Source: Alphaproteobacteria bacterium
Lineage (GTDB): Bacteria > Pseudomonadota > Alphaproteobacteria > JAPYRI01
NCBI GenBank assembly: GCA_029941135.1
Contig: JAPYRI010000013.1
Span: forward strand, 1-43,601
DNA: 43,601 nt
Direction of reading: 5' to 3'
Below are positions 1-43,601 of this stretch, piece by piece. Position numbers and translations under genes: made by a program. The notes under the pieces were generated by a model, which was not told the origin of the DNA, made no database searches, and saw only the letters and a list, made by a program, of their open reading frames with translations. Positions within the stretch are counted from its first letter, which is position 1; each line of letters starts with the position of its first letter.

Positions 1-187
1 GCCCGACAGTCTGCCCGCGGGCGTGCGTGCAAGCCACGTGTCGCTGTTTGACGGCACTTTGGAAGGGCTGGAAGTCGAGGGCAAACCGATCTTTTCGGTT
101 CAGCACCACCCCGAGGCGTCGCCCGGCCCGCAAGACAGCCATTACCTGTTTGACCGCTTTATTCGGATGATCGAGGAGCATGCCTAA
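1..187 (+). CDS. carA: Carbamoyl-phosphate synthase small subunit, C-terminal end (partial)
   Basis: Only the last 61 codons are inside the window; the reading frame is open from base 2 to the TAA at 185-187. The translation contains [15 protein letters not shown] and ends FIRMIEEHA, the hallmark end of the class I glutamine amidotransferase domain of CarA. The His and Glu of HPE complete the Cys-His-Glu catalytic triad; the Cys lies upstream of the window. The subunit hydrolyses glutamine and passes ammonia to CarB. Its stop codon overlaps the carB start by 8 bases, so the two are very probably translationally coupled. Identification rests on this short tail plus the adjoining carB. Confidence 0.93.
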
Positions 188-3100
188 GCGTACCGACATA
201 AAAAGCATCATGATCATCGGTGCGGGACCGATTGTCATCGGCCAGGCCTGTGAGTTTGATTACTCCGGCACGCAAGCGTGCCTTGCCTTGAAGGCCGAGG
301 GCTACCGGATCATTCTGGTCAATTCAAACCCGGCGACCATTATGACCGACACGGAATTGGCCGACGCCACATATGTCGAGCCCATCACGCCGGAGATGGT
401 CGAAAAAGTCATTGTCCGCGAACGACCCGATGCCCTGTTGCCGACCATGGGTGGCCAGACGGCATTGAATACTGCCATTGCTTTAGCCGAAAACGGTGTG
501 CTTGAGCGCTATGGGGTCGAGCTCATTGGCGCCAGCCAGGATGCCATCATTAAGGCCGAAGACCGGGGGAAGTTTAAGGCCGCCATGGCCAACATTGGTC
601 TTGATTGTCCGCGCGGCGTGTTCGCCCACACCAATGAAGATGCACTAGACGCGCTTGATCACGTCGGCCTACCGGCGATCATCCGGCCGTCGTTTACCCT
701 CGGCGGCACGGGCAGCGGCATCGTCTACAACCGGGATGAATTTGAAGCGGCCGTGGCCAAAGGGTTGGATGCGTCGCCAGTTAATGAAGTGCTGATCGAA
801 GAATCGGTGCTCGGGTGGAAAGAGTTCGAAATGGAGGTTGTCCGCGACAAAAATGACAACTGCATCATTATTTGCTCGATCGAAAACATCGATCCCATGG
901 GCATCCACACCGGCGATAGTGTAACTGTCGCGCCAGCACTCACGCTCACCGATAAAGAATATCAAATCATGCGCAACGCATCGATTGCGGTGCTGCGTGA
1001 AATTGGCGTCGAGACCGGAGGCTCCAACGTTCAATTCGCCGTCAATCCAGACGATGGGCGCATGGTCGTCATCGAAATGAACCCACGGGTGTCACGCTCG
1101 TCCGCCTTGGCGTCCAAGGCGACCGGATTTCCCATCGCCAAGGTCGCCGCACGATTGGCCGTTGGCTATACCTTGGACGAAATCGATAACGACATCACCG
1201 GCGTGACTCCGGCATCGTTCGAGCCGACCATCGACTATGTGGTCACCAAAATGCCGCGCTTCGCATTCGAGAAATTTCCGGGGACAGAACCGCTTCTGAA
1301 CACGTCGATGAAATCAGTGGGCGAGGTTATGTCCATCGGCCGGTCGTTCGCAGAATCGCTGCAAAAAGCACTGCGGTCCATGGAAACCGGTCTCACCGGC
1401 CTTAACGAAGTTGACGTTCCCGGGTCAAGTCCCAACAACACGTCCGCCGACAACCGGCGGGCGGTACGCGCGGCTCTGGCCCAACCCACGCCTGATCGGT
1501 TGCTGGTGATTGCCCAGGCCTTCCGGGTAGGCCTGGGTGTCGACGAAATTCACCAGGTTTGCAGTTACGATCCCTGGTTCCTCGCCCAGATCGAAAGACT
1601 GGTTGGCGAGGAACAACAAATCAAGCAGTACGGTTTGCCCGCAGAAGCGGTCGAAATGCGGCGCTTGAAAGGGCTCGGATTTTCGGATGACCGGCTGGCT
1701 GAATTGACCGATGGTAACGCGGGCGACGTGCGTGCCTTACGCCACAAATTGGGCGTGCGCCCGGTATATAAGCGCATCGACACCTGCGCTGCCGAATTTG
1801 CCTCCCAAACCCCCTATATGTACTCGACCTATGAAAATCCGGTGGGCGGCGATATTGAGTGCGAATCGGAGCCCACAGATAATACTAAAGTTATTATCCT
1901 AGGCGGCGGCCCCAACCGCATCGGCCAAGGGATCGAATTCGATTATTGCTGTGTCCACGCGGCTTATGCGCTCACCGAAGTCGGTCACCAATCGATTATG
2001 GTCAATTGCAACCCTGAAACCGTATCGACCGACTATGACACGTCGGACAGATTATATTTTGAGCCGCTTACCGCCGAAGACGTCCTCGAGCTTATTTACG
2101 TCGAACAGCAGGCTGGCACCCTGCTTGGCGTTATCGTCCAGTTCGGCGGGCAGACGCCCTTGAAGCTCGCTTCTGCTTTGTCGGACGCCCGCGTGCCCTT
2201 GCTCGGAACAACCCATGACGCCATTGACCTTGCTGAAGACCGGGAACGATTCCAAAAACTGGTCCAGGACCTGGGCTTGCGCCAGCCTGATAATGGCACC
2301 GCTTCCACCGTTGAAGAAGCGGTAGAGGTCGCAGGACAGGTGGGATATCCAGTAGTTTTACGGCCGTCATATGTTCTGGGCGGGCGCGGTATGGAAATCG
2401 TCCACGACCGCCAGAACCTCGAGCGTTATATGCGCGCCGCAATTATTGCGTCCGGCGACAATCCGGTGCTGGTCGATAGCTATCTTCAAGATGCGATCGA
2501 AGTCGATGTGGATGCTCTGGCTGATGGGGAGATGGTCTTCGTTGCGGGAATTATGGAGCATATCGAGGAAGCCGGTGTGCATTCCGGCGATTCGGCATGC
2601 TCTTTACCTCCCCATACATTGCCCGAAAATATTATCACTGAAATCCGCCGCCAAACCGAAGCCCTCGCGCGTGCGCTGGATGTGATCGGGTTGACCAACA
2701 TTCAGTTCGCGGTTCAAGGCGAAGACGTCTACATCCTTGAGGTCAATCCACGGGCGAGTCGGACGGTACCCTTTGTCGCCAAGGCGATTGGCATTCAAAT
2801 CGCCAAAATTGCCGCCCGCGTCATGGCGGGCGAGTCGCTTAAGTCATTCGGCTTAAAGACCAAAATATTGGACCATGTGGCGGTCAAGGAAGCCGTGTTT
2901 CCCTTTGCCCGTTTCCCCGGCGTTGACATTTTGTTGGGCCCGGAAATGCGCTCGACCGGAGAGGTGATGGGCCTGGACCGGCGCTTTGAAGAGGCCTATG
3001 CCAAGTCGCAATTGGCGTCAGGTAACGAAATTCCTCAGTCCGGCACGGTATTTGTGTCAGTTAAGGATGGCGACAAGGAAAATATGATCGAAGCGGCCAG

Positions 3101-3431
3101 GCGACTATCGGAAAAGGGCTTCCGTATCATCGCGACCCGTGGCACAGCGAGCGTCTTCGAATCTGCGGGTTTGCCGGTTGAGATTGTCAAAAAGGTTTTG
3201 GAAGGCCGACCCAACATCGTCGATGCGATGAAAAATGGCGATGTTCATTTGGTTTTTAACACGACAGAGGGCGCACAGGCGGTTAAAGACAGCTATCAAT
3301 TACGCCGGACGGCCCTGGTGAACAACATTCCCTATTATACGACAGTTTCTGGGGCCTTGGCGGCAACTCAAGCAATCTGTACATTGAGTCCCACAAGCCT
3401 TGAAGTCGCGCCTCTGCAATCTTATTCTTAG
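180..3431 (+). CDS. carB: Carbamoyl-phosphate synthase large subunit
   Basis: This 1083-residue protein has the normal length for CarB. It makes carbamoyl phosphate from bicarbonate, ammonia and two ATP, feeding pyrimidine and arginine synthesis in the cytoplasm. The internal duplication is visible: [17 protein letters not shown] near residue 14 opens the carboxyphosphate half and [16 protein letters not shown] near residue 574 opens the carbamate half. Each half carries an ATP-grasp domain with an EMNPR or EVNPR motif. The last ~140 residues form the MGS-like allosteric domain. The ATG start lies inside the end of carA (ATGCCTAA overlap), which fixes the start. greA follows after an 87-base gap and may be co-transcribed. 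Nothing looks damaged. Confidence 0.98.
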
Positions 3432-3518
3432 AGATCACGCGTCAGAACGTCTCCGGATACAGGCGGAGGCGAAGCTGATGTATTGCTTATTTGACAATTC
3501 CTGGGAGAGTATTTGGTT

Positions 3519-3992
3519 ATGGAGAAGGTGCCCATCACTTCGGAAGGTTTTCGCAACCTTGAAGTCGAACTTCGGCAACTGAAAACTAAAGAGCGCCCGA
3601 GCGTTATTCAGGCGATCGCTGAAGCGCGCGAGCACGGCGACTTATCGGAAAACGCTGAGTACCATGCGGCCAAGGAAAAACAAGGCTTCATAGAAACCCG
3701 AATTATCGATCTTGAAGATAAAATCAGCCGCGCCGATGTGATTGATGTCAGCCAAATGTCCGGCGGCACGATTAAGTTTGGCGCGACGATCTCTCTCGTC
3801 GACGAAGACACCGATGAAGAGTCGGAATATCGAATCGTCGGCGAAGAAGAGGCCGAGATCCGCGACGGAAAATTGTCATTTGCGTCACCTCTGGCGCGGT
3901 CTCTCATCGGCAAGGAAGTCGGTGACCGGGTCGAAGTAACTACGCCCAAAGGCTCCAAGGCTTACGAAATTCTTAAAGTAGCTTTCGTTTAA
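3519..3992 (+). CDS. greA: Transcription elongation factor GreA
   Basis: This 157-residue protein matches GreA in length and layout. GreA binds RNA polymerase and stimulates cleavage of backtracked transcripts. The N-terminal half (about residues 8-75) is the coiled coil and contains the family signature [14 protein letters not shown], whose acidic residues reach the active site. The C-terminal half is the FKBP-like domain and ends with the typical [17 protein letters not shown] region. I chose the ATG at 3519 over the TTG at 3513 because the GGGAGAG ribosome-binding site at 3503-3509 is 9 bases from the ATG but only 3 from the TTG. The gene is convergent with the Lrp-type regulator, with 18 bases between them. 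Confidence 0.97.
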
Positions 3993-4010
3993 AAGCGCAG
4001 GAAATTTGGT

Positions 4011-4481
4011 TTATTCTAGGGGGATACCGGGCAAATGCTTTGAGTTACGTACAGTAAGGCATGTCTTAACGTGCGCCACATTAGGCGCAGCTGTCAGTTG
4101 TGTGGTGAGGAAGTTTTGATATTCGTCCCAATCGCGGGCGACAATTTTCAGAATGTAGTCAATTTCACCTGCGAGCATGAAGCATTCACGCACCACGCTC
4201 CAGCTTTCCGCTCTGGCCTCGAATGACTTCAGGTCCACCTCAGCTTGACTGTGAAGACCCACCAACGCGAAAACCGTAACGCCATACCCCAGTGCTTCGT
4301 CATTTAGATCGGCGTGATATCCTTCGATGTATCCGGCTTCGCTTAAGGCGCGCACCCGCCGCAAACACGGCGGCGCCGAAATGCCAACTCGACGTGATAA
4401 ATCCACATTGCTAATGCGACCATCTTCCTGAAGAGCTTTCAATATCTGCAGATTGATCGAGTCTAACTTTACTTTGGCCAT
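4011..4481 (-). CDS. Lrp/AsnC family transcriptional regulator
   Basis: This 156-residue protein has the two-domain layout of Lrp/AsnC regulators. An N-terminal winged helix-turn-helix (about residues 7-58, including LQEDGRISNVDLSRRVGIS and PCLRRVRAL) is followed by a RAM ligand-binding domain. The C-terminal part includes CFMLAGEIDYILKIVARD and the usual end VKTCLTVRNSKH. Such proteins sense amino acids and control amino-acid or transport genes. The family is large and the effector cannot be told from sequence. In alphaproteobacteria an Lrp gene near greA and trxB is a common arrangement (from memory). It lies downstream of the Sel1-repeat gene in the same direction, 90 bases away. Confidence 0.93.
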   Translation of the reverse strand: MAKVKLDSINLQILKALQEDGRISNVDLSRRVGISAPPCLRRVRALSEAGYIEGYHADLNDEALGYGVTVFALVGLHSQAEVDLKSFEARAESWSVVRECFMLAGEIDYILKIVARDWDEYQNFLTTQLTAAPNVAHVKTCLTVRNSKHLPGIPLE

Positions 4482-4571
4482 GGCCTGCTCATTGCCTCAT
4501 GTACCGATGCGAAGCGGCGCGGATTCATACCGGTTCTGAGTGGTTTGCGCAATATTATTGCCCAAATGCGC

Positions 4572-5453
4572 CTAATCGGGTGCATTCAGCGCCTTTAATG
4601 CGTGTTTTGCTGGATCGTGGTCTAAATCTGCCGCGCGCCGATACCAATGTGCGGCGGCCTTCACGTTTTGCGGCACCCGCCCCCCTTGCACATATAGCCG
4701 TCCGATCTCGAACGCAGCTGCGGCTTCATCCAGATCAGACCCGCGCCGGTACCATATCAGCGCCGCTTCTTGGTTCTGTTCGGTCCCGATTGCCCCCAGG
4801 GACATGAGGCTGAGGTTAAACGCCGCCCCTTTATGACCCTGATCAGCGGCCGCAAGAAACCACTGAAAAGCGGTAGCGTCATTGCGTTTGACCCCCAGCC
4901 CGGTGCGGTACATGCCGCCCAAAAGAAACTGTGCCTCGATCAGTCCTTGCGCGGCCGCCTTGTGAAACCAGTGCGCCGCCTTTTGACTATCACGGGATAC
5001 CCCATCCCCATTCAGGTACATAACACCGAGATTAAATTCTGCGTCCGAATGACTTTGGTTCGCCGCGCGGCGATACCAGTCTGCGGCTGCAGCGGCGCTT
5101 TTGGGAACGCCCCGACCCTCCTCATACAAAACGCCCAAGCTAAAACTGGCGTCGGCATTGTCCTGAATGGCCGACAGTTGCAGCCAAGTTACCGCTTTAG
5201 CCATGTCAGCCCCGATCCCATCGCCGCGCAAGTAGGCAACACCCACATTATGTTGGGCGACCGCGTCTCCGGCTTCCGCCTTCACTAGGTTTTCGGCGAA
5301 GATTGCGGCATGATCCAGGGGAGCAACCTCTTTTAGAGGATCGTCAGGAGAGGCGGACAAATCGGCCGCCCCATTCTTTCCGGCGCACGACGACAAGACA
5401 GTGCAGATGATCGTTACCGCAAATGTCATTGCCACAAACAAAGGATTGCGCAT
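4572..5453 (-). CDS. Sel1-repeat (SLR) lipoprotein
   Basis: This protein of about 293 residues begins with a lipoprotein signal peptide: MRNPLFVAMTFAV, a hydrophobic stretch, then the lipobox LSSC with Cys at residue 23. It is probably anchored in a membrane facing the periplasm. The rest is six tandem 36-residue Sel1-like repeats with the pattern A..LG.+Y..G.GV..+...A..W+..AA..G, for example FNLGVMYLNGDGV and WYRRAANQ. Sel1 repeats build a right-handed alpha-solenoid for protein contacts; the partner is unknown. The frame stays open upstream to 5624, with other possible starts such as the ATG at 5504. I chose 5453 because it puts the signal peptide at the N-terminus. It is divergent from the ELM1-like gene. 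Confidence 0.85.
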   Translation of the reverse strand: MRNPLFVAMTFAVTIICTVLSSCAGKNGAADLSASPDDPLKEVAPLDHAAIFAENLVKAEAGDAVAQHNVGVAYLRGDGIGADMAKAVTWLQLSAIQDNADASFSLGVLYEEGRGVPKSAAAAADWYRRAANQSHSDAEFNLGVMYLNGDGVSRDSQKAAHWFHKAAAQGLIEAQFLLGGMYRTGLGVKRNDATAFQWFLAAADQGHKGAAFNLSLMSLGAIGTEQNQEAALIWYRRGSDLDEAAAAFEIGRLYVQGGRVPQNVKAAAHWYRRAADLDHDPAKHALKALNAPD

Positions 5454-5567
5454 TCGAATGAACCGACCGTCACAATTGTTACAAGTACTTACCCGCGACA
5501 TCATGGGCTGCAGTCTGATTTTGCGCAATGGCGACGGTCCAAGACGGACGGCGAATTGCTTAACATC

Positions 5568-6533
5568 ATGACCGCTGGAGCGTGTTGGGTTTTGTCCAAT
5601 GGGCGCGCTGGTACGGTGAATCAATGCCTGGGATTGGCGGAAGCCATCGGACTTCCGATCACAATCAAAGAAGTACGCCCGCGCGCGCCCTGGCGTTGGC
5701 TACCCCCCAATATGTGTCTGTCCGCCCTCAGTTCGCTCAAGCTCAGCAGTGATCCGCTGCACCCGCCCTGGCCCGATCTGGTCATTGCTTGCGGCCGCTC
5801 GACAGAGGCACTTGCTGTCGCCATCAGGCGAGCAGCCCAAAAATCCGAACACAAAATTTTCACCATCTATTTGCAACGGCCTTCTCATTCAACAAGCCAA
5901 TTCGATTTGCTCGCCCCGCCGCAGCATGACCAAGTGATCGGAGACAATGTGATCGAAACCTTGGGTGCCCTTCACCGGATCACGCCCGAGCGGTTGGCTT
6001 TGGCTGCGGAAAAATTCGCGCCTTTGCTAGATCACTTACCGCGGCCGTTGATTGCGGTGCTGGTCGGTGGCACCGGTAACGCCTACCGCATGAACGAAAC
6101 GGCGGCGCGAAAACTAGGTCAAAATCTGGCCGCATTGGCCCAAACCCGAAGTGTGGGTCTGGCAGTGACCGTCTCCCGGCGCACCGGCACCAAAAATACA
6201 TCCGCATTACGCACTGCATTGAAGGATACCCCGGCGGTTATCTGGGACGGTCAGGGCGAAAACCCTTACGCCGGATTTCTGGCCCTGGCCGACGGCATTA
6301 TCGTGACCGCAGATTCGATTTCCATGCTGTCCGAGGCATGCGCTGTGGGAAAACCGGTCTATGTCGCCGACATGCCCGGAGGATCGTCCAAATTTGAACG
6401 ATTCCACCAAAGCTTACGGTCTGCGGGTCACACCCGACCCTATACCGGTGATTTTGAGTTTTGGCCGGCAACGCCACTGGCGGAGACAGCACGGGTGGCG
6501 GCTTTCGTCCGCGATCGCCTCAAAATATCGTGA
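5568..6533 (+). CDS. ELM1/GtrOC1-like protein (DUF1022 family)
   Basis: This protein of 321 residues resembles the bacterial DUF1022 proteins that are homologous to plant mitochondrial fission factor ELM1. Visible family-like stretches are the N-terminal WVLSNGRAGTVNQCLGLAEA, PDLVIACGRST, AVLVGGTGNAYRM, and the C-terminal DGIIVTADSISMLSEACAVG followed by GKPVYVADMPG. The C-terminal half looks like a nucleotide-sugar glycosyltransferase fold (GT-B-like), with the Glu of SEACA where such enzymes bind the donor. This is inference; the bacterial role is not established. A TTG at 5556 in the same frame is an alternative start. It lies 96 bases before trxB. It has no signal peptide and is probably cytoplasmic or peripheral. 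Confidence 0.8.
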   Translation: MTAGACWVLSNGRAGTVNQCLGLAEAIGLPITIKEVRPRAPWRWLPPNMCLSALSSLKLSSDPLHPPWPDLVIACGRSTEALAVAIRRAAQKSEHKIFTIYLQRPSHSTSQFDLLAPPQHDQVIGDNVIETLGALHRITPERLALAAEKFAPLLDHLPRPLIAVLVGGTGNAYRMNETAARKLGQNLAALAQTRSVGLAVTVSRRTGTKNTSALRTALKDTPAVIWDGQGENPYAGFLALADGIIVTADSISMLSEACAVGKPVYVADMPGGSSKFERFHQSLRSAGHTRPYTGDFEFWPATPLAETARVAAFVRDRLKIS

Positions 6534-6629
6534 ACCGCCGCGAACACCTTGCATCCGACGGCGCTCCCCGGTAATACCCGGTGAGATGCGGAGACAGGGC
6601 CAAACCAACTGGTCGGACGGGAGAGTGAG

Positions 6630-7595
6630 ATGTCGGACACCAAACATGCCAAAGTTTTGATCGTCGGCTCGGGCGCAGCAGGCTGCACTGCCGCCGTCTA
6701 TTCCGCCCGTGCATGCCTGGATCCGGTCATGGTGCGCGGCCTCCAACCTGGCGGTCAACTCACCATCACCACTGACGTCGAAAACTACCCGGGATTTGCC
6801 GAGGCCATACAAGGCCCCTGGCTGATGGAGCAAATGGAGGCCCAAGCCGCCAACGTGGGCACCGAGCTCATTGATGACATCATCACCGATGTGAATTTTA
6901 CACAACAACCCTTTAGGTGCACGGGTGACAGCGGCGCCGAATACAGCGCCGACACGGTGATTATTGCCACCGGCGCGCAAGCTCGATGGCTGGGGCTCGA
7001 CAGCGAGCAGCGCTTCCAAGGATTTGGCGTATCCGCTTGCGCCACCTGCGATGGCTTTTTCTACCGGGACCGGGACGTTATGGTCATCGGCGGCGGTAAT
7101 ACGGCGGTTGAAGAAGCGCTGTACCTCACCAATTTTGCCAACAAAGTAACACTTGTCCATCGGCGGGATACCTTCCGTGCCGAAAAGATTATGCAGCAAC
7201 GGCTGTTCGCCAGTGAAAAAGTGAAAGTGATTTGGGACTCCGTCCTGGACGAAATTATCGGCACCGAAGATCCTTTGGGTGTCACCAGCGCGAGCATCAA
7301 ACATGTGAAGTCGGGAGAACTGACCAATGTGTCGGTGGATGGCGTTTTCATCGCCATTGGCCACTCCCCCGCGACCGAACTATTCGTTGGTAAGCTTGAA
7401 ATGGATGACGGTGGGTACTTGATCACCGCGCCTGACAGCACGGCAACCAATGTGCCTGGCGTTTTCGCCGCAGGGGACGTCAAAGACAAAATTTACAGGC
7501 AGGCCGTCACCGCCGCGGGCATGGGTTGCATGGCGGCACTGGAAGCCGAAAAATTTCTTGCATCGCACGCCGATGAAAGCCTGGCCGCAGAGTAA
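6630..7595 (+). CDS. trxB: Thioredoxin-disulfide reductase
   Basis: This 321-residue flavoprotein transfers electrons from NADPH to thioredoxin. It shows the FAD-binding GSGAAGCTAAVYSAR near residue 12, the NADPH-binding GGGNTAVEEALYL near residue 153, and the redox-active CATC pair at about Cys137 and Cys140, just where low-molecular-weight TrxB enzymes have it. The C-terminal FAD motif GVFAAGDVKD is present. The start is supported by GGGAGAG about 5 bases upstream of the ATG. A 350-base stretch with no gene on this strand follows, containing a probable small RNA. All catalytic residues are intact. Confidence 0.97.
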   Translation: MSDTKHAKVLIVGSGAAGCTAAVYSARACLDPVMVRGLQPGGQLTITTDVENYPGFAEAIQGPWLMEQMEAQAANVGTELIDDIITDVNFTQQPFRCTGDSGAEYSADTVIIATGAQARWLGLDSEQRFQGFGVSACATCDGFFYRDRDVMVIGGGNTAVEEALYLTNFANKVTLVHRRDTFRAEKIMQQRLFASEKVKVIWDSVLDEIIGTEDPLGVTSASIKHVKSGELTNVSVDGVFIAIGHSPATELFVGKLEMDDGGYLITAPDSTATNVPGVFAAGDVKDKIYRQAVTAAGMGCMAALEAEKFLASHADESLAAE

Positions 7596-7781
7596 CCCAA
7601 GCCTCTGGAACCTTGTTCGATTTGAATGACGACGACTTTCCGGAGTGCTAAAGGCCCTTTAATTAACAATGTTTTAGATCAATTTAGCGGTTGATTTTCT
7701 AGGCTCCTAATATCGGGGTTGAAGTCTCTTTTCAGCACCCCACATATTAACCATCGGGTGTTACTTGGCATCCTTCGATAC

Positions 7782-7937
7782 GGTCTCTGGGCGCACCTCC
7801 CCTCTGTACCCCCGCGCTCGGGACCGGGTTGGTTTGCGATTGGCTCCCTTCCGCAAATCAACCGGACTTACGTCTCCCAGACGTAGAGCCTCCCTGTCAG
7901 ACTTGGCCGGGCCCCGGTAATGGGCCCGGCTCTTTTT
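7782..7937 (+). ncRNA. Candidate small RNA with C-rich (CUCCC) hairpin loops
   Basis: Three stem-loops and a terminator lie in tandem here. Hairpin A pairs 7782-7794 with 7814-7825 (GGTCTC, a one-base bulge, GGGCGC against GCGCTC and GGGACC) and leaves a 19-base loop starting ACCTCCCCT. Hairpin B pairs 7827-7838 with 7852-7863 (12 pairs including one G-U) and its 13-base loop contains CTCCC. Hairpin C pairs TACGTCT with AGACGTA (7869-7885) around CCC. GAGCCTCCCTG follows in a single-stranded stretch before the terminator at 7906. Repeated CCUCC-like loops could pair with Shine-Dalgarno sequences, as in several alphaproteobacterial small RNAs. The 5' end is not fixed; a TAATAT at 7708-7713 has no good -35 partner. 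It could instead be the trxB 3' untranslated region. It lacks the 6S, SRP, tmRNA and RNase P signatures I know. Confidence 0.6.
7906..7937 (+). terminator. Rho-independent terminator
   Basis: A perfect 9-base-pair GC stem, GCCGGGCCC (7906-7914) with GGGCCCGGC (7922-7930), closes a 7-base loop and is followed at once by TCTTTTT. The U-tract exists only for plus-strand transcription, so it ends the candidate small RNA or the trxB transcript. The broken sigma-factor gene converges on it from the other strand. Confidence 0.9.
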
Positions 7938-7948
7938 ATACGCCTATA

Positions 7949-8557
7949 TTATTCTGTCCGTCGATCAATTCGGGTAATTCCGCCATTCGCCAGAACACGG
8001 TTGCGCTGTCCCAGAACATGGGTTCGCCGCCACCGCGGGGGACGTACATGAACACCCGTGTGCCCGCGCGCGGCTGACCAGTTGACGCCAAGCAGCCGGC
8101 CGCGCTCGAGAATTAGGGTAACTTGGTTGTAGTCGTAGTCAAACACGTCATGCAGCAGAAACGCCGCTCGCTCGGTCGGGCTAAGTTGTTCCAACAGCAT
8201 CAGCATGGCGGTTGATAAGCTGTCGAGCAACTCGGTGCTTTGGTCGGGCGCGGCGAAGGGCGCTTCCGACGGATCAGCGGACGATCCGTTCAGTAAGGGC
8301 TCGGGCAGCCAAACCCCCACGTAACTTTCCCGGCGCACCCGGGCCGAACGCAGGTGATCGATGGCGAGGCGAGTTGCGGCTGTGGTGAGCCAAGCCTTGG
8401 GCGAACGCACTTCACGGTTGTCAGTTTTTTGCCAGCGCAGGTACGTTTCCTGAACCACGTCCTCCGCATCGGCCACCGACCCCAGCATCCGATAGGCGAT
8501 GCCGGTCAAATAGGACCGATGCTCATCGAAAACGTTGGCTGGACTTTGCGGGGTCAT
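7949..8557 (-). pseudogene. ECF41-type RNA polymerase sigma factor, truncated after region 4 begins
   Basis: The first ~150 residues are a clear ECF sigma factor of the SigJ/ECF41 type. Region 2 includes YRMLGSVADAEDVVQETYLRW and SPKAWLTTAATRLAIDHLRSA; region 4 begins LSPTERAAFLLHDVFDYDYNQV. At about residue 151 (near base 8107), where the DNA-recognition helix and then the fused SnoaL-like regulatory domain of ECF41 proteins should follow, the sequence turns into Arg-rich unrelated residues and stops at 202. Family members are usually near 290 residues. Without the recognition helix it probably cannot read -35 elements. Its start lies 3 bases after the distal TAA of the upstream decarboxylase-like frame, so the pair was an operon. 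I call it a probable pseudogene; a sequencing error could rescue the frame only partly, because the C-terminal domain is missing altogether. Confidence 0.75.
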
Positions 8558-8560
8558 GGC

Positions 8561-9079
8561 TTATTGAACCTCGACCTTGACCAGACGACAACTGACCCTG
8601 TAACCCAAACCACGTTTCAAGTCCGGAAACACTCGACTGCTGGCAATAGCAAGCTACAGATCAACCACCGCCTCTTCGCCCAACATGTCTTTTAACTTAC
8701 CTGATAACTCCTCCGCTTCGGGAGCCGCTGTCACAACGGCTTGGGCGAATGCGCACACTTGCGCCAGCGCTGGTTCCAAGTTCTCAGGTTTGTCATCGAG
8801 TACGGCCTGCAGGACATCTCTGCCGACCCCGTCTTCACGAGCGAGATTGACCACAGTCTGAACGCAGGGTCCGAAATCTTCTTCAAGTGTTCCAACAAGT
8901 GCGGCAATTGTGCGGGCGTCCGACGAAGCAGCACGCCGATGGCGGGCAAGCGGCATAGACAGGCCGAACTTGAAAAACGCTGATCGAGATACTCTAAAAA
9001 TATCGCGCATGAAGTCGGCGCTCTCGCCGGTTGCCCGCTCAGTCGCGACAATTTGCTTTTCAAGCATAGCCGCAATCAT
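8561..9079 (-). pseudogene. Carboxymuconolactone-decarboxylase-like protein interrupted by an in-frame amber codon
   Basis: The frame from ATG 9079 runs 141 residues to a TAG at 8654-8656, then continues in the same frame for 30 more sense codons to TAA at 8561-8563. The second part reads LAIASSRVFPDLKRGLGY, then RVSCRLVKVEVQ, which looks like the normal C-terminus of this AhpD/CMD-like family. The first part includes RTIAALVGTLEEDFGPCVQTVV, with one Cys where decarboxylase and peroxidase relatives often have two. ECF41 sigma genes typically sit beside such COE-class genes (carboxymuconolactone decarboxylase, oxidoreductase or epimerase), which fits the next gene. A single-base nonsense change is the simplest explanation. 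A 141-residue truncated product or low-level readthrough is possible. Confidence 0.75.
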
Positions 9080-9096
9080 AGCAATGCCTCCTCTTT

Positions 9097-9540
9097 CTAG
9101 CTTTCAGTTGTGCGGTCCCGCCAAGCCACGGCCGTTGCAATCAAGATGATGGCGGAGGGCAGCACGACGGCAATGGCATCGTTCGCCCAGTTATGACGCG
9201 CGCCCTCAACAGTGCCCCACTCGACCACGTGGCGCAGTGCGTGACCGCCCGAGAAAATGCTGGCGACAATCAGAAGAGGCAACTGGGCCGCGCGGATTTG
9301 AACCGCCAAAATGACGGCGACGCCCGACGCCGCATAAGCTGCCCCTACGTCGCGCACGAAATGTCCGTTAAAGGGCCCGGTTTCGGCAACCCCCGGCACA
9401 GCGTTAAACCAGCTTTCGGGTGCCACGTACATGCCGGCGCCGTTGAGTATTGTAACCACACCGATGAGCCACAAAAGGACACGCGGCCATCCATCAATTG
9501 CGCCTGCGCCCGTCGCGGTCCCTGTACCTGAAACAGTCAT
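9097..9540 (-). CDS. Small four-helix membrane protein, first gene of the ECF41-type operon
   Basis: This 147-residue protein is mostly hydrophobic, with about four membrane segments: WPRVLLWLIGVVTILNGAG, DVGAAYAASGVAVILAV, LPLLIVASIFSGGHALRHVV and AIAVVLPSAIILIATAV. The length and the mid-protein FVRDVGAAY and GGHALRHVVEWG resemble uncharacterised DUF4345/DoxX-like membrane proteins; I cannot assign a function. The ATG at 9540 was chosen over the upstream in-frame start at 9588 because GGGAGG sits 5-6 bases before it and the hydrophobic protein starts soon after. It is 17 bases upstream of the decarboxylase-like gene on the same strand and follows the ECF41-like promoter. Unlike its two downstream neighbours it looks intact. 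Confidence 0.75.
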   Translation of the reverse strand: MTVSGTGTATGAGAIDGWPRVLLWLIGVVTILNGAGMYVAPESWFNAVPGVAETGPFNGHFVRDVGAAYAASGVAVILAVQIRAAQLPLLIVASIFSGGHALRHVVEWGTVEGARHNWANDAIAVVLPSAIILIATAVAWRDRTTES

Positions 9541-9572
9541 AACGTCCTCCCAACCATCGCTGACACCCCTAT

Positions 9573-9599
9573 GACGGGGCAGGGGCAATCATTATGACA
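9573..9599 (-). promoter_or_regulatory. ECF41-type promoter motif
   Basis: Read on the minus strand this is TGTCATA, a 16-base spacer, then CGTC. From memory, ECF41 sigma factors recognise TGTCACA about 16 bases before CGTC, so one base of eleven differs. It lies 33 bases upstream of the membrane-protein start and points into the operon that encodes the ECF41-type sigma factor, as expected for an autoregulated module. Confidence 0.7.
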
Positions 9600-9694
9600 T
9601 GAATGAAGGATTTTTTCTCGGTACGCTGTCCGGAACAACAGGTATGATCTTCTGGCATCGGATGGGGATCCCTTAAGAAGCACTGGAAACAACC

Positions 9695-10393
9695 ATGGCT
9701 CAGAAAGAAATCGCGTTAATCGTCGGTGCGGGCAGTGGCCTCAGCCGTTCGCTCGCTGTCAAGTTTGCCAACGAAGGAATGGCTGTGGCTTTGGCCGCCC
9801 GCAATCCTGATAAATTGGCAGACCTAGCCAATGAAACCGGCGCGCGTGCCTACGCCTGCGACGCAGCTCAAAGCGATCAAGTGGCGGCTCTATTCGATCA
9901 AGTCGAGACTGATTTAGGCACGCCAACGGTGGTTGTCTACAACCCAGGCGGCCGATTAGCCGGTCCAGTCACCGACATCGATCCGGAAGGCGTGAAAGAC
10001 GTTATTTTGGTCGGCTGTTATGGCGGCTTCTTGGTGGGTCAACAGGCGGCCAAGCAAATGAAAGCAAATGGCGGCGGCTCTATCCTGTTCACTGGAGCAT
10101 CCGCGAGCGTGAAGGGGTATGCTAACTCATCCTCTTTTGCCATGGCGAAGTTTGGTTTGCGCGGCCTCGCCCAAAGCATGGCCCGTGAACTCGCACCGCA
10201 AAACATCCATGTAGCGCATTTTGTCATTGACGGCGGCATTAGCCACCCTAATGGCCCCACTAACAAAAGTCCCGACAGCGACGAGTGGATGAACCCGGAC
10301 GCCATTGCTGAAACTTATTTCAACATTCACCGGCAGCATCGCAGTGCCTGGACGTGGGAGGTGGAGCTGCGGCCCTGGGTTGAAAATTTTTGA
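9695..10393 (+). CDS. Atypical short-chain dehydrogenase/reductase lacking the catalytic Tyr
   Basis: This 232-residue protein has the Rossmann-fold glycine motif GAGSGLSRSLA at residues ~11-21, a CDAAQ acidic turn near residue 54, and the structural NPGG in place of the usual NNAG. The segment SILFTGASASVKG supplies the usual catalytic Ser region. Where classical enzymes have YxxxK the sequence reads FAMAK (SSSFAMAKFGLRGLAQSM), so the proton-donating Tyr is Phe. I recall a subgroup of SDRs with FxxAKF at this place, so it may be a genuine variant rather than a dead gene. Substrate unknown. It is transcribed away from the ECF41-type operon across a 154-base gap. Confidence 0.85.
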   Translation: MAQKEIALIVGAGSGLSRSLAVKFANEGMAVALAARNPDKLADLANETGARAYACDAAQSDQVAALFDQVETDLGTPTVVVYNPGGRLAGPVTDIDPEGVKDVILVGCYGGFLVGQQAAKQMKANGGGSILFTGASASVKGYANSSSFAMAKFGLRGLAQSMARELAPQNIHVAHFVIDGGISHPNGPTNKSPDSDEWMNPDAIAETYFNIHRQHRSAWTWEVELRPWVENF

Positions 10394-10606
10394 GTATTAG
10401 AAGTAGCTCAGATTAAATCCGCGGCGGCGGTCCAGCTCGGGTGGGGGACCCATTGCAAGCCCGGCCACCACCGCGGTTATGAGTTAATGAGGGTCAACTC
10501 ACAACAATATGGTAGCGATGGGCCTGGAATGGCGCCAATCACAAGGGCTCACAATGGAGTGATCAATAATTGTAGAGTGTTCAATAATTGGCCGGCGCTC
10601 TGGCGC
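10394..10606. other. Intergenic region with hairpin and short direct repeat
   Basis: No gene is visible. Identical CCGCGG hexamers at 10419-10424 and 10471-10476 bracket a GC-rich stretch that can fold on itself; there is no T-run after it, so it is not a standard terminator. The decamer TCAATAATTG occurs twice, at 10563-10572 and 10581-10590, 18 bases apart, just past the msrP stop. These may be remnants of structure between two convergent genes. Confidence 0.4.
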
Positions 10607-11587
10607 TCAACGGTATAGTTTTTCACCCTTGATGTCTTCGTAGAGGTCCGCAACCTCATCACCATAGCCGTTGAACAGCAGAGTTGGAATTTTTCGGCCC
10701 GTCGCCAGATCGCGCTCTCGGGCCTGGCTCCAGCGCGGATGATCAACCTCCGGATTGACGTTGGCCCAAAAGCCATATTCCCGCTGATTGATTTCTTCCC
10801 AAAAGCTTTTTGGGCGGCGCGATACGAATTTAAAGCGCACGATCGATTTGATGGATTTGTAACCGTACTTCCACGGCACAGCCAAGCGAAGCGGTGAGCC
10901 AAATTGCTTGGCCAGGGGCTTTCCGTACACGCCCGTCACCATAAAGGCGAGGTCATTGGTAGCCTCTTTGAGGGTTAGTCCTTCACTGTAGGGCCACGGA
11001 TACCAAAACTGTTTTTGTCCGGGCGCCACCTCGGGGTCCATGAAAGTTTCCATAACCACGTACTTGGCTGAACTGAGTGGCTCCGCGAAATCGATCAATT
11101 CGGCCAAGGGAAAACCGCTCCACGGCACGACCATCGACCAAGCTTCCACACACCGGTGCCGGTAAATGCGCTCTTCCAGGGGCATTTTTTTGATCAATTC
11201 GTCAATGCCGATGGTGAACTTTTTCTCGACCAGTCCATCAATCTCGATGGTCCAAGGGCGGATCTCCAATTTCTGCGCGGCGAGGGCAATTTCTTTATGG
11301 GAGCCGAACTCGTAAAAATTGTTGTACCGGGAGGTCAATTTCTCCGGCGTAATATCGCGCCCGCCTTCGAAACCGTTATTACGATCTACGGGATACAAGT
11401 GCGCGGTCGGATCGGCTACCGCCGCCAGCGCCTGCCCGACGCTCAAGCCGGTTCCAAAACCAGGCAAACTCGCCGCCGCAATACCTAAGCCCAGGCCTTT
11501 AACAATCTCACGTCGGTTACGATAACGGCTCTCACTGGTGACCGCACTTTCAGGCAGTTCCCAGCTTCGGGGTTTTTTTATCAGCAT
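10607..11587 (-). CDS. msrP: Protein-methionine-sulfoxide reductase, molybdopterin-containing catalytic subunit
   Basis: This 326-residue protein matches MsrP (YedY), the periplasmic enzyme that repairs oxidised methionines using a molybdopterin cofactor. The N-terminus carries a twin-arginine export signal, NRREIVKGLGLGIAA, at residues 24-38. The molybdenum-ligating Cys is in RHRCVEAW (Cys146), and the family stretches PWSGFPLAELI and GSPLRLAVPWKYGYKSIKSI are present. The protein ends TLLFNGYGDEVADLYED, as in the family. Its usual membrane haem partner MsrQ is not next to it; the downstream neighbour is a convergent SDR gene. Molybdopterin genes lie about 14 kb further on. Confidence 0.95.
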   Translation of the reverse strand: MLIKKPRSWELPESAVTSESRYRNRREIVKGLGLGIAAASLPGFGTGLSVGQALAAVADPTAHLYPVDRNNGFEGGRDITPEKLTSRYNNFYEFGSHKEIALAAQKLEIRPWTIEIDGLVEKKFTIGIDELIKKMPLEERIYRHRCVEAWSMVVPWSGFPLAELIDFAEPLSSAKYVVMETFMDPEVAPGQKQFWYPWPYSEGLTLKEATNDLAFMVTGVYGKPLAKQFGSPLRLAVPWKYGYKSIKSIVRFKFVSRRPKSFWEEINQREYGFWANVNPEVDHPRWSQARERDLATGRKIPTLLFNGYGDEVADLYEDIKGEKLYR

Positions 11588-11747
11588 GACATGATCCTAC
11601 GGCTTGACCAGCAGCGGCCTGACACCGGTCCTTAGGTGAACGTCCCGACTCTCACCTATGGCCTCAGCGCAATTGTGGCAACACACTTTCTTGTGACAGA
11701 CGGCCCGCGAAAGATAAGCCGCATGTGCGCAATAACGTTCGTGGGCG

Positions 11748-13784
11748 TTAGTTGCGGGCATTCGCCGCTTTTGAAGCCGCCAATACTTGTTCGGCTTCCT
11801 TGCCGACCAATTCGGTCAAATGATCAAACTCCCAAGTGAACGAACTAACCCCGTGGCTCAAGGAACGCAGGTCAATAATCAGATCATGAACTTCGGATTG
11901 GGGTATATGGGCCTGCACAATATCCCAACCGGTCCAACCTTCTTTCCCGTTAAATCCGAGAATCTGACCCCGCCGTGAACTAATGACACCGTTCACCTTG
12001 GAGGTAAAATCGGATGGGATGGTAATATTCACGTTCAGAATTGGCTCCAAGATCACCGATTTGCATTGGGGCATTGCCTCGGACATGGCCAAGCGCCCGG
12101 CCGTGCGGAACGCGAGATCTGATGAATCAACCGAGTGGTAGGAACCGTCGGTCAAGGTGACCGACACATCCACAACGGGAAAGCCGAGGGGGCCCTTTAC
12201 CAAGTAGTCTTTTACCCCCGCTTCGACCGACTGAATATACTGCTTCGGCACACTGCCACCTTTGATGGTTTGGTTGAACTCGAACCCTGTGCCTCTGGGC
12301 AACGGTTTGATATCCAACACAACGTCGCCAAACTGGCCGTGCCCGCCGGATTGACGCTTGAATTTACCGCGCTGCGTCATGCTCTTGCGGATCGCTTCTT
12401 TATAAGGAACGCCGGGAGGTTGCGTCGTCACTTCAAGACCGTAGCGGTTCTTCAAGCGATCCAGAGCGATGTGCAAATGCATCTCCCCCTGACCCCACAG
12501 GATGAGTTCGTGGGTGTCTTGATTCATCGCCAGCGTAATCGACTGATCTTCGTCGATGAGTTTTCCGATCGCGCCGGTGAGTTTGACCTCATCATTGCGA
12601 TTGGCAACGGCAATAGCCTGCCCGTAGATGGGCATGGGGATGTTGGCTTTGGGCAAGTCTACATATGCGCTGCCTTTTGGCACTAAGGAATCGCCGGTTT
12701 TCGCGTCTTCCATACGACCCAGTGCAACCGTATCGCCAACCACTGCTTTGAGCATTTTTTTGGTGTCGGCGCCGAGCATGGAATTGATGCCCGATACCCG
12801 ATCACCGGACATATGGTCGCCATCTTCGATAGTACCACGAAGGACACGCACCACCGATAATTTGCCGCCGTGTGCGGTATGGTAGGTTTTGAGCACTTGC
12901 GCGATTGCCGGACCGTCGGCATCGAGTCCCAGTCGTTCGGCGGTTACCGACACTTCAGGTGTTTCATGGCGCAGCGCTTTCAGCAGACGGTGAACGCCAT
13001 TGTCGCTTTCCGCCGAGCCCAAAAACACGGGCACAATCTCGCCGTTTTGGAAATCGACGGCCAAATCTCGATAAACTTCTTCCTTGGGCGGCGTGATATC
13101 CTCGAGTAGTTCTTCCATTAAGTGATCGTCAAAATCAGCCAGTGTCTCAAGCAAGGTGTAGCGCGCTTCCTGTTCGCGCTCGATCATATCGTTCGGTACA
13201 TCGAGTAATTCCGAAGGCGCATTCACTTTGTATTGGTAGGCGCGTTCGCTGGCGAGATCGATATAACCTGTAACCTCATCACCATTGCGCAGGGGCAAAT
13301 GCCGCATCACCAAAGGCCGGTCCGAAAAGAGCCGGAGCTTATCGATCAGGTCACCGACGCTACCTTGGGCTTTGTCGAGCTTGTTGACAAAAATCGCTGT
13401 AGGTACGCCCAATTCTTCCAGATTTTTGAGAATGGGCGCCAAAGTTAGCGGCCACTGAATTTCCGCATCTACCACGACCACGGCAGCGTCAACCCCCATG
13501 ACCGCGTTGCGCCCGTCCTGTTGAAATTCGACCGAGCCCGGGCAATCCATAAAGGTCAGGCACTCGCCCATAAACGTAGTCGTCGCCACATTGGTTTCGA
13601 CGCTCATGCCGCGCGCGCGGGCTTCAGCCGAACTGTCACCAACCGTATTGCCGACGTTGACTTCCCCCTTGCGGGTTGTCGCTCCGGTCATGTTCAGTAT
13701 GCTTTCAAGTAGGGTAGTTTTGCCACTCAAGTACGGGCCCACAAGGGCCACGCACCGAGGGCCAGATTCCTTTTTGCTGGTCAT
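11748..13784 (-). CDS. EF-G-like translational GTPase (paralogue, not the main fusA)
   Basis: This protein of about 678 residues has the EF-G domain order: GTPase domain, beta barrel, and three C-terminal domains ending with an EF-G C-terminal fold. GTPase motifs are divergent: the P-loop is GPYLSGKT instead of AHIDAGKT, G3 is DCPGS instead of DTPGH, and G4 is NKLD. Such EF-G-like paralogues are widespread in alphaproteobacteria; their step in translation is not well defined. The start at 13784 begins MTSKKESGP and fits the family; an in-frame ATG at 13805 is possible. The gene follows the aminotransferase on the same strand after 151 bases, so the two may not be co-transcribed. Confidence 0.88.
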   Translation of the reverse strand: MTSKKESGPRCVALVGPYLSGKTTLLESILNMTGATTRKGEVNVGNTVGDSSAEARARGMSVETNVATTTFMGECLTFMDCPGSVEFQQDGRNAVMGVDAAVVVVDAEIQWPLTLAPILKNLEELGVPTAIFVNKLDKAQGSVGDLIDKLRLFSDRPLVMRHLPLRNGDEVTGYIDLASERAYQYKVNAPSELLDVPNDMIEREQEARYTLLETLADFDDHLMEELLEDITPPKEEVYRDLAVDFQNGEIVPVFLGSAESDNGVHRLLKALRHETPEVSVTAERLGLDADGPAIAQVLKTYHTAHGGKLSVVRVLRGTIEDGDHMSGDRVSGINSMLGADTKKMLKAVVGDTVALGRMEDAKTGDSLVPKGSAYVDLPKANIPMPIYGQAIAVANRNDEVKLTGAIGKLIDEDQSITLAMNQDTHELILWGQGEMHLHIALDRLKNRYGLEVTTQPPGVPYKEAIRKSMTQRGKFKRQSGGHGQFGDVVLDIKPLPRGTGFEFNQTIKGGSVPKQYIQSVEAGVKDYLVKGPLGFPVVDVSVTLTDGSYHSVDSSDLAFRTAGRLAMSEAMPQCKSVILEPILNVNITIPSDFTSKVNGVISSRRGQILGFNGKEGWTGWDIVQAHIPQSEVHDLIIDLRSLSHGVSSFTWEFDHLTELVGKEAEQVLAASKAANARN

Positions 13785-13852
13785 GATATTTGCCGATCCC
13801 CTCATTGTTGAGACTCACTAGCTTGTAATCATAATGGTCCCAGCGGGGAGCT

Positions 13853-13882
13853 CCGGTTTCAAGCAAAAACCGGGAATTTTTT
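13853..13882 (+). terminator. Terminator-like hairpin pointing against the flanking genes
   Basis: CCGGTTT (13853-13859) pairs perfectly with AAACCGG (13867-13873) around a 7-base loop, and TTTTTT follows at 13877-13882. The T-run makes sense only for plus-strand transcription, yet both neighbours are on the minus strand and no plus-strand gene is upstream. On the minus strand the same hairpin is preceded by an A-run and lacks a trailing T-run. Confidence 0.5.
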
Positions 13883-13935
13883 ATTGTATTAAATTACATT
13901 TATTCCCTTATAAGTTGATTTATGTCACCTTTCGG

Positions 13936-15273
<1,338 letters not shown>

Positions 15274-15284
15274 TTAAGGTATTC

Positions 15285-17489
15285 ATGAACAAGTACGCAG
15301 CAACCGGTCAACTATGGCCCCGACCGACGGACATAATCGGTGGTTATGTGCCGCATCGTCCGCCACGCCCGGAGAAGAGCGAAGGCGGCATTCTGTTCAA
15401 GATGGTAACCGACTTCGAGCCAGCCGGTGACCAGCCCCAGGCGATCGCGGAACTGGTTGCAAACACCAATAATAACGAAAGAAATCAAGTACTGTTGGGG
15501 GTCACCGGGTCGGGCAAGACCTTCACCATGGCCAAATTGATCGAGGCGGTCCAACGCCCGGCGCTCATAATGGCGCCCAACAAAACTCTCGCCGCCCAAC
15601 TTTATGGCGAGATGAAAAACTTTTTCCCCGACAACGCGGTCGAGTATTTCGTTTCTTACTATGATTATTATCAGCCCGAGGCTTATGTGCCCCGGACAGA
15701 TACCTACATTGAAAAAGAAGCGACGATCAACGAACAGATCAATCGCATGCGCCATTCGGCAACGCGCTCCCTGCTTGAGCGCGATGATGTGGTGATCGTT
15801 GCCAGCGTCTCCTGCATTTACGGCATCGGCTCGGTCGAAACTTATACCGAAACCGCGTTTGAAGTGCGGGTGGGCGGACACATTGACCGTAAAAAGCTGT
15901 TGAGCGATTTGGTCGCCCTTCAGTATCGGCGCAATGATGCGGCATTTGGGCGTGGCACTTTCCGCGTGCGGGGGGACGTTGTCGAATTGTTCCCCGCCCA
16001 TTTGGAAGACCGAGCATGGCGCTTTTCATTGTTCGGCGAAGAACTGGAAAGTATTACTGAGTTCGACCCTCTGACGGGGCGCACGTCCGACACCTTGGAA
16101 TTTGTACGCATCTACGCCAACAGCCATTACGTAGTGCCAAAACCCACGGTCCAGCAAGCCATAAACACCATCCGCCAGGAATTGGAGCAACGCCTGGCGG
16201 TCCTCGACTCCAATGGCAAGCTGTTGGAGATCGAGCGGCTCGAGCGGCGCACCATGCTCGATCTGGAAATGATGATGGCAACCGGGGTTTGTCCGGGAAT
16301 TGAAAATTATTCCCATCACCTGACCGGCCGGCCGCCGGGATCTCCGCCCCCCACCCTGTTTGAATATCTACCCGACAATGGTCTGCTTTTTGTCGATGAA
16401 AGCCACGTCAGTGTGGGTCAATTGGGGGGCATGGAACGGGGAAATTATAAGCGCAAGGAAACCCTGGCCGACTTTGGTTTCCGGCTCCCGTCATGTATCG
16501 ACAACCGCCCTCTTACGTTTGAAGAATGGGATGTCTTGCGGCCGCAAAGTGTGTTTGTGTCAGCAACTCCCGGACCCTGGGAACTGGGTCAAACAGACGG
16601 CGTATTCGTCGAACAACTTATTCGTCCGACAGGTCTGATTGATCCGGTGTGCGAGGTGCGTCCCGTTGCGACCCAAGTCGACGATTTGATCGAAGAGGCA
16701 AAAAAACGCGCGGCCTTGGGCCAAAGGGTTCTGGTAACCACCTTAACTAAGCGTATGGCCGAGGACCTGACCGAATATCTCCATGAATGCGGCATCCGGG
16801 TTCGTTACATGCATTCGGACATCGAGACATTGGAGCGAATTGAAATTATCCGCGATTTGCGGCTCGGTGTTTATGACGTTTTGGTCGGCATCAATCTGCT
16901 GCGTGAAGGTCTCGATATCCCGGAAGTTTCCCTGGTCGCTATATTAGACGCCGATAAAGAAGGCTTTCTACGGTCGGAAACCTCACTCGTACAAACCATT
17001 GGCCGCGCCGCGCGCAACGTGGATGGGAGGGTCATTCTGTACGGCGATAAAATGACCCGCAGCATGGAAAGCGCCATCCGCGAGACCAATCGGCGGCGCG
17101 AAAAGCAGCAGGCCTATAATGTCGAGCACGGGATCACCCCCGAAACCATCCGCAAGGACATCCATGACATTCTGCAAAGCGTCTACGAGGGCGACCACGT
17201 TACCGTTGGCCTCGATGAGCCAGGTACGCAACACCTGGTGGGTGACAATCTGAAAACTCACTTGAGTTCTTTGGACGTGCGGATGCGCGAGGCGGCGGCA
17301 GAATTAGAGTTCGAAGAAGCCGCCCGACTGCGCGACGAAATCCGGCGCTTGCAAAATGCCGAGTTGCTCGCCGCAAACGACCCCATGGCGCGCCCGGACC
17401 GTCGCAAGGGCAACAAAGGTCGCTCAACCGCCGGACGCCCCGGCTCACGCCAGTACCGCAAAAAATCTCAAAGCCGGGGGCGGTTTTAG
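15285..17489 (+). CDS. uvrB: Excinuclease ABC subunit UvrB
   Basis: This 734-residue protein is the damage-verifying helicase-like subunit of nucleotide excision repair, acting with UvrA and UvrC. Walker A is GVTGSGKT at residues 72-79. The beta-hairpin that inserts into DNA is the Tyr-rich stretch [16 protein letters not shown]. Walker B-type LFVDESHV and the C-terminal helicase motif QTIGRAARN are present. A UVR domain, [20 protein letters not shown], near the C-terminus contacts UvrC. The N-terminus carries ~38 residues before the conserved [11 protein letters not shown], as is usual in alphaproteobacterial forms. uvrC is in this window, 5 kb downstream. Confidence 0.97.
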
Positions 17490-17546
17490 TAATCATGATC
17501 AAGAAAACCATGGCGACATCATTGGTATAAAGCGCGGCGCTTCAGC

Positions 17547-18281
17547 ATGATCGAGCGCATTAAACAAATCGGCTACCTCCTGGAATCGTCCGCCCGGGAC
17601 TTGGCGCCGATTGTCATCGTTGTTGCTTTCTTCCAGGTGGTGGTGTTGCGGCAACCCCTCCCCGACCTCGACGGCATCATTGTCGGACTGATCTGCGTGG
17701 TTATTGGCCTCGCTCTGTTCGTCCAGGGGCTGGAACTGGCTTTGTTTCCGTTGGGCGAGAATATGGCCGAAGGCCTCGCCCGCAAGGGCAATCTCTTGTG
17801 GCTTCTGGCATTTGCCTATGCCTTGGGATTTGGCACCACTGTTGCCGAGCCGGCACTCATCGCCATTGCCGAGGAGGCGGGAAAGGTGGCGTCAAATGCC
17901 GGATTCATCGAACCGGGCGAGGATGCACGGAGAACCTATGCCTTCTGGTTGCGATTCACTGTGGCCAATGCCGTTGGCTTGTCTTTGGTCATCGGTGTGT
18001 TTCGTATTCTCAAAGGTTGGCCGATCCGTTACTTGATTATTGGCGGATACCTGATTGTGGTGGCGCTCACTTTCCTGGCGCCGCCGGAGATCGTGGGTAT
18101 TGCCTATGATAGCGGTGGGGTCACCACATCGACGATTACGGTTCCCTTGGTCACCGCATTGGGGGTCGGGTTATCCAGCATGATCCGCGGCCGCAACCCG
18201 CTGACCGATGGTTTTGGTTTGATCGCTTTTGCCAGCTTGCTGCCCGTGGTTTTCGTGTTGATTTACGGCATGGTCATTTGA
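17547..18281 (+). CDS. DUF1538 membrane protein, half 1
   Basis: This 244-residue hydrophobic protein belongs to the DUF1538 family of uncharacterised membrane proteins. It has about six or seven membrane segments. The family motifs [15 protein letters not shown] (about residues 94-108) and [17 protein letters not shown] are clear; conserved Thr, Glu, Asp and Ser in membrane segments suggest a transport path. It is the first of four coupled genes. The second DUF1538 gene starts 8 bases after this stop, and in other genomes both units can occur fused in one protein (from memory). Function unknown; a transporter is inference from the hydrophobicity and the P-II-like and CBS partners downstream. 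Confidence 0.9.
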
Positions 18282-18288
18282 GGACGCT

Positions 18289-19092
18289 GTGAGTTTAGTC
18301 ATCAACTTCCTTGAAACACTGTGGTCGACTTTATTCGATGTGATCCCGGTCATCGCTGTACTGATCGGCTTTCAGCTCGGCATGATCCGCCAAAGAATTC
18401 GTCAACCCCGGCGCCTGCTTGCTGGAATGATATATGTTTTGCTGGGTCTTTCATTGTTCCTGGTGGGACTAAATAAAGCCTTTTTTCCCATCGGCAATAG
18501 CATGGCCATGCAGTTGACCAGTCCCGAGTTTCTGGGAGCTGGCCCCTTGGCTTGGTCGGACTATTATTGGGTTTACATATTCGCTGGCGCAATTGGCTTT
18601 GCAACGACGATCGCGGAGCCGGCACTCATCGCGATTGCATTAAAAGCCGAAGAAGCTTCGGGCGGGGCCGTGCGGGGGCGGGGGTTAAGGCTCGCAGTCG
18701 CTGTGGGTGTTTCCTTCGGCGTTGCCTTGGGTACATTCCGCATTGTTACCGGCACACCGCTCCATTATTATATTATCCCCGGTTATATCGTTGTCATCAT
18801 CCAGACCATGTACACCAGCCGGTTCATCACCCCTCTCGCCTACGATTCGGGCGGTGTCACCACGTCAACGGTCACCGTGCCCCTGGTTGCGGCCCTTGGC
18901 CTTGGCCTTGCCTCCACCATTCCAGGGCGCAGCCCGATCATCGATGGCTTTGGCCTCATCGCCTTTGCCAGCTTGTTTCCCATCATCGCCGTCATGGCCT
19001 ATGGCGAGATCAGTTTGTGGCGGTCAAAGCGTAATCGACGAAAAAATCAGGACGCCTCGAAATCCGTCCCTGATGAAAGGAGTAACCCATGA
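18289..19092 (+). CDS. DUF1538 membrane protein, half 2
   Basis: This 267-residue protein is a second DUF1538 unit with the same two motifs as its neighbour: [15 protein letters not shown] and [17 protein letters not shown]. The two proteins are plainly homologous over their length, so they probably form a two-part membrane complex. The start is a GTG at 18289, 8 bases after the previous stop. The C-terminus carries a basic cytoplasmic-type tail, SLWRSKRNRRKNQD. The stop overlaps the ATG of the P-II-like gene by 4 bases (ATGA at 19089-19092), and the AAAGGAGT at 19076 is the ribosome-binding site of that gene. Confidence 0.9.
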   Translation: MSLVINFLETLWSTLFDVIPVIAVLIGFQLGMIRQRIRQPRRLLAGMIYVLLGLSLFLVGLNKAFFPIGNSMAMQLTSPEFLGAGPLAWSDYYWVYIFAGAIGFATTIAEPALIAIALKAEEASGGAVRGRGLRLAVAVGVSFGVALGTFRIVTGTPLHYYIIPGYIVVIIQTMYTSRFITPLAYDSGGVTTSTVTVPLVAALGLGLASTIPGRSPIIDGFGLIAFASLFPIIAVMAYGEISLWRSKRNRRKNQDASKSVPDERSNP

Positions 19093-19439
19093 GATTTAAA
19101 CTGATTGTCGCGCTCGTGGACGACAAAGACACCGATACTATATTGCGCGTCGCACGCGAAGCCGGGGCCACCGGGTCAACGGTGATCTCCAGCGCCCGCG
19201 GTGAAGGATTGAAGCCCGAAAAGACTTTTCTCGGTCTCAACTTGACCGGGCACCGGGATTTGCTCATGTTCGTGGTCGCGGAACAACTTAGTCGAACGAT
19301 TTTGGAAAAGATCGCGGAAGAGGGCAATTTTGAGGCTTCCCCAGGTTCGGGCATTGCCTTTCAAATCGACATCGAAGACGCTGTCGGTTTGAGCTCTCAA
19401 TTAGAAACCATCGGCAGTGAAATAGAAGATCAGATATGA
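19089..19439 (+). CDS. P-II-like (GlnB-fold) signalling protein
   Basis: This 116-residue protein has the size and strand-helix-strand pattern of P-II proteins. The N-terminus MRFKLIVALVDDKDTDTILRV is followed by AGATGSTVISSARGEG, which aligns with the P-II segment that leads into the T-loop. The later ASPGSGIAFQIDIEDAVGL resembles the B-loop and strand TGKIGDGKIFVFDV of GlnB. The classical uridylylated Tyr of the T-loop is not evident, so it is a P-II-like protein rather than GlnB/GlnK. P-II proteins bind ATP, ADP or other nucleotides and gate membrane transporters. Its 4-base overlaps with the DUF1538 gene before and the CBS gene after argue for a shared complex. Confidence 0.82.
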   Translation: MRFKLIVALVDDKDTDTILRVAREAGATGSTVISSARGEGLKPEKTFLGLNLTGHRDLLMFVVAEQLSRTILEKIAEEGNFEASPGSGIAFQIDIEDAVGLSSQLETIGSEIEDQI

Positions 19440-19843
19440 CGGATAAAAAAAGTGTCCCCGTAGAAGAGATCATGACCCGCTCTGTTCATCAGATAGACGG
19501 TCTGGCAACCGTGCGGGATGCAATCGCCAAGTTTGCCGAACATCGGATCAGCTCACTGGTCATTCCCCGCCGTGACAAGTCTGACGAATACGGCATGATT
19601 CATGTGTCCGATGTGGCCTCGCGAGTGATCGCACGCAACCTCTCTCCGGATCGTGTGCAAGTCTTCGAAATCATGTCAAAACCGGTGCTGGCTGTCCCCG
19701 CCGAGATGAATATTCGCTATGCCATCCGTCATTTGGTCGAGTTTCAACGCTCTCGGGCAGCGGTTATTGATCATCAACGCGAACTGGTCGGCATTGTTAC
19801 CTTGCGCGACATGGTATTGCGTTATGAGCAAAACGATATTTAG
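19436..19843 (+). CDS. CBS-pair domain protein
   Basis: This 135-residue protein is a stand-alone pair of CBS domains. Each repeat has the usual start, VEEIMTRSVHQIDGLATVRDAI for the first and VFEIMSKPVLAVPAEMNIRYAI for the second, ending with LVIPRR-type and VGIVTLRDMVL strands. CBS pairs bind adenosine nucleotides and act as energy sensors. Its ATG overlaps the P-II-like stop by 4 bases, so it is the last gene of the DUF1538 operon. With a P-II-like protein it offers two nucleotide-sensing inputs to the putative transporter. This assignment of role is inference. Confidence 0.88.
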   Translation: MTDKKSVPVEEIMTRSVHQIDGLATVRDAIAKFAEHRISSLVIPRRDKSDEYGMIHVSDVASRVIARNLSPDRVQVFEIMSKPVLAVPAEMNIRYAIRHLVEFQRSRAAVIDHQRELVGIVTLRDMVLRYEQNDI

Positions 19844-20014
19844 GCGATCAAACTTCCGGGGTCGTTGTGTTGTTCAATGGAATAATTTCTCTTTTCGTCG
19901 CGCCGGTTTCTCGCCACGCTCATCCGGTATATAACGATCTCCAACCACGGGCTCTTGAGGGAAATTATCCCCCCCGGCACTGCTTAGTCTCGATACCGGC
20001 CAACTGATTACCGC

Positions 20015-20989
20015 ATGATCTTTATTCAGACCGTTTTGGGCCTCGTCATTCTGCTTTTGGGCGGCGATTTTTTGGTTCGAGGAGCTGTCGCTCTGGCCCA
20101 AAGGCTGGGAGTATCGGCGCTGGTTATCAGCCTCACAGTGGTCGCGTTCGGCACTTCGGCGCCAGAACTGGTAGTCTCCATTGAAGCGGCACTTGGCGGC
20201 ATTTCTGATATCGCGCTCGGCAATGTGATTGGCAGCAATATTGCCAATGTGTTGCTGGTAATAGGGGTGCCGTCACTCCTCTATCCAACCGTCTGCAACG
20301 CTCCGCTCCTGCGCCGTAATGTGTCGTTTGCTATTCTAATCAGCGTTCTTTTTATGGTGCTCGCGTCCTCAGGCCTGCTGGTGTTTTGGAATGGTGTGGT
20401 GCTGGTGCTCGTTTTGCTGATGTTCATTGCCTATTCGTCGAGCATGGACAAGAACGTGGCCGCAGTGGCGCTTGAAGTCGCAACTGAGGTTGAACAACAC
20501 ACTTATAAGGGCATGACAGCGTTTCAGTCGGCGCTCTTTTTGGTGGGCGGTTTGTGCGGCTTGCTCGCCGGCGCGAAGATATTAATCGATGTGTCTATCG
20601 CCATTGCGCGCGCGGCCGAAATCTCGGAAGCGGTCATTGGGTTGACCTTGGTCGCTGTGGGTACTTCCTTGCCGGAACTGGTTACCGCTATGATTGCCGC
20701 CGTGCGCCGTCACAGCGAAGTGGTGGTTGGCACAGTGCTGGGAAGTTGCATTTTCAACTTGACCGCGGTTATGGGGGTAACGGCACTGGTCACCGACGTT
20801 CCTGTATCGCCGGGCTTTCTCCAAGTGGATCTATGGCTCATGCTGGCGGCACTCACTTTGCTAAGCGTGTTTATTTTTTGCCGTATGCCCATTGCGCGCT
20901 GGGCGGGCGTGGTTTACCTGACCATTTACGGTGGTTATACCTGGGCCTTGCTGCAAGGGGTTTTCACCTACGACATGAGGGTAAACTAA
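20015..20989 (+). CDS. Calcium/sodium antiporter of the CaCA family (YrbG-like)
   Basis: This 324-residue membrane protein has about ten hydrophobic segments in two inverted halves. Each half carries an alpha-repeat: GTSAPELVVSIEAALGG with GNVIGSNIANVL in the first, and GTSLPELVTAMIAAVRR with GTVLGSCIFNLT in the second. These are the ion-binding repeats of K+-independent and K+-dependent Na+/Ca2+ exchangers. In the second repeat the usual Asn of GSNIFN is Cys (GSCIFN). The protein lies in the inner membrane. It follows the CBS gene after 171 bases and the next gene starts 2 bases after it, so it may be the first gene of a new unit. Confidence 0.92.
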   Translation: MIFIQTVLGLVILLLGGDFLVRGAVALAQRLGVSALVISLTVVAFGTSAPELVVSIEAALGGISDIALGNVIGSNIANVLLVIGVPSLLYPTVCNAPLLRRNVSFAILISVLFMVLASSGLLVFWNGVVLVLVLLMFIAYSSSMDKNVAAVALEVATEVEQHTYKGMTAFQSALFLVGGLCGLLAGAKILIDVSIAIARAAEISEAVIGLTLVAVGTSLPELVTAMIAAVRRHSEVVVGTVLGSCIFNLTAVMGVTALVTDVPVSPGFLQVDLWLMLAALTLLSVFIFCRMPIARWAGVVYLTIYGGYTWALLQGVFTYDMRVN

Positions 20990-20991
20990 AC

Positions 20992-21756
20992 ATGGGTTTG
21001 GAAACGCCAGGAACAGTACTAGTCACCGGCGGTGGTGCCCGCATCGGCCGCGCTATATCGCTCGACCTGGGCATGCGGGGTTGGCATGTGGTGGTCCAAT
21101 ATCTGCATTCTGACGACGGCGCACAGCAGGTGGTCGAGGACATCATCAAAGCGGGAAGTAAAGCCATTGTTCTGCAGGCCGATCTGTCCAAGCCAGAGGC
21201 CGTTCAGGCGATTATCCCACGGGCAACGGCCGAACTTGGGCCACTCAAATGCCTGATCAACAATGCGTCAGTTTTCGAAAACGATGATATCTCGTCGGTT
21301 GACCTGACGTCTTGGCGGGCGCACATGGACGTGAACCTGCATGCACCCTTGATATTAACCCAGGCATTTGCGGCACAAGCCGTCGCCGATGGCGGCAATG
21401 TGATTAACATATTGGATCAGCGGGTGTGGAAGCTGACTCCTTTCTTTCTGTCCTATACCGTAAGCAAAGCAGCTTTGTGGACGCTGACACAAACGCTGGC
21501 CATGGCGCTTGCGCCGGGAATTCGCGTGAACGGCGTGGGACCAGGGCCCACCCTGCCCAGTCCCCGCCAAACCGATGCGCAGTTTGCCCAGCAATGCGCG
21601 TCCACGTTATTGCAACGCGGCGCGTCACCCGAGGAGATTTGCGCGGCAATTCAGTTTATTCTTAGCACGCCATCCATGACCGGGCAGATGATTGCCCTCG
21701 ATGGCGGCCAGCACTTGGCTTGGCAGTCGCCCGAAAACAGTAACGGCCAGGAATAG
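20992..21756 (+). CDS. Short-chain dehydrogenase/reductase, pteridine-reductase-like
   Basis: This 254-residue SDR has TGGGARIGRAISLDL at the N-terminus, the Arg-containing cofactor motif seen in pteridine and dihydromonapterin reductases (PTR1/FolM), followed by NNAS at residue ~91. The catalytic Tyr-x3-Lys is SYTVSKAALWTL. The position 25 bases before folB supports a role in pterin or folate metabolism, but the substrate is inferred. The start ATG at 20992 follows the antiporter stop almost directly. A much longer upstream frame exists only because the antiporter gene is open in this frame; it is not real. Confidence 0.87.
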   Translation: MGLETPGTVLVTGGGARIGRAISLDLGMRGWHVVVQYLHSDDGAQQVVEDIIKAGSKAIVLQADLSKPEAVQAIIPRATAELGPLKCLINNASVFENDDISSVDLTSWRAHMDVNLHAPLILTQAFAAQAVADGGNVINILDQRVWKLTPFFLSYTVSKAALWTLTQTLAMALAPGIRVNGVGPGPTLPSPRQTDAQFAQQCASTLLQRGASPEEICAAIQFILSTPSMTGQMIALDGGQHLAWQSPENSNGQE

Positions 21757-21781
21757 CGGATAACCCGGGAGCAAAACCGCC

Positions 21782-22219
21782 ATGGATCAGCAGCCTAAAG
21801 ACACCAGCGCCATCTTCCCCTTGCGAATCGCCGACGCCGGACGCTCGGTGCGCCATGTCTTCGTCCGCGACCTAGTGATCGACGCAAACATCGGCATCCA
21901 TGCCCACGAGCGCCAAGGCCGCCAAAGGGTGGTCGTTAACGTCGATCTGTCAGTTACCGAAATTGACCGGCCGGTGCAGGACAAAATTGGCGAAGTCCTG
22001 TGTTACGAGGAAGTCGCGGCAGGCATCGAAGACATCGTTGCTACCGGGCATATCAATCTGGTCGAAACTTTGGCCGAACGCATTGCTCAAATGTGCTTGC
22101 GGGACGAACGTGTTGAGACCGCTCGAGTTCGGATTGAAAAGCCGGACGCATTGCCAAACGCGGGCAGCGTTGGAATCGAGATAGAACGCGTCCGAAAATC
22201 GACTCAGGCACCCGGCTAG
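21782..22219 (+). CDS. folB: Dihydroneopterin aldolase FolB
   Basis: This 145-residue protein matches FolB, which cleaves dihydroneopterin to 6-hydroxymethyl-dihydropterin and glycolaldehyde in folate synthesis. The family signature is visible: VRDLVIDANIGIHAHERQGRQ, then CYEEVAAGIEDIV and HINLVETLAERIAQMCL. It ends RVRIEKPDALPNAGSVGIEI, the usual strand pair. It carries a ~25-residue N-terminal extension compared with the shortest family members. The gene follows the SDR by 25 bases. A 386-base gap with DnaA boxes follows. Confidence 0.93.
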   Translation: MDQQPKDTSAIFPLRIADAGRSVRHVFVRDLVIDANIGIHAHERQGRQRVVVNVDLSVTEIDRPVQDKIGEVLCYEEVAAGIEDIVATGHINLVETLAERIAQMCLRDERVETARVRIEKPDALPNAGSVGIEIERVRKSTQAPG

Positions 22220-22605
22220 ACCCTAAATTACACGTTAACAAACGGTTAAATCGGCAGAAATCAGCCATTTTGCCAATTTCAGTGGTCGAAAGTTGTACAC
22301 AGTGACCGAAAATGTCGCTGGCTCCGCTGCTACCGACCAATATATTTCCCGGGGTTTCCCCTAAAATCATATTGACTTTGATTTATGTAATAATTTCAAA
22401 CGGTTATATTTTTTGCCTATTTTTTATGCAAAGATGTCTGAAGTGAAGGCCAGAGCGGCTTGAGACTGTATTTCCGTTCTTTACCCACAAAGTTATCCAC
22501 AGAAATAGTGGATAAAAAAATATTATTTTATTCCTTCGGTGAAGGCCGATTCTACCCTGAAGAGAACACCGTTGACCGCAGTCTCGTAGCGGCCAAAATA
22601 GGCAT
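22220..22605. other. Candidate chromosomal replication origin (DnaA-box cluster, AT-rich)
   Basis: This gene-free region is markedly AT-rich against its surroundings. A perfect DnaA box TTATCCACA lies at 22493-22501. Near-consensus boxes are TTGTACACA (22293-22301), TTATGCAAA (22424-22432), TTACCCACA (22481-22489) and, on the other strand, TTATCCACT (22507-22515). Immediately after comes an A/T-only tract (22512-22532) suited to unwinding, and another AT-rich stretch spans 22371-22430. A CtrA box is at 22235. The pattern is that of an alphaproteobacterial oriC, but GC skew and experimental data are needed. A DnaA-controlled promoter for uvrC is the alternative. Confidence 0.5.
22235..22249. 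promoter_or_regulatory. CtrA-type box TTAA-N7-TTAA
   Basis: TTAACAAACGGTTAA is an exact TTAA-N7-TTAA, the site bound by the alphaproteobacterial cell-cycle regulator CtrA. In Caulobacter such sites overlap the origin and also control many promoters. It lies at the start of the gap that also carries the DnaA boxes. Confidence 0.6.
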
Positions 22606-24486
22606 ATGTCAAAGAAAACCACCTCAACAAGCGTAGCGGCGCGCGGCGACGGCCGCGATGTCATCCGGGCGGCGGCGCGCAATTTGCCGAGCCGGCCTGG
22701 CGTCTACCGGATGATCGATAGTCGGGGCACCGTGCTTTATGTGGGCAAGGCGAAAAACCTCAAAAAGCGGGTAAATAGTTACTTGAATATGACGAGTCAC
22801 AGCAATCGCATTGCGCGCATGGTGCTGACGACCGCCGACCTTGAAATCATCACCACACACACGGAAGTCGAAGCCCTACTCCTTGAAGCTAATCTGATCA
22901 AACAGCTAAAACCTGTATGCAATGTGCTGCTGCGGGACGACAAATCGTTTCCCTATATTCACCTGACCCATGGTAAATGGGCCCGTCTCACTAAACACCG
23001 TGGGGCACGTTCGAAGGATGGCGACTTTTTTGGACCCTTCGCATCCGCGGGCGCCGTCAATCATACCCTCAATACACTGCAACGGGCGTTCATGTTGCGG
23101 TCGTGCTCGGACAGCGTATTCCGCAGCCGCAGCCGCCCGTGTTTACTCCATCAAATCAAACGCTGCACAGCGCCCTGTGTGGAAGGTCATATCAGTCACT
23201 CTGACTACAATGCATTGGTCGAAGAAAGCCGGCAATTCCTATCCGGCCGCAGCCAGAAAATTCAGCGCCGCCTGTCGGACTCGATGCAAACCGCCAGCGC
23301 CGAGATGGAATTTGAAAAAGCCGCCGTTTACCGGGACCGGATTAAGGCGCTCACGCAAATTCAAGCCCACCAGGAAGTGAATTTTTCAGGATTGAACGAG
23401 GCCGATGTGATCGCCGCCCACCGCGACGGCGGGCAAACTTGCATCCAGGTGTTTTTCTTCCGATCGGGGCAAAACTGGGGCAATCGTGCCTATTATCCGC
23501 GCCATGATGCACAGCAAGAAATGGGAGAAGTCCTTGCCGCCTTCATCGGTCAGTTTTATGACAATAAACCACCGCCGCGATTGGTGCTGTTGAGTGACCG
23601 GCCCCACGAGCAAGCCTTAATCGAGGAAGCTCTTTCGCTTAAAGCTGATCGCAAGGTGAAACTATTGGTGCCCCAGAGGGGGGATAAACGGGCGGTGGTG
23701 GATCATGCCCTGACCAATGCCCGTGAAGCCTTGGAACGCCGGTTGTCGGAAAGCGCTTCACAGCTGCGATTGCTCGAAGACCTAGCCGACGCCTTCGACT
23801 TGGATGCACCGCCGCAACGCATTGAAGTATACGACAACAGCCACATTTCAGGCACCAACGCCACCGGTGCCATGATCGTCGCCGGTCCGGAAGGGTTGAT
23901 GAAGAACGCCTACCGGAAGTTTAACATCAAAGACAAAAACCTAACCCCTGGCGACGACTACGGCATGATGCGCGAGGTCCTCACCCGGCGGTTTTCACGC
24001 CTTTTGAAAGAGGATCAGGACCGCACGAACAACATGTGGCCGGATCTCGTGCTCATTGATGGGGGCGCCGGACAGCTGTCGGCCGTCCTCGAAGTATTCG
24101 CTGACCTAGGCGTCGATGACGTGGCAATCGCGGCAATCGCCAAGGGGCCGGACCGCAATGCCGGGCGCGAACGCTTTTTCTTGCCTGGCAAAGCGCCGGT
24201 GAGCCTCGAGCCCCGTAGCCCCGTGTTCTATTTCCTTCAGCGCTTACGGGATGAATCTCACCGTTTCGCCATCGGCACTCATCGGGCAAAGCGCGCCAAA
24301 TCCACCCGCAGATCGCGGCTCGACGATATTCCCGGAGTGGGTGCCCGGCGCAAACGCGCTTTGTTGCATCATTTTGGCGCCGCCAGCAGTGTCGAGCGCG
24401 CGGGACTTGCCGATTTGGAAGCCGTAGAAGGTATCAGCAAAGTCGTCGCCAAAACCATTTATGACCATTTCCACGAGGGCACTTGA
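22606..24486 (+). CDS. uvrC: Excinuclease ABC subunit UvrC
   Basis: This 626-residue protein makes both incisions in nucleotide excision repair. The N-terminal GIY-YIG nuclease is [19 protein letters not shown] (residues 32-50). The Cys-rich segment [22 protein letters not shown] and the UVR motif [14 protein letters not shown] (about residues 225-240) follow. The C-terminal nuclease half begins [11 protein letters not shown] and includes [10 protein letters not shown]. Two helix-hairpin-helix motifs close the protein ([28 protein letters not shown]). The start ATG at 22606 gives the alphaproteobacterial leader of ~23 residues. Confidence 0.97.
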
Positions 24487-24589
24487 TCGCGCGGATGACA
24501 ACTGATGCTATAGTGATCAATCTATTTTCCGGGTCAGCGATTAGAAAGACTTGGCGTTTTATGAAGATGACATCGCGACAAAGGCGATC

Positions 24590-25156
24590 ATGATTACCAC
24601 CCTTCCCAATCTATTGACCCTTTCGCGCATTCTGGTCATTCCACTGTTTACTGGCGCCTTCTATTTAGCGTCGCCGCTCGACCAATGGGTCACGTTCGGT
24701 ATTTTTGTCGCCGCCGGAATTACTGATTTTTTCGACGGCTACTTGGCTCGGAATCTTAATCAAGTTTCAATTCTCGGCCGGTTTCTCGACCCTATCGCTG
24801 ACAAGCTTCTGGTCGCCGCCGCCATTCTGATGCTGGTCGCTTTCAACCGGATCGAAAGCTGGACCGTACTCCCGGCGATGGTTATTTTGTGCCGGGAAAT
24901 TCTGGTGTCGGGATTGCGGGAGTTTTTGGCTCAAGTTAAAATCAGCGTGCCGGTAAGCCGCCTGGCGAAATGGAAAACCGGCGTTCAGATTGTTGCCTTG
25001 TGTTTTTTGTTGCTCGGCAATGTTGTCGATGATTTTCTACCGGCTGGCCAAATAGGCTCAATCGGTTTATGGATTGCGGCAATCCTGACATTGTATACGG
25101 GCTATGATTATATGCGCGTCGGACTGCGTTATATGACCGCGCCGGATTCCGAGTGA
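24590..25156 (+). CDS. pgsA: CDP-diacylglycerol-glycerol-3-phosphate 3-phosphatidyltransferase
   Basis: This 188-residue inner-membrane enzyme makes phosphatidylglycerol phosphate. The CDP-alcohol phosphotransferase motif DGx2ARx8Gx3Dx3D is intact: Asp49-Gly50, Arg54, Gly63, Asp67 and Asp71 in DFFDGYLARN and GRFLDPIADK. About five membrane helices follow the pattern of the family. I chose the ATG at 24590, which gives MITTLPNLLTLSRI, over an upstream TTG at 24551 because the added residues are not family-like. The order uvrC-pgsA followed by molybdopterin genes is common in alphaproteobacteria (from memory). Confidence 0.95.
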   Translation: MITTLPNLLTLSRILVIPLFTGAFYLASPLDQWVTFGIFVAAGITDFFDGYLARNLNQVSILGRFLDPIADKLLVAAAILMLVAFNRIESWTVLPAMVILCREILVSGLREFLAQVKISVPVSRLAKWKTGVQIVALCFLLLGNVVDDFLPAGQIGSIGLWIAAILTLYTGYDYMRVGLRYMTAPDSE

Positions 25157-25178
25157 TCCATTTGAGGAACGTGAAACG

Positions 25179-25712
25179 ATGAAAGTCTTCGGGCTGGTGG
25201 GGTGGAGTGACAGTGGCAAAACCACCTTGATGACCAGGCTGCTTCCGGAATTGACTAATCGCGGCTTGCGCGTCTCAACCGCCAAACACGCCCACCACGA
25301 ATTTGATTTGGACACTGAAGGCAAGGACAGCTATCTGCATCGCAGTTCCGGGGCCACAGAAGTTATGATAGCCTCTCGGCAACGCTGGGCTTTATTACAC
25401 GAACATCGGAATGAGCCCGAAAGCTCCCTGGAGGAACTGATCACGCACATGTCGCCGGTAGACTTGTTAATGGTGGAGGGCATGAAGCAACATGCCCACG
25501 ACAAGATTGAAGTTCACCGCTCCGGCCGCGCAGCGCCATTGATACTGGATGAACAAACGGGCGTGGTGGCGGTTGCGTCGGACGCTCCTTTGGAAGGACT
25601 CTCGGTGCCGGTATTGGATTTAAACGACCCCAGCGCCATTGCCGATTTCATCATCGACCATTGCGGCTTGGCAAGGTTAGTCGATGCCGCCCGTCAATCC
25701 AGTGGCGGTTAG
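25179..25712 (+). CDS. mobB: Molybdopterin-guanine dinucleotide biosynthesis protein MobB
   Basis: This 177-residue GTP-binding protein assists MobA in forming the guanine dinucleotide form of the molybdenum cofactor. The P-loop is GWSDSGKTTLM (residues 8-18), followed by the family strand VSTAKHAHHEFDLDTEGKDS and, later, LLMVEGMKQ. The gene sits 22 bases after pgsA and 39 bases before moeA, so it belongs to the molybdopterin block. It is somewhat distinct in its C-terminal third, as usual for the family. mobA is not in the window. Confidence 0.92.
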   Translation: MKVFGLVGWSDSGKTTLMTRLLPELTNRGLRVSTAKHAHHEFDLDTEGKDSYLHRSSGATEVMIASRQRWALLHEHRNEPESSLEELITHMSPVDLLMVEGMKQHAHDKIEVHRSGRAAPLILDEQTGVVAVASDAPLEGLSVPVLDLNDPSAIADFIIDHCGLARLVDAARQSSGG

Positions 25713-25751
25713 AATGGTTGCCGGTGTTTAAAATGACTGGCGGGCGCTAAG

Positions 25752-27023
25752 ATGGCGCAACTTTCGGACGACTGCTTTCGACCGGGCGCCGACTTGATGC
25801 CCCTGCTCGACGCATTGACCTTGTTAGAGCAGCGATTGGACGCGGTTGTCGGCACGGAGATTGTCCCGCTTAAAATGGCGCGCGGTCGCATCCTTAACGA
25901 AGACTTGGTCGCTGACATGGATGTCCCGCCCCATGATAATTCCGCCGTCGACGGCTATGGATTTCGCTGGGGTGATCTTGCACCCGAAGGCGACACCCGA
26001 TTTCAAGTGATCGGCCGGGCGGCTGCCGGTCATCCTGTCGAAACATCGCCGGATTGGTCCCTGCCAGTGGGCGCGGCAGTCCGGGTGTTCACCGGGGCAC
26101 CCGTACCGCCGGCGTGCGACACGGTCGTGATGCAAGAAGACGCGAGCGAATTGGGCGATGGGGCGGTTATGATCCCAGCCGGGCTGAAGATAGGCGCGAA
26201 CCGGCGCTCGGCAGGCGAAGATATTCAGAAAGGTGACCGCATTCTCAACCGAGGCTTGCGCCTCAAGCCGCAACACTTAGGCATCGCAGCCTCAGTCGGC
26301 CGCAGTCAATTGACGGTCTACACGGCGCTGCGCGTTGCCATTTTTTCCACCGGTGACGAAGTTAAAGAACCTGGAACGCCCTTGCCTCTCGGCGGTATTT
26401 ACGACGCTAACCGGATTATGGTGGCAGCTTTCTGCGAGGCGCTTGGCGCGCATGTAAATGACTTAGGCATATTGCCTGACAAATCGGATCAAATTCGATC
26501 AGCCCTCGAAGAGGCAACCGAAAGTCACGACTTGATTATTACTTCGGGCGGCGTTTCAGTGGGTGACGAAGATCATGTGAAAGCGGCGGTGGAAGAGCTC
26601 GGCCAATTGCATTTTTGGCGCTTAGCGATCAAGCCCGGGCGTCCCATCGCCCTCGGCCAAGTGCGCGGCGTGCCGTTTGCCGGGCTCCCTGGCAACCCTG
26701 TGGCCGCGATGGTGACGTTTCTGCGGATCGTGCGGCCTGTGGTGTTGGCGTTGAGTGGGGCAACCGAATTGACCCCCAAATCCTATCAAGTGGCATCGAG
26801 CTTTGCCTACACGAAGAAACGGCCGCGGCGAGAATTGATCCGCGTCCACATCGTGGCCGGTGATAACAATGTGCCCACGGCGCATCGCTTCAAAGATCAA
26901 GGTGCGGGTATCCTGACGTCGATCACATCATCGGATGGCCTGGTTGAACTGTCGGAAGATCACAGCGAGGTCAAAGTTGGCGATATGGTCGAATTTATTC
27001 CGTTTTGCGAGGTGGACGCGTGA
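25752..27023 (+). CDS. moeA: Molybdopterin molybdenumtransferase MoeA
   Basis: This 423-residue protein inserts molybdate into adenylylated molybdopterin. The signature segments are visible in order: PPHDNSAVDGYGFRW near residue 58, FTGAPVPPACDTVVMQED, RVAIFSTGDEV near residue 195, the molybdopterin-binding ITSGGVSVGDEDHV, and PFAGLPGNPVAAMVTF. The last ~75 residues form the small beta domain IV. The stop overlaps the GTG start of moaD (GTGA at 27020-27023), indicating coupled translation. Confidence 0.96.
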   Translation: MAQLSDDCFRPGADLMPLLDALTLLEQRLDAVVGTEIVPLKMARGRILNEDLVADMDVPPHDNSAVDGYGFRWGDLAPEGDTRFQVIGRAAAGHPVETSPDWSLPVGAAVRVFTGAPVPPACDTVVMQEDASELGDGAVMIPAGLKIGANRRSAGEDIQKGDRILNRGLRLKPQHLGIAASVGRSQLTVYTALRVAIFSTGDEVKEPGTPLPLGGIYDANRIMVAAFCEALGAHVNDLGILPDKSDQIRSALEEATESHDLIITSGGVSVGDEDHVKAAVEELGQLHFWRLAIKPGRPIALGQVRGVPFAGLPGNPVAAMVTFLRIVRPVVLALSGATELTPKSYQVASSFAYTKKRPRRELIRVHIVAGDNNVPTAHRFKDQGAGILTSITSSDGLVELSEDHSEVKVGDMVEFIPFCEVDA

Positions 27024-27271
27024 AATTGCTGTATTTCGCTTGGGTCCGCAACAAGGTGGGGATCGCTGAAGAAAATATCACGCTCCCCGACCATGTGGGT
27101 GACATAGCAGCCCTGCTGAGCTGGCTGCGCGAACGCAATGACGGCTTCGCCGACGCACTTTCCGACATGACCGCCATTCGCTTTGCGGTGAACCAGGAGA
27201 TTGCCGCCCTTGATCAGCCGGTGACCGACGACGACGAAATTGCCCTGTTCCCGCCCATGACTGGTGGCTAA
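27020..27271 (+). CDS. moaD: Molybdopterin synthase small subunit MoaD
   Basis: This 83-residue ubiquitin-fold protein carries sulfur for conversion of cPMP to molybdopterin. The start is the GTG at 27020, giving MKLLYFAWVRNKVG; an earlier in-frame start at 27005 would lie inside moeA and lacks support. The protein ends FPPMTGG, with the C-terminal Gly-Gly that becomes the thiocarboxylate. moaE follows 17 bases later, so both subunits of the synthase are made together. Confidence 0.95.
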   Translation: MKLLYFAWVRNKVGIAEENITLPDHVGDIAALLSWLRERNDGFADALSDMTAIRFAVNQEIAALDQPVTDDDEIALFPPMTGG

Positions 27272-27288
27272 GAATAAGGAGGAGTGCC

Positions 27289-27744
27289 GTGATTAGGGTA
27301 CAAGCACAGGACTTCGACGTAGGCGCCGAGATCGACGCCATGGCCGCTGGCAACACCCACATCGGAGGGATTGCGAGCTTCGTTGGCTACGTCCGCGATT
27401 TGAACGACGGCAACACCGTGTCGGCGATCACGCTTGAACATTATCCGGGCATGACCGAACGCAGGCTCAATGAAATTGAGCAAGAAGCCCAGCGTCGCTG
27501 GCTCTTGGAAGACGCCCTCATCATTCACCGCTACGGCAGGCTGGAACCCGGCGACCGTATTGTCCTTGTGGTCACCGCATCGGCCCATCGGCAAGCCGCA
27601 TTCAATGCCACCATGTTCCTAATGGACTGGCTGAAAACCGAAGCGCCGTTTTGGAAACTTGAAGCGACCGGTGACGGCGAGCACTGGGTCGAAGCGCGTG
27701 AAGCCGACGACATTGCTGCCGATAAATGGAAGCAAAAAAACTGA
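27289..27744 (+). CDS. moaE: Molybdopterin synthase large subunit MoaE
   Basis: This 151-residue protein is the catalytic subunit that, with MoaD, makes molybdopterin. Family segments include IASFVGYVRDLNDGNTV, LEHYPGMTERRLNEIE, HRYGRLEPGDRIVLV and MDWLKTEAPFWKLE, the last with the conserved Lys and Glu at the active site. The start is a GTG preceded by GGAGG at 27279-27283. It ends the mob-moe-moa block and converges on ilvE, with only 9 bases between the two stops. Confidence 0.96.
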   Translation: MIRVQAQDFDVGAEIDAMAAGNTHIGGIASFVGYVRDLNDGNTVSAITLEHYPGMTERRLNEIEQEAQRRWLLEDALIIHRYGRLEPGDRIVLVVTASAHRQAAFNATMFLMDWLKTEAPFWKLEATGDGEHWVEAREADDIAADKWKQKN

Positions 27745-27753
27745 AAGGTCGAC

Positions 27754-28638
27754 CTAGGCCGCCACGCGCCGCCGGACCAAGTTTTGATAATCGTCCATCA
27801 AAGACTTGGTCAAATCTCCAACGATAAACGTATAGGGGCCGATTTCGCCCAGTGGCGACACTTCGGCCGCAGTTCCGGTGAGGAATGCTTGCTCAAAGTC
27901 GGCCATCTCCTCGGGCATGATCGCGCGCTCAATGATCTCGATACCGCGTGCCCGCGCCAAGCCCATCACCGTCCGCCGGGAAATGCCATCCAGGAAACAA
28001 TCGGGTGTCGGCGTGTGTAATACGCCGTCTTTGACGAAAAAGATGTTGGCGCCAGTTGCCTCGGCTACCTGGCCACGACAATCCAGCATCAACGCATCGT
28101 CATATCCGGCCGCTTCTGCCGCGTGTTTGCTGAGCGTGCAAATCATATAAAGTCCGACGGCCTTGGCTTGGGTTGGGGCCGTATCAGGTGCCGGGCGGCG
28201 CCATTCTGCGATGTTAAGCCGCAAACCTTTCAGCAGCGCATCGGGTGAAAAATAACTCGGCCAGGCCCAGCAGGCGATGGCCAGATGGATCTGGTTAGCT
28301 TGCGCCGAAACGCCCATCATTTCACTGCCCCGCCAGGCAATCGGACGCACATAACCATCGCTCAAGCCTTCAACGGCGAGCGCATCCCGGCACGCTTTGT
28401 TGATTTCTTCGAGGCGATAAGGGATCTCGAACCCTAGAATACGGGCCGAATTGATCAGACGCTCATTGTGCTCCGCCAATTTGAATATCTCGCCATCATA
28501 GGCACGCATACCTTCAAATACGGCGCTCGCGTAATGAAGACCATGGGTAAGAAAATGGATTTTACCGTCACGCCATGGGATCAACTTGCCGTCGAACCAG
28601 ACGCAGCCGTCGCGATCATCAAATGATGCCGATGCCAT
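27754..28638 (-). CDS. ilvE: Branched-chain amino-acid aminotransferase (class IV)
   Basis: This 294-residue class IV PLP enzyme transfers amino groups to and from leucine, isoleucine and valine. The first part shows THGLHYASAVFEGMRAY, and the PLP Lys is Lys159 in PTQAKAVG. The later family stretch GYDDALMLDCRGQVAEATG and DGISRRTVMGLA are present, with FLTGTAAEVSPL near the end. Length and motifs match alphaproteobacterial IlvE. It is divergent from the PetR-like regulator across 233 bases, where a palindromic operator-like site lies. Confidence 0.93.
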   Translation of the reverse strand: MASASFDDRDGCVWFDGKLIPWRDGKIHFLTHGLHYASAVFEGMRAYDGEIFKLAEHNERLINSARILGFEIPYRLEEINKACRDALAVEGLSDGYVRPIAWRGSEMMGVSAQANQIHLAIACWAWPSYFSPDALLKGLRLNIAEWRRPAPDTAPTQAKAVGLYMICTLSKHAAEAAGYDDALMLDCRGQVAEATGANIFFVKDGVLHTPTPDCFLDGISRRTVMGLARARGIEIIERAIMPEEMADFEQAFLTGTAAEVSPLGEIGPYTFIVGDLTKSLMDDYQNLVRRRVAA

Positions 28639-28739
28639 AACTAGCTTACCTCGAGTCTACAAGTGTAACTCACCCGTGCCATCGGTTGGCAGTGTCCCGT
28701 ACGGTCTGGTGAATTATGCGCGAAATCCTTTGCCGTCCG

Positions 28740-28767
28740 TAACATTGCCCTTAATGTTAGTCAACAT
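28740..28767. promoter_or_regulatory. Operator-like palindrome between ilvE and the response regulator
   Basis: TAACATT (28740-28746) and AATGTTA (28753-28759) form a perfect 7-base inverted repeat with a 6-base spacer. A further AACAT at 28763-28767 pairs with the inner ATGTT. On the minus strand a TTGACT -35-like element (28757-28762) lies 17 bases before TACGGA, so the palindrome would sit between the -35 and -10 of a possible ilvE promoter. A MarR-type repressor site is plausible, but no such regulator is encoded nearby. Confidence 0.5.
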
Positions 28768-28871
28768 GACTGTCGTCAAATCAGCCTATATTCAAGCTCA
28801 CTCGTCCGCAGAACATGTCGTGGCGCGGCTTCGGCTGAGCTGTATAGTTGGTGGGATATAAAGGACCATCC

Positions 28872-29594
28872 ATGGCCACCATTCGTAACTCCGACCCACA
28901 AGTCTTGACCGATTCAGCGCCGCACATCCTTGTGGTCGACGACGACAGGCGGTTGCGCGATCTGTTACGGAAATATTTGGTGGGCAATGGCTTTCGGGTG
29001 ACCACCGCAAAAGATGGGCAAGATGCTCGCGAGAAGTTAAAAGGCCTCGCCTTTGATGGCATCGTCATGGATGTGATGATGCCTGGTGAAAGCGGGTTGG
29101 AGCTAACTTTGTCATTGCGGGAAACATCGGATGTGCCCATCTTACTGTTGACGGCAATGGGCGAAGCGGAAGACCGGATTACGGGACTAGAGCGCGGTGC
29201 GGACGATTATCTGCCCAAACCTTTCGAGCCCCGGGAACTGATCCTGCGCTTGCAAGCGATCTTGCGCCGGGGCAAACAGCAAACGCCCGCACCCCTGACT
29301 GACCAGCCGATTTCACTTGGATTGTGTCGTTTCACGCCCGCCCGCGGCGAGCTAAGTCAGGGCGAGACCCACATTCCATTGACGGACGGCGAAACTGCTT
29401 TACTCACTTTATTTGCCGAAAAGCCGGGTGTCGTCATCAGCCGGCTCGAACTCGCCGAACGCACAGGGGCTCGACAGGAACGTTCGATAGACGTGCAGAT
29501 CACGCGACTTCGGAGGAAACTGGAAGAGGACCCTAAATCGCCCCGATATTTGAAAACTGTGCGCGGCCGGGGATATGTACTGTGGCCCGATTGA
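28872..29594 (+). CDS. OmpR-family response regulator, PetR-like
   Basis: This 240-residue two-domain regulator has a receiver domain with ILVVDDD near residue 19, the phosphorylated Asp67 in IVMDVMMPGESG, and the Lys of YLPKPF. A winged-helix output domain with RSIDVQITRLRRKLEEDP and VRGRGYVLWP follows. The ATG at 28872 follows AAGGACC by a few bases; an in-frame start at 28848 is less likely. The neighbouring histidine kinase, 22 bases downstream, is its likely partner. It resembles PetR of Rhodobacter, but the MarR-type PetP gene often beside it is absent. Target genes are unknown. Confidence 0.92.
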   Translation: MATIRNSDPQVLTDSAPHILVVDDDRRLRDLLRKYLVGNGFRVTTAKDGQDAREKLKGLAFDGIVMDVMMPGESGLELTLSLRETSDVPILLLTAMGEAEDRITGLERGADDYLPKPFEPRELILRLQAILRRGKQQTPAPLTDQPISLGLCRFTPARGELSQGETHIPLTDGETALLTLFAEKPGVVISRLELAERTGARQERSIDVQITRLRRKLEEDPKSPRYLKTVRGRGYVLWPD

Positions 29595-29616
29595 ATGCGC
29601 TTTTTAGGGTCCTTCG

Positions 29617-30963
29617 ATGGATGGCAAAGACCGCACGCTGGTCCGGAGGCTGGCGATGCTGAAAAAACTGCTACCATCTTCGTTGTTCGGCCGGGCGCTG
29701 GTCATCATTGTGGCGCCCATTGTACTGCTGCAGTTGGTGGTCATCTTTATATTCTTTGACCGTCATTGGGACACCATGAGCGAGCGCATGGCCCGTGGTG
29801 TGGTCGGCGACATCACCATGGTGATCGAAACTCTTGGTCCCTCGCCATCCGCCAAAAACACCGCGCGCCTGGCCAGTGTCGCCCTGCGCAATCTTCAACT
29901 TGAATTCAAGCTAACCGCTGACGCTGAATTGCCACCCCCGGTTTCCGACTGGCAATTGGGGGTGCCGCGCTGGGCTCTGTCGCGGGAATTGGAGGATCAT
30001 CTCGGCTATCCCTATGGGCTGCACAAAGGAGGCGGCCAAAATTTCGTCGCCATCCAAGTCGCCGTGCCGGCAGGCTTGCTCACCGTACAAGTGCCGGTCA
30101 GCCGCCTCACTGCGAGCACCAGTCATATTTTGTTGCTGTGGATGGTTGGCTCCTCTCTAGTACTGCTGACCATTGCCATCATTTTCCTCAGAAACCAAGT
30201 CCGACCCATATTGAAATTAGCCGAAGCCGCCGAGGCTTTTGGTAAAGGTCAGGTCACCGAGCGTTTCAAGCCCACCGGTGCGCTCGAAATTCGTCAAGCA
30301 GCGGCCCAATTCCTGGATATGCGGGAGCGCATTCTCCGTCACCTGCAACAGCGCACGGAAATGCTGGCAGGGGTCAGTCATGACTTACGCACCCCGCTCA
30401 CCCGCATAAAATTGGAACTTGAGATGCTGGGGTTCGGGGAGGAGATTGCAGACTTGCGCAGCGATATTGTTGAGATGGAGAATATGCTCGATGAGTATTT
30501 GGACTTTGCCCGCGGTCAAGATCAAGAAGAGCCGGTAACCACCGATCTCGGTAGCTTACTGCAGGAGGTTGCGAGCGACGCGCGACGCGAAGGCCGGGAC
30601 GTGGGATTGAACATTGACGGCGATATGGTGCTGAGGCTGCGGCGCGATGGGTTTAAGCGTTGTCTTACCAACCTTGTCGGCAATGCGCTCAGGTTTGGCT
30701 CACGGGTCAATATTTCGGCAGCACGCCGGTCTGACTCCATCGTCATCGCTGTGGATGACGATGGCCCGGGTATTCCGGAAGCTGATCGCGAAGTCGTATT
30801 TCGGCCCTTTTTGCGGCTTGAACAGTCGCGCAATCCGGATACCGGTGGGGTGGGTCTGGGGCTCAGTATTGCCCGTGATGCCGCCCGCAGTCACGGCGGC
30901 GACATCACTCTCTCCACCAGTCCCTTGGGCGGTTTGCGCGCTCTTGTTCACCTGCCGATATAA
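29617..30963 (+). CDS. EnvZ-like sensor histidine kinase
   Basis: This 448-residue inner-membrane kinase phosphorylates the adjacent response regulator. Membrane segment 1 spans about residues 28-47, a periplasmic sensor region of ~120 residues follows, and segment 2 spans 171-191, then a HAMP linker. The H-box is GVSHDLRTPLTRIKLELEML with His255. N-, G1- and G2-type boxes are NLVGNALRFG, DDGPGIPEADRE and TGGVGLGLSIARDAARSHGG. The stimulus is not evident. A plus-strand ATG at 29617 is used; nearby in-frame Met codons give slightly shorter forms. Confidence 0.93.
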   Translation: MDGKDRTLVRRLAMLKKLLPSSLFGRALVIIVAPIVLLQLVVIFIFFDRHWDTMSERMARGVVGDITMVIETLGPSPSAKNTARLASVALRNLQLEFKLTADAELPPPVSDWQLGVPRWALSRELEDHLGYPYGLHKGGGQNFVAIQVAVPAGLLTVQVPVSRLTASTSHILLLWMVGSSLVLLTIAIIFLRNQVRPILKLAEAAEAFGKGQVTERFKPTGALEIRQAAAQFLDMRERILRHLQQRTEMLAGVSHDLRTPLTRIKLELEMLGFGEEIADLRSDIVEMENMLDEYLDFARGQDQEEPVTTDLGSLLQEVASDARREGRDVGLNIDGDMVLRLRRDGFKRCLTNLVGNALRFGSRVNISAARRSDSIVIAVDDDGPGIPEADREVVFRPFLRLEQSRNPDTGGVGLGLSIARDAARSHGGDITLSTSPLGGLRALVHLPI

Positions 30964-30978
30964 ACGCCGATAGAGAAA

Positions 30979-31008
30979 GGGCCGCCCCGGTTACCCGGCA
31001 GACGGCCC
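30979..31008 (-). terminator. Possible terminator downstream of the phasin gene
   Basis: GGGCCG (30979-30984) and CGGCCC (31003-31008) form a GC stem with additional inner pairing (CCGG and CCGG). Read on the minus strand, the direction of the phasin gene, it is followed by TTTCTCT. The weak T-run makes this a moderate candidate; on the plus strand, after the kinase, there is no T-run. Confidence 0.45.
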
Positions 31009-31047
31009 CATACGCGTACGCATACTAGCTAATTAATTCTTGTGGGA

Positions 31048-31488
31048 TTAAGCCTTAGCTGCCGTTACCACGGTCTGGGCCTCAGCCACGGCCTCGTTCG
31101 CACGCTTACTGATCACGTCGAAAATTTTTTGACCCGACGTCGCCGCCAATTCCATTAATTCACGGCTATTGGCGACCGCACCGTCAAAACTAGCCTGGAC
31201 GGCTTCAGTTTGCTTTTCCGGGTTGAATTCGGGCAGACCTTTTTTGGTGGTTGCCTTGACTGCGCTTTCAAATTCCTTGACCGACAATTTCAGCATCTCG
31301 CCCTGGCGCTTCAACAGCTCTTCAAATCCGGTTGCGGTCAGTTTGCCGGCTTTATCGAAAGCTTCCAGATTCTTTTTTTGCAGGTCGAGGATGGCGTCGG
31401 CGTTGAGGCTGGGAAAGCCAAAACTCGTCCCAAAATTAGGCAAAAACTTAGAAAAATCTATGCCAAACGCGGTGTCTGTTTTCGTCAT
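31048..31488 (-). CDS. Phasin family protein
   Basis: This 146-residue acidic-amphipathic protein has the layout of phasins that coat polyhydroxyalkanoate granules: a short N-terminal segment with FLPNFGTSFGFPSL, then a long helical region with LDLQKKNLEAFDKAGKLTATGFEELLKRQGE split by FESAVKATTKKG and ending in an Ala-rich helix. Granule coating, size control and regulation of PHA enzymes are known roles of the family. The presence of this gene suggests PHB storage; no synthase gene is in the window. A TGC-rich operator-like site lies ~95 bases upstream of the start. Confidence 0.88.
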   Translation of the reverse strand: MTKTDTAFGIDFSKFLPNFGTSFGFPSLNADAILDLQKKNLEAFDKAGKLTATGFEELLKRQGEMLKLSVKEFESAVKATTKKGLPEFNPEKQTEAVQASFDGAVANSRELMELAATSGQKIFDVISKRANEAVAEAQTVVTAAKA

Positions 31489-31580
31489 TTGATCCGCCTA
31501 TTTCTATTTGTCCGCAATGGCTCGGCTTGCGGGATCTCAAGAGGATGCACTTGCGTCTCTTGGACCAAAATTCATTTATA

Positions 31581-31594
31581 TTGCAGCGCAGCAA
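31581..31594. promoter_or_regulatory. TGC-rich palindrome upstream of the phasin gene (possible PhaR site)
   Basis: TTGCAGCGCAGCAA is a near-perfect palindrome 93 bases upstream of the phasin start. From memory, PhaR, the regulator of phasin genes, binds TGC/GCA-rich palindromes in related bacteria. A second similar element, TGCAGTGCAC, lies at 31658-31667 but is part of a terminator stem. No phaR gene is in the window. Confidence 0.4.
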
Positions 31595-31629
31595 TTACGG
31601 TTTACCTCGAACTTAGGATAGAAGTCAAC

Positions 31630-31669
31630 AAAAAATAGTGCGCTGCACAAATTTTTTTGCAGTGCACTA
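31630..31669 (-). terminator. Rho-independent terminator after the TetR gene
   Basis: TAGTGCGCTGC (31636-31646) pairs over 11 bases (one G-U) with GCAGTGCACTA (31659-31669) around a 12-base loop. On the minus strand the stem is followed by TTTTTTG, so it terminates transcription of the TetR-type gene that ends at 31716. It keeps that transcript out of the phasin gene. Confidence 0.8.
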
Positions 31670-31715
31670 GATATGAAGGGGGGGGCCGAGAGCGGCGAAT
31701 CGCAAAAGTATTCGT

Positions 31716-32333
31716 CTAAAGGCAGCGAAAGGGAGCAGATCGAACCGCCGTGTCAGCCCGGCCAAGTGCCCGATCCAGGGCTCCCATGGTTGCACTCAAG
31801 TCTTCCGAATCGTCCTTGAACCAAGCCCTCATCGCGCTCAGGTAGACCAACCCCAGGCCGCGCGCGCGCAAACGGCCGCTTATGCCAGAGCTGCTAATAC
31901 CGGCGCCCTCCAGCATCCAGGCAAGGGATCTGGCCTGGTGCGGCAGCAAACAAAACAAGGCCAAAGGATCGCGTGCCAGATCACGGGCAATCCGCTGGAT
32001 CGCCGCCTTGTGGGGTGTAAGGGCGTCAAACCGGCACATTAGGACGTCAAAAAGACGGTCCCGCGCGGACTCTTCCTCGTCCTCTGTCGAAGATTCGGCC
32101 GCCGTAGTGCTGGCCCCGGCTTTGGCATTTTCCGCCAAGACCTTGGCATCGGTGCGTTCGATGAAGGCGGCTAGGATCTCGGTCTTTGAGCCGTAATGCT
32201 TATTCAGTTCGACAAGCGACACGTTCGCCGCATCAGCGATATCCCCAAGTCCGGTTGCCCGCCAGCCGTGTTCGGCTGCCAGCTTCATCGTGCTGTCGAG
32301 AATACGTTTCGTCGTTTCAGCTTTTCCGGCCAT
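31716..32333 (-). CDS. TetR-family transcriptional regulator (COQ9-like C-terminus)
   Basis: This 205-residue protein begins with a TetR-type helix-turn-helix: TKRILDSTMKLAAEHGWRATGLGDIADAANVSLVELNKHYGSK at residues ~8-51, including the KHYGSKTEIL ending. A low-complexity acidic linker (about 72-88) precedes a helical ligand-type domain. The C-terminal stretch WMLEGAGI, then LVYLSAMRAWFKDDSEDL, resembles the COQ9 family, which includes bacterial TetR-like proteins. Target and ligand are unknown. It sits between the dCTP deaminase and phasin genes on the same strand and has its own terminator. Confidence 0.85.
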   Translation of the reverse strand: MAGKAETTKRILDSTMKLAAEHGWRATGLGDIADAANVSLVELNKHYGSKTEILAAFIERTDAKVLAENAKAGASTTAAESSTEDEEESARDRLFDVLMCRFDALTPHKAAIQRIARDLARDPLALFCLLPHQARSLAWMLEGAGISSSGISGRLRARGLGLVYLSAMRAWFKDDSEDLSATMGALDRALGRADTAVRSAPFRCL

Positions 32334-32436
32334 TTGGGAACCGACCCCCGGCGGCTCTATACGTCCAGTGGCATGTTACACTTTGATCGCTTGTATGGCG
32401 AGTGGACCCAAAATCAGTTTGTCCCTAGGCCACTGA

Positions 32437-33615
32437 TCAAGATTGAAAATGCTTGCTCAATTTCAGACCCTGGCACTGGTAGGACGAGCCAATTCCAGTG
32501 CCGTACAAGCGCTCGGGACGCGCGGTCATGCGCTCATAAATAAGGCGCCCGACCACTTGGCCCACATCGATGATAAACGGAACCTCGTGCGAGCGAACTT
32601 CAAGCACCGCGCGCGTGCCGCCCGCACCCACTTCGGCATCGCCAAAGCCGGGGTCGAAAAAGCCAGCATAATGGATACGAAATTCGCCGACCGACGTATT
32701 GTAGGCCATCATTTCAGCGGCGAAGTCTGGGGGAACTGTGATCGCTTCCCGGGAGGCCAGGATGTAGAAATCATCCGGATCCAGAATGATGCCGCCGTCC
32801 TTGCGCGCATGTATGGTGTCCCAGAAATCGATCGGGTCGTAATACCCAATCCGGTCCAAATCGACCAGCCCCGCATGCTTCTTCGCCCGATAACCAATCA
32901 AACCATCGGTGTCTGCGCCTTCGGTATCGACAGTTAGGAGCAGCGACCCCTTCTCGATGTTGGCGCCGCCAGGGTCTGAGTTCACCAGTCCGACCTGATT
33001 GTCGAGATTGCGCAGTAGCCGGTCACTGGCGGGCGGCGACCCGCGCTTCACGCGTAGTTGCACAAGGCGAGAGCCCGTGCGCGCCAATATGCTGAACGAG
33101 CGCGGAGATATTTCGGCGTAGAGTGGTCCCTGGTACCGCTCCCGCACCCGGTCAAATTCGGCGCCGAAGTCGGTAATCAGCCGCGCGAATACATCCAGGC
33201 GTCCGGTTGAACTTTTTGGGTTGGCTATTGCTGACGTGCGTTTTCTGAGACACAGGCTTTCCTGCAGCGGCACAATGTAGACGCACCCTTTTTCCAAAAC
33301 GGCGCCATCCGTCAGGTCGACTTTATGCATGCCAAATTGTGTGATCTTGTCTTTGACAGTCGACTTCGTACCCGGCAAAAAACTCGCTCGCACCCGGTAA
33401 GCCACGTCGCCCAATCGCAAATCTAGGCTGGCCGGCTGAATTTGACTATCGTCAATGCCCTCCATGGCATTGATCTCGTCGCCGATCATGGCCCGAATAT
33501 CTTGGGCGGGAAGCACCCCGGTATTGTACAATTTGGGCATCATTACTTTTGGTTCCGTGGTCTGCTCATCCGGGAACAATGTTCGTACATTAGTGGTTCT
33601 CGCTGGTGCCGTCAT
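32437..33615 (-). CDS. 2'-deoxycytidine 5'-triphosphate deaminase, double-domain form
   Basis: This 392-residue protein is about twice as long as ordinary Dcd and holds two dUTPase-like folds. The first contains QPASLDLRLGDVAYRVRAS and NPKSSTGRLDVFARLITDFG, with the following PLYAEISPRSFSI holding the catalytic-type Glu. The second contains DPDDFYILASREAITVPPDFAAEM and HYAGFFDPGFG and then LEVRSHEVPFIIDVGQ. It converts dCTP to dUTP, feeding thymidylate synthesis; the duplication is a known variant in alphaproteobacteria. An in-frame ATG at 33543 is a shorter alternative. Single-domain dcd would be the more common form; I saw none here. Confidence 0.9.
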   Translation of the reverse strand: MTAPARTTNVRTLFPDEQTTEPKVMMPKLYNTGVLPAQDIRAMIGDEINAMEGIDDSQIQPASLDLRLGDVAYRVRASFLPGTKSTVKDKITQFGMHKVDLTDGAVLEKGCVYIVPLQESLCLRKRTSAIANPKSSTGRLDVFARLITDFGAEFDRVRERYQGPLYAEISPRSFSILARTGSRLVQLRVKRGSPPASDRLLRNLDNQVGLVNSDPGGANIEKGSLLLTVDTEGADTDGLIGYRAKKHAGLVDLDRIGYYDPIDFWDTIHARKDGGIILDPDDFYILASREAITVPPDFAAEMMAYNTSVGEFRIHYAGFFDPGFGDAEVGAGGTRAVLEVRSHEVPFIIDVGQVVGRLIYERMTARPERLYGTGIGSSYQCQGLKLSKHFQS

Positions 33616-33794
33616 GGCCTGGTCGATCCTTTTGTCAGAGCAACTACCAATTAATCAATAATTTCTGGATAGAACCCGCCCAGCTAAAATTACTATGGCA
33701 GGACCGATACGCTGTACGCAATTCGAACTCAGTAACACTCATCAACTCGCCACTTGGCATGGGGCCAATCACGCCCCAGTCCAACTTGGCTTGG

Positions 33795-34646
33795 TCAGCC
33801 AGCCAACGCTCGCGAGCGCTCAGTGGCCGCCGTAACCGCCCGGGTTAACAAGGACTGCAAACCGTTATCAGCCATAAGAACCGCAAGGGCGGCCTCGGTT
33901 GTACCGCCGGGGCTGGTCACATTCTTCCGCAATTGAGAAGGCTGTTCTTGGGCTTGCCGGGCGAGCTCGCCCGCGCCGCTAACCGTTGCACCCGCAAGCT
34001 GGGTCGCCAAACCTTCGGGGAGGCCCGCGGCAACGCCGGCCGCCGCCATACACTCAATCATCAAAAACACGTAAGCGGGACCGCTGCCCGACACTGCGGT
34101 TACGGGGTCCATCAGGCTTTCATCAATCACCCAAGCAACTTCGCCCACAGCTTCGAGCAATTTTCTGCACATTTCTTTTTGCGACTCAGCAACGGCTGAA
34201 TTTCCACAGGCAACCGTCATTCCCCGACCAATTGCCGCCGGTGTATTGGGCATGGCACGGACGACGGCGCTGGTTTCCCCCAGGGCATTTTCAAAAAAAG
34301 CAATTTGTTTGCCGGCCGCTATTGAAAGAAAAACGGTTTCAGGACCGGCAAAGCGCCGATACTTGCCAATTGTTTCGGCAAGCGATTGGGGCTTTACAGC
34401 TAATACAACAACCTCCGGCGAGATACCGTCATCAATGTGATCAACATCTTCGTAGACATGAATATTGGGCGTTTGGTCACCAATTGCCGACATGAGTGTC
34501 TCAGCGGTTGGCCCATGGGGTTCGATCACATAAAAGGCACTTTCTATAGCACTGGCGTTGGCATCACCTCCTGCGCCGCCAAGCCAGCCGTTCAGTAGCG
34601 CGGACCCCATTTTGCCGCATCCGACCAGCAAAATGGGCCCGGTCAT
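33795..34646 (-). CDS. proC: Pyrroline-5-carboxylate reductase
   Basis: This 283-residue protein reduces pyrroline-5-carboxylate to proline with NAD(P)H. The nucleotide-binding motif is ILLVGCGKMGSALLNGW at the N-terminus; VVRAMPNTPAAIGRGMT and the signature SGSGPAYVFLMIECM follow, and the C-terminal NVTSPGGTTEAAL contains the conserved catalytic segment. The start overlaps the upstream YbjN-like stop by 4 bases (34643-34646), so the two are translated together. Confidence 0.95.
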   Translation of the reverse strand: MTGPILLVGCGKMGSALLNGWLGGAGGDANASAIESAFYVIEPHGPTAETLMSAIGDQTPNIHVYEDVDHIDDGISPEVVVLAVKPQSLAETIGKYRRFAGPETVFLSIAAGKQIAFFENALGETSAVVRAMPNTPAAIGRGMTVACGNSAVAESQKEMCRKLLEAVGEVAWVIDESLMDPVTAVSGSGPAYVFLMIECMAAAGVAAGLPEGLATQLAGATVSGAGELARQAQEQPSQLRKNVTSPGGTTEAALAVLMADNGLQSLLTRAVTAATERSRALAG

Positions 34647-35146
34647 GCCTCGCCTTTGGTGTCGAACATGGCGGCTTCAACCGCCTCGGCCGGAGTCTTC
34701 CCGGCCCATGATACGAATTGGAAGGATGGGTAAAAGCGTTCGCACTCGTTGATCGCCGCTTCAATCATGTCGCGACATTCGTCCGGTGTCGCCTGGCGCC
34801 CATTGCGGACGAGGACAGTGTTGCGGTAGAGAGGCAACCCTTGCCCATCCCACAGCTCGAAATGGCCAAGCCACATTTGTTGATTGATCAACGCGAGCAG
34901 CTCATAGGATTCCTGCTGACGGTGAGCGGGCACCCGCGCATCAAAAGCGCAAGACAGGTGCAAGGCCTGGAAATCGTCGCGCCAGGTGAGGCACAGATGA
35001 TATTCACACCACGTCCCGGCCACGGTCAGACTAAGCTCAGCTTCCCCTGAACGGTCATACGGCCATTGGTTCGCAGCAACAATCTCTTCTACCAAATCCA
35101 ATGGATTGGTACTGTCGGTTTCACTGAATACAGATTGTAGGTCCAT
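34643..35146 (-). CDS. YbjN-domain protein
   Basis: This 167-residue protein matches the YbjN family in its pattern of strands and helices: LTVAGTWCEYHLCLTWRDDFQALHLSCAFD, then the helix ESYELLALINQQMWLGHFEL and the C-terminal CRDMIEAAINECERFYPSFQ. YbjN-type domains resemble the secretion chaperone fold and are thought to bind partner proteins; the function is not established. SD-like AAGGACACG precedes the ATG. It overlaps proC by 4 bases, a frequent pairing in alphaproteobacteria (from memory). Confidence 0.85.
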   Translation of the reverse strand: MDLQSVFSETDSTNPLDLVEEIVAANQWPYDRSGEAELSLTVAGTWCEYHLCLTWRDDFQALHLSCAFDARVPAHRQQESYELLALINQQMWLGHFELWDGQGLPLYRNTVLVRNGRQATPDECRDMIEAAINECERFYPSFQFVSWAGKTPAEAVEAAMFDTKGEA

Positions 35147-35504
35147 GAATGACGTGTCCTTGATCCAGTTTTCTCACCCTGTCCGCCGGCACTTTATTTT
35201 TTAAGTCAGACCCATCTATTGCGGGTGATTTTGCTGACTCCTACGAAATACTGCCACTATATGTTGAGACTTTCACCATATATTGTAGTTTTTGTGCTGT
35301 CGAACACCAATATATGTACCCTGCCAAAACCGATTCGCGAATGCAAGCCGTCCGCGCACGGGCGGCGCGAAAAGTTGTGCATAACTCGGTTAATTCGGTC
35401 TTGGCGCGCCACCAGAAAGCCACGCGCCCCTCGAACGCGGATTTGCCGGATATTTTGACCGATCGAAAGATATTGGTGCGGCCGAAGGGCGCAGAATGCA
35501 GACT
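35147..35504. other. Gene-free stretch with no recognised feature
   Basis: No gene or RNA family is recognised between the YbjN-like and UbiK-like genes. The part nearer 35180-35330 is AT-rich and holds the inverted repeat AGTCAG (35202-35207) with CTGACT (35234-35239), enclosing ACCC and GGGT, not followed by a T-run on either strand. An open plus-strand frame starting at 35314 continues across the UbiK-like gene and is not protein-like. It probably holds the promoter of the YbjN-proC unit. Confidence 0.5.
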
Positions 35505-35744
35505 TTACTTTTTCTCCAACGCATCCAGGCGAGCCGCGAGGCGCTCGTTCTCAATTCGAGCGTTTTCCGCCAATTCGCGGACTGTCTCAAATTCCTCCCG
35601 GGAGATCAAGTCCATCCGGCTAACCATTTGGTCCACTCGTTGGCGAACCAAGGTTTCAACTTCTTGCGCCATCCCCTGGACAGTTCCTAGGGCGCTGGTC
35701 GCCAATTTGGCGACGTCCTCAAGGAAACGGTTCTCGGTTTGCAT
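35505..35744 (-). CDS. UbiK/YqiC-type accessory factor (BMFP family)
   Basis: This 79-residue protein belongs to the small BMFP/YqiC family. The N-terminal amphipathic helix MQTENRFLEDVAKLATSALG is followed by QEVETLVRQRVDQMVSRMDL and a coiled coil that begins ISREEFETVRELAENARIEN and ends LAARLDALEKK. In enterobacteria UbiK assists ubiquinone synthesis, binding membranes and forming trimers through the coiled coil. I chose the ATG at 35744 because AGGGG lies about 8 bases before it; the ATG at 35759 is less likely. It is divergent from the SGNH gene. Confidence 0.87.
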   Translation of the reverse strand: MQTENRFLEDVAKLATSALGTVQGMAQEVETLVRQRVDQMVSRMDLISREEFETVRELAENARIENERLAARLDALEKK

Positions 35745-35857
35745 GGTCTTGCCCCTCATTTACAGAGATACCGCAGTGCCGTGGCAGCGGTTTATGACAT
35801 ATACTAGTGCATGCGAATAGTCACCCTACTCACCTAAATTCGGCCAGATAGCTGTTC

Positions 35858-37072
35858 ATGTCAAAGTTGCAATTTTTAGGGCGCGGAACTCGAACCACGG
35901 CACTGGTTATGATGATTGTGTTGGCGCTGGATGTGTTGCTTACCAGTTTAGTTCTGCCGGACAATTTGTTCGGCGTGATTGAGACCGAGCGGCTGGCGCG
36001 GATTTATTCGCCCCTGTATCACCATGACTTGGCCCCAAACCGTGAAATCGAAAATGCCCGGTGGGGCGCTTTACGGTACAATTTTTCGACCAATTCCCTC
36101 GGCTTTAAGGATCGCGTGATCCGTGACGTCCCTCTGAAAAGCAACAACAGACGGCTGTTACTCATTGGAGACTCGTTCACTGAAGGTAACGGATATACGT
36201 TTGACGACACTTTTGCCGGCATGATTGATCGGCAGCTCAAACAAAGCAATTCCCACGCCCCGGGCGAAGTTTTAAACGCGGCGGTCAGCTCCTACTCGCC
36301 GGCGATTTATTACCGCAAAGTCCGGCATCTATTGGAAGAGCGCAGCTTGTCCGTGGACGCGGTGGCGGTGTTTATCGATATCTCCGACATTGACGACGAA
36401 GCCCGCAGGGTACGATTGAACGTTGTCGGCAATGTCGTCTCTCGCGGGATTAATGCAGGTGATGCAGCCGTCCAGAAAGCGACGCTTCTCATCCGGTCGG
36501 CACTAAAGCAGTACTCATCCGTGTACCGATTGTTTTCAGCCCTCAATCGGCAGCGCAAAGCGACACTCACTCATGCCAATACCTGCCAACGGGCACTCGC
36601 CAAGGCAAATCCTGAAGATGACCACTTGAGTGCCAAATTTTTTCTCGCCGAGTTGGCAAATCCGCGCTCTCAATGGACTTGGAATCCAACACTCATGAAA
36701 GCTTGGGGAGAGCGAGGACTTGACCAATCGGGGCAAAACATGACCCGGCTTCACAATTTTCTCGACGCCCGCGGGATCCCTTTGATTGTTGTCGTCTATC
36801 CTTGGCCCGAGCAAATTCTCCGTCAGGAGACTGATCGTCCGCAGGTGGAATATTGGCGTCAGTGGGCGGCCGACCATGACGTCGATTTCCTCGATTTGTA
36901 TCCGACTTTCTTAAATGGCGGTGAACCGTTATCGGTGTACCGGCGTTATTTCGTGCCCTGTGATGTGCACTGGAACAGGGAAGGTCATAGTTTAATCGCC
37001 GAACGCTTTATGGCGTTCTTCCGCTCCCTTGACCTCAAGGCATTTCCCGCCGACAGTTTCGCACCGCGATAG
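35858..37072 (+). CDS. Membrane-anchored SGNH/GDSL-type hydrolase
   Basis: This 404-residue protein has one N-terminal membrane segment (about residues 13-33) and then an SGNH domain facing the periplasm. The nucleophile Ser106 lies in IGDSFTEGNGY; the block-V Asp369 and His371 lie in CDVHWNREGH. A Gly in AAVSSYSPAIY and Asp in ISDIDDEARR probably form the oxyanion region; the usual block-III Asn is not clear. It resembles AlgJ/DltD-type proteins that move acyl or acetyl groups on polysaccharides or lipids. The exact substrate is unknown. lgt starts 29 bases later. Confidence 0.75.
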   Translation: MSKLQFLGRGTRTTALVMMIVLALDVLLTSLVLPDNLFGVIETERLARIYSPLYHHDLAPNREIENARWGALRYNFSTNSLGFKDRVIRDVPLKSNNRRLLLIGDSFTEGNGYTFDDTFAGMIDRQLKQSNSHAPGEVLNAAVSSYSPAIYYRKVRHLLEERSLSVDAVAVFIDISDIDDEARRVRLNVVGNVVSRGINAGDAAVQKATLLIRSALKQYSSVYRLFSALNRQRKATLTHANTCQRALAKANPEDDHLSAKFFLAELANPRSQWTWNPTLMKAWGERGLDQSGQNMTRLHNFLDARGIPLIVVVYPWPEQILRQETDRPQVEYWRQWAADHDVDFLDLYPTFLNGGEPLSVYRRYFVPCDVHWNREGHSLIAERFMAFFRSLDLKAFPADSFAPR

Positions 37073-37101
37073 TTTGGCCCCTTGGAACGATTGTTACAAA
37101 C

Positions 37102-37938
37102 ATGATCCCAATCACTCTGCCAGTCGTAGCTTTTCCGATGATCGATCCCATACTGGTTGAATTTGGGCCACTGGCGATCCGCTGGTATTCGCTGGCCTAT
37201 GTCGGTGGATTGCTTTTTGCCTGGTGGTACATTCGCCGACTCAACGGGTCCTACGTCACTTTCGGCCTGACCCCTCCCCTTAAACCCGATGAAGGCGACG
37301 ATTTGTTGTTCTGGGCGACCCTCGGGGTCATTTTAGGGGGACGCCTGGGCTACGTCCTATTTTATCAAGCCGGGTATTATTGGGATCATCCGCTGGAAGT
37401 TTTTGCTGTCTGGCAGGGTGGCATGTCTTTTCATGGCGGGTTACTGGGGGTTGCTGTGGCATTGACCGCCTTTTGTCGGAGGCGGTCAATGCCGCTGATC
37501 GCAGTGGCTGATTTGCTGGCCTGTGCCGTCCCCTTTGGACTTATGTTGGGTCGGGCCGCGAATTTCATCAACGGCGAATTGTTTGGCCGCCCCAGCGACG
37601 TGCCCTGGGCCATGGTTTTCCCGTTTGGCGGGCCTGACCTCCGTCATCCAAGTCAATTGTACGAGGCCGCTCTCGAAGGTGCGCTTTTATTTGTGATCAT
37701 GGGCATGCTCTTTCGATTAACCAACATAAGAGCCTACACAGGGGCACTCACGGGCCTATTTCTCGTCGGCTACGCGTGTGCGCGCGGCGTGTCCGAAATG
37801 TTCCGCCAGCCGGACGTTCATTTGGGTTTCCTGACGGGAGGAACAACTATGGGCCAATTGCTGTCGATCCCCATGGCGGCCATGGGATTTTACCTCCTTC
37901 ACCGATCCCGCGGACAAAAAGCGACGGCAATCCGTTGA
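37102..37938 (+). CDS. lgt: Phosphatidylglycerol-prolipoprotein diacylglyceryl transferase
   Basis: This 278-residue inner-membrane enzyme adds diacylglycerol to the lipobox Cys of prelipoproteins. It shows the seven-helix pattern and the family motifs HGGLLG (residues 111-116) and LGRAANFINGELFGR (149-163), with the late FRQPD segment. The stop overlaps the TTG start of the next gene by 4 bases. Two probable lipoprotein genes and a tiny lipobox ORF are in this window and would be substrates. Confidence 0.96.
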   Translation: MIPITLPVVAFPMIDPILVEFGPLAIRWYSLAYVGGLLFAWWYIRRLNGSYVTFGLTPPLKPDEGDDLLFWATLGVILGGRLGYVLFYQAGYYWDHPLEVFAVWQGGMSFHGGLLGVAVALTAFCRRRSMPLIAVADLLACAVPFGLMLGRAANFINGELFGRPSDVPWAMVFPFGGPDLRHPSQLYEAALEGALLFVIMGMLFRLTNIRAYTGALTGLFLVGYACARGVSEMFRQPDVHLGFLTGGTTMGQLLSIPMAAMGFYLLHRSRGQKATAIR

Positions 37939-39047
37939 CCGGGCCGGACAAGGGCGCCCTTGCCCGTCATTTGGCCGATCTCATTCACGTGCAGGGACCC
38001 CTTCCGGTGTCGGCCTATATGGCGGAAGTCCTGAGCCATCCGGAATTTGGCTATTACATGACCCGCGAACCGTTCGGGCGTGAGGGCGATTTCATTACCG
38101 CGCCCGAAGTCAGTCAAATGTTCGGCGAACTGATTGGCGTGTGGTGCGCGGATGTTTGGCGACGTATGGGCGCCCCCGCGTCCCTTCGTTTGATCGAACT
38201 AGGACCTGGCCGGGGGACCTTAATGGTCGATATCTTGAGCGCCTTAGGGGCCATTCCCGGGGCATTGAACGCGGCCGAAATTCATTTCGTCGAAACCAGT
38301 CCGCGTCTCAGAGATCAACAACACGATACCCTAAATCGCGCTGGTATCGGCAACGCAAAATGGCATGAACGATTGGCAGAAGTGCCCGATGGACCAGCGA
38401 TTGTAGTTGCCAATGAATTTTTTGACGCCCTTCCTGTACGCCAATACGTTCATACTGCCGTAGGCTGGTGCGAGCGATTGGTAGGTCTAAATGCCGCCGG
38501 CAATGGTTTTCAGTTCATTGTTGCCGATCGCCCAACCCACGGCGCGAACGTGCTAGCTCCCGCCGTGATAAGCGCCCCCATGGAAAGCATTGCCGAAATA
38601 TGTCCGGCCGGGCAGGCGTTGATCTCCGACATTGCCGATCGCATCAATGAGAACGACGGTGCTGCCCTGATTATCGATTACGGTACCGCCACAAGCGCCC
38701 CAGGCGACAGTCTGCAAGCCGTGCAGAATCATCGAGCCATTCCTGTGCTGGTTGCCCCAGGGTCTGCCGACTTGACCGCCCACGTGGACTTTTCTGCCTT
38801 AGTCCGCGCCGCCGAAGCCGCAGGCGTTGCGGCCCACGGCCCAGTCACCCAAGGTTCATTTTTAGAAAGCCTGGGCATAGAATTGCGGGCCACGGCGCTG
38901 CGCCAGAATGCCACGCCTGAGCAAAGCGACGATTTGGACACTGCCGTGGCGCGTCTGACGGCACCTGACCAGATGGGTGACCTGTTTAAAGTACTGGCGC
39001 TTGTCCGGCGCGATCAATTACCGCCGGCTGGATTTAGCGCTCCATGA
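37935..39047 (+). CDS. SAM-dependent methyltransferase of the MidA/NDUFAF7 family
   Basis: This 370-residue protein (COG1565, DUF185) has IELGPGRGTLMVDIL, the SAM-binding motif, near residue 95, and VVANEFFDALPVRQYVH, the family signature, near residue 155. GYYMTREPFGREGDFITAPEVSQMFGE precedes these and is also typical. The mitochondrial homologue NDUFAF7 dimethylates an arginine of complex I; the bacterial substrate is not shown by sequence. The start is a TTG at 37935 within the lgt stop (TTGA overlap); no ATG in frame lies nearby. Genes lgt-midA-pgeF in a row are common in alphaproteobacteria. Confidence 0.9.
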   Translation: MTGPDKGALARHLADLIHVQGPLPVSAYMAEVLSHPEFGYYMTREPFGREGDFITAPEVSQMFGELIGVWCADVWRRMGAPASLRLIELGPGRGTLMVDILSALGAIPGALNAAEIHFVETSPRLRDQQHDTLNRAGIGNAKWHERLAEVPDGPAIVVANEFFDALPVRQYVHTAVGWCERLVGLNAAGNGFQFIVADRPTHGANVLAPAVISAPMESIAEICPAGQALISDIADRINENDGAALIIDYGTATSAPGDSLQAVQNHRAIPVLVAPGSADLTAHVDFSALVRAAEAAGVAAHGPVTQGSFLESLGIELRATALRQNATPEQSDDLDTAVARLTAPDQMGDLFKVLALVRRDQLPPAGFSAP

Positions 39048-39063
39048 GCCAGGAAAACAGCTC

Positions 39064-39858
39064 TTGACCGGCGCCGCACCCACCCCGGAAAGGTTTGTGG
39101 CCCCTGTCCTCAAAGCCGCCGAAGGCATTGTCCATGGTTTCTTCGGCCGGCGGGGCGGAGTCTCCATCGGCTTATACGCCTCATTAAATTGCGGCCCGGG
39201 ATCGGATGACCTGCCGCGCCACGTGGCCACAAACAGATCGCAGACTATGGCGGAAATCGGCATGCCGGCGGGCACCTTGCGCACACTTTATCAAGTCCAC
39301 GGCAAGACCGTCGTCCGCATCAATGGAACCGAGCCCAAAGATTTTCACCCTCAAGCCGACAGTATGGTGACGGTCACCCCTGGGGTTGCTCTTGGCATTT
39401 TGACTGCAGATTGTGTGCCGGTTTTATTAGCTGACCCAGCGGCGCGGGTCATCGCTGCCGCCCACGCCGGATGGAAGGGCGCGCGCGCCGGAGTCATAGA
39501 AGCCACGCTTGACGAAATGGTTGTGCTGGGAGCCAGACGACACCAAATCATCGCAGCCATCGGTCCGGCAATTTCCGCCGACTCGTACGAAGTTGGGCAG
39601 GACTTCCCGGCCCTGTTCTTGTCCAACGACCCCCGGTCAGATAAATTCTTTCGCCCGTCGCCACAGTCGGGCCACACTTATTTCGATCTGGTCGGTTTTG
39701 TAACTCAGAGCTTGAAACAGGCCAAAATTGGTGTTGTAGAGGGCATTCATTTGGATACTTATGCTGATGTCGACCGGTTTTTTAGCTACCGACGGTCAAC
39801 CCATCTCGGCGAACCTGATTACGGCCGCCAGCTGTCTGTCATTGCCATTCCGGGGTAG
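39064..39858 (+). CDS. pgeF: Peptidoglycan editing factor PgeF (laccase-domain family)
   Basis: This protein of about 264 residues matches the YfiH/DUF152 family. It contains HGFFGRRGGVSIGLYASLN, LYQVHGKTV with a metal-ligand His, ILTADCVPVLLADP and AAHAGWKGARAGV, whose Cys and His form the metal site. It edits mis-built muropeptides by removing wrongly joined sugars or amino acids. The start is not certain: I use the TTG at 39064, after AGGA; the frame is open upstream to an ATG at 38977 inside the previous gene. It is transcribed together with midA and lgt. Confidence 0.88.
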   Translation: MTGAAPTPERFVAPVLKAAEGIVHGFFGRRGGVSIGLYASLNCGPGSDDLPRHVATNRSQTMAEIGMPAGTLRTLYQVHGKTVVRINGTEPKDFHPQADSMVTVTPGVALGILTADCVPVLLADPAARVIAAAHAGWKGARAGVIEATLDEMVVLGARRHQIIAAIGPAISADSYEVGQDFPALFLSNDPRSDKFFRPSPQSGHTYFDLVGFVTQSLKQAKIGVVEGIHLDTYADVDRFFSYRRSTHLGEPDYGRQLSVIAIPG

Positions 39859-39879
39859 CCCAGGGTAGAAGGAAGCGCT

Positions 39880-39945
39880 TTGCCCTATTTGGTCATCTTA
39901 ATTTTGCTGGTTTTGCTCATCATGGTTGCGAGCTGTGTGGTCTAA
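39880..39945 (+). CDS. Candidate 21-residue lipopeptide ORF
   Basis: A 21-codon frame begins with TTG at 39880, six bases after AAGGAAG, and reads MPYLVILILLVLLIMVASCVV. It is a membrane segment ending in a VASC lipobox two residues before the stop, so the mature product would be a lipidated Cys-Val-Val. It is not recognised and may be a real mini-lipoprotein, a translation-coupling leader for the following lipoprotein gene whose start lies inside it, or chance. Confidence 0.4.
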   Translation: MPYLVILILLVLLIMVASCVV

Positions 39946-40978
39946 AATACATAATTTAGTCTTTCCCTTACTGGCGCTGACACTTCTGGTTGGCGGGTGC
40001 GATTTGTCCCGCAAATACGTCTTTGACCCGTCATTGATTGGCGATACCGACACGGCCGATCTCGAAACCGCCCCTGAGGAAGAAGAGCCAGAAGCCGAAC
40101 AAATCGTTGAGGATGAACCTCTCGCTGAGCCGGTACGCGAGAAAATAAAAGTGCCCCCAGGGGTTGTCATCGCTCCTCTTCAAGGAGCCCCGATTACCAA
40201 GGCACGTGGCCTCAGCGCCGACATTGCGCGCACACTCACCCGGCGCAACGTGCGGGCGTCGTCACGCAGCACGGCGAAAATTGCCTATCTGTTGGAAGGG
40301 CGCGCGCATCTAACGCCGACGCAGGAAGGCACCACCGACTTCCGAATCGACTGGAATTTACTTGCCCCCGACGGCCTGTCAGTGGGCCGATTTTCTGATC
40401 GCGTCCCTGTATCCGGCAGCGATTGGCGGGCTGTTTCAAGCGGGGTTCTTCGCCCCATGGCCGATCGCGCGGCGGCGCAAGTTGATATATTGATGCAAGA
40501 GCACGCCAGAATACCTACGGCAGTTCCTATACCAAGTGTCGAAATTGCCGAACTGGCCGAAACTCTACGCGAAGTAAGCGTTGTAAGTCTGCTTAACCCA
40601 GTGGTAGTCGAATATATCGATGGCGCACCGGGAGACGGACGGCTTTCATTGCAAGACGCCCTAATCAACGCATTGCTGAAGGCGAGAGTTCCGGTTAGCC
40701 GCATGCTAAACGATAAAACATTTGTCATCGTCGGAGATGTCCACAGCACACCGATTAGCAACGACAGCGACGCCTACCAATTTACCTGGATGATCATGCG
40801 TGCTGACGGCACTTTGGTGGGCACGGCGAGCCATGAAATGAACATTAACCGCAAACGAATCGTCCCCCAATGGGGAACGGTTGCCGACGTAGCCATCGAA
40901 AGTGTAATAGGCGATATAGTTGCCATCATCGATAAAGCGGGCACAGCAAAGACCGACACCTCTGGAAAGAATAGCTGA
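39926..40978 (+). CDS. Predicted lipoprotein of unknown function
   Basis: This 350-residue protein starts with a signal peptide ending in the lipobox LVGGC (Cys near residue 25). An acidic low-complexity linker at about residues 45-65 (TAPEEEEPEAEQIVEDEP) follows, and then a globular part. The region PGVVIAPLQGAP with LLEGRAHL and GRFSDRVPVSG looks like an alternating-strand domain; I know no family for it. The start is a TTG at 39926 or GTG at 39935. It follows pgeF and lies upstream of prs across 216 bases. Function not recognised. Confidence 0.75.
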   Translation: MRAVWSKIHNLVFPLLALTLLVGGCDLSRKYVFDPSLIGDTDTADLETAPEEEEPEAEQIVEDEPLAEPVREKIKVPPGVVIAPLQGAPITKARGLSADIARTLTRRNVRASSRSTAKIAYLLEGRAHLTPTQEGTTDFRIDWNLLAPDGLSVGRFSDRVPVSGSDWRAVSSGVLRPMADRAAAQVDILMQEHARIPTAVPIPSVEIAELAETLREVSVVSLLNPVVVEYIDGAPGDGRLSLQDALINALLKARVPVSRMLNDKTFVIVGDVHSTPISNDSDAYQFTWMIMRADGTLVGTASHEMNINRKRIVPQWGTVADVAIESVIGDIVAIIDKAGTAKTDTSGKNS

Positions 40979-41117
40979 CGCCTCCCATTCCCGGCGACCA
41001 ATACAACCAGGACTGCATTGTCCAGTTTACAGGCCCCTGGGGCACTGATAGTTTCCGATGCGAGCACCTGCTGGCCCTGATGGTTGGACAGTGAAATTGA
41101 TTACTCAGGGTTCGCCG

Positions 41118-41198
41118 ATGGCTAAAGTTCGTTCATCTATTAAGGTCAAGGTCCACGCCGGATTTTGCGCCAAAAAACAGTCCAAGGTTCAGCCATGA
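41118..41198 (+). CDS. Candidate 26-residue basic upstream ORF overlapping prs
   Basis: ATG at 41118, eight bases after CAGGG, opens a 26-codon frame reading [15 protein letters not shown] then [11 protein letters not shown]. Its TGA overlaps the prs ATG as ATGA (41195-41198). It is strongly basic (8 Lys/Arg). The tight overlap suggests a leader peptide that couples translation into prs. I do not recognise the peptide; ribosomal protein L36-like starts look only vaguely similar. Confidence 0.45.
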
Positions 41199-42130
41199 AA
41201 GTGCTTGCCGGCAACAGCAATCGTCCCCTCGCCGAAGCCATCGCCGCCTATCTTAAGCTGCCCTTGACCAACGCCAGCGTGCGCCGCTTTGCGGACATGG
41301 AAGTATTCGTCGAAATTCACGAGAATGTGCGGGGCGAAGACGTCTTCATGTTTCAGTCCACATCCTTCCCAGCAAATGACAACCTAATGGAATTGCTGGT
41401 CTGTCTGGATGCGTTGAAACGCGCGTCGGCCCGCCGGATTACAGCCGTTATCCCTTATTTTGGCTATGCCCGCCAGGACCGGAAACCCGGTCCCCGGACG
41501 CCTATTTCAGCAAAACTTGTCGCCAATCTGATCACAGCAGCCGGTGCGCACCGTGTTTTGACGGCCGACTTACATGCCGGACAAATTCAAGGCTTTTTCG
41601 ACATCCCAACCGACAACCTGTTCACCGCGCCAGTGCTTGTGAAAGACATCAAAGAGCAATTTAACACCGAAGACATTGTGATCGTGTCGCCCGACGTGGG
41701 TGGTGTCGTTCGCGCCCGCGCGATAGCCAAACGCCTCAACAATGTGGATCTCGCGATTGTCGACAAACGCCGGGAACGCGCCGGCACTTCGGAGGTTATG
41801 AATATCATCGGCGACGTAGAGGGGCGTATATGCATCATGGTTGACGACATTGTCGATTCAGCCGGCACCCTGTGCAATGCGGCTGAGGCTTTGATGGAGC
41901 AAGGGGCGGTATCGGTCTCGGCTTACGTTACCCATGGTGTTCTCTCGGGCGGGGCTGTAGCACGGGTTACCGCGTCGGCGCTCAAAAATTTGGTGATCAC
42001 CGACACCATTCTGATTACCGAAGCGGTTCGTCTCGCGGACAACATCCGCATTATTTCAGTGGCGCCTTTGTTTGCCGAGGCCGCCCGCCGTATTAGTGAA
42101 GAATCTTCGGTCTCCAGCTTGTTCGATTGA
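41195..42130 (+). CDS. prs: Ribose-phosphate pyrophosphokinase
   Basis: This 311-residue enzyme makes PRPP from ribose-5-phosphate and ATP for nucleotide, histidine and tryptophan synthesis. Family blocks are the N-terminal [58 protein letters not shown] and the PRPP loop [19 protein letters not shown]. The ATG at 41195 gives the standard length; an upstream TTG at 41165 would add ten unlike residues. A small ORF overlaps the start. rplY follows after 124 bases. Confidence 0.97.
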
Positions 42131-42254
42131 GTTTTCCCACCGATCCCTGTAAAAGGCTGCGTTCCGGCAGCGACACCCCTGGAGGCCGCGCCACCACCGG
42201 GTCCAAGTAGGGCCAACCAGAAGCATATATTTGAGAGATTAAGGAGCAATAGGC

Positions 42255-42968
42255 ATGGCTGATATCGTAACCATAGCCGCCGAGGTTCGCGAGGGGACGG
42301 GTAAGGGCTCCGCCCGAGCAATTCGGCGCACCGGCCGCATTCCTGCGGTCATTTATGGTGGCAAAATTCCCCCCCAATCAATTTCCGTTCCATTCAAGGA
42401 GTTGGATCTGCAGGTTAAAAACGGCCGTTTCATGAGTACGTTGGTCGAGATCGATGTGGACGGTAAATCCGAACGCGTACTACCCCGGGATGTTCAACTG
42501 CATCCGGTGACTGATAAACCCTTGCATGTGGATTTCCTACGCCTCGAAAAAGGTTCCAAAATCGCCGTCGTAGTTCAGATTAGTTTTGTCGATGAGGAAG
42601 AGTCGCCTGGTCTCAAACGCGGCGGCGTACTTAATGCCGTTCGCCGCGAGCTTGAGCTTCTGTGCCCGGTCGACGCCATTCCGGATTTGATCGTGGTGTC
42701 GCTCGCGGGTCTTGATATTAATGATATCGTTCATATCAGTGCGGTCACCTTGCCCGACGGTGTGAGCCCCACGATTATCGATCGGGACTTTACGGTGGCG
42801 ACAATAGCCGCGCCGACCGTGGTCCGTGACGAAGAAGCCGAAGCTGCTGCAGAAGCGGAAGCCCTTGAGGGCGAAGAAGCTGAAGGCGTTGAGGGTGAAA
42901 TTGCCGAAGGCGAGGCCGAAGCGGCGGAAGGCGAAAGCGGCGAAAAGGGCGAAAAAAGAGACAGTTAA
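42255..42968 (+). CDS. rplY: Ribosomal protein L25/general stress protein Ctc
   Basis: This 237-residue protein is the long Ctc form of L25. The N-terminal part binds 5S rRNA and includes [21 protein letters not shown]; the TL5 beta domain contains [22 protein letters not shown], ending with [19 protein letters not shown]. The last ~45 residues are a Glu/Ala-rich tail, typical of many alphaproteobacterial L25 proteins. AAGGAGC lies before the ATG. pth follows 37 bases later, the standard rplY-pth pair. Confidence 0.96.
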
Positions 42969-43005
42969 TTTCGACCATTGCGACCAAAGGGAACGAGCAA
43001 TCGTC

Positions 43006-43601
43006 ATGTTGTTGTTTGTGGGTCTTGGCAATCCCGAACCGGGATATCAGGACAATCGCCACAATGTAGGATTTATGGCGGTCGACGAAATTATTGACCG
43101 CCATAACTTCCCGTCACCGCGCGCGCGTTTCCAAGGCTTACTGTCCGACGGGCGGTTGGGTCAGGAACGAGTCCTCATTTTGAAACCAGTTACGTTTATG
43201 AATGAGTCCGGCCGCTCGGTCGGTGAAGCCGCTCGATATTTGAAAATACCGCCCGAAGACATCGTTGTCTTTCATGACGAATTGGACTTAAGCGCTGGCA
43301 AGGTTCGGGTCAAAAGCGGCGGCGGCCATGCGGGCCACAATGGCCTTCGCAGCATCGACCAGCATGTGGGAAAGAATTACCGGCGGGTGCGCATTGGCAT
43401 TGGTCACCCGGGCGACAAAAATAAAGTTCACGGCCATGTGCTGCATGATTTTTCCAAAGAAGAGTATAAATGGCTCGACCCCTTGCTTGCAGCCCTTGCC
43501 ACCGCGTCTCCGCTCTTGGCCGAGGGCGATAACAGCGGTTTTATGAGCAAAGTAGCGCTGGCCTTGCAACCGGCACGCACTGTTAAGGCGACCAAGAAAG
43601 C
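43006..43601 (+). CDS. pth: Peptidyl-tRNA hydrolase (partial, runs off the window)
   Basis: The frame from ATG 43006 stays open for 198 codons to the end of the window; only a few C-terminal residues are missing. It recycles tRNA by cleaving peptidyl-tRNA. The motif [18 protein letters not shown] gives Asn9 and catalytic His19; [10 protein letters not shown] holds Asn66 and FHDELDL holds Asp91. [13 protein letters not shown] and [12 protein letters not shown] complete the family set. It is typically followed by ychF in bacteria, not visible here. Confidence 0.96.

Follow-up and report, generated by a model that had tools for sequence, protein, structure and literature searches.

A conserved structured RNA downstream of trxB in an alphaproteobacterial genome resembles the AbcR, SorX, and MmgR small RNAs

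We analyzed a stretch of alphaproteobacterial DNA of 43,601 nucleotides (the window) and found that positions 7867-7937, comprising hairpin C, CCUCCCUGU, and a terminator, are a real, conserved structured RNA. It very probably belongs to a trans-acting small RNA of the type represented by AbcR, SorX, and MmgR, which lies at an ancestral trxB-(vtlR)-abcR-(msrP) locus and would block the translation of several mRNAs; its expression, 5' end, Hfq binding, targets, and repression we infer. The features of the locus are as follows.

6630-7595, plus strand: trxB, thioredoxin reductase (TIGR01292, 398 bits, above the cut-off), conserved upstream neighbor
7719-7748, plus strand: weak promoter-like pair TTGAAG - 17/18 - ACATAT/CATATT (8/12 matches), its position fitting the -10 of relatives
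7756-7773, plus strand: possible relic of a 5' hairpin, GGGUGUUACUUGGCAUCC (consensus of relatives gaUGUUGC-N3-GCARCAuc)
7782-7825, plus strand: hairpin A, predicted, with a large loop containing ACCUCCCCU (fold, stability against shuffled sequence)
7827-7863, plus strand: hairpin B, predicted, loop GGCUCCCUU partly closed (fold; relatives have their CUCCUCCC-loop hairpin at this place)
7869-7885, plus strand: hairpin C, conserved and covarying; its CUCCCA (7874-7879) equals AbcR motif M1
7886-7904, plus strand: single-stranded segment with CCUCCCUGU (7889-7897) and GACUU
7905-7937, plus strand: intrinsic terminator with a 10-bp stem and a U-tract (fold, covariation)
7949-8557, minus strand: SigJ-like sigma gene, downstream neighbor
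10607-11587, minus strand: msrP (NF003767, 415.9 bits), a convergent gene farther downstream that is part of the same conserved block

The sequence and its predicted folds agree with a preliminary description, which had placed three hairpins, a single-stranded CCUCCC (7889-7894), and a strong plus-strand terminator within 7782-7937, at a convergent intergenic site that does lie between trxB (plus strand) and the SigJ-like gene (minus strand). The whole element folds with -72.5 kcal/mol (z -3.67), and one of 200 shuffled sequences was equally stable. When each part was folded separately, shuffled sequence was clearly less stable than hairpin B (-19.2 kcal/mol, z -4.6), hairpin C (-7.0 kcal/mol, z -3.5), and the terminator, and moderately less stable than hairpin A (-18.0 kcal/mol, z -2.1). 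The three hairpins had also been described as exposing C-rich loops. In hairpin A, the 19-nt loop with ACCUCCCCU is predicted to be fully open. A 2-bp GG/CC helix (pairing probability ~0.9) partly shuts the GGCUCCC loop of hairpin B, and in hairpin C the tri-loop CCC alone is unpaired, most of CUCCCA being part of the upper stem. The four CUCCC motifs within the 156 nt of the element form the densest such cluster of the window, the sole place on either strand with at least four per 156 nt, and a motif scan detected no GGGAG inside 7782-7937. The 202-aa SigJ-like frame beside the terminator aligns with no more than roughly the initial 170 of the 293 positions of its model and is truncated or frameshifted.

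In a blastn search with a 201-base query, many genomes belonging to this class matched its 3' 70 bases, whereas the part upstream of them gave no blastn matches above chance. The cleanest relatives have TACGTCTCCCAGACGTgAaGCCTCCCTGTnnnACTTGCCGGGCC-terminator in common. From 45 aligned sequences we built a covariance model, R1, which recovers region 7867-7937 with 67.8 bits (E 5.6e-15) and has this locus as its single match in the genome concerned. The window is itself among the 45 sequences, so that its score arises partly by construction, and independent support therefore comes from the blastn matches and the sub-threshold Rfam matches presented below. R1 was found in 87 of 190 sampled genomes that have only their class in common with the window. 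CCUCCC is present in all 45 rows of the alignment and CUCCCA in 29 of them. For the structure made up of hairpin C and the terminator, 84.5% of cells are paired, compared to 71.8% in shuffled and 28-48% in slid controls. Compensatory changes in the stems, which had been set beforehand as a test, are present in both: changes on both sides occur in 12 of 15 pairs (six of seven in hairpin C, six of eight in the terminator). The R1 match, the conserved CCUCCC, and the covarying stems of hairpin C and the terminator together place the window in a vtlR-linked group of RNAs. The most conserved part is the single-stranded segment with CCUCCCUGU, which is likely the main seed. Of the pairing segments proposed earlier, the single-stranded CCUCCC is thus upheld, while the three loops no longer appear as the main pairing sites. 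Five loci without an R1 match (L034, L039, L042, L046, and L103) nevertheless carry CUCCC segments downstream of vtlR, several of them in hairpins, and a terminator-like end; given these segments in R1-negative loci, the vtlR-linked group is probably wider than R1.

In the relatives, the R1 match lies downstream of trxB and then of a VtlR/LsrB-type LysR gene. A VtlR homologue is encoded in 79 of the 87 R1-positive genomes compared to 27 of the 103 R1-negative ones (Fisher p 1e-20, a guide only, as the genomes are related). The RNA follows vtlR within 1.5 kb on the same strand in 61 of the 79, at a distance of 128-512 nt (median 207 nt). This order corresponds to the place of abcR1/abcR2, which are located downstream of trxB-vtlR in Agrobacterium and Sinorhizobium of the Rhizobiales (PMC7486931, PMC8844928). 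A convergent msrP gene is often found 3' of the small RNA in relatives, for example in L033. The window has kept the trxB-sRNA-msrP block without vtlR, and other genes occupy the ~2.7 kb that precede msrP. No vtlR orthologue scored above threshold in the draft genome to which the window belongs, and its best LysR protein is 28-29% identical to VtlR. The gene is likely absent, if not with absolute certainty, since the draft consists of 178 contigs. The same trxB-sRNA order without vtlR occurs at a second locus (L027, genome G051).

To describe the 5' region of the family, 38 relatives (L114, L007, L036, L044, and 34 others) were aligned on a 5' inverted repeat, gaTGTTGC-N3-GCARCAtc. They show a fixed promoter layout 30-120 nt upstream of their 38 cores, in which a VtlR box (published as GCAT-N3-TG-N3-T; PMC7486931) lies ~66 nt and an AT-rich -10 element ~18 nt upstream of the repeat. 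At least six of the seven box positions are present in this slot in 30 of the 38, compared to 2.6% expected by chance. Because of these distances, transcription in the relatives probably starts just before the repeat. Its pairs vary compatibly, G-U pairs included, which suggests that it would form a 5' RNA hairpin, although a palindrome would equally be expected of a DNA site. The same distances led us to reject the repeat (TGTTGC-N3-GCARCA) as the VtlR operator. Four Sneathiella-type loci carry three tandem RNA copies 3' of vtlR (L053 5183-5742, L048 5087-5679, L038 5172-5716, and L064 5079-5659), mostly with an upstream box and a 5' repeat of their own.

Upstream of the element in the window, a consensus promoter was not found; the best hand-scored candidate, with 8/12 matches, is at chance level for the window. 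Matches to the VtlR box are likewise at chance level (4/7 positions in the slot, 5/7 anywhere), consistent with the loss of vtlR. Positions 7756-7773 agree with the repeat consensus at nine of 12 positions (chance ~14%, not significant alone) and fold as a 7-bp hairpin. This sequence might be a relic of the 5' hairpin, in which case a transcript of ~183 nt, with a start at about position 7755, could be envisaged. The stable RNA could instead be a 3'-UTR product of the trxB mRNA, cut by RNase E and lacking a promoter of its own, which we regard as possible but rather less probable than independent transcription. Such processing would agree with trxB ending 187 nt upstream with no terminator in between, with the missing vtlR, and with the lack of a good promoter; moreover, the best-scoring Rfam relative, SorX, is produced in this way, by RNase E cleavage from the 3' UTR of the ompR-like RSP_0847 mRNA. 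Against it, the relatives possess their own promoter layout of VtlR box, AT-rich -10, and 5' repeat, and in the window region 7640-7760 is AT-rich and may retain the 5' hairpin relic.

No Rfam family matches the element at its gathering score. The best match, SorX of Rhodobacter sphaeroides (RF02784), covers the whole 73-position model with 38.7 bits (E 4.2e-8), which is 7.9 bits below the gathering score of 46.6, and shares the succession of a hairpin, CUCCCUGU, and a terminator. Further sub-threshold matches at the element are to SorY and to suhB/MmgR (RF00519; 26 bits, gathering 41). The ar15 model of AbcR (RF02345, gathering 40 bits) does not match at the locus, its best score elsewhere being 13.9 bits. 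Of the 20 loci that were scanned, most vtlR-linked members fall below every Rfam cut-off.

Despite the lack of an ar15 match, the locus resembles that of AbcR1/AbcR2 (alpha-r15; Rhizobiaceae, Brucellaceae) in the trxB gene directly upstream, in the location of its relatives at trxB-vtlR/lsrB, in the terminator, and in the tandem copies of some relatives. Shared with AbcR are also the M1 motif CUCCCA (PMC5461406) in a hairpin, here predicted to be mostly paired, and a second C-rich single-stranded motif, published as GUUCCC/UUCCCCUC for AbcR compared to CCUCCCUGU here. Unlike AbcR, the element carries two further C-loop hairpins upstream. VtlR control has been demonstrated for some AbcR copies, whereas here neither a vtlR orthologue in the draft genome nor a VtlR box was detected. 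As in NfeR1 (alpha-r14, RF02344; PMC8844928), a single small RNA combines several anti-Shine-Dalgarno motifs here, but the element has no ar14 match. In Pelagibacterium, an ar14 (NfeR1 family) match lies ~0.9 kb downstream of vtlR (L089 5760-5884).

With MmgR/SisA-D (alpha-r8), the element shares a weak hairpin, a single-stranded CCUCCCU seed, GACUU, and a terminator. This common CCUCCCU...GACUU-terminator core and the 26 bits obtained with the suhB model would fit an alpha-r8 RNA in place of an AbcR-locus RNA. We nevertheless consider such an assignment improbable: the score is 15 bits below the 41-bit cut-off, sequences with a typical alpha-r8 appearance reach only ~24 bits with R1, whereas most vtlR-linked members score 50-86, and alpha-r8 genes usually adjoin an N-formylglutamate amidohydrolase gene, which is not the case at this locus. 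The RNA in the window is also probably longer than MmgR/SisA-D. A candidate second copy elsewhere in the genome, resembling alpha-r8 (C8:52536-52613, 20.6 bits), was discarded, as inspection revealed no hairpin-seed-terminator layout. Overall, the earlier proposal of an alphaproteobacterial anti-Shine-Dalgarno small RNA proved right in kind, given the class-wide conservation, the compensatory changes, the resemblance that the RNA bears to SorX and MmgR, and its place at the AbcR locus.

The region between the 5' repeat and the core is more variable, with zero to two hairpins in the relatives. In 70 related loci, including the window, the sequence 5' of the core contains 47 CUCCC motifs on the RNA strand, mostly in hairpin loops, compared to five on the opposite strand and 12.9 +/- 3.6 in shuffled sequences; the strand bias is large, even though the loci are related and not independent. 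Sneathiella-type loci have a CUCCUCCC-loop hairpin immediately before the core, and in an Emcibacter locus (L060) hairpin C is preceded by two hairpins with C-rich loops, as in the window. Since CUCCC-loop hairpins recur in only about half of the relatives, the other half being without such a loop, hairpins A and B would represent a recurrent kind of hairpin and not conserved parts. The unproven conservation of A and B, and the service that the terminator would render to trxB, could suggest that the element merely terminates trxB transcription, its C-rich loops having arisen by chance, and that there is no regulatory RNA. This notion is largely refuted and highly improbable, as conservation across the class is highest in the segment that precedes the terminator, the flanking stems covary, the RNA is linked to vtlR and not to trxB alone, and Sneathiella-type loci hold tandem copies.

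For the trans-acting small RNA that we favor, we propose the following mode of action. The RNA would be transcribed rightwards, probably from ~7755, or be processed from the trxB 3' UTR, and would end at the terminator at 7905-7937. Hfq, for which the genome carries a gene (110 bits), probably holds the RNA via the terminator U-tract. CCUCCCUGU would pair with GGGAGG-type ribosome-binding sites and thereby block the translation of several mRNAs, with CUCCCA in hairpin C, and possibly loops A and B, assisting. Such pairing is likely in view of the hfq gene and of experiments showing that SisA represses by anti-Shine-Dalgarno base pairing via a UUUCCUCCCU segment and AbcR1/2 by base pairing via two anti-Shine-Dalgarno motifs. 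In the genome concerned, CAGGGAGG occurs before an ATG at nine exact sites compared to none for the reversed pattern, a control that ignores Shine-Dalgarno bias. The genes at these sites, as read from their sequences (RuvA, EgtB-like, cupin, AMP-ligase, hydrolases, and SDR), have no common theme, and none of the nine sites precedes an ABC-transporter gene, the class whose mRNAs AbcR represses in an Hfq-dependent manner. In most relatives, VtlR is encoded just upstream and its box precedes the small RNA; as both are missing here, control of the RNA would have changed.

The points of interest of this locus are its class-wide extent and the loss of VtlR together with its box. We see about an even chance that the vtlR-linked RNAs constitute one ancestral, class-wide family of the AbcR type, largely missed by Rfam 15 and built from the conserved core and zero to two CUCCC-loop hairpins between the 5' hairpin and the core, and that in this lineage the RNA has survived the loss of its activator and come under different control. 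The coverage gap in Rfam is exposed by the vtlR-linked members at the 20 scanned loci, most of which lie under all cut-offs. The logic of the AbcR locus, with thioredoxin reductase, a LysR regulator, and an anti-Shine-Dalgarno RNA, would extend beyond the Rhizobiales to a large part of the Alphaproteobacteria, and the window may offer a natural example of an RNA retained despite the loss of its regulator and operator.
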